This document shows, piece after piece, positions 1 through 57,877 of a stretch of 57,877 nt of DNA. The notes under the pieces were generated by a model. It worked only from the letters and a program-made list of their open reading frames with translations. It made no database searches and had not been told where the DNA came from. Position 1 is the stretch's first letter; every line of letters starts with the position of its first letter. The stretch covers positions 1 through 57,877 of the forward strand of contig NZ_LYBV02000019.1 in the NCBI RefSeq assembly GCF_001660705.2, in the 5' to 3' direction. This stretch comes from Saccharicrinis aurantiacus. Lineage in GTDB: Bacteria; Bacteroidota; Bacteroidia; Bacteroidales; Marinilabiliaceae. The position numbers and the translations under genes were made by a program.

Positions 1-136
1 CTTTGCAGCGGATTTGCGTCACTGACGCAAGCTTCCTGCAACTTTGCAGCAGATTTGCGTCACTGACGCAAGCTTCCTGCAACTTTACGGCGGATTTGCG
101 TCACTGATGCAAGCTTCCTGCAGAGTTGCAGGAGTC
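1..136. repeat. 41-bp palindromic tandem repeat, three copies
   Basis: Three head-to-tail units of 41 bp start at 1, 42 and 83. Each contains TTGCGTCACTGACGCAA, an inverted repeat with 8-nt arms and a one-base centre. The unit junctions form a second inverted repeat, CTGCAA-CT-TTGCAG. The third copy is diverged (TGATGCAA) and runs into another CTGCAG/TTGCAGG stretch. The unit length is not a multiple of three, so a coding repeat is unlikely. A related core recurs at the other end of the window. It reads as an intergenic REP-like or minisatellite element; its left boundary is outside the window. Confidence 0.85.
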
Positions 137-364
137 TGTTCAGGGTCTATTCAATAAACTGTGTCACCAGCATTTTTTCTTTTGCTAAAGCCCTTCACAA
201 AATTGAGGTATGGCGGCATAAATCGTCTCTTTATCAGAAAATATTTACTAAGCCCAAATCTGCAATAGGCTTATAAAACTATTTATTAAGCATTTTGCAA
301 AACCCACTATAAACACATTTTCTTTTCATTAAATTGTATTCGTTAAAACTATAGATGAAGAACA
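137..364. other. intergenic stretch, no recognised element
   Basis: AT-rich spacer between the tandem repeat and the acetyltransferase. I see no convincing ORF, hairpin terminator or TAnnTTTG promoter box here. Confidence 0.4.
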
Positions 365-958
365 ATGACTGAGAAAGAGAAAATGCTAGCCGGCAAGCCT
401 TACTTTGCTTTTGATAAAGTACTATTTAAAGAACGCCAGTTGGCAAAAGAGAAGGTATATGATTTTAACTTCTCAAAACCTTCGGAGCTTGATAAGCGAA
501 ATACTATTATACAGTCCTTACTAGGTAAAACAAGCAATAGCTTTTACATAGAACCCCCATTTAGATGTGATTATGGATATAATATTGAGATAGGCGATAA
601 CTTTTACTCCAATTACAATCTTATCATCTTAGATTGCGCAAAAGTTACAATAGGTAACAATGTACTTGTTGGCCCCAATGTAAGTTTATTTGCCGCAGGC
701 CATCCCATTCACCACGAAGTTAGAAACACAGAGTTAGAATATGCTTTTCCTATCACCATAGGTAACAATGTATGGATTGGAGGAAACGTTGTAGTTAATG
801 CTGATATTACAATTGGTGATAATACTGTTATTGCATCAGGTAGCATTGTTACTAAAAATATACCTAGCAACGTAATTGCTGCCGGAAATCCTTGCAAAGT
901 ATTACGAGAAATTACAGATGAGGATAAACAATACTATTTCAAAAAACTTCGCATTTAA
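365..958 (+). CDS. sugar O-acetyltransferase (maltose/galactoside acetyltransferase family)
   Basis: A 197-residue cytoplasmic acetyl-CoA-dependent O-acetyltransferase of the left-handed beta-helix type. Residues 1-55 match the Maa N-terminal helical cap (MLAGKPYF near the start). Residues about 70-180 carry hexapeptide repeats such as IGDN, IGNNV, IGGNVV, IGDNTVIASGS. His113 in AAGHP is the expected catalytic histidine. Length and the closing AAGNPCKVLR motif are typical of the maltose/galactoside acetyltransferase family. The physiological acceptor sugar cannot be read from sequence. It stands alone, with a MITE-like element directly downstream. Confidence 0.93.
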   Translation: MTEKEKMLAGKPYFAFDKVLFKERQLAKEKVYDFNFSKPSELDKRNTIIQSLLGKTSNSFYIEPPFRCDYGYNIEIGDNFYSNYNLIILDCAKVTIGNNVLVGPNVSLFAAGHPIHHEVRNTELEYAFPITIGNNVWIGGNVVVNADITIGDNTVIASGSIVTKNIPSNVIAAGNPCKVLREITDEDKQYYFKKLRI

Positions 959-982
959 TTGCAGTGTATCTCCATTTATATG

Positions 983-1144
983 AAGTTGTTTAAGGTTGTA
1001 GGGGAATTGCGAGAGTGACAATTTGATTATCAGTGGCAAAGCTCAATTTTATATTGCATAGCCGTAGCTACGGAATAAAAATTAGCTGAAGCCAATGAAA
1101 TCAAGGTGTTACTCGCAGATTTTCGATACAACTTTAAACAACTT
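983..1144. repeat. MITE-like inverted-repeat element
   Basis: The left arm (983-1035) begins AAGTTGTTTAAGGTTGTA. The right end (1127-1144) is its near-perfect reverse complement, AAGTTGTTTAAAGTTGTA on the minus strand, and the similarity continues inwards to the GCGAG stretch and TTTGATT or its variants. The centre holds the perfect palindrome CCGTAGCTACGG (1062-1073). There is no ORF inside. The left arm recurs at 54558-54610 with 46 of 53 bases identical, and the centre recurs in degenerate form at 14706-14728. The element sits between the acetyltransferase and the amylase promoter. Target-site duplications were not identified, so the exact ends are approximate. Confidence 0.6.
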
Positions 1145-1199
1145 CTATTCTATATCGCTCTCATTTATTAAAAAAATGTAAAAAAAATCAACTTTACCG

Positions 1200-1209
1200 C
1201 AAACGTTTG
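1200..1209. promoter_or_regulatory. LacI-type operator candidate upstream of the amylase
   Basis: CAAACGTTTG is a perfect 10-bp palindrome with the central CG typical of LacI/GalR-family operators. It lies 138 bp before the GH13 start and about 70 bp before the -7 box. A similar palindrome, GTAAACGTTTAC, occurs at 57762-57773. No LacI regulator is encoded in the window, so the assignment is an inference. Confidence 0.35.
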
Positions 1210-1280
1210 AAACCTGACAAAGCCTATCAAATCGCTTATAATACAAGTGTTTTAGCATTTTTACACATACTTTTTATGTC

Positions 1281-1288
1281 TATATTTG
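1281..1288 (+). promoter_or_regulatory. Bacteroidetes -7 promoter box for the amylase gene
   Basis: TATATTTG matches the Bacteroidetes -7 consensus TAnnTTTG. It would start transcription near 1296, giving a leader of about 50 nt before the ATG at 1347. No clean -33 TTTG is present at the usual distance. Confidence 0.45.
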
Positions 1289-1346
1289 ACTCAGATCAAC
1301 CATAGGAAATCAGTTAAATCAAAACAAATAAACTAATATATCTACT

Positions 1347-3008
1347 ATGCTAAAGTATACTTTTATAGCACTTATCGCCCTTTTTACAATCTCCTGTTCA
1401 CAGACAAAGGAAAACAAAGAAATACCTGAAGCTCCATTTATTTGGGAAAATGCAAATGTTTATTTCATGCTAACAGATCGCTTTAATAATGGCGACTCAA
1501 GTAATGATGTTAATTTTGAAAGAACCAAAGAAACTGGAGTATTAAGAGGCTTTATGGGTGGTGACTTTAAAGGGATCACACAAAAAATAGAAGAACATTA
1601 TTTTAACGATTTAGGCGTTAATGCACTTTGGTTTTCTCCTATTGCCGAGCAAATACATGGCTCTGTTGATGAAGGAACTGGCAGTACCTATGGTTTTCAT
1701 GGTTACTGGGCTAAAGATTGGACTCGAATAGATCCTAATTGGGGTACTGAAGAAGATTTTGCTGCATTAGTTGAAGCAGCTCACAAAAAAGGCATTAGAG
1801 TAGTTATGGATGTGGTTATTAATCACACAGGTCCTATTACTGATAAAGACCCTTCGTATGGCACTGACTGGGTTCGTACTGGCCCTGCTTGTACTTATGA
1901 AGATTACAACACAACCGTGAACTGTACTTTAGTTGAAAACCTACCAGATGTTTTAACAGGAAGTAATGCGGATGTTGATTTACCAGAAACACTACTTGAA
2001 AAATGGGAAAAAGAAGGTAGATTACAAGAGGAAATGGATGAACTCAATGCATTTTTTGCACATACAGGTCACCCACGTGCGCCACGTTTCTACATTATGA
2101 AATGGCTTACTGATTTTGTTAGAAAGTATGGAATTGACGGTTACCGTATTGATACTGCTAAACATACCGAAGAAGGAATTTGGGCAGAACTAAGAGCTCT
2201 TGCTGATGAGGCATTTGCTGAATGGAAAGCCGCCAACCCAGATAAAGTACTAGATGATAATGCATTTTACACGGTTGGGGAAGTTTATAATTACGGAATA
2301 TCATCGGGTCGTGAGTTCGACAATGGTGGAGTTATGGTTGATTATTATGCCAACGGAATGGATGCATTAATCAACTTTGAATTAAAAAGTGATGGAGATA
2401 AAGATTATGAATTCATTTTTGATAAATATTCAACTCTTCTACAAAATGAATTGAAAGGAAAATCTATCCTGAATTACCTTACTTCGCATGATGATGGATC
2501 ACCATACGACGAAAGTCGTGAGAAATCTTTCCGCACTGCTAACCTACTATTTTTAACCCCTGGAGCCAGTCAAATTTACTATGGTGACGAAAGCAATAGA
2601 AACCTTATTGTAGAAGATGCTGTTGGTGATGCCACGCTTCGTACTTTTATGAATTGGGAAGATATTGAAAACAACACAGAGGTTAATGGCATTAAAACCC
2701 AAGACTTAATGTTACATTATCAAAAGTTAGGTCAGTTTAAATCCATGAATCCTGCTGTAGGGGCTGGTATTCACAATAAAATATCAGAAGCGCCTTATGT
2801 ATTTAGTCGCGACTATGTAAAAGGAAATTATAGCAACAAAGTAATTGTTGCCTTAGATGCAGAAAAAGGACCTAAAACAATTAGCGTTGGCGATGTATTC
2901 AGCGAGAATACTATTTTATTTGATTACTATTCTAATCAAGAAGTAAAAGTAACAGATGGACAAGTAGAAATTGATTCTCCATACACAATGGTTTTATTAT
3001 CCTTATAG
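1347..3008 (+). CDS. GH13 alpha-amylase family lipoprotein
   Basis: A 553-residue glycoside hydrolase acting on alpha-glucans or maltooligosaccharides. The N-terminus is a lipoprotein signal: a hydrophobic stretch then FTISC, with Cys17 as lipidation site. All four GH13 regions are present. Region I is DVVINH (155-160). Region II is YRIDTAKH, with nucleophile Asp269. Region III is GEV, with acid/base Glu312. Region IV is LTSHDD, with His381/Asp382. The protein begins its barrel with VYFMLTDRFNNGD, usual for periplasmic or surface amylases of Bacteroidetes. No SusC/SusD pair is adjacent, so it is not in a classical PUL here. A LacI-type palindrome and a -7 box lie upstream. Exact substrate is undetermined. 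Confidence 0.92.
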   Translation: MLKYTFIALIALFTISCSQTKENKEIPEAPFIWENANVYFMLTDRFNNGDSSNDVNFERTKETGVLRGFMGGDFKGITQKIEEHYFNDLGVNALWFSPIAEQIHGSVDEGTGSTYGFHGYWAKDWTRIDPNWGTEEDFAALVEAAHKKGIRVVMDVVINHTGPITDKDPSYGTDWVRTGPACTYEDYNTTVNCTLVENLPDVLTGSNADVDLPETLLEKWEKEGRLQEEMDELNAFFAHTGHPRAPRFYIMKWLTDFVRKYGIDGYRIDTAKHTEEGIWAELRALADEAFAEWKAANPDKVLDDNAFYTVGEVYNYGISSGREFDNGGVMVDYYANGMDALINFELKSDGDKDYEFIFDKYSTLLQNELKGKSILNYLTSHDDGSPYDESREKSFRTANLLFLTPGASQIYYGDESNRNLIVEDAVGDATLRTFMNWEDIENNTEVNGIKTQDLMLHYQKLGQFKSMNPAVGAGIHNKISEAPYVFSRDYVKGNYSNKVIVALDAEKGPKTISVGDVFSENTILFDYYSNQEVKVTDGQVEIDSPYTMVLLSL

Positions 3009-3038
3009 GAATAAAATATATCACATCAACAAAAACAG

Positions 3039-3080
3039 AACGGGGGTGCTTGTAAAAAAGTATTCTCGTTTTCTTTTTTT
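3039..3080 (+). terminator. rho-independent terminator after the amylase
   Basis: AACGGGGGTGCTT (3039-3051) pairs with AAGTATTCTCGTT (3058-3070) over 13 positions, four of them G-U. A T-rich tail (3071-3080) follows. Confidence 0.7.
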
Positions 3081-3141
3081 ATAGATAGCTTCACTCAAAA
3101 ACAATAAGATGTTATAATTGTATCATTATAAAAGTATTTAC

Positions 3142-3711
3142 ATGAGCACTGATTATTATAGCAACAAAGAGCAGGTAGAGAAATACATCGATATGACCAA
3201 AGGTATGAGTGGAATAGAGATAATTGATTCTCTAAGGCCATACCTATCCGATGATGCAAAGTTATTAGAACTTGGAACAGGTCCGGGAAACGATTGGAAT
3301 ATTCTGAGTAAATATTACACGGTTACAGGCTCTGATTTTTCAGAAGAGTTTATGAAGCACCTTTCGCTTCAATTCCCCAAAAGTAATTTTCTTCAACTTG
3401 ATGCAGCTACAATAGAAGTAGATACACACTTTGATGCCATTTACTCAAACAAAGTATTGCACCACCTTAAGGATGATGAGTTGGCTTCATCAATAAAAAG
3501 ACAAACTGAAATACTTAATGATAATGGTGTGATTTGCCATAGCTTTTGGAAAGGTAAAGGAACTGAAAACTATAACGGCATGTTTGTAAACCTACATACT
3601 GAGGAGGCTTTATCTGAGTTACTCAAAGAACAATTTGAGATTTTAAGTACAGAAGAATATAAAGAGTTTGAGGATAATGATTCTATTTATATTATCGCTC
3701 GAAAACTTTAA
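3142..3711 (+). CDS. class I SAM-dependent methyltransferase
   Basis: A 189-residue soluble methyltransferase with a seven-strand Rossmann core. Motif I is LLELGTGPGNDW, the SAM-binding glycine loop. It is followed by VTGSDFSEEF (acidic end of strand 2), LQLDAAT and DAIYSNKVLHHL (motif II/post-II). I chose the ATG at 3142 (MSTDYYSN); an in-frame TTG at 3118 would add eight residues with no homology value. The family methylates small molecules, lipids or proteins, and nothing in the neighbourhood fixes the substrate. It is flanked by hairpin terminators on both sides, so it is probably monocistronic. Confidence 0.85.
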   Translation: MSTDYYSNKEQVEKYIDMTKGMSGIEIIDSLRPYLSDDAKLLELGTGPGNDWNILSKYYTVTGSDFSEEFMKHLSLQFPKSNFLQLDAATIEVDTHFDAIYSNKVLHHLKDDELASSIKRQTEILNDNGVICHSFWKGKGTENYNGMFVNLHTEEALSELLKEQFEILSTEEYKEFEDNDSIYIIARKL

Positions 3712-3730
3712 AATAGTATACATAGCCTAT

Positions 3731-3760
3731 AGCCAGAAGTAGTATTAACTAGTTCTGGCC
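3731..3760. terminator. bidirectional hairpin between convergent genes
   Basis: AGCCAGAAGTAG (3731-3742) and CTAGTTCTGGCC (3749-3760) form an imperfect stem between the methyltransferase and the convergent WG-repeat operon. T-rich sequence follows on the plus side. A terminator role is likely but the T run is interrupted. Confidence 0.5.
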
Positions 3761-3781
3761 ATAGACTTTGTTTGTTTAATA

Positions 3782-5821
3782 TCATTCTGAAATATAAAAC
3801 ATCTGATTATTGCGCTCCACCATAATACCCTGGTATGGAAACTCATGAATTATACAAGCATCAACTTGCTTGTGCAAAATTCTGAAGTCAGCACTTAATA
3901 CTACAGTTTCAGAAGTACCATCCTCATTTACAATATTATAAACCTGAAACGGAAAACCATCCTTAACACTTACTCTGTTAGTAGGCTCAAGGTTTAGCAT
4001 TGTTACCTTACCTTTTTCAACTATCAAGTAAAAATTATAGGCCCTATAAACTTTGTGAGTAGGGAACCTAAAGCACTCCTTTGAATAAGCTCTTAAATGG
4101 CTATATGCTTTCTCTGAAAGAAGCATATTATCATAAGGTGGTAGGCCAATTAATTCCCATTGCTCACCTTTTTGTCCAAATCCTATAAACTCATCAAAAT
4201 CTTCACACACTGTTATTTTATCATACGCAGCCTTAATAATTACCTTATCAGTAAAAACATCTTTTAAACCATTCTTACCATTACTAGTATATTGATAATA
4301 AATATTGTTTTGGTATTCAATAAAATCACGATCACTTTGTTGTAATTCTGCTAAAAATGGCACAAGATTAAAATCCTTGGGGATCGGGAATTTTCGCAAA
4401 TCATACCATAGCAAATACATATTTTCATTGCTATAGTCAACAAATGCATTATTCTGCATTGAACTTAAATCAACTGTGGAAACAAAGGTTTGATCTGTAG
4501 TAAATACATAGCCTATTCCTTCCTTAGGAACACTAAATAAAATGTATTTCCCTTGCTCTCCTATAATTCTAATTGATGCGGAGTCTTTATGGTTCCATTC
4601 ATCTAGCATTAAAAGCTCTCGTTTGCTTAAAGATGAACTTTTTAACCAGTTTTTAGGATGAAAATATTCAAAGTTATATTGAGAATCTATCCAGAATAAG
4701 GAATCTTTCTTTACATAAAGACCTGCAGGAGGCATATATGCCTCAAACGCTTCTATAGGCTCTACTAACAATTCTTCGTTTTGTTCTCTTAATATATGCA
4801 TACTTGCTTCAAATTCAGATTTATAATGAGAAACAAGAATGGCATTTTTTAGCATTTCAACATTATCAATCTGCAATGAGTCAAGTGAGCTTACCTTACC
4901 CGTTTTTAATGATATATAAAGGACTGAATCTTCAGTTGCTTTAAATAAGCCAAAATCGTTTTTATAAAGCTCAATATCTTCATTAATGCTATTATAAACT
5001 TTATTGAGATAGTTATCGTAATATTCAATTCCTTCTTTGGTTTGTATTTCAATAAGGCGATTACTATTATTCGACTTTCTAACAGAAAGTATTTCTTTAT
5101 CCGTTAACTTATTTGGGAAGCTAGGGTTAAGTATCTCACCTCTTGAATAAAATACCAATTGGTCGAGTGGTAATTTCCAATCCATGCACCTTAAGTGGAG
5201 CGGTATTTTAAGGTCGAATAAAGAGTTGTATTTTTCATCCAAAATGCGAAATCCTTTTTCGTGATAGTTTGTAAGAATAACCACTTTTCTTATCAGCTCT
5301 CTCGGAAACTCATCACTGTAGATTTCTTTTAACTCATAATCATCATAGGTTTCATTAAATGGATAAAGGTAGTACCTATCCCTCCTATTATAATATGTTT
5401 TGTATTTATTGGCTACTAGTGCCGAAGCATTTGTATCCAATTTTATCAATTCCCATTTATCGTCGGCGTATTTTGCTAGAAGCTCTCCTTTGGTATTAAA
5501 TAGATGAATTTGATTAGGAACAAAACCAGCTATAACTGTTTCGGAAATATATGAAAGGTCTTCATAAATAAACGGGATAATAGTTTTATTTTTTTTGTTT
5601 ACGGCTCCCCAGTTAAGACCTTTATCTAAGTCTTTTTGAATAATAAAAGCGGCTCCTTTACTAGGTTGTACATTGCTATAAGCTTCTTTTAGTACTACTT
5701 TGCCCGCTTTGTTTTTAAAGCCATACAATCCGTTTTTATAAAAGGGATAATTATTGTTGTTTTGAGCCACACTTGATATTGTTAGTATGGCAAAAAAAGT
5801 AAGTGCAAATATATATTTCAT
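3782..5821 (-). CDS. exported WG-repeat protein (paralogue 3 of 3)
   Basis: A 679-residue protein with a Sec signal peptide (residues 1-19, ending SSVAQ). It then has degenerate WG (KWG-type) beta repeats, clearest near the N-terminus (YKNGLYGFKNKAGKVV, then LNWGAVNKKNKTIIPFIYEDL) and near 515-545 (NGKNGLKDV...IIKAAYDKI). The middle is diverged. Family members form beta-propeller or solenoid-like surfaces; no enzymatic motif is visible and the function is unknown. It is last of three tandem, same-strand paralogues separated by about 50-90 bp, probably one operon read from about 10.1 kb downwards. There is no T9SS sorting tail and no lipobox, so a periplasmic location is likely. Confidence 0.75.
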   Translation of the reverse strand: MKYIFALTFFAILTISSVAQNNNNYPFYKNGLYGFKNKAGKVVLKEAYSNVQPSKGAAFIIQKDLDKGLNWGAVNKKNKTIIPFIYEDLSYISETVIAGFVPNQIHLFNTKGELLAKYADDKWELIKLDTNASALVANKYKTYYNRRDRYYLYPFNETYDDYELKEIYSDEFPRELIRKVVILTNYHEKGFRILDEKYNSLFDLKIPLHLRCMDWKLPLDQLVFYSRGEILNPSFPNKLTDKEILSVRKSNNSNRLIEIQTKEGIEYYDNYLNKVYNSINEDIELYKNDFGLFKATEDSVLYISLKTGKVSSLDSLQIDNVEMLKNAILVSHYKSEFEASMHILREQNEELLVEPIEAFEAYMPPAGLYVKKDSLFWIDSQYNFEYFHPKNWLKSSSLSKRELLMLDEWNHKDSASIRIIGEQGKYILFSVPKEGIGYVFTTDQTFVSTVDLSSMQNNAFVDYSNENMYLLWYDLRKFPIPKDFNLVPFLAELQQSDRDFIEYQNNIYYQYTSNGKNGLKDVFTDKVIIKAAYDKITVCEDFDEFIGFGQKGEQWELIGLPPYDNMLLSEKAYSHLRAYSKECFRFPTHKVYRAYNFYLIVEKGKVTMLNLEPTNRVSVKDGFPFQVYNIVNEDGTSETVVLSADFRILHKQVDACIIHEFPYQGIMVERNNQMFYISE

Positions 5822-5875
5822 TTTCTGGTCTTAATTTTAATCAACTTATGATTGTTCTATTTCGGTCGGTAATTT

Positions 5876-7936
5876 TTAATTATTAAGATCAAAAAGCACT
5901 TCGCCATTAAAGGTAAAATAGTAAGGGTTACCCTCTCGTTTGACTATTATTAGCTTATCCGACTCGAGGACAATTGGCTTAGTTTTAAAAAATATTTGCT
6001 CGCTCGTTTGCTTAATAAATACGCTGTATAGCTTTTCTTTATCGTACCTTTTGTGGTGGCTTAAAATAAAAAGGTGTTCATTATTAAACTCCACCGATTC
6101 GCATCCGATTGTATAGATATTTGCATTGTTATCAATTAACTTTGTTTCTCCCTCATCTCCATATAAATAACACACTGGATTTTCGCCCACTTTTCGAACT
6201 GGACTGTTTTCACTCAACAATTTGGCACCCAAATAAAGTTGTGGATTCTCGCCTTTATTCCTTAACCAGATAAATGGTGTTTCAATGCTTGTATGCATAA
6301 CAGAAATATTATCGGCCGTAAATAAAGTCTCCATAGTTTTCATATGAACAAGGTACTTCTCATAGCCACTTTCTATCTGTATAATTGGCAATTTATTGTA
6401 AGGATAGACCATGTACTTACTCCTTTTGTTTGAGGATGGTAGTTTTACTTTGTTACCATCTGAATCAAGCAAGTATGACGATGAATCTAATGTTGCTATG
6501 AAATAATCTTTACCCGGGAAGTTCTCATTCTGTTTACGCGTAATGCTTTTATAGTTATCTGATATTACTTTAAGGTCTGAGTTTAATAGATAGTAGCTTT
6601 TATCAATATTGCGGGCAATCATTGTTTCAAATTCTTTCTCCGACTTAGAATCTAAATTGCACTTTTGTTTATTTCCATTCTCATCAAGAATATATCTGCC
6701 CAACTGGTCCCCTAGGTCCTTATCTAAAAATATAGGGTTTCCTTTAACCATATCAACTACTTTCTTATTCTCGAAATAAATGGTATCTGTTGATCCCCAT
6801 TTTACACATCCACTTGCACCTTCTGTATTATTAAAATACATTGTATCCTTATTGTCAAAAAACACTTCATGGTATTTACATTGGACTACTTTATTATCTG
6901 AAGGTCTGAAAATTCCATAAATCAGATTCGAATTACTCTTGTTCTTAATTGTAAATGTAGGTTCGCCATCAAAGTTCATAATCGGACTAATTATACCATT
7001 TACTTTTGTTAGCAGCACTTCGCCAGACGGTGCTATTAACTCTGAGTATTGGGTCTTATATTCTCCATAGCTTTGCACCTGAAACTGTTCATATAAATAA
7101 CATGTTTGATAATTTTCATGTGTAAAAGGCAAAGAATCTAAAAAAACGCCTTTTTTACTATAGAGATGCCTTGTTTCATTATTAATTCCCTCTATAAATA
7201 TTTTGTTTTTGCTCGGCGCTTTATAGGCTGTATAAATAAATTCGCTGCATTCGTTATTAGTGATATTAAGAATAGCCCAACGATCACTTTTCTTCACAAA
7301 CACTATTTCTTCATTACAAAAAGGCATCACATTTATTTGATAAACCTTAGTATCAATAGCACAAAAATTATCTTGATGGTTTATGTTGAAGATATAATCT
7401 TGCTGGTTGGTTCCTAATCTGTAAATAGATGGATAATTTCTATTTATTTCCGTTTTAGAAGTAAAATAACGTTTTGAAGCAATGTGGTAATAAGAATAAT
7501 CACCATTGCGATAATTTCGTACAAACCCATCCTTTATATCAGAAGGTGAGATACTATCCTGCAAGCCAAGCAATAACTCATTGTTTTTATTGTAAAACGC
7601 GTAATTATCCCCCTTACGAGCAGCTAACAGCTCGCCACATTCTGAAATTTCATTATAATAAAACGGAATAATAACTTTTCCTTTATTATCTATTGCTCCA
7701 GTTAAAAAATCTCTTTTTTTTCCTCCTTGTACAATAGCTATATTGTTTATAAAATGGTATGCGCATTTAAACTTCTCATTAATCTCAGTTTTCCCTTTCT
7801 CATTTATATATAAATATCCATTTGACGTTTTATAGGGCAATGGGTACTCTTGTGCAGAAATATTTGTTGTAAAAAATATATTTAGTAGGAAAACAACAAG
7901 GGTAATTAGATTCAATTGTAAACTAATTCTATTCAT
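5876..7936 (-). CDS. exported WG-repeat protein (paralogue 2 of 3)
   Basis: A 686-residue protein. I take the ATG at 7936 (MNRISLQLN), which gives a clean signal peptide ending NISAQ; the longer frame from 7981 adds a second hydrophobic segment. Directly after the signal come WG-type repeats (SNGYLYINEKGKTEINEKF, then GAIDNKGKVIIPFYYNEI, then NYAFYNKNNELL). Further weak repeats with LYSKKG, LIYGIF and YLLDSDGNKV-like beta hairpins run to the C-terminus. It has no catalytic signature. Its layout parallels the genes on both sides, pointing to duplication and divergence. Function unknown. Confidence 0.75.
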   Translation of the reverse strand: MNRISLQLNLITLVVFLLNIFFTTNISAQEYPLPYKTSNGYLYINEKGKTEINEKFKCAYHFINNIAIVQGGKKRDFLTGAIDNKGKVIIPFYYNEISECGELLAARKGDNYAFYNKNNELLLGLQDSISPSDIKDGFVRNYRNGDYSYYHIASKRYFTSKTEINRNYPSIYRLGTNQQDYIFNINHQDNFCAIDTKVYQINVMPFCNEEIVFVKKSDRWAILNITNNECSEFIYTAYKAPSKNKIFIEGINNETRHLYSKKGVFLDSLPFTHENYQTCYLYEQFQVQSYGEYKTQYSELIAPSGEVLLTKVNGIISPIMNFDGEPTFTIKNKSNSNLIYGIFRPSDNKVVQCKYHEVFFDNKDTMYFNNTEGASGCVKWGSTDTIYFENKKVVDMVKGNPIFLDKDLGDQLGRYILDENGNKQKCNLDSKSEKEFETMIARNIDKSYYLLNSDLKVISDNYKSITRKQNENFPGKDYFIATLDSSSYLLDSDGNKVKLPSSNKRSKYMVYPYNKLPIIQIESGYEKYLVHMKTMETLFTADNISVMHTSIETPFIWLRNKGENPQLYLGAKLLSENSPVRKVGENPVCYLYGDEGETKLIDNNANIYTIGCESVEFNNEHLFILSHHKRYDKEKLYSVFIKQTSEQIFFKTKPIVLESDKLIIVKREGNPYYFTFNGEVLFDLNN

Positions 7937-8027
7937 TTGAAATGGTATCTCTATAAGTATAAGACTATTAAAAAAAAGCAATCTAGATAAAGTGTTATGA
8001 TGTGGTTTAATACCTTTAACAACTTAC

Positions 8028-10127
8028 TTACCAAATAGCCAACTCTCTGCCATGCTTGTCCAATAAAACCCTTACATCCTTTTGTAGTAATTCATCCCAT
8101 CTGGCAGCCTCAAAACAACCATAATACGACGAGTAAATAGATTTGTATTTAAAATCGCTTAAGCGCCCGCTCATTGAAAATAAGGCGTAGTATTTAGTGT
8201 ACTCCTCTTTTTGAGTTCCAATGAAATATTCATTACCAATATCTTTAATATGATACATTTTTTCTTGAAGTACTTTGCCTTGATATACAACCCCCATAAA
8301 GTTTCCGTAGGTGATAATATAGTAATTAGAACTCTTTTTCATTTTAATTTCATGCGCCGGATTGTAATCAATAGGGATACTAAAAAAACAAGAATCAGTA
8401 TTATAGATATTTAATGTACTCTGCTTTGTATTTGATTTTGGTTTTTCGATAAGTGCATAGTTAAACTCACTAGATTCAATGCTATAATTGTAATATAATA
8501 TCGATGCTCCTCTATTATCCTTAGCATAATCTATATCAAAAACCCATGCTTCTTTACTTAAATCAAACACGCCATATTTGATTTTTTCTTCACCCTCAAC
8601 TTTAACTTTAAAAGGCACGTAAATTTTACTTGATACTCTTGGAAATTTAAGCTTATCCCAACTATAATTGTCTACCTCTAGTATGAGGTTACCATCAACA
8701 TCGAGTATGTAACTTTTCTCTGTTCCTGATAAAAACACATGCTTGCCTCTGAAATAAATCTTATTATACTCGTAATCTTGTAAGGAAATAATCTTACCCG
8801 TTTTATTGACAATACTATATTTCTTAGGATTGTCTTTTTCAGGTACAATAAAGCACTCTGAATAAGTTTCAGACATGCTTTTTTGCCAATCTAAATTTTG
8901 ATTAGACGGGAGGTTTAACCTCGTATGGTTAACCAAATTATATAAATATGCGATTGTAGAATCATTGGCATCATATTTTAAAAGGTAATCGCCAACCATT
9001 ATAAGATGGTCTATTTTATTGTAATGTTCGTTAAACTTATCTTTTTTAATGATGTATGGTTTTGATAGTCGATCAGAAGTAATCTCGGGTTCATTTTGTT
9101 CTGCATTATAAAATAGCCTGGTTTGATAGTTGGGTGCTAAATCGATTAACTGCGAATTTCTCCCATTCTCCTCAAACACCATAAACTCTTGGTAATTACT
9201 TGTAGCAACGCTGTTACATTTTACAGATTGTATTTCTGCTTGGAGCAAATAATTATATCTTTTACCTTTTCCATTTTTATAAGTAGCGATACCACATTTA
9301 TTATAACTATCAGGTGCAGTATATGTAATGCTATCGTTAACAGTTGACACTAAAACTTCACCATCTGTGCTTTTAATTCCATACTTACCATTTTTGTAAT
9401 CGGTAAGGTATAAATTAGAATATACTGGATCGTACCATCCATTCGAACTTTTAGAAAGTATTATAGCTTTGTTATTACTAACTATTTTTTCTGTGTTCTG
9501 CATTAAATACTTACCCTCTATCAACCCCTCTTTATTAATTAACAAAGCAGGCTCATGAGCAAGATCTTTTTTGTGAGGAACAATTATTTTTTTTCCATCT
9601 CGAAGTTGAATTACTTCCTGATACTCTTTACCAGTACTAATATCAATATTTGTTGACCAATTAGGAAATGCAATAATTTTTGTTCTATCAGCTGTTCTGT
9701 ATTGAGGAACTGAATCGTTACTGAAAATTACAGTTCCTTTATTATTTAGCATACTGTTTATTGTGTAATCGTTTACTTCATTATTATATGAGGTAATTAC
9801 CCAAATTACTTCTGACTCATCATCAATTGCGTTTAATTTTGAAATATCACCTCCCTCCTTCTGGAAAACAATATTACCCTTCTTATTTATTAATGCATTT
9901 TTGCTTGAATAATAACCCGTTTGTAATTTTACTAAAGCTAAGTCATCATAAAATGGTTCTGCTGACTTAAACTGAGGTTCAATCATCCAAGAACCGTCTT
10001 GGTTTTTGTATCCATATTTGCCCGAGGGATCTTTCTCTATAATATATTGAGCGCTTGATGATATAGCACATAAAAACAATAAGCCTACTAAAAGTAGATC
10101 TTTATTAAAAGTAAAAGTTTTGTTCAT
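8028..10127 (-). CDS. exported WG-repeat protein (paralogue 1 of 3)
   Basis: A 699-residue protein with a signal peptide (about residues 1-26, ending ISSSAQ). The clearest WG repeats of the trio follow: GKYGYKNQDGSWMIEPQFKSAEPF, with LALVKL and NALINKKGNIVF. Internal repeats include NGKYGIKSTDGEVLV near residue 245 and KYGVFDLSKEAWVFDIDY near 570. It heads the probable three-gene operon. No sorting tail, lipobox or enzymatic motif is seen. WG-repeat proteins are common in Bacteroidetes but mostly uncharacterised, so no role is assigned. Confidence 0.78.
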   Translation of the reverse strand: MNKTFTFNKDLLLVGLLFLCAISSSAQYIIEKDPSGKYGYKNQDGSWMIEPQFKSAEPFYDDLALVKLQTGYYSSKNALINKKGNIVFQKEGGDISKLNAIDDESEVIWVITSYNNEVNDYTINSMLNNKGTVIFSNDSVPQYRTADRTKIIAFPNWSTNIDISTGKEYQEVIQLRDGKKIIVPHKKDLAHEPALLINKEGLIEGKYLMQNTEKIVSNNKAIILSKSSNGWYDPVYSNLYLTDYKNGKYGIKSTDGEVLVSTVNDSITYTAPDSYNKCGIATYKNGKGKRYNYLLQAEIQSVKCNSVATSNYQEFMVFEENGRNSQLIDLAPNYQTRLFYNAEQNEPEITSDRLSKPYIIKKDKFNEHYNKIDHLIMVGDYLLKYDANDSTIAYLYNLVNHTRLNLPSNQNLDWQKSMSETYSECFIVPEKDNPKKYSIVNKTGKIISLQDYEYNKIYFRGKHVFLSGTEKSYILDVDGNLILEVDNYSWDKLKFPRVSSKIYVPFKVKVEGEEKIKYGVFDLSKEAWVFDIDYAKDNRGASILYYNYSIESSEFNYALIEKPKSNTKQSTLNIYNTDSCFFSIPIDYNPAHEIKMKKSSNYYIITYGNFMGVVYQGKVLQEKMYHIKDIGNEYFIGTQKEEYTKYYALFSMSGRLSDFKYKSIYSSYYGCFEAARWDELLQKDVRVLLDKHGRELAIW

Positions 10128-10444
10128 TAATAATCTTATTTATAATTGGATATTATTACCAGTATTAGGCTAGCTCAAGGATACTGGTATAAAAGAATAG
10201 GATTAATTGTACTTTGGTATTTGATTTTCAATAAAACAATATTAGCCTGCTATATGCATCTGTGGAAACAATCTATTTGGTGGACATCATTTTATGAAAA
10301 TAGTGTACACTAAGCATACAACACCGCAAATATAGCAATACAATTTATGTTAGAAAACGGACGTGTGTATATCGATATAAATAAATCTTGATCTGGCTAA
10401 ATATCTAGTCTCTTTACTTAATTAACATGTAAGCTATCGGATAA
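10128..10444. other. intergenic stretch, nothing recognised
   Basis: Separates the WG-repeat operon from the topB stop. It must contain the promoter of the WG operon, but I see no convincing TAnnTTTG box, hairpin or ORF. Confidence 0.4.
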
Positions 10445-12808
10445 TTACATTTTAGTAAAACGCAACGAAAAGTTCTCGTCCCAATCAATAAATCCAGTCA
10501 CTCCTTTCTCTTCATCAGAAAGAGAGAAACCTTTTAATTTAGGTGTTTTACCTTTAAAAATAAGGGCTTCCATATTACTCTTACTGAGCTTCTTTTTTAA
10601 GAATTCAAATGGAATAACTACACGGCAACCATTGGTATAGTTTGAGCAACCCCAAGCCGATCTACCCTCCAATATTTTACCCGTTTTACATTTAGGGCAT
10701 ATCAACTCTTTAGCGGCTTCAGCCTGAAGTTCTAACTGAATATCGGCATTAAGAATTACAGTGCCATTTACTTTATTATCACCTTGCGTGAACCCTTTAA
10801 TAAGAGGTGTTTTCTTTTTAAGAATTAAGGCCTCAACTTGTTTGTCGGTAAACTTTTTGCCTAAAAATTCAAAAGGTATAATGGTTTTACAACCATTGGC
10901 ATATTCTGAACATCCCCACGCAGATTTACCTTTTAGCATATTGCCTTTTCCACATCTAGGACAGGTAAGTACTACTTCTTTAACTACCTTTGGTTTGGCC
11001 TTTTTCTCCGGTGGTTTATTATCATTCTCTTCTATGATAATTTTACCGCGAGAGTAATCACTTTTTACTTGGAAAGCTAAATCTGAAACCATTTGTTTTA
11101 GCTCAGCCATAAAATCTACTATCTGATATTCTCCCTTCTCAATCTGACGAAGTTTTTGCTCCCAAATACCGGTTAATTCAGCCGACTTTAACAAATCATT
11201 ATCAATAGTGTCAATTAGCTTAATACCCATCTGCGTAGGCAGTACATTTTTACGTTGTTTGTAAAGATACTTTCTTCTGAATAGGGTTTCAATAATATTG
11301 GCACGAGTTGACGGTCGGCCAATGCCATTTTCCTTCATGGCTTCGCGTAGTTCCTCATCATCTACTTGCTTACCGGCAGTTTCCATGGCTCGCAGCAAAG
11401 TTGCTTCAGTATATTGCTTTGGCGGTTGCGTTTCCTTTTGCTGAAAATCAGGCTCATGAGGTCCGCTCTCCCCTTTTATAAACTCAGGCAATATGCTTTC
11501 TTCGCTGGTCTTTTTGGTTTGTAAACCTTTATATACAACACGCCAATTTTCTTTAATTACTTGCTTACCTGATGTTTTAAATTTAACACCCTCAACCTCG
11601 CCCAGAATTGTTGTGGTAGATATTTCACAATCGGGATAAAAATTAGCAATAAATCTACGAGTAACGGTATCGTAAATAATTTTCTCATCGCGCGATAAAT
11701 TTCCTGGTGCAACACCTGTGGGAATAATTGCATGGTGATCAGTCACCTTTTTATCATCAAATACCTTTTTAGATTTGCGTGGCTTACTACTTAACAATGG
11801 CTCAACCAACTCTTTATAATCGACCAATCCTTTTAATATGCCAGGTATTTTTGGGTAAATATCATTACTCAAGTAAGTGGTATCAACCCTTGGATAAGTG
11901 GTTAATTTTTTCTCATATAGCGATTGAATCCCCTTTAAGGTTTCATCGGCCGAAAGGCCAAACTTTTTGTTACACTCTACTTGTAACGATGTTAAATCAA
12001 ATAAACGCGGTGGAGCTTCTTTGCCTGGCTTACGCGTAAAATCGGTTACAACAAAAGGTTTATCTTTTACCTTTTCAAGTGCTGTATTTCCTTCTTCTTT
12101 ACTCTCAAACTTACCTTGAGTTGATGAAAAAGTTACTTCTTTATATATGGTTTTTAGCTCCCAATAAGGTTTGGGCACAAAATTCTCAATTTCTAAAAAC
12201 CTATTTACAATTAAAGCCAAGGTTGGCGTTTGCACTCTGCCCACCGACAAAACTGTACCTGGCTGACTGTATTTAATGGTAAACAAACGGGTTGCATTAA
12301 TACCTAAAAGCCAATCGCCAATGGCACGCGAACTACCTGCTGCATATAAATTATCGAATTTGGCATTATCATATAGCTTATTAAAACCCTCGCGTATAGC
12401 CTCCTCTGTTAATGATGAAATCCAAAGACGTTTTAATGGCACTTTGCATCCTGCCTTCTGTAGCACCCATCGTTGAATAACTTCTCCCTCTTGGCCGGCA
12501 TCACCGCAGTTTATCACTTCTGTAGCTTGTCCAACCAATCGCTCTATGGTTTTAAACTGTTTTTCAACTCCCTGATTCTGTATGAGCTTAATTCCGAAAC
12601 TAGAGGGAATGATAGGAATAGTGACTAAATTCCACCGTTTCCATTCGGCCATGTAATCATGAGGCTCTTTAAGGGTGCATAAATGTCCGAAAGTCCATGT
12701 TACCTGATAGCCATTACCCTCGTAATAACCATCTTTTCTACTAGATGCTCCAACAACTTTGGCAATCTCTCCTGCAACACTTGGTTTCTCGGCAATACAA
12801 ACACGCAT
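10445..12808 (-). CDS. topB: DNA topoisomerase III (type IA)
   Basis: A 787-residue type IA topoisomerase that relaxes or decatenates DNA by single-strand passage. The start is the ATG at 12808 (MRVCIAEKPSVA), placing the Toprim EKPS motif at the N-terminus; a TTG 63 bp upstream adds unrelated residues. Toprim continues with CGDAGQEGE, the acidic motif form usual in Bacteroidetes TopB. The active-site tyrosine lies in LTTYPRVDTTYL. GIGRPSTRA follows in the catalytic core. Two C-terminal zinc-ribbon-like repeats (CPRCGKGNM...AWGCSEYANGC and CPKCKTGKI...AWGCSNYTNGC) each lead into a KFT/KLS..ALI.KGKTP module. Length is slightly above the roughly 700 aa of Bacteroides TopB because the zinc module is doubled. 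Confidence 0.95.
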   Translation of the reverse strand: MRVCIAEKPSVAGEIAKVVGASSRKDGYYEGNGYQVTWTFGHLCTLKEPHDYMAEWKRWNLVTIPIIPSSFGIKLIQNQGVEKQFKTIERLVGQATEVINCGDAGQEGEVIQRWVLQKAGCKVPLKRLWISSLTEEAIREGFNKLYDNAKFDNLYAAGSSRAIGDWLLGINATRLFTIKYSQPGTVLSVGRVQTPTLALIVNRFLEIENFVPKPYWELKTIYKEVTFSSTQGKFESKEEGNTALEKVKDKPFVVTDFTRKPGKEAPPRLFDLTSLQVECNKKFGLSADETLKGIQSLYEKKLTTYPRVDTTYLSNDIYPKIPGILKGLVDYKELVEPLLSSKPRKSKKVFDDKKVTDHHAIIPTGVAPGNLSRDEKIIYDTVTRRFIANFYPDCEISTTTILGEVEGVKFKTSGKQVIKENWRVVYKGLQTKKTSEESILPEFIKGESGPHEPDFQQKETQPPKQYTEATLLRAMETAGKQVDDEELREAMKENGIGRPSTRANIIETLFRRKYLYKQRKNVLPTQMGIKLIDTIDNDLLKSAELTGIWEQKLRQIEKGEYQIVDFMAELKQMVSDLAFQVKSDYSRGKIIIEENDNKPPEKKAKPKVVKEVVLTCPRCGKGNMLKGKSAWGCSEYANGCKTIIPFEFLGKKFTDKQVEALILKKKTPLIKGFTQGDNKVNGTVILNADIQLELQAEAAKELICPKCKTGKILEGRSAWGCSNYTNGCRVVIPFEFLKKKLSKSNMEALIFKGKTPKLKGFSLSDEEKGVTGFIDWDENFSLRFTKM

Positions 12809-13139
12809 ATTCTTAAAGTTCCTTTCATTTTGTGAGTAGCACGAAGATAAGTTTTTTAGCAGTTTGAGCAAATAAGCTGCAGGCTTTATTCCCCAACAAA
12901 TTTAAATTTTAATGATTCATTTTGTAATGGAATTATACAGACCGCATTAGTAACATTAGGATTCCTTTTTTAGTAATTTCATGGTATTAGTTCGATTTAA
13001 ATCAATTAACTCAGTCTTAAGTTAGAATTGACTATTAATGATACCATGAACAAAAACATCGATTCAGGCATTAATATGATGATAGTCGTAATTAACTACA
13101 CATACATTTTATAAATTGCACAAAATTAAAACCAACAAT
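12809..13139. other. divergent intergenic region with a long inverted repeat
   Basis: The space between divergent topB and the aminopeptidase. TTCATGGTAT (12978-12987) and ATACCATGAA (13041-13050) are perfect 10-bp arms. The enclosed sequence has further complementarity (CAATTAACT with AAGTTAGAATTG). It could be an operator or a leader hairpin. It is too far from a T run to be a simple terminator. Confidence 0.45.
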
Positions 13140-14444
13140 ATGAGTTCAGAAATACAATTAGCCAACGAGCTTATCGATTTTATATATGAAAGTCCATCGC
13201 CTTACCATGTGGTAAGTAATTTAAAGACCACGCTTAATTCTGAAGGATTTACCGAGCTACCATTAACCAGCACTTGGAAACTTGAGGCAGGAAAAAAATA
13301 CTATACAACAAAAAACGATTCCGCATTATTTGCTTTTACAATTGGACAAAAGAATATTGCAGAAACTGGTATAAAAATGATCTGTGCTCACAGTGATTCT
13401 CCGGGTTTTAAAATTAAACCTCAGCCCGAAATGTTAGCTGAAGGAAAATACCTAAAGCTAAATACCGAAGTGTATGGTGGCCCTATTTTAATGACCTGGA
13501 TGGATCGCCCACTATCAATTGCCGGTAGAGTAAGCTTAAAGAGCGATGATATACTAAACCCCAATACAAAGTTTGTTAGTATCAACAGACCTTTAATGAC
13601 AATTCCAAACCTAGCCATTCATCTTAACAGACAGGTTAACGATGGTATTGCCTTAAACAAACAGATAGATATGCTTCCTTTATTAGGGATGCTAAACGAT
13701 AAGCTTGAAAAGGATAATTATTTATTAAACCTTATTGCTGAAGAGCTAAAGGTAGATGCTGCTGAAATAATTGATTTTGACCTAACATTATTTGAGTATG
13801 AAAAAGGCTGTGTTATGGGGCTCAATAATGAGTTTATTAGCTCAGGAAAACTTGACGATTTAGCAATGGTTCATGCGGGCACCAAAGCCTTATTAGAAAG
13901 CAACAATACTGAAACAACGCAAATGTTATGTGTATTTGATAACGAAGAAGTTGGAAGTGGAACAAAACAAGGTGCAGGTTCGCCCGTACTAAAAAACATA
14001 TTAGAACGAATTAACTTTGCTTTAGGAAATAACACAGAGCAATACTTTCAAATGATTTATAACTCATTTATGATTTCGGCAGATATGGCTCATGCTGTAC
14101 ATCCTAACAATGCGGGAAAACATGATCCTATATTACACCCTATTATTAATGGCGGTCCGGTAATAAAGATACATGCCAACCAAAAATACACCACAGATGG
14201 AGATTCAGGTGCAGTGTACGAGATGATTTGTAAAGAAGCTGATGTACCTTATCAAAAGTTTGTAAACCGATCGGATTTAGTTGGAGGTTCAACTCTTGGT
14301 AATGTATCAACCGGGCAAATAGATATCAGAACTATTGATATGGGTAACCCAATGCTTGCCATGCACTCGGTACGTGAACTTGGCGGAGTTAGCGACCATA
14401 CCTATACTAAAAAATCGTTTGTAACATTTTATAATTTAAAATAG
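13140..14444 (+). CDS. apeB: M18 family aminopeptidase
   Basis: A 434-residue zinc aminopeptidase of the aspartyl-aminopeptidase (M18) family, cytosolic, removing N-terminal residues from peptides. The ATG at 13140 (MSSEIQLANEL) is preferred over a TTG eight codons upstream. Metal and catalytic motifs are in the expected order: ICAHSDSPGFKIKP near the N-terminus, LDDLAMVHAG, FDNEEVGSGTKQGAGS (Glu-Glu pair), and a C-terminal SDHTYTKKSFVTFY containing the last His ligand. SADMAHAVHPN and GGSTLGNVS are also family hallmarks. The gene is single, followed directly by a strong terminator. Confidence 0.93.
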   Translation: MSSEIQLANELIDFIYESPSPYHVVSNLKTTLNSEGFTELPLTSTWKLEAGKKYYTTKNDSALFAFTIGQKNIAETGIKMICAHSDSPGFKIKPQPEMLAEGKYLKLNTEVYGGPILMTWMDRPLSIAGRVSLKSDDILNPNTKFVSINRPLMTIPNLAIHLNRQVNDGIALNKQIDMLPLLGMLNDKLEKDNYLLNLIAEELKVDAAEIIDFDLTLFEYEKGCVMGLNNEFISSGKLDDLAMVHAGTKALLESNNTETTQMLCVFDNEEVGSGTKQGAGSPVLKNILERINFALGNNTEQYFQMIYNSFMISADMAHAVHPNNAGKHDPILHPIINGGPVIKIHANQKYTTDGDSGAVYEMICKEADVPYQKFVNRSDLVGGSTLGNVSTGQIDIRTIDMGNPMLAMHSVRELGGVSDHTYTKKSFVTFYNLK

Positions 14445-14470
14445 CTTACTAAGCATAGTATTAAAGAAAG

Positions 14471-14504
14471 CGCCAAGTATTGTAATTTGTACTTGGCGTT
14501 TTTT
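14471..14504 (+). terminator. rho-independent terminator after apeB
   Basis: CGCCAAGTA (14471-14479) and TACTTGGCG (14490-14498) form a perfect 9-bp stem with a 10-nt loop, followed by six T. Confidence 0.92.
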
Positions 14505-14899
14505 CTTATAATAAACTCTTCAACTAATATTTCAACTCGCAAGCTAAACTAGGCCTCTTATTACCCTTACTCTGGTAAAGGAATAATATTATCCTTAACG
14601 TACTATATTAAAACTACTTCCATAAACATGGAAACAATTTCATTAGGCAATTTTGCATACTTACCTACTCGATAATATCATTTATCAAATAACAAAGTTC
14701 TAGGACATAGCCTAACTACGGAATAAAACCACAGCTAAATCACAATTCAACAATACTTTACAGAGACACACCACGAATAAGTGTAACTCCGTCGGTCACT
14801 TATCTATTTATCTAAATAGCTCAAGCCTTTAACCTTTATAAATATCTCCATACATTTATTTAAGCAATAAAGTTTAAGCAATAACAAAAAAATAGAGAG
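14505..14899. other. intergenic region with a remnant of the MITE-like repeat
   Basis: Bases 14706-14728 (CATAGCC, then CTACGGAATAAAA) match the centre of the 983-1144 element. ATAAGTG/CACTTAT around 14777-14803 form a small hairpin. The rest is AT-rich spacer before the lipoprotein gene. I see no clear -7 box. Confidence 0.4.
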
Positions 14900-16006
14900 A
14901 TGAAGAATGTAGGACGACTGTTATTAATTATAGCTACTATCGGATTGGTTTTTAATTCTTGTAATAAAGAAAAATTAGAAGTAGCAGGTGAAATTCCCGG
15001 AATGGGGGACTCAGCAGGTACACTCGAGGTTCAAGAATATAGTTTCCACCAAGACCTTACAATCGGGAAAATAACTGGCGTTGGAGATGTAATGAAATCT
15101 ATTTCCGATGATGTGGTTATTGAAGGGGTAGCACAAGGTTCTGGAGATTTAGTTACCATTACACTAACAATTACAAATAATAATCTATTTAAATGGAGAA
15201 CCGCCTTTTTTAGAGCAGGATCGGTTTTTGATGTAAATCTAACAGGCTATCAGAACGGTATATTACTAGCACCTGTAGCTATTTGCCTATCGCCTGGTGA
15301 AGAAAGAATTGTAACTATATATTTATACTGCTTAAACTATGGTAAAAGTGATTCAGACTATAGTGCCTCATATGAATTATTGGGTGTAACTCAATCGGAG
15401 GTTATGTTAGAACTAGTTAATGCGCTTCAAGGCAAAATGATCAATTATGAAGACTATATGCTTTATTATGGAGAGGGTGCAGCAATGTTTTACGAGACTG
15501 TTAAAGAGGAATTACAAGAGATTGTATGGCATGTAACTAATGGAGAGGGAATAACTGAAGATGACTTAGTATATATCAATAGCCTACCTGATCTACCTAA
15601 TGACGTGCTTCCTGATGGTATTTATGATCTTGATTTTGAATTACCATCTGAATGGTGTGGAGATTGTCGTTTAGAAACAGCATGGGGAGGTACATCCGAG
15701 GGAAATGGTTCTGCTTGGTGGTTTTATTATGACGCCTCAGTTGGAGGACAGCAAGCAATATATGCAGGCCAATATGCAGTAGACGGAGCTTATGTAGAAT
15801 ATGTAGATGGTAAAATTAATATTGTACTTGGTAATTATATGTCTTTAATAGATGATAGTGAATCCGTTAAAATTCAAGGATATGATACGCTTCCTACAAG
15901 TAGACCTTCAGGAGGACATTTCTCATACAAAGGAACAGATTTATCTGTGATGGTGGGTGATTATATGTATTATGCGATACACCTTGATGTAGCTGTGTGT
16001 GAATAA
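14900..16006 (+). CDS. lipoprotein of unknown function
   Basis: A 368-residue protein with a lipoprotein signal (hydrophobic residues 6-19, then FNSC, lipidation Cys21). A linker rich in Gly, Asp and Glu follows. I recognise no family. Residues about 50-170 look like a beta-sandwich segment with alternating hydrophobics (VTITLTITNNNLFKWRTAFF). Residues 235-368 are rich in Gly, Tyr and Asp and include WCGDC and NGSAWWFYYD, suggesting a second beta domain. The WCGDC resembles a CxxC but lacks a thioredoxin fold around it. It is monocistronic, bounded downstream by a strong terminator. Probably cell-surface or periplasmic. Confidence 0.7.
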   Translation: MKNVGRLLLIIATIGLVFNSCNKEKLEVAGEIPGMGDSAGTLEVQEYSFHQDLTIGKITGVGDVMKSISDDVVIEGVAQGSGDLVTITLTITNNNLFKWRTAFFRAGSVFDVNLTGYQNGILLAPVAICLSPGEERIVTIYLYCLNYGKSDSDYSASYELLGVTQSEVMLELVNALQGKMINYEDYMLYYGEGAAMFYETVKEELQEIVWHVTNGEGITEDDLVYINSLPDLPNDVLPDGIYDLDFELPSEWCGDCRLETAWGGTSEGNGSAWWFYYDASVGGQQAIYAGQYAVDGAYVEYVDGKINIVLGNYMSLIDDSESVKIQGYDTLPTSRPSGGHFSYKGTDLSVMVGDYMYYAIHLDVAVCE

Positions 16007-16025
16007 ATTGTAATATATAATATAC

Positions 16026-16059
16026 AAAATCTCAAAACCAATGGTTTTGAGATTTTTTT
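16026..16059 (+). terminator. rho-independent terminator after the lipoprotein gene
   Basis: AATCTCAAAACC and GGTTTTGAGATT form a 12-bp stem with a 3-nt loop (16040-16042), followed by seven consecutive T from the end of the stem. Confidence 0.92.
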
Positions 16060-16160
16060 ATTTTAGGGAATTGCTAGCTGTAATATCTTCAAAATAAAGT
16101 AAAAATCTGTCAAGCTATTTTAGGGAAGGTCAAATTACTCACTTGTAATCGGTCACCTTC

Positions 16161-16301
16161 CTAATCGGTAGGTACAATGTCGAGTTCGGTAGACACTCCT
16201 TCCTGTCTAGTAGAGTCTCGTTCCTGTCTGGTAGACACTTCTTCGTGTTCGGTAGACATTATTTCCTCCTTGGTAGACATTTTTGCAAGCTCGGTAGACA
16301 T
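16161..16301 (-). CDS. possible heptad-repeat micro-ORF encoded by a 21-bp tandem repeat
   Basis: On the minus strand an ATG at 16301 opens a 46-codon frame ending at TAG 16161-16163. It is built almost wholly from a 21-bp tandem repeat. The units read MSTELAK, MSTKEEI, MSTEHEE, VSTRQER, DSTRQEG, VSTELDI, VPTD. The x-S/P-T core is kept in every unit while flanking charged residues vary. An in-frame TAG lies three codons before the ATG. It follows the HNH-like gene by 147 bp on the same strand. It may be a real acidic/basic heptad peptide, or simply a minisatellite that happens to stay open because 21 is divisible by three. Confidence 0.35.
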   Translation of the reverse strand: MSTELAKMSTKEEIMSTEHEEVSTRQERDSTRQEGVSTELDIVPTD

Positions 16302-16307
16302 TTTTTC
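16175..16307. repeat. 21-bp tandem repeat, six copies
   Basis: Six consecutive 21-bp units have consensus GTTCGGTAGACACTCTTTCCT-like sequence with invariant GTAGA in each. The only indel-free divergence is substitutions. A partial seventh copy precedes at about 16160-16174. On the plus strand every frame of the first unit soon meets a stop; on the minus strand one frame stays open throughout. Confidence 0.85.
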
Positions 16308-16448
16308 CTAAGTTTTAAACCATATAAGCGCGTATTAGTAACTACCAACATTGAGCCAATATTACATTAGAGATTAGACCCTTTACAAAAACTATAGATT
16401 CTGGGTAAATAGTAGCTGAGAAGAAGGTTATACTTGGTGGGTATGTAA

Positions 16449-17291
16449 TTATTTTTCTGTCCAATCCTTAAAAATACCTCCGCTCTCTTTAATCGGCTTC
16501 TTTGTATCGTTAAAAAAATAGTCGTTTAACTTATCAACCAATTGCCTTGCTCTGGTTATGTTAGAGTGTTTTATCCATAGTTTGTATCCATCTACAATAC
16601 CCACAATTGTATTATCAGTAGGCTTCTGGGCGTTTCTTTTAACTGCAAAAGGTTTCTTCACCTTTGTCGCAGTTTTCTTTTTATTAAAGGTGGCTATATA
16701 CTTACGCATTCTACCATCTTCAATCTCAAACGGAGCTTGAGGAGCTTTAATCTTACGCTTACCTGTTCCCCAATTTTCACCGGTTTTGATTCGGTTAATT
16801 TGCATTTCAGACACACTAAAAAACCAAGCAATCTTTCTTAATGGAATACCCATTTTAATCTGTTTCTTAATATGCTTTACATCTTCTTTGCTTAGTTTAC
16901 TGTTACTGGGTTTTCTTTCCCCTACCTCTAAATTAGTAAAATGCAAATTTCGTATATCTCCATCTTTGAATACAATGGCTTGCTTTTTTTTGTTTAGTTT
17001 TTCCTTAATTACCCCAAAGGCTAATGCAACAACAGGGGCTACTTCAACATTATGGAGCTTCCCTTCAGTATCTGTTAAACTAACGTAACCACGGCGCACT
17101 GAATTATTTCTGGTATCAAAATGAACTTGATTTTCACTTATATATATTCGCCCTTTCGTTCGCCAAGTTCTGGGTTTACCTGTTTCTGTTCTGTAAACGC
17201 GTCCCGATTCACTTACATGGTATCTCTCAAAACCATCTATCCTAAAACATCTTTCGTCATTAATAATTAACTCATCCTGATTCATATTCAA
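16449..17291 (-). CDS. NUMOD4/HNH-like DNA-binding protein, catalytic His apparently lost
   Basis: A 280-residue basic protein. Residues 17-34 (FRIDGFERYHVSESGRVYR) match the NUMOD4 motif of HNH homing-type endonucleases. Residues 85-125 occupy the HNH position (VALAFGVI...KDGDIRNLHFTNLEV), but the His of the usual VNHIDGD is replaced (AIVFKDGD). Residues 133-173 are a helix-turn-helix of the NUMOD/Hin-recombinase type (LSKEDVKHIKKQIKMGIPLRKIAWFFSVSEMQINRI). The C-terminal 100 residues are Lys-rich and unassigned. It could be a domesticated HNH protein acting as a DNA binder or regulator. No intron or inserted host gene is visible here. An alternative start is Met3. Confidence 0.65.
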   Translation of the reverse strand: MNMNQDELIINDERCFRIDGFERYHVSESGRVYRTETGKPRTWRTKGRIYISENQVHFDTRNNSVRRGYVSLTDTEGKLHNVEVAPVVALAFGVIKEKLNKKKQAIVFKDGDIRNLHFTNLEVGERKPSNSKLSKEDVKHIKKQIKMGIPLRKIAWFFSVSEMQINRIKTGENWGTGKRKIKAPQAPFEIEDGRMRKYIATFNKKKTATKVKKPFAVKRNAQKPTDNTIVGIVDGYKLWIKHSNITRARQLVDKLNDYFFNDTKKPIKESGGIFKDWTEK

Positions 17292-17407
17292 GCTCTTTTA
17301 ATATCAATAATAGATCAAAGATAAGAATAATATGAGAATAGTTACCAACAATCACATACTACGTAGATTATCAGAATACTACAAAATAATAAACCTGGAA
17401 AATAGAA

Positions 17408-20167
17408 TTACTTATCTATAATTTTATTTCGCTCCCAAAACTCAGGAAGAGAATGGTAGATAGCTGAATGTATTGAAGTTCGCACGTTACTTGTAATTAG
17501 CTTTTTGTTATACTGACGCGGATACACTCTGTTTGACAAAAAGATATAAATGAGATCGTATTCAGGATCAACCCAAACTAAAGTACCTGTAAAGCCTGAA
17601 TGCCCATAGGAACTTGCTGAAGTCTCAGGGCACGATGGACTTGCTTTTTCTGGGTCTGTTTCTGGTTTATCAAAACCTAAACCACGACGATTGCCATCTT
17701 TATAAGTAGAAGTGAATAATTCGATTGTTTCTGGCTTAAAGTATTGCTCCCCCCCATAACTTCCTTGTTGTAAATACATTTGGTATACTTTTGCTAAAGA
17801 TTCTGCATTAGCAAACAAACCAGCATGTCCTCCAACACCACCTAACATTGCCGCACCAGGATCGTGAACATACCCTTGAACTACTTCTTTACGCCATTGT
17901 AAATCATTCTCTGAAGGCATAATCTCTTTCTTCGAATATTTCTCAAGAGGTAAATAAGTCAGTCTTTCTGCTCCTAAATTTTTATAAAAGTTATCTTGAA
18001 CAAAATCTTGCAAAGGTTTATTATAAGTACGCTCGATAATTTCACGATAGTAATAGTATGCCAAATCGCTATATCTATACTTTGCAGGTAAACGAACTGA
18101 AGAGGTATCAATAGCTATTTTAACGCTATCAATCCAGTCACTATTCATATACATTTTATCACACACCTTTACATTTGCCTGAGCTGTTTTAGTAGTTCTA
18201 AAAACATCGGTTCTAAAACGCGCCGTTTTATTCATATACAAATGCTTATCAACCCTAATATTATAATTGGCAGAATATCGATTGCTATATAGTTTTCCGC
18301 GTACCTTTTCTAAATCAAGAGCACGCATATAAAATGGAATCCAAGCTTGTAAACCTGCTTGATGAACTAACATATCGCCAATTTGCATACCTGATTTATT
18401 GGTTCCTTCCATTCGTGGAAGATGCATGGCTAAACTATCCTCAAGATGAAGGATTCCCTCATCGTACATTTTCATTAAAGAAGGTATGCTCGCCGTTACC
18501 TTTGTAATAGATGCAATATCGTATAAGTTGGCATTATTGACGTGTGTTTTTTTATCGTAGGTATGATATCCGAAAGATTTATTGTAAATAATATCTCCTC
18601 CTTTTGCTACTAAAACCTGACAACCAGGCGTAGCTCTCTCACGAATTGCTTTATAAACGATTTTATCAATATTTGCTAACGAATCCGTGTTTGCAGCATA
18701 ATAACTTGGCGCGTAAGATAAGCGACACTTATTTGTTTTAACACCAGTGCCAAATACGAATTTCTTATCAATATCAAAGGGTAAAATTCCATTGCCTCCA
18801 ATTCCTCCCATTATCATTTGAGCCATACACTCCTGACTTAAGGTATCTGCCTCAAATGACATGCTAAGTGCATTATATTTTACGGCATTAGTTAGTTTAC
18901 TTAAAGAAGTACCATCACCAAAATAAGAAATTACCACATCATGATTCGTTAATAGTTGTTTTAACTTCCCATTCGCTTTCTTTACTTTGTAAGCTTGTAA
19001 CCAATCCTCAGTTATTGCTAATATTATAGTATTGCTCGAAGCGATACTTTTCGAGAGCTTTTTTGTTTTATTATCAGATAATTCATCCACACTAAACGAC
19101 TCTATATTTGCATAATGTTTAAGCATCTTCAAAAAAGGCGTTTCTTTTTCGCTGCCTAAATGTATCGCTGCTATTTTTCGTTCCGATAATTTATTTACTG
19201 GTATAATTCCATCACTTTCAAGGAGTATACTCCCTTGTCTTTTTATTCTAATATTTATATTTTCAGATAATTGAGTTTGATTGCAACTTGTTGTTTTGCT
19301 AAGTTTATCCTTACTATATAAATACTGCTGCAACAAACTATTTTTACAGCTAAATTCAATTTGCGATTCATCAAGCACCTTACTATTTATTAAACGTAGT
19401 AAGTCTTCTTGTACTTCCTTTTTATTTTTTGAAACAAAAATAGCACCTTGAGAAAGAACGGTTTCCACTGATGGTGAATTTCTTTCTTCCATTAATCGCT
19501 CGTAATTTAACCATGATGTACCCTCAAGAATAGAAAAAGATTGACTATCTGAATACTGTTGATTAAACTCATTTTCGAGGCGATTCATTTTATGGGAACT
19601 CAATACCTTTGATGGATATTGATATACATCCACAGAAAAATAATCGTCAAACTTATTTTCGCTTATAATAGGACTTAATAATCTTCCATAAGGAACATAA
19701 AAATAGCTCAGTAATGAAACATCTGTATTAGCAAATAAGAGTGCGTAAGGTGAGTCTATATCATAATAAAAACCATTGTTATCTGAGATAGCCAACCACT
19801 GATTAAATAATGACAATAATTCGGAGTTATCGCCTCTTATTAATGCTGATTTTACAAGGTTCTTGTTTATAGAAGTTCCACTTACCGTATCGTTTAGCAG
19901 ATGATCAACATTTGCCCATACCCTCTCGCTTCTGCATGAATCAACAAAAGAACTATGGTTACAAACCAACGATTGTAGACTTAAATTAAAGGAGTCTTCT
20001 TTTGCTATAACAATACAGCTGATCTTATCCTCTAAACTTAATATATCGTAAATTGAATCTACAGTAGCGTTATAGAACTCAGGAAGACTATTTGCTTTAG
20101 AGTAGGATACACTTAATACTAGTATAATTAAGCAAATATATAGTTTTCTCAATTTGGCTATTCTCAT
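17408..20167 (-). CDS. exported fusion: degenerate GH3 region plus class C beta-lactamase-like serine hydrolase
   Basis: A 919-residue protein with signal peptide (1-25). The C-terminal half (about 495-915) is a beta-lactamase/transpeptidase-like serine hydrolase. It has nucleophile Ser553 and Lys556 in SITK, YRYSDLAYYYY as the Tyr motif and GHSGFTGT as the third box. Residues 310-475 resemble the GH3 C-terminal sandwich. In Bacteroidetes homologues of about 1000 aa an N-terminal GH3 (NagZ-like) domain precedes these. Here residues 26-300 contain no recognisable KHFPGHG-type GH3 catalytic motif, so the glycosidase half looks inactive or rewritten. Likely periplasmic, acting on peptidoglycan fragments or another ester/amide; the substrate is unknown. 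Confidence 0.78.
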   Translation of the reverse strand: MRIAKLRKLYICLIILVLSVSYSKANSLPEFYNATVDSIYDILSLEDKISCIVIAKEDSFNLSLQSLVCNHSSFVDSCRSERVWANVDHLLNDTVSGTSINKNLVKSALIRGDNSELLSLFNQWLAISDNNGFYYDIDSPYALLFANTDVSLLSYFYVPYGRLLSPIISENKFDDYFSVDVYQYPSKVLSSHKMNRLENEFNQQYSDSQSFSILEGTSWLNYERLMEERNSPSVETVLSQGAIFVSKNKKEVQEDLLRLINSKVLDESQIEFSCKNSLLQQYLYSKDKLSKTTSCNQTQLSENINIRIKRQGSILLESDGIIPVNKLSERKIAAIHLGSEKETPFLKMLKHYANIESFSVDELSDNKTKKLSKSIASSNTIILAITEDWLQAYKVKKANGKLKQLLTNHDVVISYFGDGTSLSKLTNAVKYNALSMSFEADTLSQECMAQMIMGGIGGNGILPFDIDKKFVFGTGVKTNKCRLSYAPSYYAANTDSLANIDKIVYKAIRERATPGCQVLVAKGGDIIYNKSFGYHTYDKKTHVNNANLYDIASITKVTASIPSLMKMYDEGILHLEDSLAMHLPRMEGTNKSGMQIGDMLVHQAGLQAWIPFYMRALDLEKVRGKLYSNRYSANYNIRVDKHLYMNKTARFRTDVFRTTKTAQANVKVCDKMYMNSDWIDSVKIAIDTSSVRLPAKYRYSDLAYYYYREIIERTYNKPLQDFVQDNFYKNLGAERLTYLPLEKYSKKEIMPSENDLQWRKEVVQGYVHDPGAAMLGGVGGHAGLFANAESLAKVYQMYLQQGSYGGEQYFKPETIELFTSTYKDGNRRGLGFDKPETDPEKASPSCPETSASSYGHSGFTGTLVWVDPEYDLIYIFLSNRVYPRQYNKKLITSNVRTSIHSAIYHSLPEFWERNKIIDK

Positions 20168-20503
20168 TTTATTTATCTCTCAATGTTCTTCCCTATCATC
20201 CTGCTGTTATAATAACACCGAAAGGAAACCAAAATTAATTTTTTAGCTCGAGAACATCAATAGCTTTCGCAGAAAAAAAGCAATTAATATGAACAAAACA
20301 TTTAACCTACTAGTTTTAATAGCATTGTATTACGTAATTAATTGTATTCTTTATTGAAACTAATATTTATATCTGATTCTATAAGCTTAGCAATTAAGTA
20401 AAAAGCTACTAAAATCAATTGTTCCAAATAATTTGGTAAATAAATAAACAAAGATTACTTTAGTTATTCATAATTAATGAAAGATTACTGAAATTAACAC
20501 GCT
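20168..20503. other. divergent intergenic region, nothing recognised
   Basis: AT-rich spacer between the serine hydrolase and the response regulator; promoters for both must lie here. I could not assign a confident -7/-33 pair, hairpin or ORF. Confidence 0.4.
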
Positions 20504-20905
20504 ATGAGTGAAAATATTAGCAGTTCCCTTAATCAAGATTGGGGTAAAAAAGTTATTCTTGTTGTGGAAGATGTTGACACAAACAAGATTTTTTTTGATG
20601 CTGCGTTAAGAAAAACCAGTGCCAAAATTTTATGGGCAAAAGACGGTAAAGAAGCTGTTGATATGTTTCAGAATAACGAAATAGATCTGGTTTTAATGGA
20701 CCTTCAATTACCCATAATGGACGGTTACACTGCAACCAAGGAAATAAAAAAAATTAATTCTAGTATTCCTATTATTGCACAAACAGCTCACGTAATGTCG
20801 GGCGAAAGGGAAAAGTGTTTAGAAGTAGGCTGTGATGATTATCTAGCAAAACCAATAAGGCTACAAATATTGATGGAAACACTCTCAAAATATTTAAACA
20901 AGTAA
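20504..20905 (+). CDS. single-domain response regulator (CheY-like receiver)
   Basis: A 133-residue receiver domain with no output domain. Acidic pocket Glu/Asp in VVEDVDTNK, phospho-acceptor Asp in LVLMDLQLPIMDGY, Thr switch in IAQTAH and Lys in DDYLAKP are all present. The sequence is closest to receivers cut from hybrid histidine kinases (PIIAQTAHVMSGEREKC). No kinase is adjacent, so the partner is encoded elsewhere. Candidates in the window are the two orphan kinases at 48-52 kb. A strong terminator follows. Confidence 0.93.
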   Translation: MSENISSSLNQDWGKKVILVVEDVDTNKIFFDAALRKTSAKILWAKDGKEAVDMFQNNEIDLVLMDLQLPIMDGYTATKEIKKINSSIPIIAQTAHVMSGEREKCLEVGCDDYLAKPIRLQILMETLSKYLNK

Positions 20906-20914
20906 ATAAAATAT

Positions 20915-20944
20915 AGCCATTCTTAACAGAATGGCTTTTTTTTT
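20915..20944. terminator. terminator between convergent genes
   Basis: AGCCATTC (20915-20922) and GAATGGCT (20929-20936) make a perfect 8-bp stem with a 6-nt loop, followed by eight T on the plus strand. A-rich sequence on the other flank may let it serve the minus-strand gene too. Confidence 0.92.
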
Positions 20945-20985
20945 GCACTACTATTCCTTATTTTTGATACACAATCTCTTCGGGA

Positions 20986-22953
20986 TTATTCTATAATTTG
21001 CACTTCTGTTCGTCTATTTTTAGCTCTTCCTTCAGGTGTATCGTTACTTTCAATTGGCTGACTCATTCCGGCCCCTTTATACTTTAATCGTGCTTTATCA
21101 ATTCCCTTTTTAACCAAATAATTATAAACCTGTTCAGCACGATTTTTACTTAAAGTTCTGTTATAATCTTCACCACCAACATTATCTGTATGTCCTGTAA
21201 TTTGAAGTTGCAAATCAGGATTTTCAGCAAGAAAGGCGTTTAACTTATCCAGTTCAACATGAGAAGAGGCTTTGAGTAGAAAGCTATTGCTTTGATAGAA
21301 TACATTCTTCAAAATTATCTGTTGACCTACTTCAATCTTATTCAAATAAACATTCAGTTCAAATGGGTTTTCAGCTGATGATAGCTCATTCATATCAAAA
21401 TGATCAGAATAGAATAAGTAACCAGGTTTAGATACGTTTAATGCGTAACCTGCCCCAGTAGGCAAGCAAACTAAAAACTCACCTGAAAAATCGGTAGATA
21501 GAGCTTCAACTATTAAATCTCCTGTCTCAATATTTTTCAATTCAAAATTAGCCTGTAAACGCTCTTTGGTTTTATTATCAAACACCTTACCTCTAACGTA
21601 AGATACCGGATTTGGCATTAGTTCAACAGGAAGGGTGAAACTATACAAATCTTTACCGCCCAATGAAGTATCAAATCTACTCGAAGAATAATAGGCTGTT
21701 CTCGCACTAGCGGTAACAATTAAACCTATTTCGTCATCAGTAGTGTTAATTGGGTATCCTAAATTTACAGACTCTCCAAATTTGCCATTCTCATCCTTAC
21801 GAGATACAAAAAGATCCATATTACCCAATCCAGGCCATCCTTCACTTGAAAAATATAAGGTTTTATTATCATGATGGATAAAAGGTGAATTCTCATCCTG
21901 TTGTGTATTAATATTAGGCCCTAAATTCTCTGGCTTACCAAAAAAAGGACTTCCATCTTCGCGATAACCGATAACTTTAGCACGCCAAATATCTTTTCCG
22001 CCAAAGCCACCACTTCTATTACTCGTAAAATATAAGGTTCTACCATCAGCAGAGAATGAAGGCTGCGACTCCCAGTACGGTGAGTTAACAGGTGAACCAA
22101 CATTTACTGGCTCGCTCCATCCATATTTTGTTTTTTTACTAAAATATATATCACAGCTACCTTTAGAATCTTTTCGTCCGCATGCAGTAAAAAACATCCA
22201 ATTACCATCCGCTGATAAGCTTTGTGCGCCTTCGTTACTCTCTGTATTTAATGGAGATGGTAATACTTCGCGCGAAGCCCAATTACCCTCTTCATCTTTT
22301 ATCACTCTATAAAAATCTTCTTGAAAATATTGAGCTGTTTTGGGTAAACTTCCGGCATTTAATCTTGCGGTATCCTTTGGCGCTAATACCGTAAATATTA
22401 AAACATTTTCATCAGCAGTGATGCTTGGCCAATATTCATCGTAATGGCTATTTACTTCCAATCCTAAATTTTGCGGCTCAATCACTTTTGGCTTATTCAT
22501 AATCTCTTTTACAAAAGCAGTTTTCTCAATCCACCTATCTGCCTTTTGTTTAGAAAGCTTGCTTCGAGTTTTACTTTGATACTTCTCAAACCAAACTTTA
22601 GCTTCATCAAACTCATTAATATGAAATGAAGCCACACCTATATTAAAATAACTTGTTATAAAAAAAGTACTATCTATTTCTATTGCTTTTAACAATGAAG
22701 ACTTCTCGCTATCAAAATCTTCCTGCTGGTGATAAACATCTGCAAGTAATAAATAGGCTTCAATAAAATTCTCATCTTTATTTAAAGCCTGATCTAATGC
22801 TTGAATAGTTAGGTTGTACTTATCGGAACTATAAAATGATGTGGCTTTTTGAAATAACGAAGCCGCCTTCTTGTTTTTAGTAGTTAAACTTTGGGCATTA
22901 AGCAATTGAATACATACTAGTGAACTGATGAATAAAAACAATCTGATGCGCAT
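20986..22953 (-). CDS. TPR - beta-propeller - OmpA-family protein (PorE-like)
   Basis: A 655-residue envelope protein. The start is the ATG at 22953 (MRIRLFLF), which gives a proper signal peptide ending LLNAQS; a TTG at 23010 adds an unlikely leader. Order of domains: TPR repeats (about 25-145), PD40/WD40-type propeller with SADG, YFTSNR and YFSSEGWPG blades (170-440), a carboxypeptidase-regulatory-like domain (455-535), and an OmpA C-terminal domain (550-655) with ITGHTDNVG and NRRTEV for peptidoglycan binding. This is the architecture of PorE of the type IX secretion system, though Bacteroidetes carry several paralogues. A T9SS substrate is encoded at 52-54 kb. PorE identity is not proven. 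Confidence 0.85.
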   Translation of the reverse strand: MRIRLFLFISSLVCIQLLNAQSLTTKNKKAASLFQKATSFYSSDKYNLTIQALDQALNKDENFIEAYLLLADVYHQQEDFDSEKSSLLKAIEIDSTFFITSYFNIGVASFHINEFDEAKVWFEKYQSKTRSKLSKQKADRWIEKTAFVKEIMNKPKVIEPQNLGLEVNSHYDEYWPSITADENVLIFTVLAPKDTARLNAGSLPKTAQYFQEDFYRVIKDEEGNWASREVLPSPLNTESNEGAQSLSADGNWMFFTACGRKDSKGSCDIYFSKKTKYGWSEPVNVGSPVNSPYWESQPSFSADGRTLYFTSNRSGGFGGKDIWRAKVIGYREDGSPFFGKPENLGPNINTQQDENSPFIHHDNKTLYFSSEGWPGLGNMDLFVSRKDENGKFGESVNLGYPINTTDDEIGLIVTASARTAYYSSSRFDTSLGGKDLYSFTLPVELMPNPVSYVRGKVFDNKTKERLQANFELKNIETGDLIVEALSTDFSGEFLVCLPTGAGYALNVSKPGYLFYSDHFDMNELSSAENPFELNVYLNKIEVGQQIILKNVFYQSNSFLLKASSHVELDKLNAFLAENPDLQLQITGHTDNVGGEDYNRTLSKNRAEQVYNYLVKKGIDKARLKYKGAGMSQPIESNDTPEGRAKNRRTEVQIIE

Positions 22954-23110
22954 TATGCTATTTTTGAGATTTAGCTTGTAAAAGTAACTTATTTGAGCCA
23001 CTATCCACAATCAACTTCTGCATTATATTTAACTGATAAAAATCATTAAATATGGTTCAAACTAGCGAGTATATATTTTAGAATTATTAAACAGAAGTAA
23101 ACAAAATGCG

Positions 23111-23118
23111 TATATTTG
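23111..23118 (+). promoter_or_regulatory. -7 promoter box for the MaoC gene
   Basis: TATATTTG matches TAnnTTTG and lies 44 bp before the ATG at 23155, giving a leader of about 30 nt. No clear -33 box is seen. Confidence 0.45.
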
Positions 23119-23154
23119 GCCTGAATTTTAATTTTGTTATTAAAAAGATCACAT

Positions 23155-23622
23155 ATGAGCAAGACGGTTATTAGCAGCTTTGAAGAACTTGAAGCGCTTA
23201 AAGGAAGTGAAATTGGAAAGTCGGATTACCACACTATAACACAAGAACAAATAAACTTATTTGCTGATGCAACCATTGACCACCAATGGATACATACGCA
23301 ACCAGAAAAAGCCAAAGAAGAATCTCCATTTGGCAATACCATTGCGCATGGATATTTAACGGTTTCATTATTGCCACACTTATGGTCGCAAATTGCTGAT
23401 GTAAAAAACATTAAACTACAAGTAAATTACGGCGTTGAGAATCTAAAATTTAATCAGCCAGTTATTGTTGAGTCTAAAATTAGACTTGTTGCAAAAGTTA
23501 ATGATGTGGTTAACCTACGTGGTGTTACTAAAGCAACAATTGGTGTGAAAATGGAAATTGAAGGAAATAAAAAACCCGCTTTTATTGGTGAGATAGTTTT
23601 CCTTTATCATTTTAACGATTAA
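23155..23622 (+). CDS. MaoC-like (R)-specific enoyl-CoA hydratase
   Basis: A 155-residue hot-dog fold hydratase acting on acyl-CoA thioesters. The start is the ATG at 23155 (MSKTVISSFEEL). The hydratase-2 motif is seen in FADATIDHQWIHTQPEKA, with Asp and His as catalytic pair, followed by PFGNTIAHGYLTVSLLP, the substrate-loop signature. Length is typical of single hot-dog MaoC proteins, which dimerise. The family includes PhaJ-type enzymes, nodulation NodN-like proteins and (R)-hydratases in fatty-acid turnover. The neighbourhood does not decide between these. A terminator hairpin follows. Confidence 0.9.
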   Translation: MSKTVISSFEELEALKGSEIGKSDYHTITQEQINLFADATIDHQWIHTQPEKAKEESPFGNTIAHGYLTVSLLPHLWSQIADVKNIKLQVNYGVENLKFNQPVIVESKIRLVAKVNDVVNLRGVTKATIGVKMEIEGNKKPAFIGEIVFLYHFND

Positions 23623-23674
23623 TGTAAACTTAAAAGGATAGTTCTTTCCTTTTAAACATCATAAAATATACTTT

Positions 23675-23709
23675 TGCCTGCAACCATTAATGATTGCAGG
23701 CATTTTTAT
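23675..23709 (+). terminator. terminator after the MaoC gene, covering a false MFS start
   Basis: TGCCTGCAA (23675-23683) and TTGCAGGCA (23694-23702) are a perfect 9-bp stem with a 10-nt loop, followed by TTTTTATT. The in-frame ATG at 23690 lies inside the loop, which argues against it as the start of the next gene. Confidence 0.88.
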
Positions 23710-23713
23710 TTAT

Positions 23714-24910
23714 ATGACACAAAACATAAGCTCAAACGTAAACAAACTCTACATTATAAAAATAGCAAAATGGTTTATGCTAACCATGCCTATTTTAATG
23801 CTCTTTTATAAAGATATGGGCTTTACTGATAAACAATCGTTTCAGTTAAAAGCCTTTTATTCAATAGCGATTGTAATTTTTGAAATACCATCAGGATATG
23901 TAGCTGATGTATTGGGCAGAAGAAAAACACTCATCATAGGATCTATCCTAGGCTGTTTGGGTTTTTTAGTTTACGCAACTACCTCTGGGTTCTACTATTT
24001 TATGTTAGCAGAACTAATATTAGGCGTTGGACAAAGCTTCATTTCTGGTGCTGATAGTGCATTGCTTTATGATACCTTAAAATCGACTAATAAAGAAAAT
24101 GAATATATAAAATACGAAGGACGAAACTTTACAGTTGGTAATTACTCTGAAGCATTGGCTGGTATTTTAGGAGGAACTCTAGCAGCAATAAATATGCGTC
24201 TTCCATTTATACTACAAACAGGAATAGCTTTCATGGCCGTACCTGCAGCCATAATGCTTATTGAACCACCTCTTAATTCCAATAGAAAAAAGCCTGGATT
24301 AAAAGACATACTTGATGTTGTTTGGTATGCTATGGTTAAAAATAGAAACCTCAGGTGGAATTTAATCTACTCTTCCATTTTAGGAACTGCAACCTTAACA
24401 ATGGCATGGGTTTATCAATTATACTTATACGATTTAAAATTCTCGGAAATAACCATTGGAACAACCCATTCGGTACTCAATTTAATAGTAGGTACCACCA
24501 CACTTTTTGCCTACAAAATTGAGAAACGATTGAAACCTCAAAGTACCATTTGGCTTACCTCAATAATAATAACCGGAACTTTTGTAATACTCGGTTTTGT
24601 TTCATCCTCATGGATATTCTTAATACTGGCTATTTTTTACTTCTCAAGAGGTATCGCAACACCAGTATTAAAAGATTATATCAATCGAATTACTTCAAGC
24701 GACATAAGGGCAACAGTTCTTTCAATCCGAAGCTTATTAATTAGAGCTATGTTTGCCATAATAGCACCACTCTTCGGATATTTATCAGACAATTACACTC
24801 GCTCACAGGCCCTGATAATTATAGGTGCTGTATTTACAATTCTAATTGGCTCATCCATATTCTTATTTCTAAACTCGTTAAAACAGCAGAGTTTGCACAA
24901 AAGCGTTTAA
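23714..24910 (+). CDS. MFS transporter
   Basis: A 398-residue inner-membrane protein with about 12 hydrophobic segments. It has the MFS loop 2-3 signature in modified form (GYVADVLGRRKTLIIGS, matching GxxxDRxGRR). I prefer the ATG at 23714 (MTQNISSNVNK), because the earlier in-frame ATG at 23690 is inside the terminator hairpin of the upstream gene. Residues 100-125 (GVGQSFISGADSALLYDTL) match a subgroup of bacterial MFS proteins often annotated as drug or unknown-substrate exporters. The substrate cannot be inferred. The following genes lie close on the same strand (35 and 11 bp gaps), so this may lead a three-gene unit. Confidence 0.85.
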   Translation: MTQNISSNVNKLYIIKIAKWFMLTMPILMLFYKDMGFTDKQSFQLKAFYSIAIVIFEIPSGYVADVLGRRKTLIIGSILGCLGFLVYATTSGFYYFMLAELILGVGQSFISGADSALLYDTLKSTNKENEYIKYEGRNFTVGNYSEALAGILGGTLAAINMRLPFILQTGIAFMAVPAAIMLIEPPLNSNRKKPGLKDILDVVWYAMVKNRNLRWNLIYSSILGTATLTMAWVYQLYLYDLKFSEITIGTTHSVLNLIVGTTTLFAYKIEKRLKPQSTIWLTSIIITGTFVILGFVSSSWIFLILAIFYFSRGIATPVLKDYINRITSSDIRATVLSIRSLLIRAMFAIIAPLFGYLSDNYTRSQALIIIGAVFTILIGSSIFLFLNSLKQQSLHKSV

Positions 24911-24945
24911 AAATTTACTTTAGTTGCAATTAACTCAATCTTGAT

Positions 24946-25737
24946 ATGACATTTTTCAAAGACTTTTCTAAGGGAATTAAGGCCTATTCGAAAGCCTCAA
25001 AATTCCTTATACACCATAAACTAACCTGGTTCTTTATATTTCCTATCCTTTTAAATATCCTTCTCTTTATTTTAGGATATGCTTCTACAGTATCTTTAAG
25101 TTCGAAAGCAATAGCAGAACTTAATAGTTGGATATCAATAGAAACCTGGGAGTTCTGGGGTTCAGGAGTCCTTTATGATGTAATATTCTTTCTGATAAAT
25201 ATATTAATACGCTTACTGTTCATCTCAATATTTGCTTTTATAGGTGGCTATTTTGTACTCATACTACTATCCCCTATTTATGCCATTTTATCTGAAAAAG
25301 TAGAACAAAAACTAACAGGAAATGAATATCCTTTCAGCATTAAACAATTTGCAAAAGATGTTTGGAGAGGCATACTACTTGCGTTAAGAAACCTTGGATT
25401 AGAAATAATAATTACCATAGGATTGTTTGCCTTAAGTTTTGTACCTGTAGTAGGCTTAGTTAGTGGACCTCTATTGTTTTTAGTCACTGCCTATTTTTAC
25501 GGGTTTTCGTTTATGGATTACACCATGGAACGACAAAATCTAAACCTTAACCAAAGCATTAACTTTGCTAAAACAAACAAAGGTTTAACCGTTGGAAATG
25601 GAACAATATTCTCCGCAATTCTTTTAATTCCGTATATTGGAGTACTAATCTCAGGATTTGTTTCTATTATAGCGATAACAGCTGCTACAATATCAACAAT
25701 AGAATTAATGATCGATAATAAACAAAAACTGCAATAG
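24946..25737 (+). CDS. EI24/CysZ-like integral membrane protein
   Basis: A 263-residue protein with four to six hydrophobic segments and the EI24/CysZ-family pattern. It has an N-terminal FFKDFSKGIKAYSKASKFL amphipathic stretch, LLSPIYAILSEKVEQKLTG after the second pair of helices, and a C-terminal YGFSFMDYTMERQ segment. CysZ of proteobacteria is a sulfate channel. Bacteroidetes members are uncharacterised, and no sulfate-assimilation gene is nearby. It sits between the MFS and NfeD genes, 11 bp before the latter. Confidence 0.78.
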   Translation: MTFFKDFSKGIKAYSKASKFLIHHKLTWFFIFPILLNILLFILGYASTVSLSSKAIAELNSWISIETWEFWGSGVLYDVIFFLINILIRLLFISIFAFIGGYFVLILLSPIYAILSEKVEQKLTGNEYPFSIKQFAKDVWRGILLALRNLGLEIIITIGLFALSFVPVVGLVSGPLLFLVTAYFYGFSFMDYTMERQNLNLNQSINFAKTNKGLTVGNGTIFSAILLIPYIGVLISGFVSIIAITAATISTIELMIDNKQKLQ

Positions 25738-25748
25738 AAATACACACT

Positions 25749-27140
25749 ATGATAAAAAGAACCATTTTCACCTCTCTATTATTAGTAACTTTCTTTATTT
25801 GTAAAGCTCAAGTTGATAGCACCTTGCAATCGCTTGTTTATAAGTTTGATATTAAACAAGAAATTGGAAGTACATCATGGATACATACTCAAAATGCATT
25901 TGAGGAAGCCAATAAATTAAAAGCTGATGTGATATTACTTCACTTAAACACTTATGGTGGTCAGGTAGTTTTTGCCGATTCCATACGTACTAAAATTCTA
26001 AATAGTAACATACCAGTTCATGTATTTATTGATAATAATGCCGCCTCTGCAGGCGCATTAATAAGCATTGCTTGCGACAGCATTTTTATGCGTCCTGGTG
26101 CCAATATTGGTGCTGCCACGGTTGTTAATCAGAGTGGTGAAAAAATGCCCGATAAATACCAAAGCTATATGCGCTCAACAATTAGAGCAACTGCAGAAGC
26201 CCATGGAAAAGATACGATAGTCAATGGCTCTGATACAACTTATATTTGGAGACGAGATCCTAAAATTGCAGAGGCAATGGTAGATGAAAGTATATACCTA
26301 GAAGGAATTATTGATACAGGAAAAATATTAACCTTTACGACTCTTGAAGCAATTGAATTTGGATTTTGCGAAGGAGAAGCTGACAATGTGGATGAAGTTT
26401 TAAATAAACTTGGCTACACCGATTATGAAATAGTTACCCACAAGCCAACTGTGTATAGTAATATAAAAGGCTTTTTAACAAACCCTGTTTTTCATGGTAT
26501 TTTAATTCTTGTAATCATTGGCGGTCTCTATTTCGAGTTGCAGTCACCAGGAATTGGTTTTCCATTATTAGCCTCATGCATTGCAGCTATATTATACTTC
26601 GCACCTTTATATATTGATGGATTAGCTGAAAATTGGGAAATATTACTTTTTATAGCAGGCTTGGCTCTAATTGCTCTTGAAATATTTGTGGTGCCAGGAT
26701 TTGGTATAACGGGGATTGCAGGAATTACTTTGGTATTTGCAGGCCTTATGCTTAGTCTTCTTGAAAATGTTGTGTTTGATTTTACAAACGTACCAGGAGA
26801 CGAAATGGTAAAAGCCTTGATTATTGTATCCTCAGGAACCTTTCTGGCCTTTGCAGCTGCAATTCCAATGACTGAAAAATTATTTACAACAGGTGCCCTT
26901 TCAAAAGTCGCTTTGCAAGGATCACAGAAAATTTCTGAAGGTTATTTAAGTTTTGATCCTTCTTTAGCTAATTTAATTGGAGAAAAAGGCATTGCTGAAA
27001 CACAGTTACGTCCTTCAGGAAAAATAAGCATTGATGATGAACTTTACGATGCAATTGCACTAATAGGTATTATTGAAAAGGGTGAAACTGTAGATGTTGT
27101 TAAATTTGAAGCCGGCCAGCTATACGTTACAAAGGCTTAA
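25749..27140 (+). CDS. NfeD-family membrane serine protease (ClpP class)
   Basis: A 463-residue membrane protein of the long NfeD (1510-N type) class. A signal peptide (1-20) is followed by a ClpP-like protease domain (25-235) in the periplasm. Ser100 in NNAASAGALI is the nucleophile and Lys136 in MPDKYQSYMRS the probable general base. Then come five or six membrane helices (250-390) and a C-terminal OB-fold NfeD domain (about 400-463, ending GQLYVTKA). Family members usually pair with a stomatin/slipin partner to control membrane quality. No stomatin gene follows here, which is a small departure. Confidence 0.9.
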   Translation: MIKRTIFTSLLLVTFFICKAQVDSTLQSLVYKFDIKQEIGSTSWIHTQNAFEEANKLKADVILLHLNTYGGQVVFADSIRTKILNSNIPVHVFIDNNAASAGALISIACDSIFMRPGANIGAATVVNQSGEKMPDKYQSYMRSTIRATAEAHGKDTIVNGSDTTYIWRRDPKIAEAMVDESIYLEGIIDTGKILTFTTLEAIEFGFCEGEADNVDEVLNKLGYTDYEIVTHKPTVYSNIKGFLTNPVFHGILILVIIGGLYFELQSPGIGFPLLASCIAAILYFAPLYIDGLAENWEILLFIAGLALIALEIFVVPGFGITGIAGITLVFAGLMLSLLENVVFDFTNVPGDEMVKALIIVSSGTFLAFAAAIPMTEKLFTTGALSKVALQGSQKISEGYLSFDPSLANLIGEKGIAETQLRPSGKISIDDELYDAIALIGIIEKGETVDVVKFEAGQLYVTKA

Positions 27141-27226
27141 TATGGCTAATTACACTTTTAGCAAATGTAAAATGATGTGTGGATATTAATTATTCCGACT
27201 TATTAGATAGTGAAAAATTAATACTT

Positions 27227-27259
27227 TTTGTCTGCATTTTGTCATTAAATCTATCTTTG
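27227..27259 (+). promoter_or_regulatory. promoter of the small acidic protein gene
   Basis: A TTTG at 27227-27230 and TATCTTTG at 27252-27259 are 21 nt apart, close to the Bacteroidetes TTTG-N19-TAnnTTTG pattern. Transcription would begin near 27267, about 55 nt before the ATG. Confidence 0.5.
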
Positions 27260-27306
27260 GTAATATGTAATTTGCCTAAGTGAAATAGATAATTAACTGT
27301 ATATGC

Positions 27307-27313
27307 AAGGAGG
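27307..27313 (+). promoter_or_regulatory. strong Shine-Dalgarno site
   Basis: AAGGAGG sits 8 nt before the ATG at 27322. Most genes in this window lack any such site, as is normal in Bacteroidetes, so its presence is unusual and fixes the start. Confidence 0.7.
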
Positions 27314-27321
27314 GCAGAGTT

Positions 27322-27519
27322 ATGATGAGCGAGAAAAAAAAGACAAATTCAACTTCGTATCAAGATCTTGATGAGAAAAGAAAAGACAAACCTACAAGAG
27401 TTACAAAAAACAAAGACTCTGAAATTTATAATGATTTAGCAGAGGATTTTGAAGATGTTTTAGGAGATGGTTTTCACGGAATGAATGATGATTACTATTT
27501 TGATGAAGACGATATGTAA
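27322..27519 (+). CDS. small acidic protein of unknown function
   Basis: A 65-residue soluble protein. Residues 1-34 are Lys/Asp-rich and basic (MMSEKKK...RKDKPTRVTKNK). Residues 35-65 are strongly acidic, ending NDDYYFDEDDM. It looks largely disordered, apart from a possible helix at 38-50 (IYNDLAEDFEDVLG). It is real by context: it has its own promoter, an unusually strong AAGGAGG Shine-Dalgarno 8 nt before the ATG, and its own perfect terminator. No family recognised. The design suggests an abundant small binding or chaperone-like peptide, but that is a guess. Confidence 0.75.
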   Translation: MMSEKKKTNSTSYQDLDEKRKDKPTRVTKNKDSEIYNDLAEDFEDVLGDGFHGMNDDYYFDEDDM

Positions 27520-27525
27520 AAACAA

Positions 27526-27553
27526 AAAAAGCTGCTTAATGCAGCTTTTTTTT
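27526..27553. terminator. terminator between the acidic protein and Rrf2 genes
   Basis: AAAAAGCTGC (27526-27535) and GCAGCTTTTT (27541-27550) form a 10-bp stem with a 5-nt loop and T/A runs on both sides. It can act in both directions for these convergent genes. Confidence 0.92.
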
Positions 27554-27566
27554 ATATCATTTGTTC

Positions 27567-27980
27567 TTAATTATATGCTTTATCTAAATAATTTATCAGA
27601 AATTTATCTTTCAAATAAGCTCTAAATCTGCAAGCCAAATCATTTGATATATTTCCCAAAATACAAGAGTCAAAAGCGCACTCTTCCTTATCTTGCATAC
27701 ATCCTTCAATCTCAATTTTTCCTTCAATAACTTCGTAAATATCCAAAAGCGAGATTTCTTCAGGATCCTTTTTAAGGATAAAACCACCACTAGGTCCTCT
27801 GTTGGAACTAACCAAATTCTCTTTTGCTAATCGCTGAAAGACTTTTGCTACATGATGCTTAGAGCTATCTATTTTTTCAGCAATTTGGTTAACATTTAAT
27901 TTAACGTCAGATTTAGCAATTAAAACCATACCATGAATTGCTATGGAAGAAGCTTCTGAAAGTGTGAATATTTTTGACAT
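27567..27980 (-). CDS. Rrf2-family transcriptional regulator with candidate Fe-S cysteines
   Basis: A 137-residue winged-helix repressor or activator. The N-terminal HTH (about 25-65) includes SKHHVAKVFQRLAKENLV as recognition helix region and the wing RGPSGGFILKK. Cys94, Cys101 and Cys106 follow the dimerisation helix, in the place where IscR, NsrR and RirA bind an Fe-S cluster, so iron, nitric-oxide or redox sensing is plausible. The spacing (x6, x4) is close to but not identical with IscR or NsrR. It is monocistronic and divergent from nothing immediate, so the target is unknown. The NO-type operon at 48 kb is a possible regulon member. Confidence 0.88.
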   Translation of the reverse strand: MSKIFTLSEASSIAIHGMVLIAKSDVKLNVNQIAEKIDSSKHHVAKVFQRLAKENLVSSNRGPSGGFILKKDPEEISLLDIYEVIEGKIEIEGCMQDKEECAFDSCILGNISNDLACRFRAYLKDKFLINYLDKAYN

Positions 27981-28081
27981 ATTTTATAATATGAGACTTT
28001 TAAAAAGTCTGGTAAAGAAATATATTGGGACTGCAAATAAACTGATTTTATTATTATGATAAAAAATTTTCGATATGTTAT

Positions 28082-28111
28082 AAAACAAAAAAGCCCCGCT
28101 AACGCGAGGCT
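28082..28111 (-). terminator. terminator after pfp
   Basis: On the minus strand AGCCTCGC, a GTTA loop and GCGGGGCT form an 8-bp stem with one G-U pair, followed by TTTTTTGTTTT. Confidence 0.85.
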
Positions 28112-28135
28112 CTATATAATAAAGTTTCTTGAAAC

Positions 28136-29782
28136 TTATTTACTCTCTTCCATAAGAGTTTTAGTAGGTTGATCACATACTTCTGAAGGACCAAAATACT
28201 GAATAGGACCTGGATAAACAAAAGATGTAGTCTTAGCCCACTCATCGCGCTTAGCAACTAATGCTTTATAAGGAGCACCATCTAAACGAACTAATGCTTT
28301 TTGAATTACTGGTTTCATTTCACCATGACGACGCTCCATGTTCATCATCATTGTAACAGGTACACCACCAGCGATCCACTGATCAGCAGGAGCTGTTAAG
28401 TTACGTACAGAAGCCATATAACCCGACTTACCTTCACCAATTAATAATGAAGCTGTTGTTCCTAATGAATAACAATAATCAGCATCAAAGTTAGAAGGAG
28501 CAGCACAACGTCCTTCATATCCGAAGAAGTGTCCTTGAGCAGCAAATTTACCTACATATTTACCTTCAGCTTTCATAGCTTTAAGTTTAGCTGCAACCAT
28601 ATCAATTAATAACTTCTCAGTTTCAATCATTGATACTTGTACATTACCATGCGGATCACGATCTAACATTAATTGGTTAGCAAATCCATCAGGTAAAGAA
28701 GTAAATACAGCAGCTGAATCAGCAGTTAACTTAGCAGCAACAAATGCTCTTTTCTCAACGTCAGTTTCAATTGCATTAACTTCAGCCTCGTTATGTGCTA
28801 ATAAGTCGTTTAATTCAGAAATAAGAACTTTCATAGCAGGAATAAATTCTACTAATCCTTCGGGAATTAAAACAGTACCAAAGTTTCCTTCTGTTTCAGC
28901 TCTAGCAGCAACAACATTAGCGATATCAGTAACAACTTCATCAAGAGTTAAACCTTTTTCTTCAACCTCTTCAGAAATAATAGTTACGTTTGGTTGTGTT
29001 TGTAAAGCACACTCTAAACCAATATGAGAAGCAGAACGACCCATTAATTTAATAAAGTGCCAGTATTTTTTAGCTGAGTTAGCATCACGTTGGATGTTAC
29101 CAATAAGCTCACTGTATACTTTACAAGCTGTATCAAAACCAAATGAAGTTTCAATCATTTCGTTTTTAAGATCACCATCAATTGTTTTAGGACAACCAAT
29201 AACCTGTACACCAGCATCTTTAGCTAAATAATACTCAGCTAATACACATGCATTTGTATTTGAATCATCACCACCAATAATAACAAGTGCATTGATTCCT
29301 AAAGCCTTACAATTCTCTAAACCTTTATCGAATTGTGCAGTTTCCTCTAATTTAGTTCTACCAGAACCGATGATATCAAATCCACCAGTATTTCTGTAAT
29401 GATCAACGATATCATCAGTTAACTCTAAATAATCGTTATCAACTAATCCACCAGGACCACCTAAAAATCCGTAAACTTTGTTAGCAGGGTTTAAAGATTT
29501 TAGACCATCATAGATACCAGAAATTACATTATGACCTCCTGGAGCTTGACCACCTGAAAGAATAACACCTACAGCAATAGCCTCACTTGTAGCAGAAGAA
29601 TCTCCTGGCTCAAAAGTTAAAATTGGCATACCATAAGTATTTGGGAAAAGTTTTTTAATATCTGCCTGATCAGCAACAGACTCAGTGTTTTTTCCTTGAA
29701 CACTTTTTACAGCTCCTTTTAATGCAGCAGGCACTTTTGGAGCATAGCTTTCGCGAGCAATTTGAAGTGGACTTTTAATCAT
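28136..29782 (-). CDS. pfp: diphosphate-fructose-6-phosphate 1-phosphotransferase (PPi-PFK)
   Basis: A 548-residue glycolytic enzyme using pyrophosphate instead of ATP to phosphorylate fructose 6-phosphate reversibly. The ATG at 29782 ([12 protein letters not shown]) is taken; a TTG three codons upstream is possible. [13 protein letters not shown] binds phosphate. GGDDSNT (near 170-176) carries the second Asp that marks PPi-dependent enzymes in place of the Gly of ATP-PFK. PKTIDGD (near 198-204) contains the catalytic Asp and the PPi-selective Lys. Length near 550 matches the long PFP class seen in plants, spirochaetes and Bacteroidetes. It is monocistronic, closed by a terminator. Confidence 0.95.
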
Positions 29783-30073
29783 CTTATCCAAATATTTTAA
29801 ATATAGTTTTTAGAAATAATCTATTTCAACTTTATAAGTTTATCAGCTATATAAACAGTATTCTAATACATAAATACCCAACAAACTTTACCTTAGAATA
29901 TGGCCCTTTGACCTGTTTTCTAATTGCCTGCAAAAATGACACTATTTTTTCAATTTAAAAAAGAATCAATCCTAATATTTATGATTTAATAGTTATTTAA
30001 ACTCATTTTCTATAATAAGCTAGTAAGCTTTGAATCAAAAGAATTTAAGAAGTTTAATAAACTACAAAAAAAC

Positions 30074-31228
30074 CTAAAACAATGTGAGTAATTCAGAAAT
30101 TAGAAATCCTAAAAAGTTACCAATAGCATAACCAACTATTCCAACCGTAATACCAGGTAAAATTAAAGCCTTGTTTTTTAAGGCTCCTGCCACTACTGGA
30201 ACAAATGGTGGGCTGCAAATTAAAGCTGCTGAGGTTATGATTACAGTGTCAGCATCTATTTTAAAGATTTTAGCTAACAATACATGAAGTATCATTGAAC
30301 CAAAGACCACAAAGGTTACATAATAGAATATAGTAGGATTAATATTAGTGAAATTACGGTAATCAGCCTTTGAGGCTACTACGATACTAAATATTAAAAT
30401 AAGGTACATACCCAACTCGTAAGTTTTTGGTATATCTTTAATGGTATCTTTTGTAGATGCAACAAGTGCTAAAGCTGTAATTGATAAAATAAATACCGCC
30501 ATTTGATATTTTTCAGGCATAAGCATCATTAAACCTCCACCAATGGCAACTATCAAAAAAGTGATTCCAACAGCTTTCAGAAGCGGCAGTCTATTTTCTT
30601 TACTCAATAAACCCCAATAGGGATCTTTGGCCACTTCACTAATCCATTTATCATCAATATTATTATCTTGACTCACAAACTTTGGTAAAACCAACTCAAA
30701 CATTTTTTTACCAATCAACATTAGAAAAAACAAATGCAAAGTTGATAAAACCATATCGTAAGTATGAATAGCCAAGTAGGTACTAGCATCAACATCCAGA
30801 ACCATTTTTAAGGCAGCCAAATTAGGTGTTCCTCCTGTGTAAACGCCCACAAGCAATCCTGATATTTTTGAAAAATTACCATAGCCAACAGGCTTAAATA
30901 TAAAATACCCAAGCACTACAATTACGACTAACGCAATTAAAGCACTTAATAGTGACATAAAAGTGCTTTTAGCTAATTCAAAAGACTTTTTTAAATTGCT
31001 CGAATATAGTATTAATGGTATTGCCAATGGAATGGTTACAGACATCACTATTTCTTGCATCTGATTTATAGCATCGCCATTAAAATAGCCCGTATTACCA
31101 ATAATTATTCCTACCACATATGCCATTAAAACAGCTCCCAGCTTATTTATAAAAGCATATTTATGGCACAGGTATAGAATTACAAATGGTGATAATATGT
31201 AAAACAACAATAAAAAAGCAACTTGCAT
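30074..31228 (-). CDS. DUF819-family membrane protein
   Basis: A 384-residue integral membrane protein with about ten hydrophobic segments. The family pattern includes LYSSNLKKSFELAKSTF near 75-90, GVYTGGTPNLAALKMVLD near 130 and ICSPPFVPVVAGALKNK near 340. DUF819 (YjcL-type) proteins resemble 2-hydroxycarboxylate/sodium transporter folds, but their substrate is unknown. It lies 8 bp after the PBP4 gene on the same strand and so is in that operon. This hints at a cell-wall fragment or amino-acid substrate, though that is only context. Confidence 0.85.
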   Translation of the reverse strand: MQVAFLLLFYILSPFVILYLCHKYAFINKLGAVLMAYVVGIIIGNTGYFNGDAINQMQEIVMSVTIPLAIPLILYSSNLKKSFELAKSTFMSLLSALIALVVIVVLGYFIFKPVGYGNFSKISGLLVGVYTGGTPNLAALKMVLDVDASTYLAIHTYDMVLSTLHLFFLMLIGKKMFELVLPKFVSQDNNIDDKWISEVAKDPYWGLLSKENRLPLLKAVGITFLIVAIGGGLMMLMPEKYQMAVFILSITALALVASTKDTIKDIPKTYELGMYLILIFSIVVASKADYRNFTNINPTIFYYVTFVVFGSMILHVLLAKIFKIDADTVIITSAALICSPPFVPVVAGALKNKALILPGITVGIVGYAIGNFLGFLISELLTLF

Positions 31229-31236
31229 ACTGGGGA

Positions 31237-32625
31237 CTATTTTGAAAATTGAGCAGTTAAGTATTTATCGATATACTTGCGTGCACTTTTACTACTTGAA
31301 AGAAAATTATTGGCGATTATACAAAATGGAATATAATTATTGTCATTTTTGATATAATAGCCGGCATAAGCCACTACTGATTCCATAGAACCACTCTTGC
31401 CCAATATTTTACCCTTAATTTTAGAATCTCTAAATACATACTCTAAAGTACCTGATTGCCCTCCAATTGCTAAAGATTCCTTAAATACATCAAAATGAGA
31501 ACTATTATTTTGCATCCATTCTAATAATTGTACAATCCCTTCGGAGGTTAAGTGGTTTTTTGGCGACAAACCACTTCCATCTTTAATGTTAAAATTAGAG
31601 ACGTAATCTATTTTATCTTTCCAAAAAGATTCAATTGCTAGAACACCATTATCCCATGATTGAACTCCCGAATATCTTTCTGCTAGAGTTAAGAAGAGTT
31701 GGTCAGCAAATAGATTGTTGCTTTTATGATTGGTTACTTTAATAATTTCAGATAACGTTGGAGAATAGACTTCACACAACAATTGAAAAGCTCCATCCGT
31801 GGAAGTACTTTCCTCAGTATTGTTACTAAATTCTATTTGATTCTCTTTAAGAAATAATCGTAAATCTTGAACAAATACCATTGATGGATCTGGCATTGCT
31901 GACTTTATAGTGAAAGCTTCTAGGTTTGCCGGAATAGAACCTTCAATCCACCATTTCTGAAGCTGACTAATGCCATACACATAGGCACTATCCTTTTGAT
32001 GAGCTGCAGCAATAGCATTACTTTGTATGGTATAATAATCAATATCAGGAGCTATATCAACAACTTTAACTTTTGACCCTACTTCAGTACTTTGCAGTGT
32101 GATTCTTATGGTATTATCTCGGAAGTTTAGATTATTAGGAATCCCACCATAATAATTCCCCATATCCTCCCATAAACGGGCTGCCGGATAATCTACCGTT
32201 GCACTATTGAATTGAATTTGAATATCTCCTTTTATATGCTGTATTTGCTTTAGCTCAAGCGAATGTTTAATCTGAGAAAATAGAATATCAACAGAAGTTG
32301 AATCAAATAAGTCGGAGCCCAAAGTTGGATCATTACCTGATACTATAATAATATTACCGTGTAAAACTCCATTTATAATATCACCCGTGTATCCTACTCG
32401 TGTTCTATACCGAAAATTAGGACCTAACACTTCAAGAGCGGTACTTGTTGTTACCAATTTTAATAATGATGCAGGAACAGCTGGTACTTTTGAATGCTCA
32501 GAAAAAAATACTTTACTCTCAGTCCTTGATAACTTACACAAAAGAGCCTCGTCGGGATTAAAGGAATCTTGAGCAATTATTTGCGTGAATATTAAGGTAA
32601 AACAAAGCGTTATTATATATTTCAT
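31237..32625 (-). CDS. dacB: D-alanyl-D-alanine carboxypeptidase/endopeptidase (PBP4, S13)
   Basis: A 462-residue periplasmic penicillin-binding protein that trims or cleaves peptidoglycan cross-links. The signal peptide is residues 1-18 (ending IIAQ). Catalytic Ser53 and Lys56 are in PASLLKL. The SxN motif is in HKSNNLFADQ near 285, and the KTG-type box is GKSGSME near 405. The S13 insert domain occupies about 80-260. Its start codon overlaps the stop of the upstream DUF6340 gene by 4 bp (ATGA), so the two are translationally coupled. Confidence 0.92.
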   Translation of the reverse strand: MKYIITLCFTLIFTQIIAQDSFNPDEALLCKLSRTESKVFFSEHSKVPAVPASLLKLVTTSTALEVLGPNFRYRTRVGYTGDIINGVLHGNIIIVSGNDPTLGSDLFDSTSVDILFSQIKHSLELKQIQHIKGDIQIQFNSATVDYPAARLWEDMGNYYGGIPNNLNFRDNTIRITLQSTEVGSKVKVVDIAPDIDYYTIQSNAIAAAHQKDSAYVYGISQLQKWWIEGSIPANLEAFTIKSAMPDPSMVFVQDLRLFLKENQIEFSNNTEESTSTDGAFQLLCEVYSPTLSEIIKVTNHKSNNLFADQLFLTLAERYSGVQSWDNGVLAIESFWKDKIDYVSNFNIKDGSGLSPKNHLTSEGIVQLLEWMQNNSSHFDVFKESLAIGGQSGTLEYVFRDSKIKGKILGKSGSMESVVAYAGYYIKNDNNYIPFCIIANNFLSSSKSARKYIDKYLTAQFSK

Positions 32626-33665
32626 TCAAACCCTCCTACTTGTTCTTTTAACTTATTTATAGTTTCTAAACGTGCACGAAGAATTTTTGCATACTCTTGC
32701 GAACGTAAAAACTCTTCCTTATTTACATTTCCTTCTTTAGAAATATAAATGTCATTCGATATCTTCAACCAATATTTAGCCGATTCAAAATCACCCAATA
32801 TTTCAGATGCAACTGCTAGATTATATGAAGAACGTGCTTTATACTTACTATTAGCATTATCATAGATATACTTCCAGAGTTTAATAGCTTCGCCATATTG
32901 TTTTTTACGAACAAATTCGGCAGCCTGAAGAAACTGATAATTACCACTTTTATACAAACCCCTTTGTTCACTCTCCCATAGTGGCGTTGTATGATTAACT
33001 GCTTGCATACCTTGATATTCGGCTAAACTAACGTAAGCCTCTTTAAGATCAGGTAAATCGCGTACCGTTCTTTCTAGAGTACTTCCATAGGCTTGCCACG
33101 ATATCGTATCTTTTTGCACTTCTTTATATAAAGCTGTTCTATCAATATTATTGTATCCTCGCCACAAAATAGCTCCTTCAACATCCATAGTGGCATAAAA
33201 TCCACCATCGTATTGAGGTTCTGCTTTTACTGTTGTTGCATAACGATTAGCTTCAAATGAAATGATTCCTTCCGCACCATAAATATTGCAAATACTATCT
33301 ACTTGTAACCAATTTAAAGCTCGATAAGGATAGGAAGCATCTGTTTTTAAAGTTTGACTGTGATAATAAACAGTATCATAAAACTCGCGCAATAATAATT
33401 CCTGATTCAGAGATTGAAGGGCAATTTCTGCAAAATCATCTTGCCATACAGATTGCATTGTTCTTTTCTTACCATTTACCTGAACCGTATTTTTTGTGGT
33501 ATCCCGATAAGGAATAGAATTATTTACCAAAACTACTGATGTAATTTCTGGCGCTATGGTATACTTAGCTGGTGCAAGTACATCTATAGTAAAAGATTCG
33601 TACGTTGAACACGAGGCAAACACTAATAAAAAACCCAGTAGTATATAATTTATGAGTTGCTTCAT
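32622..33665 (-). CDS. DUF6340-type lipoprotein
   Basis: A 347-residue lipoprotein (signal with FASC, lipidation Cys19). It resembles the Bacteroidetes DUF6340 family, with LAPAKYTIAPEITSVVLVNNS after the anchor and GAEGIISFEANRY in the middle. The C-terminal part (245-335) is helical with TPR-like spacing (EFVRKKQYGEAIKLWKYIY, SYNLAVASEILGDFESAKYW). The function of the family is unknown. Coupling to dacB suggests a part in envelope or wall maintenance, by association only. Confidence 0.75.
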   Translation of the reverse strand: MKQLINYILLGFLLVFASCSTYESFTIDVLAPAKYTIAPEITSVVLVNNSIPYRDTTKNTVQVNGKKRTMQSVWQDDFAEIALQSLNQELLLREFYDTVYYHSQTLKTDASYPYRALNWLQVDSICNIYGAEGIISFEANRYATTVKAEPQYDGGFYATMDVEGAILWRGYNNIDRTALYKEVQKDTISWQAYGSTLERTVRDLPDLKEAYVSLAEYQGMQAVNHTTPLWESEQRGLYKSGNYQFLQAAEFVRKKQYGEAIKLWKYIYDNANSKYKARSSYNLAVASEILGDFESAKYWLKISNDIYISKEGNVNKEEFLRSQEYAKILRARLETINKLKEQVGGFE

Positions 33666-33687
33666 ATAATATTAATTACTTATGCCT

Positions 33688-33726
33688 AAAAATGAAAAAG
33701 GCTGCTCTATTAAAATAGAACAGCCA
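33688..33726 (-). terminator. terminator after fabG
   Basis: On the minus strand GGCTGTTCTATT and AATAGAGCAGCC form a 12-bp stem with one G-U pair and a 2-nt loop, followed by TTTTTCATTTTT. It separates fabG from the DUF6340-dacB-DUF819 operon. Confidence 0.88.
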
Positions 33727-33752
33727 AATATATAAAAAGATGTAATTATATA

Positions 33753-34499
33753 CTACATATTCATACCACCACAAACGTGAATTGTTTGTCCGGTTACATA
33801 TTGTGATAAATCAGAACCTAAATATACACATGTGTTGGCAACATCCTGAGGAGTACCTCCACGCTTTAATGGAATTTGAGCTTCCCATTGTGCTTTAACA
33901 TCATCAGCTAATACACCTGTCATTTCTGTAATGATAAATCCTGGAGCAATTGCGTTACTTCTAATTCCACGAGAACCTAATTCTTTAGCTATAGATTTTG
34001 TAAAACCAATCATACCAGCTTTAGAAGCTGCATAATTAGCCTGACCAGCGTTTCCGCTAACACCTACTACAGAACTCATATTTACGATAGATCCAGAACG
34101 TTGCTTAAGCATAGTTCTCTGAACAGCTTTAGTAAAGTTAAATACAGATTTTAAGTTTACCTTAATAACCATATCCCACTGCTCTTCAGTCATACGCATT
34201 AATAATGTATCTTTTGTGATACCAGCATTATTGATTAATACATCAACACGACCGAAATCAGCAACAATCTCATCAACTACACGTTGTGTATCTTCAAAAT
34301 CACTTGCATCAGAAGCATAGCCTTTGGCTTTAACCCCTAGAGCTGTTAATTCTTTTTCTGTTTCTTGCGCAGCCTCGTTAATTTGTAAATCAGTAAATGC
34401 TACATTACATCCGTGCTGTGCATAAGTCATTGCAATAGCTTTACCAATACCTCTAGCAGCACCAGTAATAATTGCAGTTTTTCCTTCTAATAATTTCAT
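33753..34499 (-). CDS. fabG: 3-oxoacyl-[ACP] reductase
   Basis: A 248-residue short-chain dehydrogenase of fatty-acid elongation, NADPH-dependent. The nucleotide motif is TGAARGIGKAIA, followed by NNAGITKDTLLMRM, the FabG-specific stretch. The catalytic tetrad is seen in NMSSVVGVSG (Ser) and YAASKAG (Tyr, Lys). The C-terminus GQTIHVCGGMNM is standard for FabG. Length is exactly typical. It is monocistronic here, with no other fab gene near. Confidence 0.95.
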   Translation of the reverse strand: MKLLEGKTAIITGAARGIGKAIAMTYAQHGCNVAFTDLQINEAAQETEKELTALGVKAKGYASDASDFEDTQRVVDEIVADFGRVDVLINNAGITKDTLLMRMTEEQWDMVIKVNLKSVFNFTKAVQRTMLKQRSGSIVNMSSVVGVSGNAGQANYAASKAGMIGFTKSIAKELGSRGIRSNAIAPGFIITEMTGVLADDVKAQWEAQIPLKRGGTPQDVANTCVYLGSDLSQYVTGQTIHVCGGMNM

Positions 34500-34900
34500 T
34501 TTATAAAATTTTTATTCTCAAAGGTAATTTATAACAAAATCTATATAATAAAACCTTGTTAAATTTAGCTTGGCAAATGTAGTAATAATTATCTAAGTCC
34601 TCGGTTTTTTTTAACAATGATCAGTCTGATTTAAAAGAATTATCCATTCAGCCTTAAAGTGAATAATAATTCCATTTTTGATCGCGTACTAGCAACTATA
34701 GCATCACTTGTGAAACATTTTCATCATATTTGAGTACACTAACACTTAAATATGGGGGTACTGGAAGAAAATACGTTATTTTATGTTAATCCAACATTAA
34801 TCATACTACGAAAGGTGTCTATGTTTTATATTTGCATTGTATTAGACTTAAAATAAACCTTCCAAAAATAGTACTCAAGCACTTTAACAACACATATTCT
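34500..34900. promoter_or_regulatory. divergent intergenic region with a -7 box for the chemoreceptor
   Basis: TATATTTG at 34827-34834 matches TAnnTTTG and would start transcription near 34842, about 60 nt before the chemoreceptor ATG. Nothing else is recognised in this 400-bp stretch; the fabG promoter on the other strand was not located. Confidence 0.4.
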
Positions 34901-36784
34901 ATGAAGAAGAGATCAAATTTAAAGCGTAAAGTAGTTAGTAATATTATTATACCTGTATTTATAGTATACGGCATCATCTTTACCTTTATCAATATTCAGT
35001 TTAATAAAAATGCCAAGGAAAAAGCATTTAATGAAACTTCCTTTTCTGCACAACTATATTCTTCTCGAATCTCACAACTTCTCAATGAGGACTTATCCTT
35101 AGCTAGAGCTTTATCTCAAAGTATTGAAGCCTTTAGAGATGAAGATTCAGATACTAAAATTGAACTTTCAAATAGCGTTATACGCTCTTTTATAGAACAT
35201 AACAGTCACTTAAAAGGAACTTGGTATAATTGGCAATTAAATACATTGTCAGATTCTTGGACAGCTGAATACGGACGAAGAAGAAGTACATTTTTTAATT
35301 ACGGCAATAGCATTACTTACCAATCAGACACCCTTGATAAAAATGGTGAGAGCGGCTTGTATGAAACTATCCATAAGTTAAATGATGAATACGTTACCAA
35401 CCCGTACTACGAGGATTATGAAGGAAAACTAGCGTCTCCAATTATGGAAACTAGCATTTGTGTTCCTATTAAAAGAAATGGCAAATTTATCGGCTTAGTG
35501 GGTTTTGATATGGAGCTTGATAGTTACCAACAGATACTAAATAAGATAGAGAGTATTGAAGGAGCCAATATCATATTATTCTCTAATAATGGTCATATAA
35601 TTGCCTCGAAAAGAGAAGAGTGGGTAGGTAAATTTTTAAAGGATACTGGAATTGATTTTCCTGAGACTAGCGAATTGTTTAATAATTTTGAAGAGAGTAC
35701 TCATTTTTTAAGTGAAATTGAGGATGAGAAAAAAGAAAACAATTTTTATTCATTCTCGAGCATCGAAATTGGTAATTCTCCTGAAAAATGGGGACTTGCT
35801 TATAGCATTCCTGTATCCACTGTATTAGCAGAAACCAGACAACAGTCGCTGATTATATTTGCCTCAGGGGTTATAGGACTTATCATTATAATAGTACTTC
35901 TTTTCGGAATGGTTAAAAATGTTATTAAGCCGATATCTGACACATCAGAATTTGCTTCTCAAATTGCGGAAGGTAATTTAAGTGCATCGATGGATACATC
36001 AAGAAATGATGAAATTGGTATGATGGTTTCTACCTTAGGCGAAATGACTAATAAAATTAACGAAGTAGTTTCTACCGTAATTAGCATTACAAAATCGATA
36101 ACCGGTGCCTCGTCTGAAATTGAATCTGAGACTCAAAAGTTAGCAGAGAGTGCTGCAGAACAAGCTGCTTCTATGGAAGAAATTTCGTCAACAATGGCTG
36201 AAATTATGAGTACCACACACCAAAATACCACCAACTCAATTGAAACCAATCGTATTTCTACGCTTGCTGCTGAAAACATTCAAGAGGGACTAAAAACAGT
36301 GCACCAAAGTAATGAGGCCATGTTAGAGATTACTCAGAAGGTTTTAGAAGTGAAAGAGATAGCTGCACAAACCAATATATTAGCACTAAATGCAGCAGTG
36401 GAAGCAGCCAGAGCCGGTGAAAGTGGAAGAGGATTTGCAGTAGTTGCTACCGAAGTAAGAAAACTAGCGGAGCGCACTAAAAACTTGACTGACGAAATTG
36501 AGAATGCTGCCTTAATGGGACAAGAAGTTTCAAACAGTGCTACTGAGAAATTAGATGCGATAACTCCTGAAATTATAAAAACAGCTGATTTGGTTAATGT
36601 TATTTCGCTTGACTCACAAAACCAAACATCGGCAGTTGATCAGGTAAACAGTACAATTTCGGAGCTAAATAGCATAACCCAACAAAATGCACAACAAGCC
36701 GAATTAATGAATCAGTTTATTGAAAAGTTATCTCAGCAGGCAAAAGCTTTGAATGAAACAATGAACTATTTCACAACAAAATAA
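34901..36784 (+). CDS. methyl-accepting chemotaxis protein with a Cache sensor domain
   Basis: A 627-residue membrane chemoreceptor. The ATG at 34901 ([12 protein letters not shown]) gives a proper first membrane helix; a TTG 69 bp upstream overlaps the promoter box. The order is TM1 (about 12-34), a periplasmic double-Cache domain (35-310, including [10 protein letters not shown] and [10 protein letters not shown]), TM2 (about 325-347), HAMP (350-405) and the MCP coiled-coil. The signalling tip [19 protein letters not shown] is present. No CheA/CheW/CheY cluster accompanies it, so it is an orphan receptor, and its ligand is unknown. A C-terminal CheR-docking pentapeptide is not seen. Confidence 0.92.
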
Positions 36785-36808
36785 AATACAGAGTAAAAAT
36801 ATACTAAG

Positions 36809-36840
36809 GCTCTATGATAATTTATCATAGAGCTTTTTTT
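36809..36840 (+). terminator. terminator after the chemoreceptor gene
   Basis: GCTCTATGATA (36809-36819) and TATCATAGAGC (36823-36833) form a perfect 11-bp stem with a 3-nt loop, followed by seven T. Confidence 0.93.
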
Positions 36841-36894
36841 ATTGCACTACCCGAATTAAATAAAATTAGAAGCTGCTGATAAGATCTAAAAAAT

Positions 36895-36902
36895 TAACTT
36901 TG
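36895..36902 (+). promoter_or_regulatory. -7 promoter box for the CCG-domain gene
   Basis: TAACTTTG matches TAnnTTTG, 17 bp before the ATG at 36919, giving a very short leader of about 10 nt. Confidence 0.4.
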
Positions 36903-36918
36903 GCAAAATTTTAAGATA

Positions 36919-37641
36919 ATGACTGTCGACTTATTTATACCTTGCTTTATTGATCAAATGTTTCCTAACACAGGATGGAGTGTTGTAAAGATATTGGAAT
37001 CTCAAAATATTGAAGTAAACTACAACCCAAAACAAACTTGTTGTGGACAGCCAATGTTCAACAGTGGATTTTGGAAAAACTCTAAGAAAACAGCCATTAA
37101 ATTCATCAAAGACTTTCCTGAGGACAGACCAATTATTGTACCTTCCGCCTCATGTGCTGGTTATATTAAAAATCACTACACAGAAGTTTTAAAGGATGAA
37201 CCTGATTACCTTGCTGATTGCGAAAGGTTAAAACGTAATGTTATTGAGCTTAGTGATTATTTAGTAAACCATTTAAAGGTAACTGACTTTAAAGCTAGTT
37301 TCCCGCACAAGGTAACATATCACGATGCTTGTTCTGCGCTACGCGAATATGGCTTAACTGATGAGCCGCGCACTTTAATAAATAATGTTGAAGGCATTGA
37401 GTTAACCGAAATGGAGGACACCCACACTTGCTGTGGCTTTGGTGGTACTTTCATGGTAAAAATGGTTCCAATATCAACTGCAATGGTTGAGCAAAAAGTA
37501 CAACATGCAATGGCTACTGGTGCTGAATATATTGTATCAACAGAAGCATCATGCTTATTGAATATTCAGTCGTATATTAATGAACAGAAGCTGAATATTA
37601 AAACCATTCATTTAGCTGATATATTGGCTCAGAATTTATAA
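36919..37641 (+). CDS. CCG-domain Fe-S oxidoreductase subunit (LutA/YkgE-like)
   Basis: A 240-residue cytosolic protein with two cysteine-rich CCG domains. The first has CFIDQMFP and TCCGQPMFNSGF with CAGY. The second has HDACSALREYG and TCCGFGGTF, ending with TEASCLLN. It matches the LutA/YkgE family. These subunits normally act with LutB and LutC in lactate oxidation, or as heterodisulfide-reductase-like modules. No lutB/lutC follows, so it is an orphan here. It lies upstream of the FMN/Fe-S/nitroreductase cluster but 244 bp away, probably on its own transcript. Role in electron transfer is likely, partner unknown. Confidence 0.88.
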   Translation: MTVDLFIPCFIDQMFPNTGWSVVKILESQNIEVNYNPKQTCCGQPMFNSGFWKNSKKTAIKFIKDFPEDRPIIVPSASCAGYIKNHYTEVLKDEPDYLADCERLKRNVIELSDYLVNHLKVTDFKASFPHKVTYHDACSALREYGLTDEPRTLINNVEGIELTEMEDTHTCCGFGGTFMVKMVPISTAMVEQKVQHAMATGAEYIVSTEASCLLNIQSYINEQKLNIKTIHLADILAQNL

Positions 37642-37842
37642 GGGTCAATTAGACCTCATAAATTATAATTATCTAAATTCAATATGATTTTCTATTAATT
37701 GATATTGAATTTAGACTTCCCTCCTTTTCTATACACACAGCCCACTACTCAAGCTGACAATAAACAATTCAGTCTTCTGTAAAAGCCAATAATTTAACAA
37801 TAGTTTCCAATATAAGTACACTACTACAAAGCACAGGATAAC

Positions 37843-37850
37843 TATTTTTG
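37843..37850 (+). promoter_or_regulatory. -7 promoter box for the redox cluster
   Basis: TATTTTTG matches TAnnTTTG and lies 36 bp before the ATG of the 25-residue ORF. It supports transcription starting just upstream of that ORF rather than of the FMN-binding gene alone. Confidence 0.4.
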
Positions 37851-37885
37851 TATCCAAAACAAATACATCAACAAACATTATACAA

Positions 37886-37963
37886 ATGAAAAAAATAAGC
37901 ATTAGTGATGTTATTAATATAATACTGGCAGCAGTAGTTGTAATGTTATTACTAGCTCTATGA
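37886..37963 (+). CDS. 25-residue membrane peptide coupled to the FMN-binding gene
   Basis: An ATG at 37886 opens a 25-codon frame. The peptide starts MKKISISDVINII and continues with an uninterrupted hydrophobic run (LAAVVVMLLLAL), which is one transmembrane helix with a positive N-terminus. Its TGA (37961-37963) overlaps the ATG of the following gene (37960) in an ATGA arrangement, the classic sign of translational coupling. A -7 box lies 36 bp upstream. It is too short for standard gene calling. It may be a small subunit or stabiliser of the FMN/Fe-S membrane protein, or just a leader peptide. Confidence 0.55.
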   Translation: MKKISISDVINIILAAVVVMLLLAL

Positions 37964-39129
37964 AAATAAATAATAACGTTATTAAAAAAGCATCAGCGTA
38001 TTGCATTATTATATTACTTGTAGGAGTTTGGGCAATACAAAATGAGCAATTATTCGGCATCAAATTATTCACTAGCGAGGAAGGTGAGAGTCAGAAAACG
38101 GAATTTGAGTTGACAGATATCAAAAGCATATTTAGCTCAGCTGATAAATATGAAGTTAATGCAGATAGTATACTAGTTTACTCAGGAACACAACGTGTAG
38201 GATGGGCGATAAATAGTAGTCCCTTTTCCGATTCGATAACTGGATATACCTCTTCAGTTCCTTTATTAATTGGTTTCGACAACAGTAATAAACTTCAGGG
38301 CATTTCTCTATTAAAGAATTATGAATCACCTGATTTTATTGGTGATATTGTAGCCTCTGGCTTTCTTAAAAGTTGGGATAATATTCATATAAACAAGCTT
38401 AGCAATAAAAAAGTAGATGCTTTTAGTGGTGCTACATTAAGCTCAACAGCCATTATTAAAACCCTCAGACACAGAGTTGGGCAAATTTCGGAACAATCGG
38501 CTTCTGAAGTTGAGAAGATAGATTTATTAACAATTGCAAAAACAGCTTCGGGCTATTTACTAATTATATTAGCACTGCTACAATTTTTCTTTACTAAAAA
38601 GATGAGAAAAGTGAGAACCTTACATCAGGTATTGACAATACTAATATTAGGATTTTGGTTAGGTACCTTCTTATCTATTTTTTCGATAAGCAATTGGATA
38701 ATATATGGTATCGACTTACCCGCTAAACTATTTGTATTCGTCATTTTGATACTAAGTATTGGATTACCATTGTTCACTAGCAAATCATTTTACTGTAGTC
38801 ATCTTTGCCCATTTGGAGCAAGTCAGGATTTATTGGGGAAAATAAAAAAAGATAAGGTCAAATTATCACCACGGGTAAAGGAATTTCTTTCAACATTGCA
38901 AGAGAAAGTATTTGCCACTATTATGCTTCTATTATTCACAGGAGTGGGTTTTGATTTAACGAATATTGAACCTTTTTCAGCATTTATCTTTAAGTCAGCT
39001 TCTATACCCGTATTAATATTGGCATTAACATTCTTGGCACTTTCGGTATTTATACCTCGGCCATGGTGCAGATTTGCATGCCCCACAGGATACATACTAA
39101 ACACCATCAGAAAACCCATTGAGAAATAG
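37960..39129 (+). CDS. membrane FMN-binding / 4Fe-4S polyferredoxin-like protein (NosR/NapH type)
   Basis: A 389-residue membrane electron-transfer protein. TM1 is about residues 10-27. An extracytoplasmic FMN-binding domain (45-170) carries the flavinylation motif SGAT (156-159), with Thr159 the expected covalent FMN site. Further helices (about 188-210, 222-248, 253-272, 315-335 and 345-366) enclose two CX3CP motifs, Cys279/Cys283 and Cys370/Cys374, as in NosR and NapH. These would relay electrons across the membrane to the outside flavin. An ApbE flavin transferase would be needed and is not in the window. The two nitroreductases downstream are the obvious acceptors. Confidence 0.85.
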   Translation: MKINNNVIKKASAYCIIILLVGVWAIQNEQLFGIKLFTSEEGESQKTEFELTDIKSIFSSADKYEVNADSILVYSGTQRVGWAINSSPFSDSITGYTSSVPLLIGFDNSNKLQGISLLKNYESPDFIGDIVASGFLKSWDNIHINKLSNKKVDAFSGATLSSTAIIKTLRHRVGQISEQSASEVEKIDLLTIAKTASGYLLIILALLQFFFTKKMRKVRTLHQVLTILILGFWLGTFLSIFSISNWIIYGIDLPAKLFVFVILILSIGLPLFTSKSFYCSHLCPFGASQDLLGKIKKDKVKLSPRVKEFLSTLQEKVFATIMLLLFTGVGFDLTNIEPFSAFIFKSASIPVLILALTFLALSVFIPRPWCRFACPTGYILNTIRKPIEK

Positions 39130-39174
39130 TATTTATACCCAATAAATTAACAACAACACTTATATTTATATATT

Positions 39175-39837
39175 ATGAATAAGAGTCAATTATTATCACT
39201 TTTACTAGCAATAGCTCTCTTTATAACAACATACAAGTTAGTAGATGTTAGGCGCAAATCGGAAGAAACAGAACAATCAGCAACAACACAACGAGAAGCG
39301 GTTTTATCCGTCATACAAAATAGAAAAAGCGTTAGACATTATACAGATAAAAAAGTATCACAAGAAGATTTAATTACTATTATGGAAGCCGGAATGGCTG
39401 CACCATCAGGACACGATACTCGCCCTTGGCAATTTATTGCTATAACAGATAGAAGCACAATGCTTGAATTACGTAAAGAACTTGAATGGGCCAGTGGTTT
39501 AGATGGTTCACCTGCTGCTATTGTTGTTTGTGGTGATATGAGCAAGGTTGATGAAAGAAACCCTGAGTTTTGGATTACAGATAACTCTGCTGCTACACAA
39601 AATATGCTTCTTGCCATTGAAGCGATGGGTTTAGGTGGTGTTTGGAGCACATTATACCCTGGCGAAGAGCGCATGCAACATGCTAGAAATGTACTTAATC
39701 TTCCCGACCACATAATGCCTTTATGCATTATTCCTTTGGGATATCCAACAGGAGTTGAAAAGGCTAAAGATAAGTTTGATATCAATAATATTCATTGGGA
39801 AAAATGGACCAAAAAATCGGTGAAAACAGATGAGTAA
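39175..39837 (+). CDS. membrane-tethered nitroreductase 1
   Basis: A 220-residue nitroreductase-fold flavoprotein with an N-terminal membrane anchor (about residues 5-22) and a short linker before the enzyme domain. The NTR phosphate-binding start is IQNRKSVRHYTDKKV, followed by MEAGMAAPSGHDTRPWQF, then AATQNMLLAIEAMGLGGVW and LGYPTG near the C-terminus. Few nitroreductases carry a membrane or export signal, so an extracytoplasmic location next to the FMN/Fe-S protein is notable. It likely binds FMN non-covalently and reduces a substrate outside the cytoplasm. It overlaps its paralogue by 8 bp. Confidence 0.85.
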   Translation: MNKSQLLSLLLAIALFITTYKLVDVRRKSEETEQSATTQREAVLSVIQNRKSVRHYTDKKVSQEDLITIMEAGMAAPSGHDTRPWQFIAITDRSTMLELRKELEWASGLDGSPAAIVVCGDMSKVDERNPEFWITDNSAATQNMLLAIEAMGLGGVWSTLYPGEERMQHARNVLNLPDHIMPLCIIPLGYPTGVEKAKDKFDINNIHWEKWTKKSVKTDE

Positions 39838-40447
39838 AAGTCACACATTATCATTATTGCTAGCTATAGTATTATTTATAACTACCTATAAGCTAGCTGA
39901 AACAAGAATTAAACTAGAAGATGTGGCCAATTCTTCAACCACCAAAAGAGATGCTATTCTAGAGGTGATTCATAACAGAAAAAGTGTACGACATTATCTG
40001 GATAAATCAGTCTCTAAAGAAGATTTGCTTACCATTATGAAGGCCGGAATGGCAGCCCCTTCTGGAATTGATAAAAGACCTTGGGAGTTTATTCCTATAA
40101 CAAGCAGTAATAAATTAATTGCCATCAAGCAAAAAGATGCAAAAGCTGCTATTGTTGTATGTGCCAACATGCATAAGACCGATGAACGTGCACCTGAATT
40201 CTGGATTACCGACACCTCTGTAGCTACCCAAAATATGCTATTGGCCATTGAAGGCATGGGACTTGGTGCTGTTTGGAAATCAGTATATCCTTGGAAAGAT
40301 TATACTGAACACATTAAATCTGAGTTAAAGTTGCCTGAACACGTGGTTCCTTTGTGCGTAATCACACTTGGTTATCCCACAGGTAAGGACAAACCAAAGG
40401 ATAAATTCGACCCCAATAATATACATTGGGAAGAATGGGGAGAATAA
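39830..40447 (+). CDS. membrane-tethered nitroreductase 2 (tandem paralogue)
   Basis: A 205-residue paralogue of the preceding gene, with the same anchor (SHTLSLLLAIVLFITTYKLAE) and same motif order: HNRKSVRHYLDKSV, MKAGMAAPSGIDKRPWEF, VATQNMLLAIEGMGLGAVW, LGYPTG. About 14 residues are missing after the first core motif, where copy 1 has ELEWASGLDG, so the active-site lid differs. Its ATG lies inside the end of gene 1 (ATGAGTAA, 8-bp overlap), so the two are coupled and could form a heterodimer, since nitroreductases are obligate dimers. This ends the plus-strand cluster. Confidence 0.85.
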   Translation: MSKSHTLSLLLAIVLFITTYKLAETRIKLEDVANSSTTKRDAILEVIHNRKSVRHYLDKSVSKEDLLTIMKAGMAAPSGIDKRPWEFIPITSSNKLIAIKQKDAKAAIVVCANMHKTDERAPEFWITDTSVATQNMLLAIEGMGLGAVWKSVYPWKDYTEHIKSELKLPEHVVPLCVITLGYPTGKDKPKDKFDPNNIHWEEWGE

Positions 40448-40455
40448 TAGATTAA

Positions 40456-41322
40456 TCATAAAAAACCCTCCCAGGCAAGAGCGATAATTACAGTTCGGGT
40501 TAGCCCGTCTGGGCGAGCTTTTCTAACATAAACAGGCACCGCTAACCTAGCTTTTAAATTCCCTTTTTGGATTGCTTTTATGGCTTGTAAGCCGAGATTA
40601 AAAGAAATTCCTTCTGATTCTGGCACTCTTTCTCCATCATAAATATAATCTCCTTTGATACGATAAACAGATACAACTGATGCCATCCAATTTAAATTGG
40701 TACTGGCCCACATGCGGTTATATCGCAGCATAATATCATCTCCCCTATCTAAATGATAACTATTCTGAAAATCAATAAACTTTCCGTTTGGTTCAAAGGT
40801 ATTATCAATAGCCCCAAATGGCAACTGATAACCTAATGCAACTGACCAGGAAGGCATCTTATATTCACCTTGAAATAATAAATCATAAGTACCCAATCCT
40901 CCTTGCAGGGCCATTGGCAGATGATTACCGGCGGCATCTTGCGCGGTGACAGTTCCAATGGGGAATTTAGCACCAAGTGTAATACCAATTTTATCGCTTA
41001 CTAAATACCTGCTTGCTAAAGTAGCATCACTAATATAGGCGTACCATTCTTGACTATAGTATGCATTACGAAGTGGTATTGAAAAAGAAATATCTAATTT
41101 ATCGGATGCTTTCAAAGCTAAACCAAAAACAGAATGCAAATATTGCATATCCTGTTCTCCCAACTCCCAGGTTTGTTCAACACTCAAGGATAGGGGGATT
41201 GATTTTTCGTGCGAAGTTACTGATGATTGCGGCATACTGCAAATACCCGCATCACTACACCCCTGCGCTTTCGCGAGATATGGAACTACTAGAAACAAAA
41301 ATATGCTAAATCTTCTAATCAT
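40456..41322 (-). CDS. exported outer-membrane beta-barrel-like protein with N-terminal Cys pair
   Basis: A 288-residue protein. The ATG at 41322 (MIRRFSIFLFL) gives a signal peptide ending YLAKAQ. The mature protein starts GCSDAGICSM, a Cys-x5-Cys pair I associate with a Bacteroidetes envelope family. The rest is amphipathic beta strands typical of a small transporter-like barrel (KIGITLGAKFPIG, WSVALGYQLPFG, LKARLAVPVYVRK). It ends with an aromatic-rich strand but without a classic C-terminal Phe. It converges on the nitroreductase pair with only 8 bp between stop codons. It may be the outer-membrane partner of that system, but this is inference from position. Confidence 0.65.
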   Translation of the reverse strand: MIRRFSIFLFLVVPYLAKAQGCSDAGICSMPQSSVTSHEKSIPLSLSVEQTWELGEQDMQYLHSVFGLALKASDKLDISFSIPLRNAYYSQEWYAYISDATLASRYLVSDKIGITLGAKFPIGTVTAQDAAGNHLPMALQGGLGTYDLLFQGEYKMPSWSVALGYQLPFGAIDNTFEPNGKFIDFQNSYHLDRGDDIMLRYNRMWASTNLNWMASVVSVYRIKGDYIYDGERVPESEGISFNLGLQAIKAIQKGNLKARLAVPVYVRKARPDGLTRTVIIALAWEGFL

Positions 41323-41381
41323 AATTAGAAAACCTAGCATATCCAATATTGTTTAATTCCTTCTACAAAGAAAATCCTCTA

Positions 41382-44300
41382 TTACGAGAACAACTCTTCA
41401 ATATCATTCATATCAAGAGTTTTCATAATATTCTCATCTGTTTGAATAATATCTCCTGCAATTTTCTTTTTCTGATTCTGTAGTTTTACTATTTTCTCCT
41501 CTATAGTATTTTTACAAATCATGCGATAAGCAAATACCTTTTTATCTTGTCCAATACGATAACAACGGTCAATAGCTTGATTCTCTACAGCTGGATTCCA
41601 CCATGGATCTAATAGATACACATAATCTGCAGCCGTAAGGTTTAATCCTGTTCCACCCGCTTTTAAGCTGATAAGGAACACACGTAACTCACCGTTTGTT
41701 TGGAAATTATCAACCGATTGCTCACGCTGTTTCGGACTACTCTTTCCATCAAGATATTCGTACTTTATATTTAGTTTATTGAGTTCAATTTTCACTAAAT
41801 CTAACATCTTCACAAACTGAGAAAATACCAATATTTTATGGTCGGTAGTTTTATGAGTAATGTGGCGCAATATCTCTTTTATCTTAATTGATTGCGCTTC
41901 TGTTACATTTTCATCATTGATTAGTAATGGGGAATCACAAATTTGGCGCAGACGCGTTAAGGCCTCAAGTACCATTATTTTTGATTTTGCCAATCCTTGT
42001 TCATCAATCTTATTTAATAACTTCTCTTTAAAGTTATTTCGGTAAGCATCATAAACACTACGTTGTTTAGGCTCCATTTCGCAGTAAATTACATCTTCTG
42101 TTTTTGAAGGTAACTCGGTTGCAACACGCTCTTTTGTACGACGAAGAATAAACGGATTCACTACTTTTTGTAGTTCACTTGCTATGTTTTCATCGCCGTC
42201 GCGATCTATTGGAAAAGCATAATTCTCTTTAAAAGAAGAAGCAGCAGCAAAGAAGCCTGGATTTACAAAACTCATTTGCGCATATAAATCGAACGTACCA
42301 TTCTCAATTGGTGTACCCGACATGGCAATTCTATTGTTGGCTTGAATTAGTTTGGCAGCTTTAAATCGACGCGAAGCAGGGTTTTTAATGGCCTGCGACT
42401 CATCAAGAATTACATAATTAAACCTGAAATCCTTTAGCACTTCAATATCACGTAATAATATACCATAGGTAGTAAACACCAAATCGTAATCTTTAAATAC
42501 CGAGGTATCTTTTTGGCGATTGCTTCCATAATAATAAAATGCCTTTAAATCAGGAGCAAACTTAGCAATCTCATTTTCCCAGTTAAACAACAATGTTGTT
42601 GGTACCACAATTAAATTGGTACTATTTTCTTTACGAACTACATGCTGAATAAAAGTTAATATCTGCAAGGTTTTACCAAGTCCCATATCATCGGCCAAAA
42701 TACCACCCCACTGCATCTCATCTAAGAAATTAAGCCAGTTTAAACCTTCTTTCTGATAATGGCGGAGTTCAGCTGTAATATTATCTGGAACTTCGGTATC
42801 TGTAATCTCAGTAAACGCTTTTAATCTCTCACGCTTCTCTGTTATTTCTTGTATAACTTTAAAGTCGTCTATTTCATCAAATAAATCATCAACAATAGAA
42901 AAGCGAAGTTTTGAGATGGCTAAACTATTATCCTTAATCTCTGAATTTCTGAAGTATTTCTCTAATTTAGTAAACCACTCCTTAGGCATAATCCCTACAG
43001 AGCCATCGTTTAACTGAATGTATCTTTCCTTTTTAAGAACCGCTTTTTTAATCTCAGCTAAACCAATCTGATTATCACCAAAACTAACTTGTATATTCAC
43101 TTCAAACCAATCTTGACGAGAAGTAACCGAAGTACTTATATTACCTTGGTATGGCGAATACTTAAAACCTTTGAGGTCTTTTAATCCAAACACCTCAATA
43201 TTATTAACCTGCAAATGATCAAAGAACTTATAAAACCACATGTTATCGGTAAACTCACTCATGTGGAGGAAGAATATACGATTGGATTTTTGTGTTTCGA
43301 ATTGAGGATGCATTTTCGAAATCATGTCAATATAATCATCCTCAAGCTCAAAGTTTCGTTTGTAAACTTTAACTAATTGATCAGTTTTATCAAGTAAGTT
43401 TCCGTTTTTATGTAGGAGCACAGACATGTCGTCTTGATAAACAACTTGTGGTGTAAATACCACATATCCATCTTTCTCGGTTAGGTATAATTCCTTCTCG
43501 TTAAAGTCTAACTCAATCACTTCTGTGTCGTAGCTTCCCTCATTAAAATTGATTACAAAATCTTTTGATAAAGGAGCCACTACCCTTCTGTAAAACTCTT
43601 CTTTTTGCGCCAATACCATTTTTAGCTCACTTGGTAAACTGGTCAGGCACTCTCCTACTCTTTCATTCTTTGAAAAGTAAAAGATATTATTGATACTGTT
43701 GATATATGGATTAACGTATTTCTGACTTAAATCTTCATGTTTATAAAACAACTTACCCACTTTGATCTTCATATCTGAATTCACAAACTGACTATTAACC
43801 GACACATCAAATGTCATATCAATAGGTGTGGAAGAAAGTGTTATCATGCTTAAATCACGTTTCTTAAACTCATAGAAACCCGTATCAGCATGATAAATAA
43901 AACGCTCATTCGTCATTAAACGAAAAGCCTTTTGCATTGCGGAAAAAGATTTAGAATCACTTAACTCATCCAAGTTAAACTGATGGATAAGATCTAATAA
44001 TTCTCTTTGATTATCTGACGGTTTTATTTTGTTTGAATCGCGATGGTAAACATCAATACTATTTATAATAGCATCTTTTGTTTTATTGGTTTTACCTAAA
44101 ATGGGCACTATACGATATGAGTATGAACCAGTGCGAGACTGAATGGCTTGTAAAACAAAACCCAATTCTTGCAAAGTATCTACCTTTGGTAAATGATTCA
44201 ACACTTTCAAATCATCTTCGGGCTTAAGAATGCGGGCTAATCTTGCATCGGCTAATTCGTCGGCCGACATTAAGCCTTTTGCCTTTGAATCTGCTACAAT

Positions 44301-45092
44301 GTGTAAGCCTTTATCCTCATCATATACGTAATTAAAATAATCGGTAAACGGAGCACCTTTATCTAAGCCATATTGACTTAGTAAATCTTGCTGAAAAGGC
44401 ATATTCTCCTCGGCAAAAACGCCCGCAATCATTTGCGGAATATCAGAGTTAGCTATCAACAATAAACAATATAATTCTATCGAATTTAAATTGCCAGATG
44501 CTGTACTTTGAGTAGATGAAACATAAAATGAATCTTCTACTTTTCTGATTTCAACACTATCTTTACGGTATTCATCTTTAGTTTTAAAGGTGATACATTC
44601 CGGAGTAATAATAATATCAGTACACGTCATTAAAAAGGCATAATTCACTACCCTATTAATGGTATTACCTGTAGCCATTTGTTTTAACTCTCCAGCACGC
44701 AAAGGATTAACATTAACTAACTCTACTCCTGCGGCATGTCTTTTTTCAGCCACTTCAATAGGTCTTGCACCCTCTTGTGCAAAACCATCAAGCTTATAAA
44801 TATTATCAATCAAATATTTTAATGCCGCCACACTGTGCTTACACAATACACCAAATGAAAAAGGACAAGAACAACTGGTGCGTACTGAACCTTTGTAAAT
44901 TCCGTATACTTCAGTTTTATAGTATTTAGAATCACGAACCATGAATCTAAATGTATCATTCTCTTTATCACTTCCTTTTAAAGTAACTACATTATTGTTG
45001 TATAATGATTCTCCTTGCTGAATATTGGCATCAGTGGTTGAAGCATTGATAAATTCCTCTATAAGAGTTAAAGCTTGTTCTATTTTGTCCAT
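41382..45092 (-). CDS. SNF2-family helicase with SWIM zinc finger
   Basis: A 1236-residue nucleic-acid translocase. A SWIM zinc finger is near the N-terminus (Cys74-x-Cys76, Cys84-x-His86 in SCSCPFSFGVLCKH). A long middle region (100-740) of mixed alpha/beta includes a bacterial SNF2-associated domain. The motor follows: Walker A DDMGLGKT near residue 800, DESQ in place of DEAH, SGTPIENG, then the helicase C lobe with FSQFVKMLDLV, SLKAGGTGLNL and DRCYRIGQDKKV. This is the bacterial SNF2/SWI type often about 1000-1250 aa long. Role in repair or transcription-complex recycling is presumed. Gene context (orphan) offers no help. Confidence 0.93.
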   Translation of the reverse strand: MDKIEQALTLIEEFINASTTDANIQQGESLYNNNVVTLKGSDKENDTFRFMVRDSKYYKTEVYGIYKGSVRTSCSCPFSFGVLCKHSVAALKYLIDNIYKLDGFAQEGARPIEVAEKRHAAGVELVNVNPLRAGELKQMATGNTINRVVNYAFLMTCTDIIITPECITFKTKDEYRKDSVEIRKVEDSFYVSSTQSTASGNLNSIELYCLLLIANSDIPQMIAGVFAEENMPFQQDLLSQYGLDKGAPFTDYFNYVYDEDKGLHIVADSKAKGLMSADELADARLARILKPEDDLKVLNHLPKVDTLQELGFVLQAIQSRTGSYSYRIVPILGKTNKTKDAIINSIDVYHRDSNKIKPSDNQRELLDLIHQFNLDELSDSKSFSAMQKAFRLMTNERFIYHADTGFYEFKKRDLSMITLSSTPIDMTFDVSVNSQFVNSDMKIKVGKLFYKHEDLSQKYVNPYINSINNIFYFSKNERVGECLTSLPSELKMVLAQKEEFYRRVVAPLSKDFVINFNEGSYDTEVIELDFNEKELYLTEKDGYVVFTPQVVYQDDMSVLLHKNGNLLDKTDQLVKVYKRNFELEDDYIDMISKMHPQFETQKSNRIFFLHMSEFTDNMWFYKFFDHLQVNNIEVFGLKDLKGFKYSPYQGNISTSVTSRQDWFEVNIQVSFGDNQIGLAEIKKAVLKKERYIQLNDGSVGIMPKEWFTKLEKYFRNSEIKDNSLAISKLRFSIVDDLFDEIDDFKVIQEITEKRERLKAFTEITDTEVPDNITAELRHYQKEGLNWLNFLDEMQWGGILADDMGLGKTLQILTFIQHVVRKENSTNLIVVPTTLLFNWENEIAKFAPDLKAFYYYGSNRQKDTSVFKDYDLVFTTYGILLRDIEVLKDFRFNYVILDESQAIKNPASRRFKAAKLIQANNRIAMSGTPIENGTFDLYAQMSFVNPGFFAAASSFKENYAFPIDRDGDENIASELQKVVNPFILRRTKERVATELPSKTEDVIYCEMEPKQRSVYDAYRNNFKEKLLNKIDEQGLAKSKIMVLEALTRLRQICDSPLLINDENVTEAQSIKIKEILRHITHKTTDHKILVFSQFVKMLDLVKIELNKLNIKYEYLDGKSSPKQREQSVDNFQTNGELRVFLISLKAGGTGLNLTAADYVYLLDPWWNPAVENQAIDRCYRIGQDKKVFAYRMICKNTIEEKIVKLQNQKKKIAGDIIQTDENIMKTLDMNDIEELFS

Positions 45093-45478
45093 ATTGGAAT
45101 GCTATTGCATATAAATTAAATACACACCAAACATCTAAATAAAAGGCATAATTATGATCTAATTTTTGCCCTTTAAAATGTTGCGATGGCGCCAAAATGC
45201 GAAAATAGCAATAATTTTTGCTTCGCGCTAAGTTATACAACATGTATTAATATTATAATTGAAGTAAAATTACAGACTAGCCTTTTAGATAATCACATAA
45301 TACATTCTTAATCAACTTTTTTGTACATTAATTGCTTTAATATGAAATAATGAAGAAAAATATAGAATATTCAGAGAATTTAAGTCTCATCTAAATTAAC
45401 AATACCACTTATAGCTAGATATCAACATATTACTACATTTTACTTCATGCATTATTGTATAACCGTTAAAAAACTATA
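45093..45478. other. divergent intergenic region, nothing recognised
   Basis: AT-rich spacer holding promoters for the SNF2 and MscS genes. I see no firm -7 box, repeat or hairpin. Confidence 0.4.
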
Positions 45479-46432
45479 ATGATGAAAAATATAAAATCCT
45501 TCATTCTACCTGTTCTTCTTTTGTGCCTCACAATTGCACTTAAACAAGTCAACCATTTTTATCCGCAACTTGCCATTATCAATACTGAGATAACTAGTAA
45601 GCTACTCTCTATAGTTTTAATAATCAGTTTTACCTGGATGGTAATAAAAATGCTACGTTTAATAAAGCTAGGTGTATTAGGCAATTTTGATATTAAGAAA
45701 GAAGATAATTTAAAAAGCAGGCGTGTTTATACACAATATAATATACTTGAAAACATTTTAATATTTGTGGTAATTATTGTGGCTATTGGTTTTTCATTAA
45801 TGCTATTTGATGATGTAAAAAAGTTAGGTATTAGCTTATTTGCCTCGGCAGGAATATCGACAATTATAATTGGTTTTGCTGCTCAAAAATTCATAGGAAC
45901 AGTTTTAGCGGGTATTCAAATTGCCATTACCCAACCCATTGCAATTGATGATGTAGTAATTGTTGAAAATGAATGGGGCTGGATTGAAGAAATAAACCTT
46001 ACCTACGTTGTAGTGCGTATTTGGGATAAAAGACGATTGATTGTACCAACTACGTATTTTATTGAAACTCCCTTTCAGAACTGGACAAGAAACACTGCCG
46101 ATATACTTGGAACTGTATTTATATATACTGATTACACTATGGATGTAAAAGCATTGCGAGAAGAGCTAACAAGGCTTTTAGAATCAACTGATTTGTGGGA
46201 CAAAGAAGTAAACGTTCTGCAGGTAACAAATGCAACAGAACAAACTATGGAGGTTAGAGCCTTGATGAGTGCAAAAAACTCGCCAACTGCATGGGACCTG
46301 AGAGTATTTATACGAGAAGGCTTAATTACTTTTATTCAAGAGAACTACCCTGATGCTTTACCAAAAACGCGTATTGATATACCCGAAGCAATTGAAGCAG
46401 ATCCCTTATCTAAGGAAGAAATGATGAACTGA
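45479..46432 (+). CDS. MscS-family mechanosensitive channel
   Basis: A 317-residue inner-membrane channel opened by membrane tension. Four hydrophobic segments are seen (about 8-24, 37-55, 88-110, 118-140). The pore-lining helix and start of the vestibule are recognisable in GFAAQKFIGTVLAGIQIAI and the beta domain in PIAIDDVVIVENEWGWIEEI. TYFIETPFQNWTR closes the domain. A C-terminal cytosolic alpha/beta part runs to 300. Two adjacent ATGs (45479, 45482) serve as start. Size is close to E. coli MscS plus one extra helix pair. Confidence 0.92.
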   Translation: MMKNIKSFILPVLLLCLTIALKQVNHFYPQLAIINTEITSKLLSIVLIISFTWMVIKMLRLIKLGVLGNFDIKKEDNLKSRRVYTQYNILENILIFVVIIVAIGFSLMLFDDVKKLGISLFASAGISTIIIGFAAQKFIGTVLAGIQIAITQPIAIDDVVIVENEWGWIEEINLTYVVVRIWDKRRLIVPTTYFIETPFQNWTRNTADILGTVFIYTDYTMDVKALREELTRLLESTDLWDKEVNVLQVTNATEQTMEVRALMSAKNSPTAWDLRVFIREGLITFIQENYPDALPKTRIDIPEAIEADPLSKEEMMN

Positions 46433-46482
46433 TTGTTATAGGTTACTATTAATAAGGCAGTTATGAGTAATGCGCAATATCT

Positions 46483-46530
46483 AAACATAAAAAAGCACAG
46501 TACCTCAAATGAATGCTGTACTTTTTAAAG
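46483..46530. terminator. hairpin between MscS and lipoprotein genes
   Basis: AAAAAGCACAGTA and TGCTGTACTTTTT pair imperfectly around an 11-nt loop, with T/A runs on both sides, so it can serve both convergent genes. A very similar hairpin lies at 47284-47326. Confidence 0.55.
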
Positions 46531-46541
46531 ACTTATTGATA

Positions 46542-47240
46542 TTACTCAAAGAAATAAAACTCCCTTTCATTATCTGTATTAAGTATAATTACACCTTCAG
46601 ATCCAACGGCAACTATAGTTCCAAACCCTTTAAAATCATCTCCGATATCATATACCCCATTCCCTTTATGAATATTTGAAAGATATTTGACATTAGTAAC
46701 TGATATTTTCTGATTGTTTCTATCATCAATGTAAGAGATACGCGCCTTTTTATCAGAAGGAAAGGATAATATTTTGCATGCTCTATATTTAGCATCTAGC
46801 ACACTATCTCCAATGGCTAAATTGTTTATATATTCTAACTCATTCTGAACATTTACCCCAATTGAGTTAATGTGATTTTTATAAATATCCGAGTATGGAG
46901 TACTTATGGTATCCGAAAAATTAATCACATCAGCACTAACTGTAGCTATAGTAGTTGAATAAAATAAGTAATATGAATTTTTAAAGTCTACAATAAAATT
47001 CGCATAAGATTCATTTACTTGCAGAGGTCTGTTCCTCATTAATTTTTGCTTGGCATTTAATACTAGCGCATCTTTCGAGAGACCTCCGAAAAACAATACT
47101 TTCTGTGTTTGTGAAACTCCCATTGCCATATCAACATACTGAACTTGTTTTGTAATGGGGCCAGTACTCATCACACCAAAATGATTGGCCATACACGAAG
47201 AAAAGATTACAACTGCAAAAACAAAAATTAGGTTTTTCAT
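46542..47240 (-). CDS. lipoprotein with possible SH3-like C-terminal domain
   Basis: A 232-residue lipoprotein (signal then FSSC, lipidation Cys16). Residues 28-85 (QYVDMAMGVSQTQKVLFFGGLSKDALVLNAKQKL) resemble small TRL/DUF-type Bacteroidetes lipoproteins in which a residue stretch ending LVLNAKQ is conserved. Residues 140-230 contain an SH3/Tudor-like beta pattern (GDSVLDAKYRACKILSFPS, ARISYIDDRN, GVYDIGDDFKGFGTIVAVG). I cannot name a family with confidence. Monocistronic, with hairpins on both sides; function unknown. Confidence 0.68.
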   Translation of the reverse strand: MKNLIFVFAVVIFSSCMANHFGVMSTGPITKQVQYVDMAMGVSQTQKVLFFGGLSKDALVLNAKQKLMRNRPLQVNESYANFIVDFKNSYYLFYSTTIATVSADVINFSDTISTPYSDIYKNHINSIGVNVQNELEYINNLAIGDSVLDAKYRACKILSFPSDKKARISYIDDRNNQKISVTNVKYLSNIHKGNGVYDIGDDFKGFGTIVAVGSEGVIILNTDNEREFYFFE

Positions 47241-47283
47241 AGTTTGGATTTTTAGTGAAACGCAAATTTAGCAAAATGTTTAA

Positions 47284-47326
47284 CATAAAAAAGCACGATA
47301 CTCTATTGAGTGCCGTACTTTTTTAT
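47284..47326 (-). terminator. hairpin after the HopJ-family gene region
   Basis: AAAAAAGCACGATAC and GTGCCGTACTTTTTT pair imperfectly through G-U pairs, flanked by A and T runs. It lies between two minus-strand genes, downstream of the HopJ-family stop, and would terminate that gene. Confidence 0.5.
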
Positions 47327-47340
47327 ATAATAATCCTTAA

Positions 47341-47685
47341 TTACTTCTCTTGTAGGGCTACTCCTTTAAAGTTTATGCCATCCCAACCATGTGTAATAAA
47401 GTTGCGGATGTTCTGATGATCATCTCCGTTCGGATTTTCTAATACATCTTTAGTATAGAATTTCCCAAAACACATTAATGTTTCTTCCTTAGTGAACTTC
47501 TGAATTTGCGCAAATGCGAATAACTTACAAGAACCATTATTTTTCCCCTCTTCGTTAACTACTTCTCCATTCTTAAATTCTGTAGGTGTAAATGAATAAT
47601 ACTGATCGACGATATCCATTGTTTCAGCAAATTCAATACTTTCAGGAGAATTCTTTAGTTTGTTTTTATATTCTGATAAATTCAT
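47341..47685 (-). CDS. HopJ type III effector-family protein
   Basis: A 114-residue soluble protein matching the small HopJ family, first named from Pseudomonas but widespread in free-living bacteria with no type III secretion. The conserved core is present: FAETMDIVDQYYSFTPTEF, GSCKLFAFAQ, and a C-terminal NIRNFITHGWDGINF. Full family length. No secretion system is in the window, so an effector role is not implied; its biochemical function is unknown. Confidence 0.88.
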   Translation of the reverse strand: MNLSEYKNKLKNSPESIEFAETMDIVDQYYSFTPTEFKNGEVVNEEGKNNGSCKLFAFAQIQKFTKEETLMCFGKFYTKDVLENPNGDDHQNIRNFITHGWDGINFKGVALQEK

Positions 47686-48007
47686 AATTTGACGTTTTAT
47701 TTAATAAAACGCAAATGTATTAATATTTTAGAAATAGATAAAGCTTCTAAATTTCAAGGCTCGTAAAACCTCAGTCAAACTAATTAATACTGCAGACTTC
47801 AATACTTCCAAAAGTTCATTATTCACACTAATATGAGCATGCAAGAATCCTATTAAAAAACTCATAACTGCACCCAAAATTTTTCAAATGATTATTACAT
47901 TATTTTATAATAAATAATTGTTTGTAATTATTTTTTTATAATTTAAAGGCTGACAAACAAGATATTAGAATCTTTCAATAGTTAATATTTAACAAAAACT
48001 TATAACC
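47686..48007. other. leader region of the kinase/FIST operon
   Basis: AT-rich divergent spacer that must hold the promoter of the kinase operon. I see no certain -7 box and no inverted repeat that I could name as a CRP/FNR-type site. Confidence 0.35.
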
Positions 48008-49912
48008 TTGGAACAACTCTTATTTCACAAAACGCAAGTAGATCGGTTATTTCCTTTCTACATTCTAACAGACAAATCATTAATCATACAATCGTATGGT
48101 CATACTTTGCAAAAACTAATACCTAACGTAGAAGGGCAAAATGTATACGACCTTTTTACAGCTAGTTACCCTATCATTGATCAAAATATAAACGGCAATA
48201 ATATTACTCCTTCTGAACAGACCATAGAGTTATGCCTTAAGAAAAACAAAGAACTCATTTTAAAAGGTTATATCGAGGAAATAGAAGGTGGTGATCTTTT
48301 GTTGTTTTGCATTTCATTGAGGTCTGATTGTATACGCAAGCTTATGAACAAGAAACTTAAGTTAAATGATTTTTCTTTTCATGATTCTACATCAGATATT
48401 TTTACAGCAGTGGAAGTATTTCAGCAGGCAAGCAACGACATGGAAGAATTGCTCTATAACTTGAATAAACAGAAAAACAAATTAGGTAAACTTTCTGATA
48501 TTATTGAGAACTCTATTAATTCAATTATTATTACTGATAGTACCGGTTGTATAGAATGGGTTAACAAAAGCTTTTGTGAAATAACAGGCTATACAATTAA
48601 AGATATAATAGGGAAAAAGCCTAATAAATTACTTAGCGGCATAGATACGTCTGCGGAAACCTTAAACTATCTAAAAGGACAAATAAAAGTAAATAAACCG
48701 TACGCATGCGAAATACTAAATTACAGAAAAAATAAAACCTCCTATTGGGTAAATACCTCTGGCCAACCCATATTTGATAAAAATGGTAAACTATCTCAAT
48801 ATTTTATTATAGATGAGAATATAACCCATAATAAGAAATCTAAAGAAGTATTACTCACCGAAACCGACAAATATGGTAATATTATAGCTAATATGAATTT
48901 AGGTTTAGTTGAAATTGATAACCTTGGTAAAATTGTTTATACTAATGATAGTTTGAGCAATAATTTAGGCTATACCTCAGCAGAATTGCTTTCACAACAA
49001 GCATCTCTCCTTATGCCAGCTGAATCAATTGCTTCTTTTCGTGATCACGTCGCTCAAAGAGCAAAGGGTGTTTCAGGTGCCTACGAATTAAAAGTAACCC
49101 ATAAAAGCGGTAAAGAATGTACTTGGTTAATAAGCGCCGCGCCTAAATATAACGACAGTAATGAAGTTGAGGGTTCAATTGCAATATGCTTGGATATTAC
49201 CAATCAGAAAAAATTAGAACATCAAAAAGAAGATTTATTAAAAAGTCTTTCTGAGCAAAACGAACAGCTAAATGAATACGCTCACATTGTTGCGCATGAT
49301 TTAAAATCACCACTAAGAGGTATTTATGCTTTGTTAAGCTGGACGATTGAGGATTTTGAAGAGAAACTCGGAAATGATGGACTTACAAACCTTAACCTAA
49401 TGCAAGATAAGGTGGAAAAGATGGATCATTTAATTGATAATATTTTAAAATATTCAAGTATTGAACGAGGTGTAATTAAAAATGAAGTTCTAGATTTGAA
49501 CACTCTCATCAATAATGTTGTAAGCATGGTTTATTGTCCTGACAATATAGAGATAAAAGTTGCTGAGAATCTTCCTTCCATAAATGCCAATGAAACACGC
49601 ATACAACAATTATTTCAAAATATCCTTAGTAATGCAGTAAACTATACTGATAAAGAGGTTGGTTTAATAGAAATAAAATGGACAGAAAATCTTAGTCATT
49701 ATATCTTTTCAATAAAAGATAATGGAATAGGTATCGCTAAAAAAGATCAAAAAAGAATATTTGATATTTTTAGTTCCTTAGGAAAACATAAAAGATCTAC
49801 AGGAGTTGGTTTAAATATCGTAAAAAAAATAGTTGACATGTACGATGGTGAGATTTGGCTCGAAAGTGAATTAGGTATTGGAACAACATTTTTCTTTAGC
49901 ATTAAAAAATAA
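48008..49912 (+). CDS. HNOBA-PAS-PAS sensor histidine kinase
   Basis: A 634-residue cytosolic kinase starting at a TTG (48008); no nearer ATG exists before residue 112 and homology begins at residue 1. Residues 1-110 (FHKTQVDRLFPFYILTDKSL...LIPNVEGQNVYDLF) match HNOBA, the domain associated with heme-NO-binding proteins, followed by a coiled coil (130-165). PAS1 (about 166-275) and PAS2 (285-400) follow, then HisKA with His430 in HIVAHDLKSPLR, and a HATPase domain with N box NILSNAVNY, DNGIGIA and GVGLNIVKK. There are no transmembrane helices. It heads a three-gene operon with a FIST protein and another kinase. Confidence 0.9.
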   Translation: MEQLLFHKTQVDRLFPFYILTDKSLIIQSYGHTLQKLIPNVEGQNVYDLFTASYPIIDQNINGNNITPSEQTIELCLKKNKELILKGYIEEIEGGDLLLFCISLRSDCIRKLMNKKLKLNDFSFHDSTSDIFTAVEVFQQASNDMEELLYNLNKQKNKLGKLSDIIENSINSIIITDSTGCIEWVNKSFCEITGYTIKDIIGKKPNKLLSGIDTSAETLNYLKGQIKVNKPYACEILNYRKNKTSYWVNTSGQPIFDKNGKLSQYFIIDENITHNKKSKEVLLTETDKYGNIIANMNLGLVEIDNLGKIVYTNDSLSNNLGYTSAELLSQQASLLMPAESIASFRDHVAQRAKGVSGAYELKVTHKSGKECTWLISAAPKYNDSNEVEGSIAICLDITNQKKLEHQKEDLLKSLSEQNEQLNEYAHIVAHDLKSPLRGIYALLSWTIEDFEEKLGNDGLTNLNLMQDKVEKMDHLIDNILKYSSIERGVIKNEVLDLNTLINNVVSMVYCPDNIEIKVAENLPSINANETRIQQLFQNILSNAVNYTDKEVGLIEIKWTENLSHYIFSIKDNGIGIAKKDQKRIFDIFSSLGKHKRSTGVGLNIVKKIVDMYDGEIWLESELGIGTTFFFSIKK

Positions 49913-49915
49913 ATT

Positions 49916-51052
49916 ATGAAAGTAGTTCAAGCATATAAGAAGTCTTCAACCTCAGAATGGATTTTTATTACTGAAAATCAAGAATTAAATAATCCATTGG
50001 TAATGGTTTTTGGGGGAAGAAAACTATTAGAAAACACCAACATATATAATGAGATAAAAGCAAAATTCCCTTACGATAATATTGTATTTGGCTCTACGTC
50101 TGGTGAAATTATTGAAGGGGAAGTATTTGATGATTCAATCTCAGTAACAATGATTGAATTTGAAAAAAGCAATTATATTATTAATCGTGATAATATTCTT
50201 GACTATAATAAGGATGCCAAAGCCTTGGGCAATGCCTTAACCAAAACATTCCCGAAAGAAAATCTTAAACACTTAATTATTATATCTGAAGGCAGTTTTG
50301 TAAATGGTAGCTCTCTAATTGCTGGTTTAGAAGATGATCTCCATAACAATACTGTTATAACAGGCGGTTTATGTGGCGATGGTTCGCGCTTTGAAACTAC
50401 TTTAGCCTCTTATAATGAAAACCCAAAAGAAGGAGAAGTAATTGCAATAGGTTTTTATGGAGATAACTTAGAATTCTCTTTTGCCAGTGTAGGTGGTTGG
50501 AGTACCTTTGGCCCTGAAAGAATAATCACTGATTCTAAGGAGAATATTCTCTATAAAATTGATGATACACCTGCTTTGGATATATATAGCAAATACTTAG
50601 GCGATAAAGCTTCTGAACTTCCACAAGCTTCGTTATTATACCCTTTAAATATAGTAGCACAAGGTAAGAGTAAGGCAGTAGTAAGAACTATATTAAACAT
50701 TGACCGTGAAAACAATTCTATGATATTAGCAGGTGATGTACCTGTAGGCTCAAGAGTACAACTCATGATGGCCTCTTTAAACGGCATTGAATCTGGAGCC
50801 TACGAAGCTGCTAAATTAGCAATGACAGATCGCAAAAAGGAACCTGAATTTGCTTTTTTGGTAAGCTGCATAGGAAGAAAAATTGTATTAGACCAACGGG
50901 TGCAAGACGAAATTGATGAAGTTAGAGATGTTATTGGACTACAAGTTCCTGTAGCAGGATTCTATTCATACGGTGAGATGGCTCCTTTCCAAGGAGAAAC
51001 TTCTTGCGAATTACACAATCAAACAATGACCCTAACCTTAATAAGTGAATAG
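49916..51052 (+). CDS. FIST-domain sensor protein (NosP-like)
   Basis: A 378-residue cytosolic protein with FIST_N (about 25-200; GSTSGEIIEGEVFDDSIS and TGGLCGDGSRFETTLASYNE) and FIST_C (205-355; PALDIYSKYLG, LVSCIGRKIVLDQRVQDEIDEV, PVAGFYSYGEMAP). FIST proteins such as NosP of Pseudomonas, Vibrio and Legionella bind heme and nitric oxide and regulate a neighbouring kinase. Here it lies 3 bp after one kinase and overlaps the next by one base, so a NosP-like role is the leading reading. Heme binding is not shown by sequence alone; other FIST proteins may bind amino-acid-like ligands. Confidence 0.88.
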   Translation: MKVVQAYKKSSTSEWIFITENQELNNPLVMVFGGRKLLENTNIYNEIKAKFPYDNIVFGSTSGEIIEGEVFDDSISVTMIEFEKSNYIINRDNILDYNKDAKALGNALTKTFPKENLKHLIIISEGSFVNGSSLIAGLEDDLHNNTVITGGLCGDGSRFETTLASYNENPKEGEVIAIGFYGDNLEFSFASVGGWSTFGPERIITDSKENILYKIDDTPALDIYSKYLGDKASELPQASLLYPLNIVAQGKSKAVVRTILNIDRENNSMILAGDVPVGSRVQLMMASLNGIESGAYEAAKLAMTDRKKEPEFAFLVSCIGRKIVLDQRVQDEIDEVRDVIGLQVPVAGFYSYGEMAPFQGETSCELHNQTMTLTLISE

Positions 51053-52089
51053 TGAATCGTTTACTTCAAAGACAAATAAAGAAGAACCTCTCAAAAGAAC
51101 TTCTGGAAGACAAGGCTATCCAGAATCTTCTTGAGGCTATAAATAGCTCGTATGAAAATTACGAAGATCAAATTTCAATGACTCAAAGAGCTATGAAAAT
51201 AAGTTCTGATGAGTTATTTAGTGCCAATCAAAAACTAAGGAAGGAGGCTGATACAAATAAAGAAACCATACAAAACATCCAACAAATTGTTAAAACTCTT
51301 AATTTAAAATCTACCCACAATCCAAATGATAATTTAGAACTTACTGAAGTTGCCACCTATATAAAACAGCAATCTAAAGAAATTGCAATGGTGAGTAAGG
51401 AACGCGAGGAATTACTTAAAAATTTAGAGAAACGCAATCAAGTATTATCAGAATATGCACATATGGTTTCTCACGACCTTAAATCTCCGCTTAGAAATGT
51501 TAATTCAGTGATAAATTGGATTATGGATGACAATAAGGACCAAATTGATAGTACATGCACAAGCCACTTTGAACTAATTCTTCAGAACTTAGAAAAAATG
51601 GACTCGCTAATTTCGGGGATATTAGAATATTCAACAATAGATGCAGTAAATATTAAAAAGAATCTTATAGATATTGAAGGATTAATTGATGATATTACAA
51701 ACAAACTAGCAATTCCTGATGAAACAGAAGTAAGAATAGTAGGTAAATTACCCACTGTAGAAGGGAATCAAAATCTATTTTTCAAACTCTTTAGAAACAT
51801 TATAGATAACGCAGTTAAGAATATTGTTAATAAAGAAGGATTAATACAGATAGGAGTTATAGACAAAAATACAGAGTGGGAATTCTATATCTCAGATAAT
51901 GGAAAAGGAATAAAACCCGAATATCATGAAAAAATATTTGAAATATTCCAAAAGATAGATGATGATGCTACCGCTACTGGTATTGGTTTAGCAATTGTTA
52001 AGAGGATCATTGATTTGTATTGTGGTAAAATTTGGCTACAGAGTGAAGTGGGTTTAAATACTACTTTTTTCTTTACTCTACCTAAGTAA
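51052..52089 (+). CDS. soluble sensor histidine kinase (FIST-associated)
   Basis: A 345-residue cytosolic kinase with a GTG start overlapping the FIST stop by one base (TAGTG), giving translational coupling. There is no sensory domain: residues 1-130 are helical coiled coil. HisKA has His141 in HMVSHDLKSPLR, and the HATPase has NIIDNAVKN, DNGKGI and GIGLAIVKR. The core is closely similar to the first kinase of the operon (SHDLKSPLRNV against AHDLKSPLRGI). It fits the NahK-type NosP-associated kinase, with the FIST protein as its sensor. No receiver or Hpt gene follows; the lone receiver at 20.5 kb is one possible target. Confidence 0.9.
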   Translation: MNRLLQRQIKKNLSKELLEDKAIQNLLEAINSSYENYEDQISMTQRAMKISSDELFSANQKLRKEADTNKETIQNIQQIVKTLNLKSTHNPNDNLELTEVATYIKQQSKEIAMVSKEREELLKNLEKRNQVLSEYAHMVSHDLKSPLRNVNSVINWIMDDNKDQIDSTCTSHFELILQNLEKMDSLISGILEYSTIDAVNIKKNLIDIEGLIDDITNKLAIPDETEVRIVGKLPTVEGNQNLFFKLFRNIIDNAVKNIVNKEGLIQIGVIDKNTEWEFYISDNGKGIKPEYHEKIFEIFQKIDDDATATGIGLAIVKRIIDLYCGKIWLQSEVGLNTTFFFTLPK

Positions 52090-52126
52090 ATATTTTATTG
52101 GCTTTAACTAAACTCTTGATCCATTA

Positions 52127-52165
52127 AAAATGGGATATTCTAGTCTATTAAGAATATCCCATTTT
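52127..52165. terminator. bidirectional terminator between the kinase operon and GH16 gene
   Basis: AAAATGGGATATTC (52127-52140) and GAATATCCCATTTT (52152-52165) form a perfect 14-bp stem with an 11-nt loop, with T-rich ends on both strands, between convergent transcription units. Confidence 0.9.
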
Positions 52166-52203
52166 AAGTAATTCGTTTTTATGATATAAAAAATAGAATT
52201 GAC

Positions 52204-54135
52204 TTATAATATCACAACCTTCTTTGTATAAATTATATTATTCTTTGACAAAAGGTTTAACATGTAAACACCTTTTTGAATATTATTTATTGGCATTCTA
52301 ATGGTTGAATTATATAATTTGCCTTCCTTAAGTAAACTACCCGATAAGGAATATAATTGAACAACATCAGCATACTGGCAATCTATATTAATATAATCAG
52401 ATGCTGGATTAGGGTATACACTCACCAAACTATCTTCTATTTTACCAACACTAGTTTCCTCATCCACAACAATGTAATTTTCAATTAGCTTGGTATCTGA
52501 TCCATTATCGTTGGTAACTGTTAACTTTACGCTATAATTACCAGGTGTATCATATGTAAAACTAGGATTACGCTCGTTGGAATCAATGGTACCATCATTA
52601 TCAAAATCCCATTCCCATGCTGTTGGCATTCCTTCTGTTTCATCCGTAAACTGAACCTTAAGCGGAGCTTTGCCAGTTGTTGCATCGGCTGTAAAAGAAG
52701 CTTCTGGAACTAAAATTGGTGTATTCTGGTTTTCAAACTCAAGATTATCTATATAAAATAAGTTATTACTTCCACTTACATTGGCTGATACCACCTGAAT
52801 ACCAATTCTATCACCATTAGTGATACTAGGATCGGATGCACCATTGCGTGAAAAAGTCTTGGATAAACTTACCCACTTGCCCGTTTCAATACCTGAAATA
52901 TCAAAATCAATCTTAGCCCATGGCTTATTCAGAATAAAGGATATTTCATTCACATTAGCGCTGGCATCTTTCCAAATTTTAAAGGTGAGTGTATTGGCCC
53001 CTGATGGTAAATCTAATGAGCCATATGGCGACCAGATAGTTTGGTTGGATGAAATTGCCGCTGTTTGTTTCCAACGAAGGCTTAAATCACCACCGGCTAC
53101 TTGATCAGTTTTCATGCGCCATGGAGTAGAATTTGCAGCCCACCAATTTTGACTGCGCCCCTGAAAGTAAAAGGGACCTTCGAAACCTAATGCATCAAAA
53201 TATGGACCTTCTACTTCTTTTTGCCACAAACGCACGTAATCAATTTTGTATTCGCCAGCGTTGTTGGCTAAATCTTGCATACTTGGTAATCCGTACCACG
53301 AAAACACTTCGGAGTCAATCCACATTTCTTGTGCATTGTTATGTGCCCACGCTTCTGTGGATTCAAGCTCTGTACGTGGTTTAGTTCGCAGTAACTCTCC
53401 GTTAAAGTAAATTTTAACTTCATCTTTGCCCCATTCAAAACCATATACATAATAATCGCTTGCTACCCGAACATCAAGAACTTCTTCGTTCTTCCAAGGT
53501 TTATAATCGGCTGATTTATCTGGGTCCCAGCTAATCATATTTGTTCTGTATTTTCGTTCTAATTCTTCAGGTTTGTTTTCAGGATTACCAATTGGTCGCT
53601 TTCCGTAATTCTCTGTCATGTCAATTTCTGAGTGGTAACCCGTAGTCCAGAAAGCATTGGTAACAGGTGCATCAGCCGCCTTACAACGTACTTCTAAATA
53701 TCCATAACGAAAGAAGCGCTCACTTAAAATACAGGCTTGTGTGATGGGTTTTGATTTATCCGCAGCAGTTGTTGAACCACCATACCAAGTACCTTCATGC
53801 ATTTCGTTGGCAAAGGCAAAATCAGGTTCCCATTGAGAAGTTAAAACCAGTTCGCCATTCTCTACTTTCACATTATGCGGGGCAAATTGACCAGGTGCAC
53901 GTCCTTTCCACTTATTGCGATAATCGCCATTCTCGCCTAATATCCACCATTTGTTCTTGTTTAATTCGGTGCCGTTAAATTCGTCGGATATTTCGTTATT
54001 TAAGATCCAGCCCTCTGAGTTTGTTGGATCGGAAGTCGGATAGTATTGGGCCTTGATAGTTGCTATTGAAGTCGCCATCAGAAATATTAAAACTAGGACT
54101 GCGTAGTTTTTTTTCGGTAGAAATTTAAGATTCAT
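52204..54135 (-). CDS. secreted GH16 endoglycanase with PKD domain and T9SS sorting tail
   Basis: A 643-residue secreted polysaccharidase. The signal peptide is residues 1-30 (ending ATIKAQ). The GH16 catalytic domain is about 35-312, with EIDMTE in HSEIDMTENYG (nucleophile Glu170, Asp172, acid/base Glu175). The long loops resemble beta-agarase/porphyranase-type members acting on marine galactans. Residues 315-470 form a carbohydrate-binding-like beta sandwich. A PKD domain follows (about 475-555, GKAPLKVQFTDET, WEWDFDNDGT). The last 70 residues are a type A T9SS sorting domain (SVYPNPASDYINI, GVYMLNL). It stands alone with no SusCD pair. Substrate is inferred only. Confidence 0.9.
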   Translation of the reverse strand: MNLKFLPKKNYAVLVLIFLMATSIATIKAQYYPTSDPTNSEGWILNNEISDEFNGTELNKNKWWILGENGDYRNKWKGRAPGQFAPHNVKVENGELVLTSQWEPDFAFANEMHEGTWYGGSTTAADKSKPITQACILSERFFRYGYLEVRCKAADAPVTNAFWTTGYHSEIDMTENYGKRPIGNPENKPEELERKYRTNMISWDPDKSADYKPWKNEEVLDVRVASDYYVYGFEWGKDEVKIYFNGELLRTKPRTELESTEAWAHNNAQEMWIDSEVFSWYGLPSMQDLANNAGEYKIDYVRLWQKEVEGPYFDALGFEGPFYFQGRSQNWWAANSTPWRMKTDQVAGGDLSLRWKQTAAISSNQTIWSPYGSLDLPSGANTLTFKIWKDASANVNEISFILNKPWAKIDFDISGIETGKWVSLSKTFSRNGASDPSITNGDRIGIQVVSANVSGSNNLFYIDNLEFENQNTPILVPEASFTADATTGKAPLKVQFTDETEGMPTAWEWDFDNDGTIDSNERNPSFTYDTPGNYSVKLTVTNDNGSDTKLIENYIVVDEETSVGKIEDSLVSVYPNPASDYINIDCQYADVVQLYSLSGSLLKEGKLYNSTIRMPINNIQKGVYMLNLLSKNNIIYTKKVVIL

Positions 54136-54557
54136 TTTATGTGTATTAATTACTAATATTCAGAATATCTCTCTTATACCAAAAACATCATCAAATGATT
54201 GATTAAAGCATTTGGTATTACTCCTTCTAAAAGTATACTTAGCACACATAATGGATATTAATAAGCGTACATTTTATAGAAATATAAATTTATTAATGAA
54301 AGGCATTACTGCCGTAAGTATTATCAGAAAAGTAAAACACTCTAGCAGGAGAAAATGAATTAATCCTGAAGGACTAGATAGACTTTCAAAAAGCGTCTAC
54401 TTATTTTGGGAAAAAGTAAATCTAAAATTGATACTCATATGTTCATCTTACAATATAAATGAATAATAATTGGCAGTATAGAAGAAAATCCTTTTCAATG
54501 CGATATACTATATTCAAGAACTCCGAACCTTAATTCAATAGCATATATTTTTTATAA
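54136..54557. other. intergenic region upstream of the GH16 gene
   Basis: AT-rich spacer that should hold the GH16 promoter. I see no repeat, ORF or secure promoter box. Confidence 0.35.
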
Positions 54558-54610
54558 AAGTTGTTTAATGTTGTAGGGAAATTTCGAGAGTGATGGTTTG
54601 ATTTTCAGTG
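54558..54610 (+). repeat. solo arm copy of the MITE-like element
   Basis: Fifty-three bases starting AAGTTGTTTAATGTTGTAGG match 983-1035 at 46 of 53 positions with no gaps. No complementary second arm is found within 200 bp. It lies about 75 bp from where recognisable MATE homology stops, so it may mark the event that broke that gene. Confidence 0.65.
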
Positions 54611-54682
54611 AGACTTGGTGTTAAAGAAAGAAATAACATAGATCATACTTATCTTATTCTTTTTGTATCTATCGTGATAATT

Positions 54683-55090
54683 TTATAATAAATGAATTGT
54701 AAAAACGTAGTATGGTTTATGGAAAGAAGTTAAATAGGCAGTCATTATCATATTTATACCATAAATAAGAAATAGTGGAATTATAAAACGAATACCCGTT
54801 TTTACTATGTTAAAACTTCAGTATTACCACTATCAATAAAAATACTAATCAGTAAATCGGGGAAGATATATAATAATGTAGCTAACAATGTGCCAAAAAC
54901 CATCACAAAGGCTATACCTGAGTGTATAAAATAAATGCGTTTATACTCACAAGCTCCCCAATTGACACTGACTAATGGCTTTAAAGCATCACTTGATGCG
55001 TAACCTACCATTTTGCTTACAAATATAAAGTGGTTAATAACTGCATAAGCCGCTAAACCATCAAGACGCACAAACACACTTAATGCAAAC
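54683..55090 (-). pseudogene. MATE-family efflux transporter fragment, frameshifted
   Basis: A fragment of a MATE drug/Na+ antiporter. From about 55085 the minus strand reads LDGLAAYAVINHFIFVSKM, VGYASSDALKPLVSVNWGAC and so on to a TAG at 54805. Homology then resumes in another frame at 54796 (GIRFIIPLFLIYGINMIMTAY, LTSFHKPYY), so a frameshift lies near 54797-54812. The N-terminal half of the roughly 450-residue family is missing, and homology stops at about 54704, shortly before a TAA at 54683-54685. It is therefore truncated on both sides. Non-functional. Confidence 0.82.
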
Positions 55091-55441
55091 GCACATACCA
55101 TAGAAGAGTTACTAGACTTTGTAAAGGAAAATGATAAAGATAAACACAAAAGCCTTGCGCATAAATACGAGCAAAACAGCAAAAAATTATGGGACGATTT
55201 TCATGATAGGTTTACGCAAATAAACAATCAGTTTTATGAGCGTTTGCTAGAGATTGCTCCAGGGCTAACCCCTACTGAGCTTAAACATTGTGCGCTTATT
55301 AAGCTTAACTTTGATAGTAAAGAGATGGCTCAAATTTTGGGTATATCGCAGAATAGTGTGCACATGAGCCGATCGAGAATACGTAAAAAGCTGAATTTAA
55401 ATAGAGAGGATAGTTTGAGCAATTATATTGCGGGGATTTAG
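55091..55441 (+). pseudogene. C-terminal fragment of a LuxR-type HTH regulator
   Basis: An open frame on the plus strand ends at TAG 55439-55441. It encodes about 116 residues homologous to the C-terminus of the Bacteroidetes TPR-LuxR regulators: EELLDFVKENDKDKHK, then FYERLLEIAPGLTPTELKHC, then MAQILGISQNSVHMSRSRIR with the recognition helix. The TPR and signal regions expected upstream are absent, and instead the antisense MATE fragment begins at about 55080-55095. No normal start is present (a TTG at 55244 is the only candidate). I read it as a 5'-truncated gene. Confidence 0.75.
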
Positions 55442-55539
55442 CTGTATTGCTTTGGTTCAAACTTGATTTGTTATGAGCAGAGCTTCATTGTATAATGGAA
55501 TGACTTCTTCTTTACCTACTAAAACAAATACACTGTTCC

Positions 55540-55654
55540 CCATGATGTAAGAAATGCCGTATAGGAGAACTGTACATACTTTTATGCAGTAAAAAGTTGT
55601 GGTGTGAGATGTTCTACGCTAGACTAATGGCCTAGCGGCGCTCTACTCGATTAT
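55540..55654 (+). ncRNA. degenerate group II intron 3' end (domain V/VI remnant)
   Basis: ATGATGTAAGAAATGCCGTAT, GGAGAACTGTACATAC and, further on, GTGTGAGATGTT and CTCTACTCGATTAT follow the order of the 3' terminal domains of bacterial group II introns. GTATAG pairs with CTGTAC around GAGAA as in domain V, and CGCTAG (55617-55622) pairs with CTAGCG (55632-55637) as in domain VI. The catalytic AGC of domain V is not intact, and the strand closing GCC is missing. There is no reverse-transcriptase ORF. A decayed 3' tail is the best reading, recognised from memory of such tails and not by alignment. Confidence 0.45.
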
Positions 55655-55658
55655 GTAT

Positions 55659-57644
55659 TCATTTTTTATTTAAGATTCCAAGTTCAATCAACTTATCAGC
55701 CTTTTCTTTTCTTAGTTTATCAACACTATAATTGGTCTTTTGCTGGGAAATCCATTTATATAACTCCTCGTCAAATTCTCTAGTGATTTCGGCATCTCCA
55801 TATTCCTCTATAAACAATTCTATCAATTCAATATAGTCATGCCAACGTTTTGACTTTTTACTTGTAGCTGGAAGTTTAACTCTTAACTTTTCTAATTCAA
55901 CTATTTGCTCATCTTTCAATTTGCCATATCTGAATGCTCTTCGTTGACCATGAACCCAAGCAGCTAATTCAGGGTATTCTTTATCGTCTTTGTTTAGATT
56001 GGGATTAGGTATCTTTTTTAATTTTTCTAGTTTTTTAAACCATAAGGTTGTGATATGACCTTGCTTATCTTTCTTCTTTTGAGTCCCAATTTCAAAGAAC
56101 CCAATATCATGTAGCATTTTAATCTTCCATTCTTCTTTTACCCCTTTCGTTTTTATACGATATACATAATTTCCTAAGGATGGATTAGGTTTATAACTTG
56201 AAGAAATATTAAAATTTCCATTATCAATTTTAAAATTGGAAAGCTGGTCTATAAATTTTTGAAATTTGAAAACATCCATATCCCAAACTACTCCAAGTTC
56301 TTCCAATAGCTCTATTCTATCCTGGGAAAGAATCTTTCTCTTTTTTTTATAATGGTCTCGTTGATCGTTTAACCATTTACCGAGCTGTGGATATCTTTCA
56401 TCTTTAAAAGTTTGTGAAACATTGCAATCACCAAACTCTAATTTATATTGCTCCAATAACGCTAAGTTGTCCAGCCAGCCATCTTCATTGTTGATCGTTC
56501 GAACACCACTCATGTCCCATTGAAAACCTATATTTTCTAGTTTCTCAATTTGCCATTGCTTTAATTTTTCATTCTTGTACTTGCCTCTTTCTATAGCCAC
56601 CCAATTTGATATATAAAACAGAGGATGAGTATTGTCCTTATATCTTTTAATATTGCTATCTCCCGTTTGTTTATATATTTCAAATAGCTGATTATAACTT
56701 TCTAGCCATTTCCTTTCCCAAAATAATGGATGACTATCGCCAAAATAGAAATTAATGCTTTCCAATTTTTGTTGATGTTCTTCAGGCATTAAGTTTGCCT
56801 CATATAATTGTTTCTGCTTCCGATACCAACCATATAATGTTCTATCCTTGTAGTCTTTCGGAACGGTGCAATGATTATTATCTTTCTGAAAAGCTTGCAT
56901 TTTAACAAACATAAAATCCCACTTTTCCAGATATTCTTCTGTTATTTTTAAAATTGATATATATTTCTTAGGTGGTTTGTTGTCTTTAATTTCAATTGTC
57001 CCTAATTCAGGAATTTCAGGATTCTTCCCTTTAGGCTTTGATTTATCATGTGTTTTTGATTTTCCTTCTGAATTTCCCTCATAATTTTCAATTGAAACAA
57101 GTTCCTTCTCAACAAGTTCCTGCAAATACGCTGGGGATAAAACTACAATATTTGAATCTGAGAAATCTAACAAAGGAGCATAATACTCTTTCAGTTGATT
57201 TAATACCTTTATTCCACTTTTATCGTTATTTGTAAAATCCAAAAGAATCGATGATTCAACGTTATAAAACAAACCCGATTTAGTCAAGTTGGATGAACCT
57301 GTTATAATTCTATTTCGTTCGCCTTCAAATAAATAAATTTTGGGATGATAAATATATCGGTCTGAATTATATATATATGTCTGAACATTTAAAGACAGTA
57401 ATAACTCCAAAGCCTCTTTAGAGGTTACACATTCATCTATTCCAACATAAAAAGTTAGTTCACGTCCTTCTTTGAGTGCTTTTTCAATAAATGGCTTAAG
57501 GTATATTAGACCTGGTTTCCTTATAAATGCAACAAAAACAGTAATCTGAGTAAATGAAGAATCATTGATAGCAGAACATACATGATTCCCTGTAGTTTCA
57601 TAATCTTCAGAATGTATTCCTTGTCCTATAAATTCAACTATCAT
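55659..57644 (-). CDS. phospholipase-D-family nuclease with helicase-associated repeats
   Basis: A 661-residue cytosolic protein. Residues 1-180 are a PLD-like nuclease/phosphodiesterase domain with one HKD-type motif (His100, Lys102, and GSSNLT at 116-121). It therefore probably dimerises to build the active site, as many restriction-type PLD nucleases do. A Lys-rich linker (195-225) follows. Residues 232-661 hold about six helicase-associated (HA) repeats of some 60-70 aa with the W...Y..L..Y, LG.WV..QR and LE.IGF.W pattern (e.g. LGKWLNDQRDHYKK). HA repeats normally sit at the end of DEAD/DEAH helicases, but no helicase domain exists here. The stop lies 5 bp from the intron remnant. Confidence 0.8.
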   Translation of the reverse strand: MIVEFIGQGIHSEDYETTGNHVCSAINDSSFTQITVFVAFIRKPGLIYLKPFIEKALKEGRELTFYVGIDECVTSKEALELLLSLNVQTYIYNSDRYIYHPKIYLFEGERNRIITGSSNLTKSGLFYNVESSILLDFTNNDKSGIKVLNQLKEYYAPLLDFSDSNIVVLSPAYLQELVEKELVSIENYEGNSEGKSKTHDKSKPKGKNPEIPELGTIEIKDNKPPKKYISILKITEEYLEKWDFMFVKMQAFQKDNNHCTVPKDYKDRTLYGWYRKQKQLYEANLMPEEHQQKLESINFYFGDSHPLFWERKWLESYNQLFEIYKQTGDSNIKRYKDNTHPLFYISNWVAIERGKYKNEKLKQWQIEKLENIGFQWDMSGVRTINNEDGWLDNLALLEQYKLEFGDCNVSQTFKDERYPQLGKWLNDQRDHYKKKRKILSQDRIELLEELGVVWDMDVFKFQKFIDQLSNFKIDNGNFNISSSYKPNPSLGNYVYRIKTKGVKEEWKIKMLHDIGFFEIGTQKKKDKQGHITTLWFKKLEKLKKIPNPNLNKDDKEYPELAAWVHGQRRAFRYGKLKDEQIVELEKLRVKLPATSKKSKRWHDYIELIELFIEEYGDAEITREFDEELYKWISQQKTNYSVDKLRKEKADKLIELGILNKK

Positions 57645-57761
57645 AACTTCAGTTTATTAGGTAGCTAACGTTCTACGAGGTTGTTTTTAAAATACAATAC
57701 AACTATATATACCCCACTAGTATGTGATATATTTAACAAAAACCAAATATATAAACATTTA

Positions 57762-57773
57762 GTAAACGTTTAC
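57762..57773. promoter_or_regulatory. LacI-type operator candidate
   Basis: GTAAACGTTTAC is a perfect 12-bp palindrome with a central CG, 118 bp upstream of the PLD gene and close to the window edge. It may belong to a plus-strand gene beyond the window. It resembles the palindrome at 1200-1209. Confidence 0.35.
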
Positions 57774-57848
57774 CGCTTTAAGTACCCTAAAAATTAGAGT
57801 GATGTGGGCTTGTTTCTCATAGGCGTCAGGTGCTTTGGGATCTTGTTT

Positions 57849-57877
57849 GATGCAAGCTTCCTGCAGCCGTGCAACAG
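57849..57877. repeat. partial copy of the 41-bp repeat at the window edge
   Basis: GATGCAAGCTTCCTGCAG is identical to 18 bases of the third unit at the start of the window, followed by a similar GTGCAACAG. The sequence is cut by the window end, so further copies may follow. Confidence 0.75.

Follow-up and report, generated by a model that had tools for sequence, protein, structure and literature searches.

An FMN_bind/Fer4_5 membrane protein gene in Saccharicrinis aurantiacus and its relatives is recurrently adjoined by genes for helix-anchored flavoenzymes

RdhC/PceC proteins carry an FMN_bind domain with a conserved Thr, six predicted helices and two CX3CP motifs, have no C-terminal ferredoxin clusters, and are encoded together with an enzyme, a cobamide reductive dehalogenase with its RdhB anchor; in PceC, the Thr of this motif binds FMN (parts of PMC5928378). 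NosR also has a periplasmic FMN domain and CX3CP motifs (parts of PMC5928378). In NapH-like flavinylated systems, Fer4_5 (PF12801) is combined with an N-terminal FMN-binding domain and used in a modular way with different oxidoreductases, those named in the passages of PMC8238504 drawn on here being nitrite reductase, alcohol oxidase, Nos and Pce. The word 'nitroreductase' is absent from the main text of that paper, and no docking helix or microprotein was found in the same main-text passages. Neither a periplasmic nitroreductase nor a partner of this kind was named in any paper found by our literature searches.

The locus described here lies at positions 37886–41322 of a 57,877 nt stretch of S. 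aurantiacus DNA (contig NZ_LYBV02000019.1), referred to below as the window. The gene content reported in an initial annotation was confirmed and extended, and its interpretation was supported in part, namely for a redox protein in the membrane and its coupling to nitroreductases that are anchored. Comparison with relatives showed that the recurring core is the FMN_bind/Fer4_5 protein (FMN protein) and one anchored flavoenzyme, accompanied in the clade of the window by a 25 aa helix protein. The features are:

37886..37963, + strand: 25 aa single-helix microprotein with an INIILA motif, the stop overlapping the start of the FMN protein gene (ATGA)
37960..39129, + strand: FMN_bind/Fer4_5 membrane protein of 389 aa (Pfam), with six predicted helices and an RdhC/PceC-like layout
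38425..38436, + strand: SGAT motif, putative covalent FMN site (T159), from its invariance in the alignment and the precedent of the PceC Thr
38794..38811, + strand: first CX3CP motif, in 9/9 rows, in a K/R-rich loop on the predicted cytoplasmic side
39067..39084, + strand: second CX3CP motif, in 9/9 rows, at the K/R-rich C-terminus on the predicted cytoplasmic side
39175..39837, + strand: anchored nitroreductase 1 (PF00881), anchor at about residues 6–23
39830..40447, + strand: anchored nitroreductase 2 (PF00881), with an 8-residue lid deletion seen in the alignment

A 25 aa ORF of its own, absent from the earlier gene description, begins at position 37886.

Pfam placed FMN_bind at residues 95–169 of the 389 aa protein together with two Fer4_5 stretches, and both PF04205 and PF12801 scored above the cut-off in this one protein, as in the NapH-like systems. 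The SGAT motif occupies residues 156–159 and the CX3CP motifs residues 279–284 and 370–375, and D153, G157, A158, T159 and both CX3CP motifs were invariant in 9/9 aligned sequences, which bears out the motifs reported initially. Of five Cys residues, one is C15 and four are in the CX3CP motifs, and the protein, unlike NosR, has no C-terminal [4Fe-4S] ferredoxin domain. Six hydropathy windows were found, and the AlphaFold model, though of low confidence (pLDDT 59.8), has six long helices, with K/R-rich loops where it puts them inside (helix limits drawn by hand), a pattern compatible with an exocytoplasmic FMN domain. The conserved-Thr FMN_bind domain, the six modelled helices, the two CX3CP motifs and the missing C-terminal ferredoxin thus match RdhC/PceC, but the adjacent genes encode nitroreductases and no reductive dehalogenase, and the protein was therefore not classed as RdhC. 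No nosZ was present among the seven ORFs at the locus tested with Pfam. The only solved structure matching the FMN protein was RnfG (E=0.059), and the model, made from an alignment of nine rows, was too poor to be used for contacts. Elsewhere in the genome, two copies of apbE were found on contig C67, unlinked to the locus, one of them with a lipoprotein-like start.

Both nitroreductases matched PF00881 well above the curated cut-off of 23.5 bits (85.6 and 80.3 bits). Their genes overlap by 8 nt, each product has a single N-terminal hydrophobic stretch by hydropathy, and the second lacks 8 residues of the lid region when the two are aligned, so the description of two overlapping, anchored paralogues distinguished by a lid deletion was upheld. 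Labilibacter marinus (L003, 7976–8599) has the same deletion in its second nitroreductase. Only these two of the five close loci contain a nitroreductase pair, and the pair is therefore not part of the core. The AlphaFold model of nitroreductase 1 (mean pLDDT 72.9) has a helix at residues 3–34, and the closest solved structures were 3m5k, 3kwk and 3e10. Compared as solved chains only (172 and 175 residues), 3m5k (P. distasonis BDI_1728) and 3kwk (B. thetaiotaomicron) have the same fold with 48% and 44% domain identity. Iodotyrosine deiodinase was also a fold match, at a distant 19–24% identity; it is an FMN enzyme of the nitroreductase superfamily that a membrane helix at its N-terminus holds in place, and we know of no FMN_bind conduit associated with it.

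Loci were sampled across the order and through family searches, and the 76 FMN loci with context, to which several genomes contributed two, were examined for neighbouring flavoenzyme genes. A flavoenzyme was encoded within three same-strand downstream ORFs in 42/76, the partner being the next ORF in 41 and one ORF further in L004. When two fusions and one partner of no recognised family are added to these 42, a partner was downstream or fused in 45 of the 65 ingroup loci; the other 20 had no recognised partner nearby, and none was found at the 11 loci of a distant clade. The adjacency is more than chance, as the next same-strand ORF was a flavoenzyme for 41/63 FMN genes versus 8/364 other ORFs in the same loci, and at least five of these eight themselves belong to such modules. 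Pfam, run on example partners, identified nitroreductases (PF00881), flavin reductases (PF01613), fusions of both and old yellow enzymes (OYE; PF00724), and HMMs made from these examples served to assign the remainder. The partner of no recognised family, 302 aa long, had no Pfam match above the cut-off and no convincing solved structure. The ORF caller was simple and missed the FMN gene of L068 (visible in L035), and this locus, where an anchored nitroreductase follows the FMN gene, is outside the counts.

A tree of 74 of the 76 loci, from which L004_4 and L134_0 (<330 aa) were dropped, joined the 11 distant rows, named before it was built, at 100/99. To look beyond the order, 396 genomes sampled from the class were searched, and the window's own genome was the single match at E≤1e-25; the sample was thin and few candidates were scored per genome. 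The initial annotation had made its reading depend on FMN protein and nitroreductases occurring together in relatives, and this association recurs across the order.

An N-terminal hydrophobic stretch was found in 44/46 partner enzymes. The exceptions were L132_7, where the ORF has no helix and the anchor in G314 sits in a separate short frame, and L114_7, where the called ORF has no helix and its start is ambiguous. Outside the clade of the window, a helix Asn was present in 36/37 anchors, and the anchor motif is shared across unrelated enzyme families. When 71 genomes were searched with an anchor profile, all 26 matches at E≤1e-3 adjoined an FMN gene, and the 46 genomes that had no FMN match yielded none; 14 of the 26 were profile rows and 12 were not, the latter including close relatives of rows. 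The four matches in the window's own genome were all profile rows. Five of 28 ingroup FMN genes of the family (G310, G339, G300:C52, G311:C3 and G336:C3:1437030) had no adjoining profile match at E≤0.01, and the additional helix of fusion L065 does not have the motif. In a scan of 46,033 starts, the matrix had been trained on 37 of the proteins that it recovered, and only the absence of other matches is informative. Within the same genome, the linked nitroreductases were anchored in 3/3 cases, while three of the four others start directly at the domain.

The microprotein, with the same ATGA overlap, occurs in the window and in four close relatives; of the 79 loci covered by a string-pattern search, the remaining 74 did not have it. 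Its amino acids are under purifying selection, pooled pN/pS over 10 pairs being 0.15 in its frame and 0.75 and 2.28 in the alternative frames. It is little more than the anchor helix alone, with an INIILA motif like that in the enzyme anchors of relatives, and scored 13.9 with the anchor profile, compared with ≤4.5 for 205/206 other N-terminal-helix proteins. None of the seven enzyme helices in the window's clade keeps the conserved Asn. The sister row L043 has neither the Asn nor the microprotein and the exchange would be a single evolutionary event, so a trade of Asn for microprotein is suggestive only.

We favour, with a probability of about 0.54, a flavin relay across the membrane whose flavoenzyme, on the periplasmic side, is exchangeable. 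The FMN protein would take electrons at the membrane or cytoplasmic side, from menaquinol or a donor at the CX3CP face, and pass them to covalent FMN on its periplasmic domain, presumably attached by the lipoprotein-like ApbE, as homology suggests. This FMN would in turn reduce the non-covalent FMN of the nitroreductases, flavin to flavin. An N-terminal membrane helix, predicted to be N-in/C-out, would keep the enzymes beside the FMN domain, and its conserved LN..LA face may act as the docking element. In the clade of the window, the microprotein would supply a copy of this helix and probably form a small structural subunit. More tentatively, and with the odds somewhat against it, the LN..LA helix may be a transferable docking label, such that flavoenzymes gaining it join the conduit and one clade has split it off into a 25 aa subunit. 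Family chemistry suggests small electrophiles as the probable targets of reduction by the terminal enzymes, for example quinones, nitro compounds, enones or free flavins. Counting against the relay are the 20 ingroup FMN genes with no recognised neighbouring partner, the unlinked apbE, the few anchors that score at background level and the L065 helix without the motif.

The alternatives differ in where they place the enzymes, in electron direction and in the role of the helix. NAD(P)H oxidation in the cytoplasm is the normal role of PF00881, PF01613 and PF00724 enzymes, and neither a cleaved nor a Tat signal is apparent by eye on the window enzymes, both of which fit a reversed topology in which cytoplasmic enzyme domains are the NAD(P)H-oxidising input and electrons leave through the CX3CP region to periplasmic FMN. 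If the enzymes are outside, their FMN loading would therefore also have to occur there. Charge was mixed: net charge was higher before the helix than after it in 36/44 anchors (K+R per residue 0.32 and 0.14), but raw K+R counts over 15 residues were higher after the helix in 23/44, equal in 13 and lower in 8. These raw counts do not favour N-in, and for this reason the periplasmic relay was lowered and the reversed topology raised. Against the reversal, fusions L048 and L065 have an additional helix ahead of the enzyme domain, which places the enzyme domain outside provided that the FMN domain lies there, as it does by experiment in PceC (parts of PMC5928378). The seventh helix of L065 rests on homology, only six hydropathy windows passing the threshold, and L048 contains Ns and may be an assembly error. 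A nitroreductase near the FMN gene of L140 also has a signal-peptide-like start by eye. The fusions and this start indirectly favour enzyme domains that are probably outside the cytoplasm, as initially proposed, and the reversed topology is unlikely, though the strongest of the competing explanations.

A lineage-typical signal anchor, with the 25 aa ORF serving translational coupling and neither docking, would fit the ATGA overlap, the confinement of the microprotein to one clade and so to one evolutionary origin, and the three of 37 anchors (L043, the OYE L063 and L066) that scored no better than background when left out. However, enzymes of unrelated families bear the motif, which in the 71 genomes searched was found at E≤1e-3 only beside FMN genes, and coupling alone needs no selection on amino acids; we consider this explanation rather improbable. 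Least probable is that electrons run the other way, from anchored periplasmic dehydrogenases via the FMN protein into the quinone pool. The nitroreductase superfamily does include oxidases, with cyclodipeptide oxidases 8uc3 and 9exv among the sequence and fold matches, and NapH-like systems are described with an alcohol oxidase as well as reductases (passages of PMC8238504). Reduction is nevertheless the usual chemistry across the nitroreductase, flavin reductase and OYE families, and the layout resembles RdhC and NosR, which are thought to donate to reductases (parts of PMC5928378 and PMC12052999).

If the periplasmic relay is correct, one membrane conduit would serve several unrelated flavin enzymes via a short address-label helix, which would explain the role of some NapH-like flavinylated proteins with unknown reactions (passages of PMC8238504). 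The microprotein would then offer a small, experimentally tractable example of a membrane subunit of 25 residues that is conserved. The helix alone gives a route to finding partners, as at L112, where the anchor profile revealed an anchored protein that fits no recognised family and is encoded beside the FMN gene.

Conservation of the four-gene neighbourhood was partial: the link between FMN protein and flavoenzyme recurs, but the convergent gene was not found beside the FMN genes of relatives and, as noted, most close loci have no pair. The convergent ORF (40456–41346) ends 8 bp from nitroreductase 2 and its product has an N-terminus resembling a signal peptide by eye, in agreement with the exported product described initially, but the beta-barrel assigned to it had no Pfam support at E≤0.1. 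It was rejected as a module member, as was the upstream LutA-like gene (36919–37641), neither having a tblastn homologue in the stretches of relatives covered by the search. A chemoreceptor-like gene further upstream (34832–36784) had tblastn matches in L119, L131 and L135; chemoreceptors are common.

The module occupies positions 37886–40447 of the window on the forward strand and contains four genes:

37886–37963, forward strand: 25-aa ORF (microprotein), first gene of the module
37960–39129, forward strand: FMN protein, with Pfam FMN_bind and two Fer4_5 stretches
39175–39837, forward strand: nitroreductase 1, third gene
39830–40447, forward strand: nitroreductase 2, fourth gene

The microprotein stop and the FMN gene start share an ATGA. 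A hydropathy scan of the FMN protein found six windows and, with helix limits set by us, K+R per 100 residues was 12.5, 50, 20.5 and 20.8 in the segments assigned to the inside and 9.2, 0 and 7.7 in those assigned to the outside. The only cysteines are C15 and those of two CX3CP motifs; hence, unlike NosR, the protein has no ferredoxin domain. A convergent gene (40456–41346, reverse strand), whose product is probably exported and has no Pfam match, had been counted in the gene neighbourhood in the initial annotation but was not found beside the FMN genes of relatives. Directly upstream of the module, 36919–37641 (forward strand) encodes a stand-alone LutA-like cysteine-rich (CCG) protein, no homologue of which was found beside relatives' FMN genes.

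We gathered FMN-protein relatives from the same order and mapped the ORFs around 76 of them. In 42 of these 76 loci, one of the three ORFs that follow on the same strand encodes a flavoenzyme; it is the very next ORF in all but one of these (41 of 42; the partner in locus L004 is one ORF further). The next same-strand ORF encoded a flavoenzyme for 41 of 63 FMN genes versus 8 of 364 other ORFs in the same loci. Two further FMN proteins are fused to their partner, a nitroreductase in L048 and a flavin reductase in L065, and in L112 an anchored protein of unrecognised family directly follows the FMN gene. The remaining 31 of the 76 loci comprise a distant clade of 11 (support 100/99) and 20 blanks. 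The proposed co-occurrence of FMN protein and nitroreductase thus recurs in relatives as a wider linkage, with a downstream, fused or unrecognised-family partner in 45 of the 65 loci outside the distant clade. In L004 the frame of the FMN gene (4992–5870) is broken in this MAG, and in Labilibacter marinus (L003) a cupin-like ORF, identified by eye (6781–7737), lies between the two nitroreductases.

The conduit is constant while the partner enzyme varies. Pfam assigned the examples to PF00881 (nitroreductase), PF01613 (flavin reductase), both families fused, and PF00724 (old yellow enzyme, OYE); HMMs derived from these examples served to classify the other partners. In a tree of 74 FMN proteins, the window's protein and those from Labilibacter, Labilibaculum and Puteibacter form one group (100/100) in which every partner is a nitroreductase. 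Across this tree the partner labels require 16 changes; shuffled labels need 43.2 on average, and the minimum is 9. At E≤1e-25, only one of 396 genomes in a thin sample of the class matched, the window's own, so at this threshold the FMN protein looks confined to the order. Six distant FMN proteins (L011, L075, L079, L081, L135 and L137) are preceded by proteins of 487–558 and 94–102 aa in a layout similar to rdhABC; where the start of the larger protein was visible, in four loci, it is Tat-like (RRDF/RREF). In L011, the sole locus examined with Pfam, Fe-S domains were found and a reductive dehalogenase domain was not.

The element common to the partners appears, from alignment and profile searches, to be the anchor. 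A single N-terminal hydrophobic stretch was present in 44 of 46 partner enzymes. In the 37 partners outside the window clade (the window and L003–L006), 36 carry an Asn at one position of the aligned helix, 36 a Leu three positions later, and 32 an Ala immediately after that. Leave-one-out scores were at least 16.9 for 34 of the 37; L043 (-3.4), the OYE of L063 (-2.2) and L066 (4.4) were not above background. Among 206 other proteins of these loci with an N-terminal helix, only the L112 partner reached the scores of the microprotein (13.2–14.0), the second-best scoring 4.5. When 46,033 start codons were scored with a matrix trained on 37 of the partners, nothing besides partners and microprotein reached 9 or more.

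A profile of 27 anchors searched against the window's own genome gave four matches at E≤1e-5, each itself a row of the profile and located in the two FMN loci, and then E=0.77. In 71 genomes of the family there were 26 matches at E≤1e-3, each adjoining an FMN gene; 12 of these do not belong to the profile, although some are closely related to its rows. At this threshold no match was found in the 46 family genomes without an FMN match. Beside 5 of the family's 28 ingroup FMN genes there was no match at E≤0.01. Three weaker matches (E 0.0013–0.0081) lie away from FMN genes, in a second copy of a 302-aa unrecognised family, a large sensor-like protein and an OmpH-like protein. The L112 protein (302 aa; also L084 1348, reverse strand) and L191 1501–2421 are related, have the same anchor helix and belong to no recognised Pfam family; one follows an FMN gene and the other lies, by eye, between glycoside hydrolase-like ORFs.

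The microprotein, which resembles the anchors, is a real coding gene. A string search found it in five of 79 mapped loci, the window and L003–L006, with the same overlap in each. Its pooled pN/pS is 0.15 in frame, while the other two frames give 0.75 and 2.28; six of the ten pairs have a pS of 0.71–0.95. All seven enzyme anchors in these five loci lack the Asn (Ser in six, Ala in one). An exchange of anchor Asn for microprotein in a single evolutionary event is suggestive only, because L043, the sister row in the tree, has neither.

Our preferred reading is a flavin relay passing electrons to an exchangeable, docked, extracytoplasmic flavoenzyme, to which we give a probability of about 0.54. 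The terminal enzymes may reduce quinones, nitro compounds or related substrates. The main alternative, which we consider less likely, is that the enzyme domains oxidise NAD(P)H on the cytoplasmic side. The indirect evidence on membrane side, drawn from sequence features, is mixed. In 36 of 44 partners the segment ahead of the anchor helix carries a higher net charge than the 15 residues that follow the helix (equal in 2, lower in 6), and K+R per residue falls from 0.32 before it to 0.14 behind it; raw K+R counts point the other way, with more behind the helix for 23 of 44 partners, as many for 13 and fewer for 8. In the L065 fusion a single open frame leads from the CX3CP end, by way of an extra helix, to the flavin reductase domain; no ATG precedes this helix, though a GTG is present, and with only six hydropathy windows passing, the 'seventh' helix is assigned by homology. 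The L048 fusion has seven windows, in a sequence that contains Ns. In L140 a nitroreductase with a signal-peptide-like start (by eye) diverges from the FMN gene, with one regulator gene between. The external location initially proposed for the nitroreductases is favoured by net charge, K+R per residue, both fusions and the L140 start, and opposed by the raw counts. Also in its favour, the FMN domain of PceC is reported to face outside by experiment (PMC5928378).

The window's genome has seven nitroreductase matches. The three that are FMN-linked are all anchored; of the other four, three have the domain at their very start and the fourth (L148) lies within a 360-aa ORF whose N-terminal part differs. 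Next to a second FMN protein (L071), on its downstream side, is an anchored fusion of flavin reductase and nitroreductase. The search for apbE elsewhere in the genome was successful, with two genes on another contig, one encoding a product with a lipoprotein-like start.

Flavinylated systems are described in PMC8238504, which includes NapH-like ones, and PMC11334425; the word 'nitroreductase' is absent from the main texts of both and, in the available text of PMC12052999, is used only for engineered flavin-fixing. No literature was recognised as describing this arrangement, though supplementary tables, outside the search, may list it.

In five of 76 loci an HxlR-type regulator lies no more than four ORFs from the FMN gene; Pfam was run on four of them:

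L140 855–1226: HxlR-type regulator, Pfam run
L061 7741–8097: HxlR-type regulator, Pfam run
L063 3437–3790: HxlR-type regulator, Pfam run
L010 8068–8451: HxlR-type regulator, Pfam run
L117 2222–2584: HxlR-type regulator

YodB, a member of this family in Bacillus, is an electrophile sensor. On thin evidence, these neighbours would fit reduction of quinones, nitro compounds or the like and give a possible hint of electrophile sensing.
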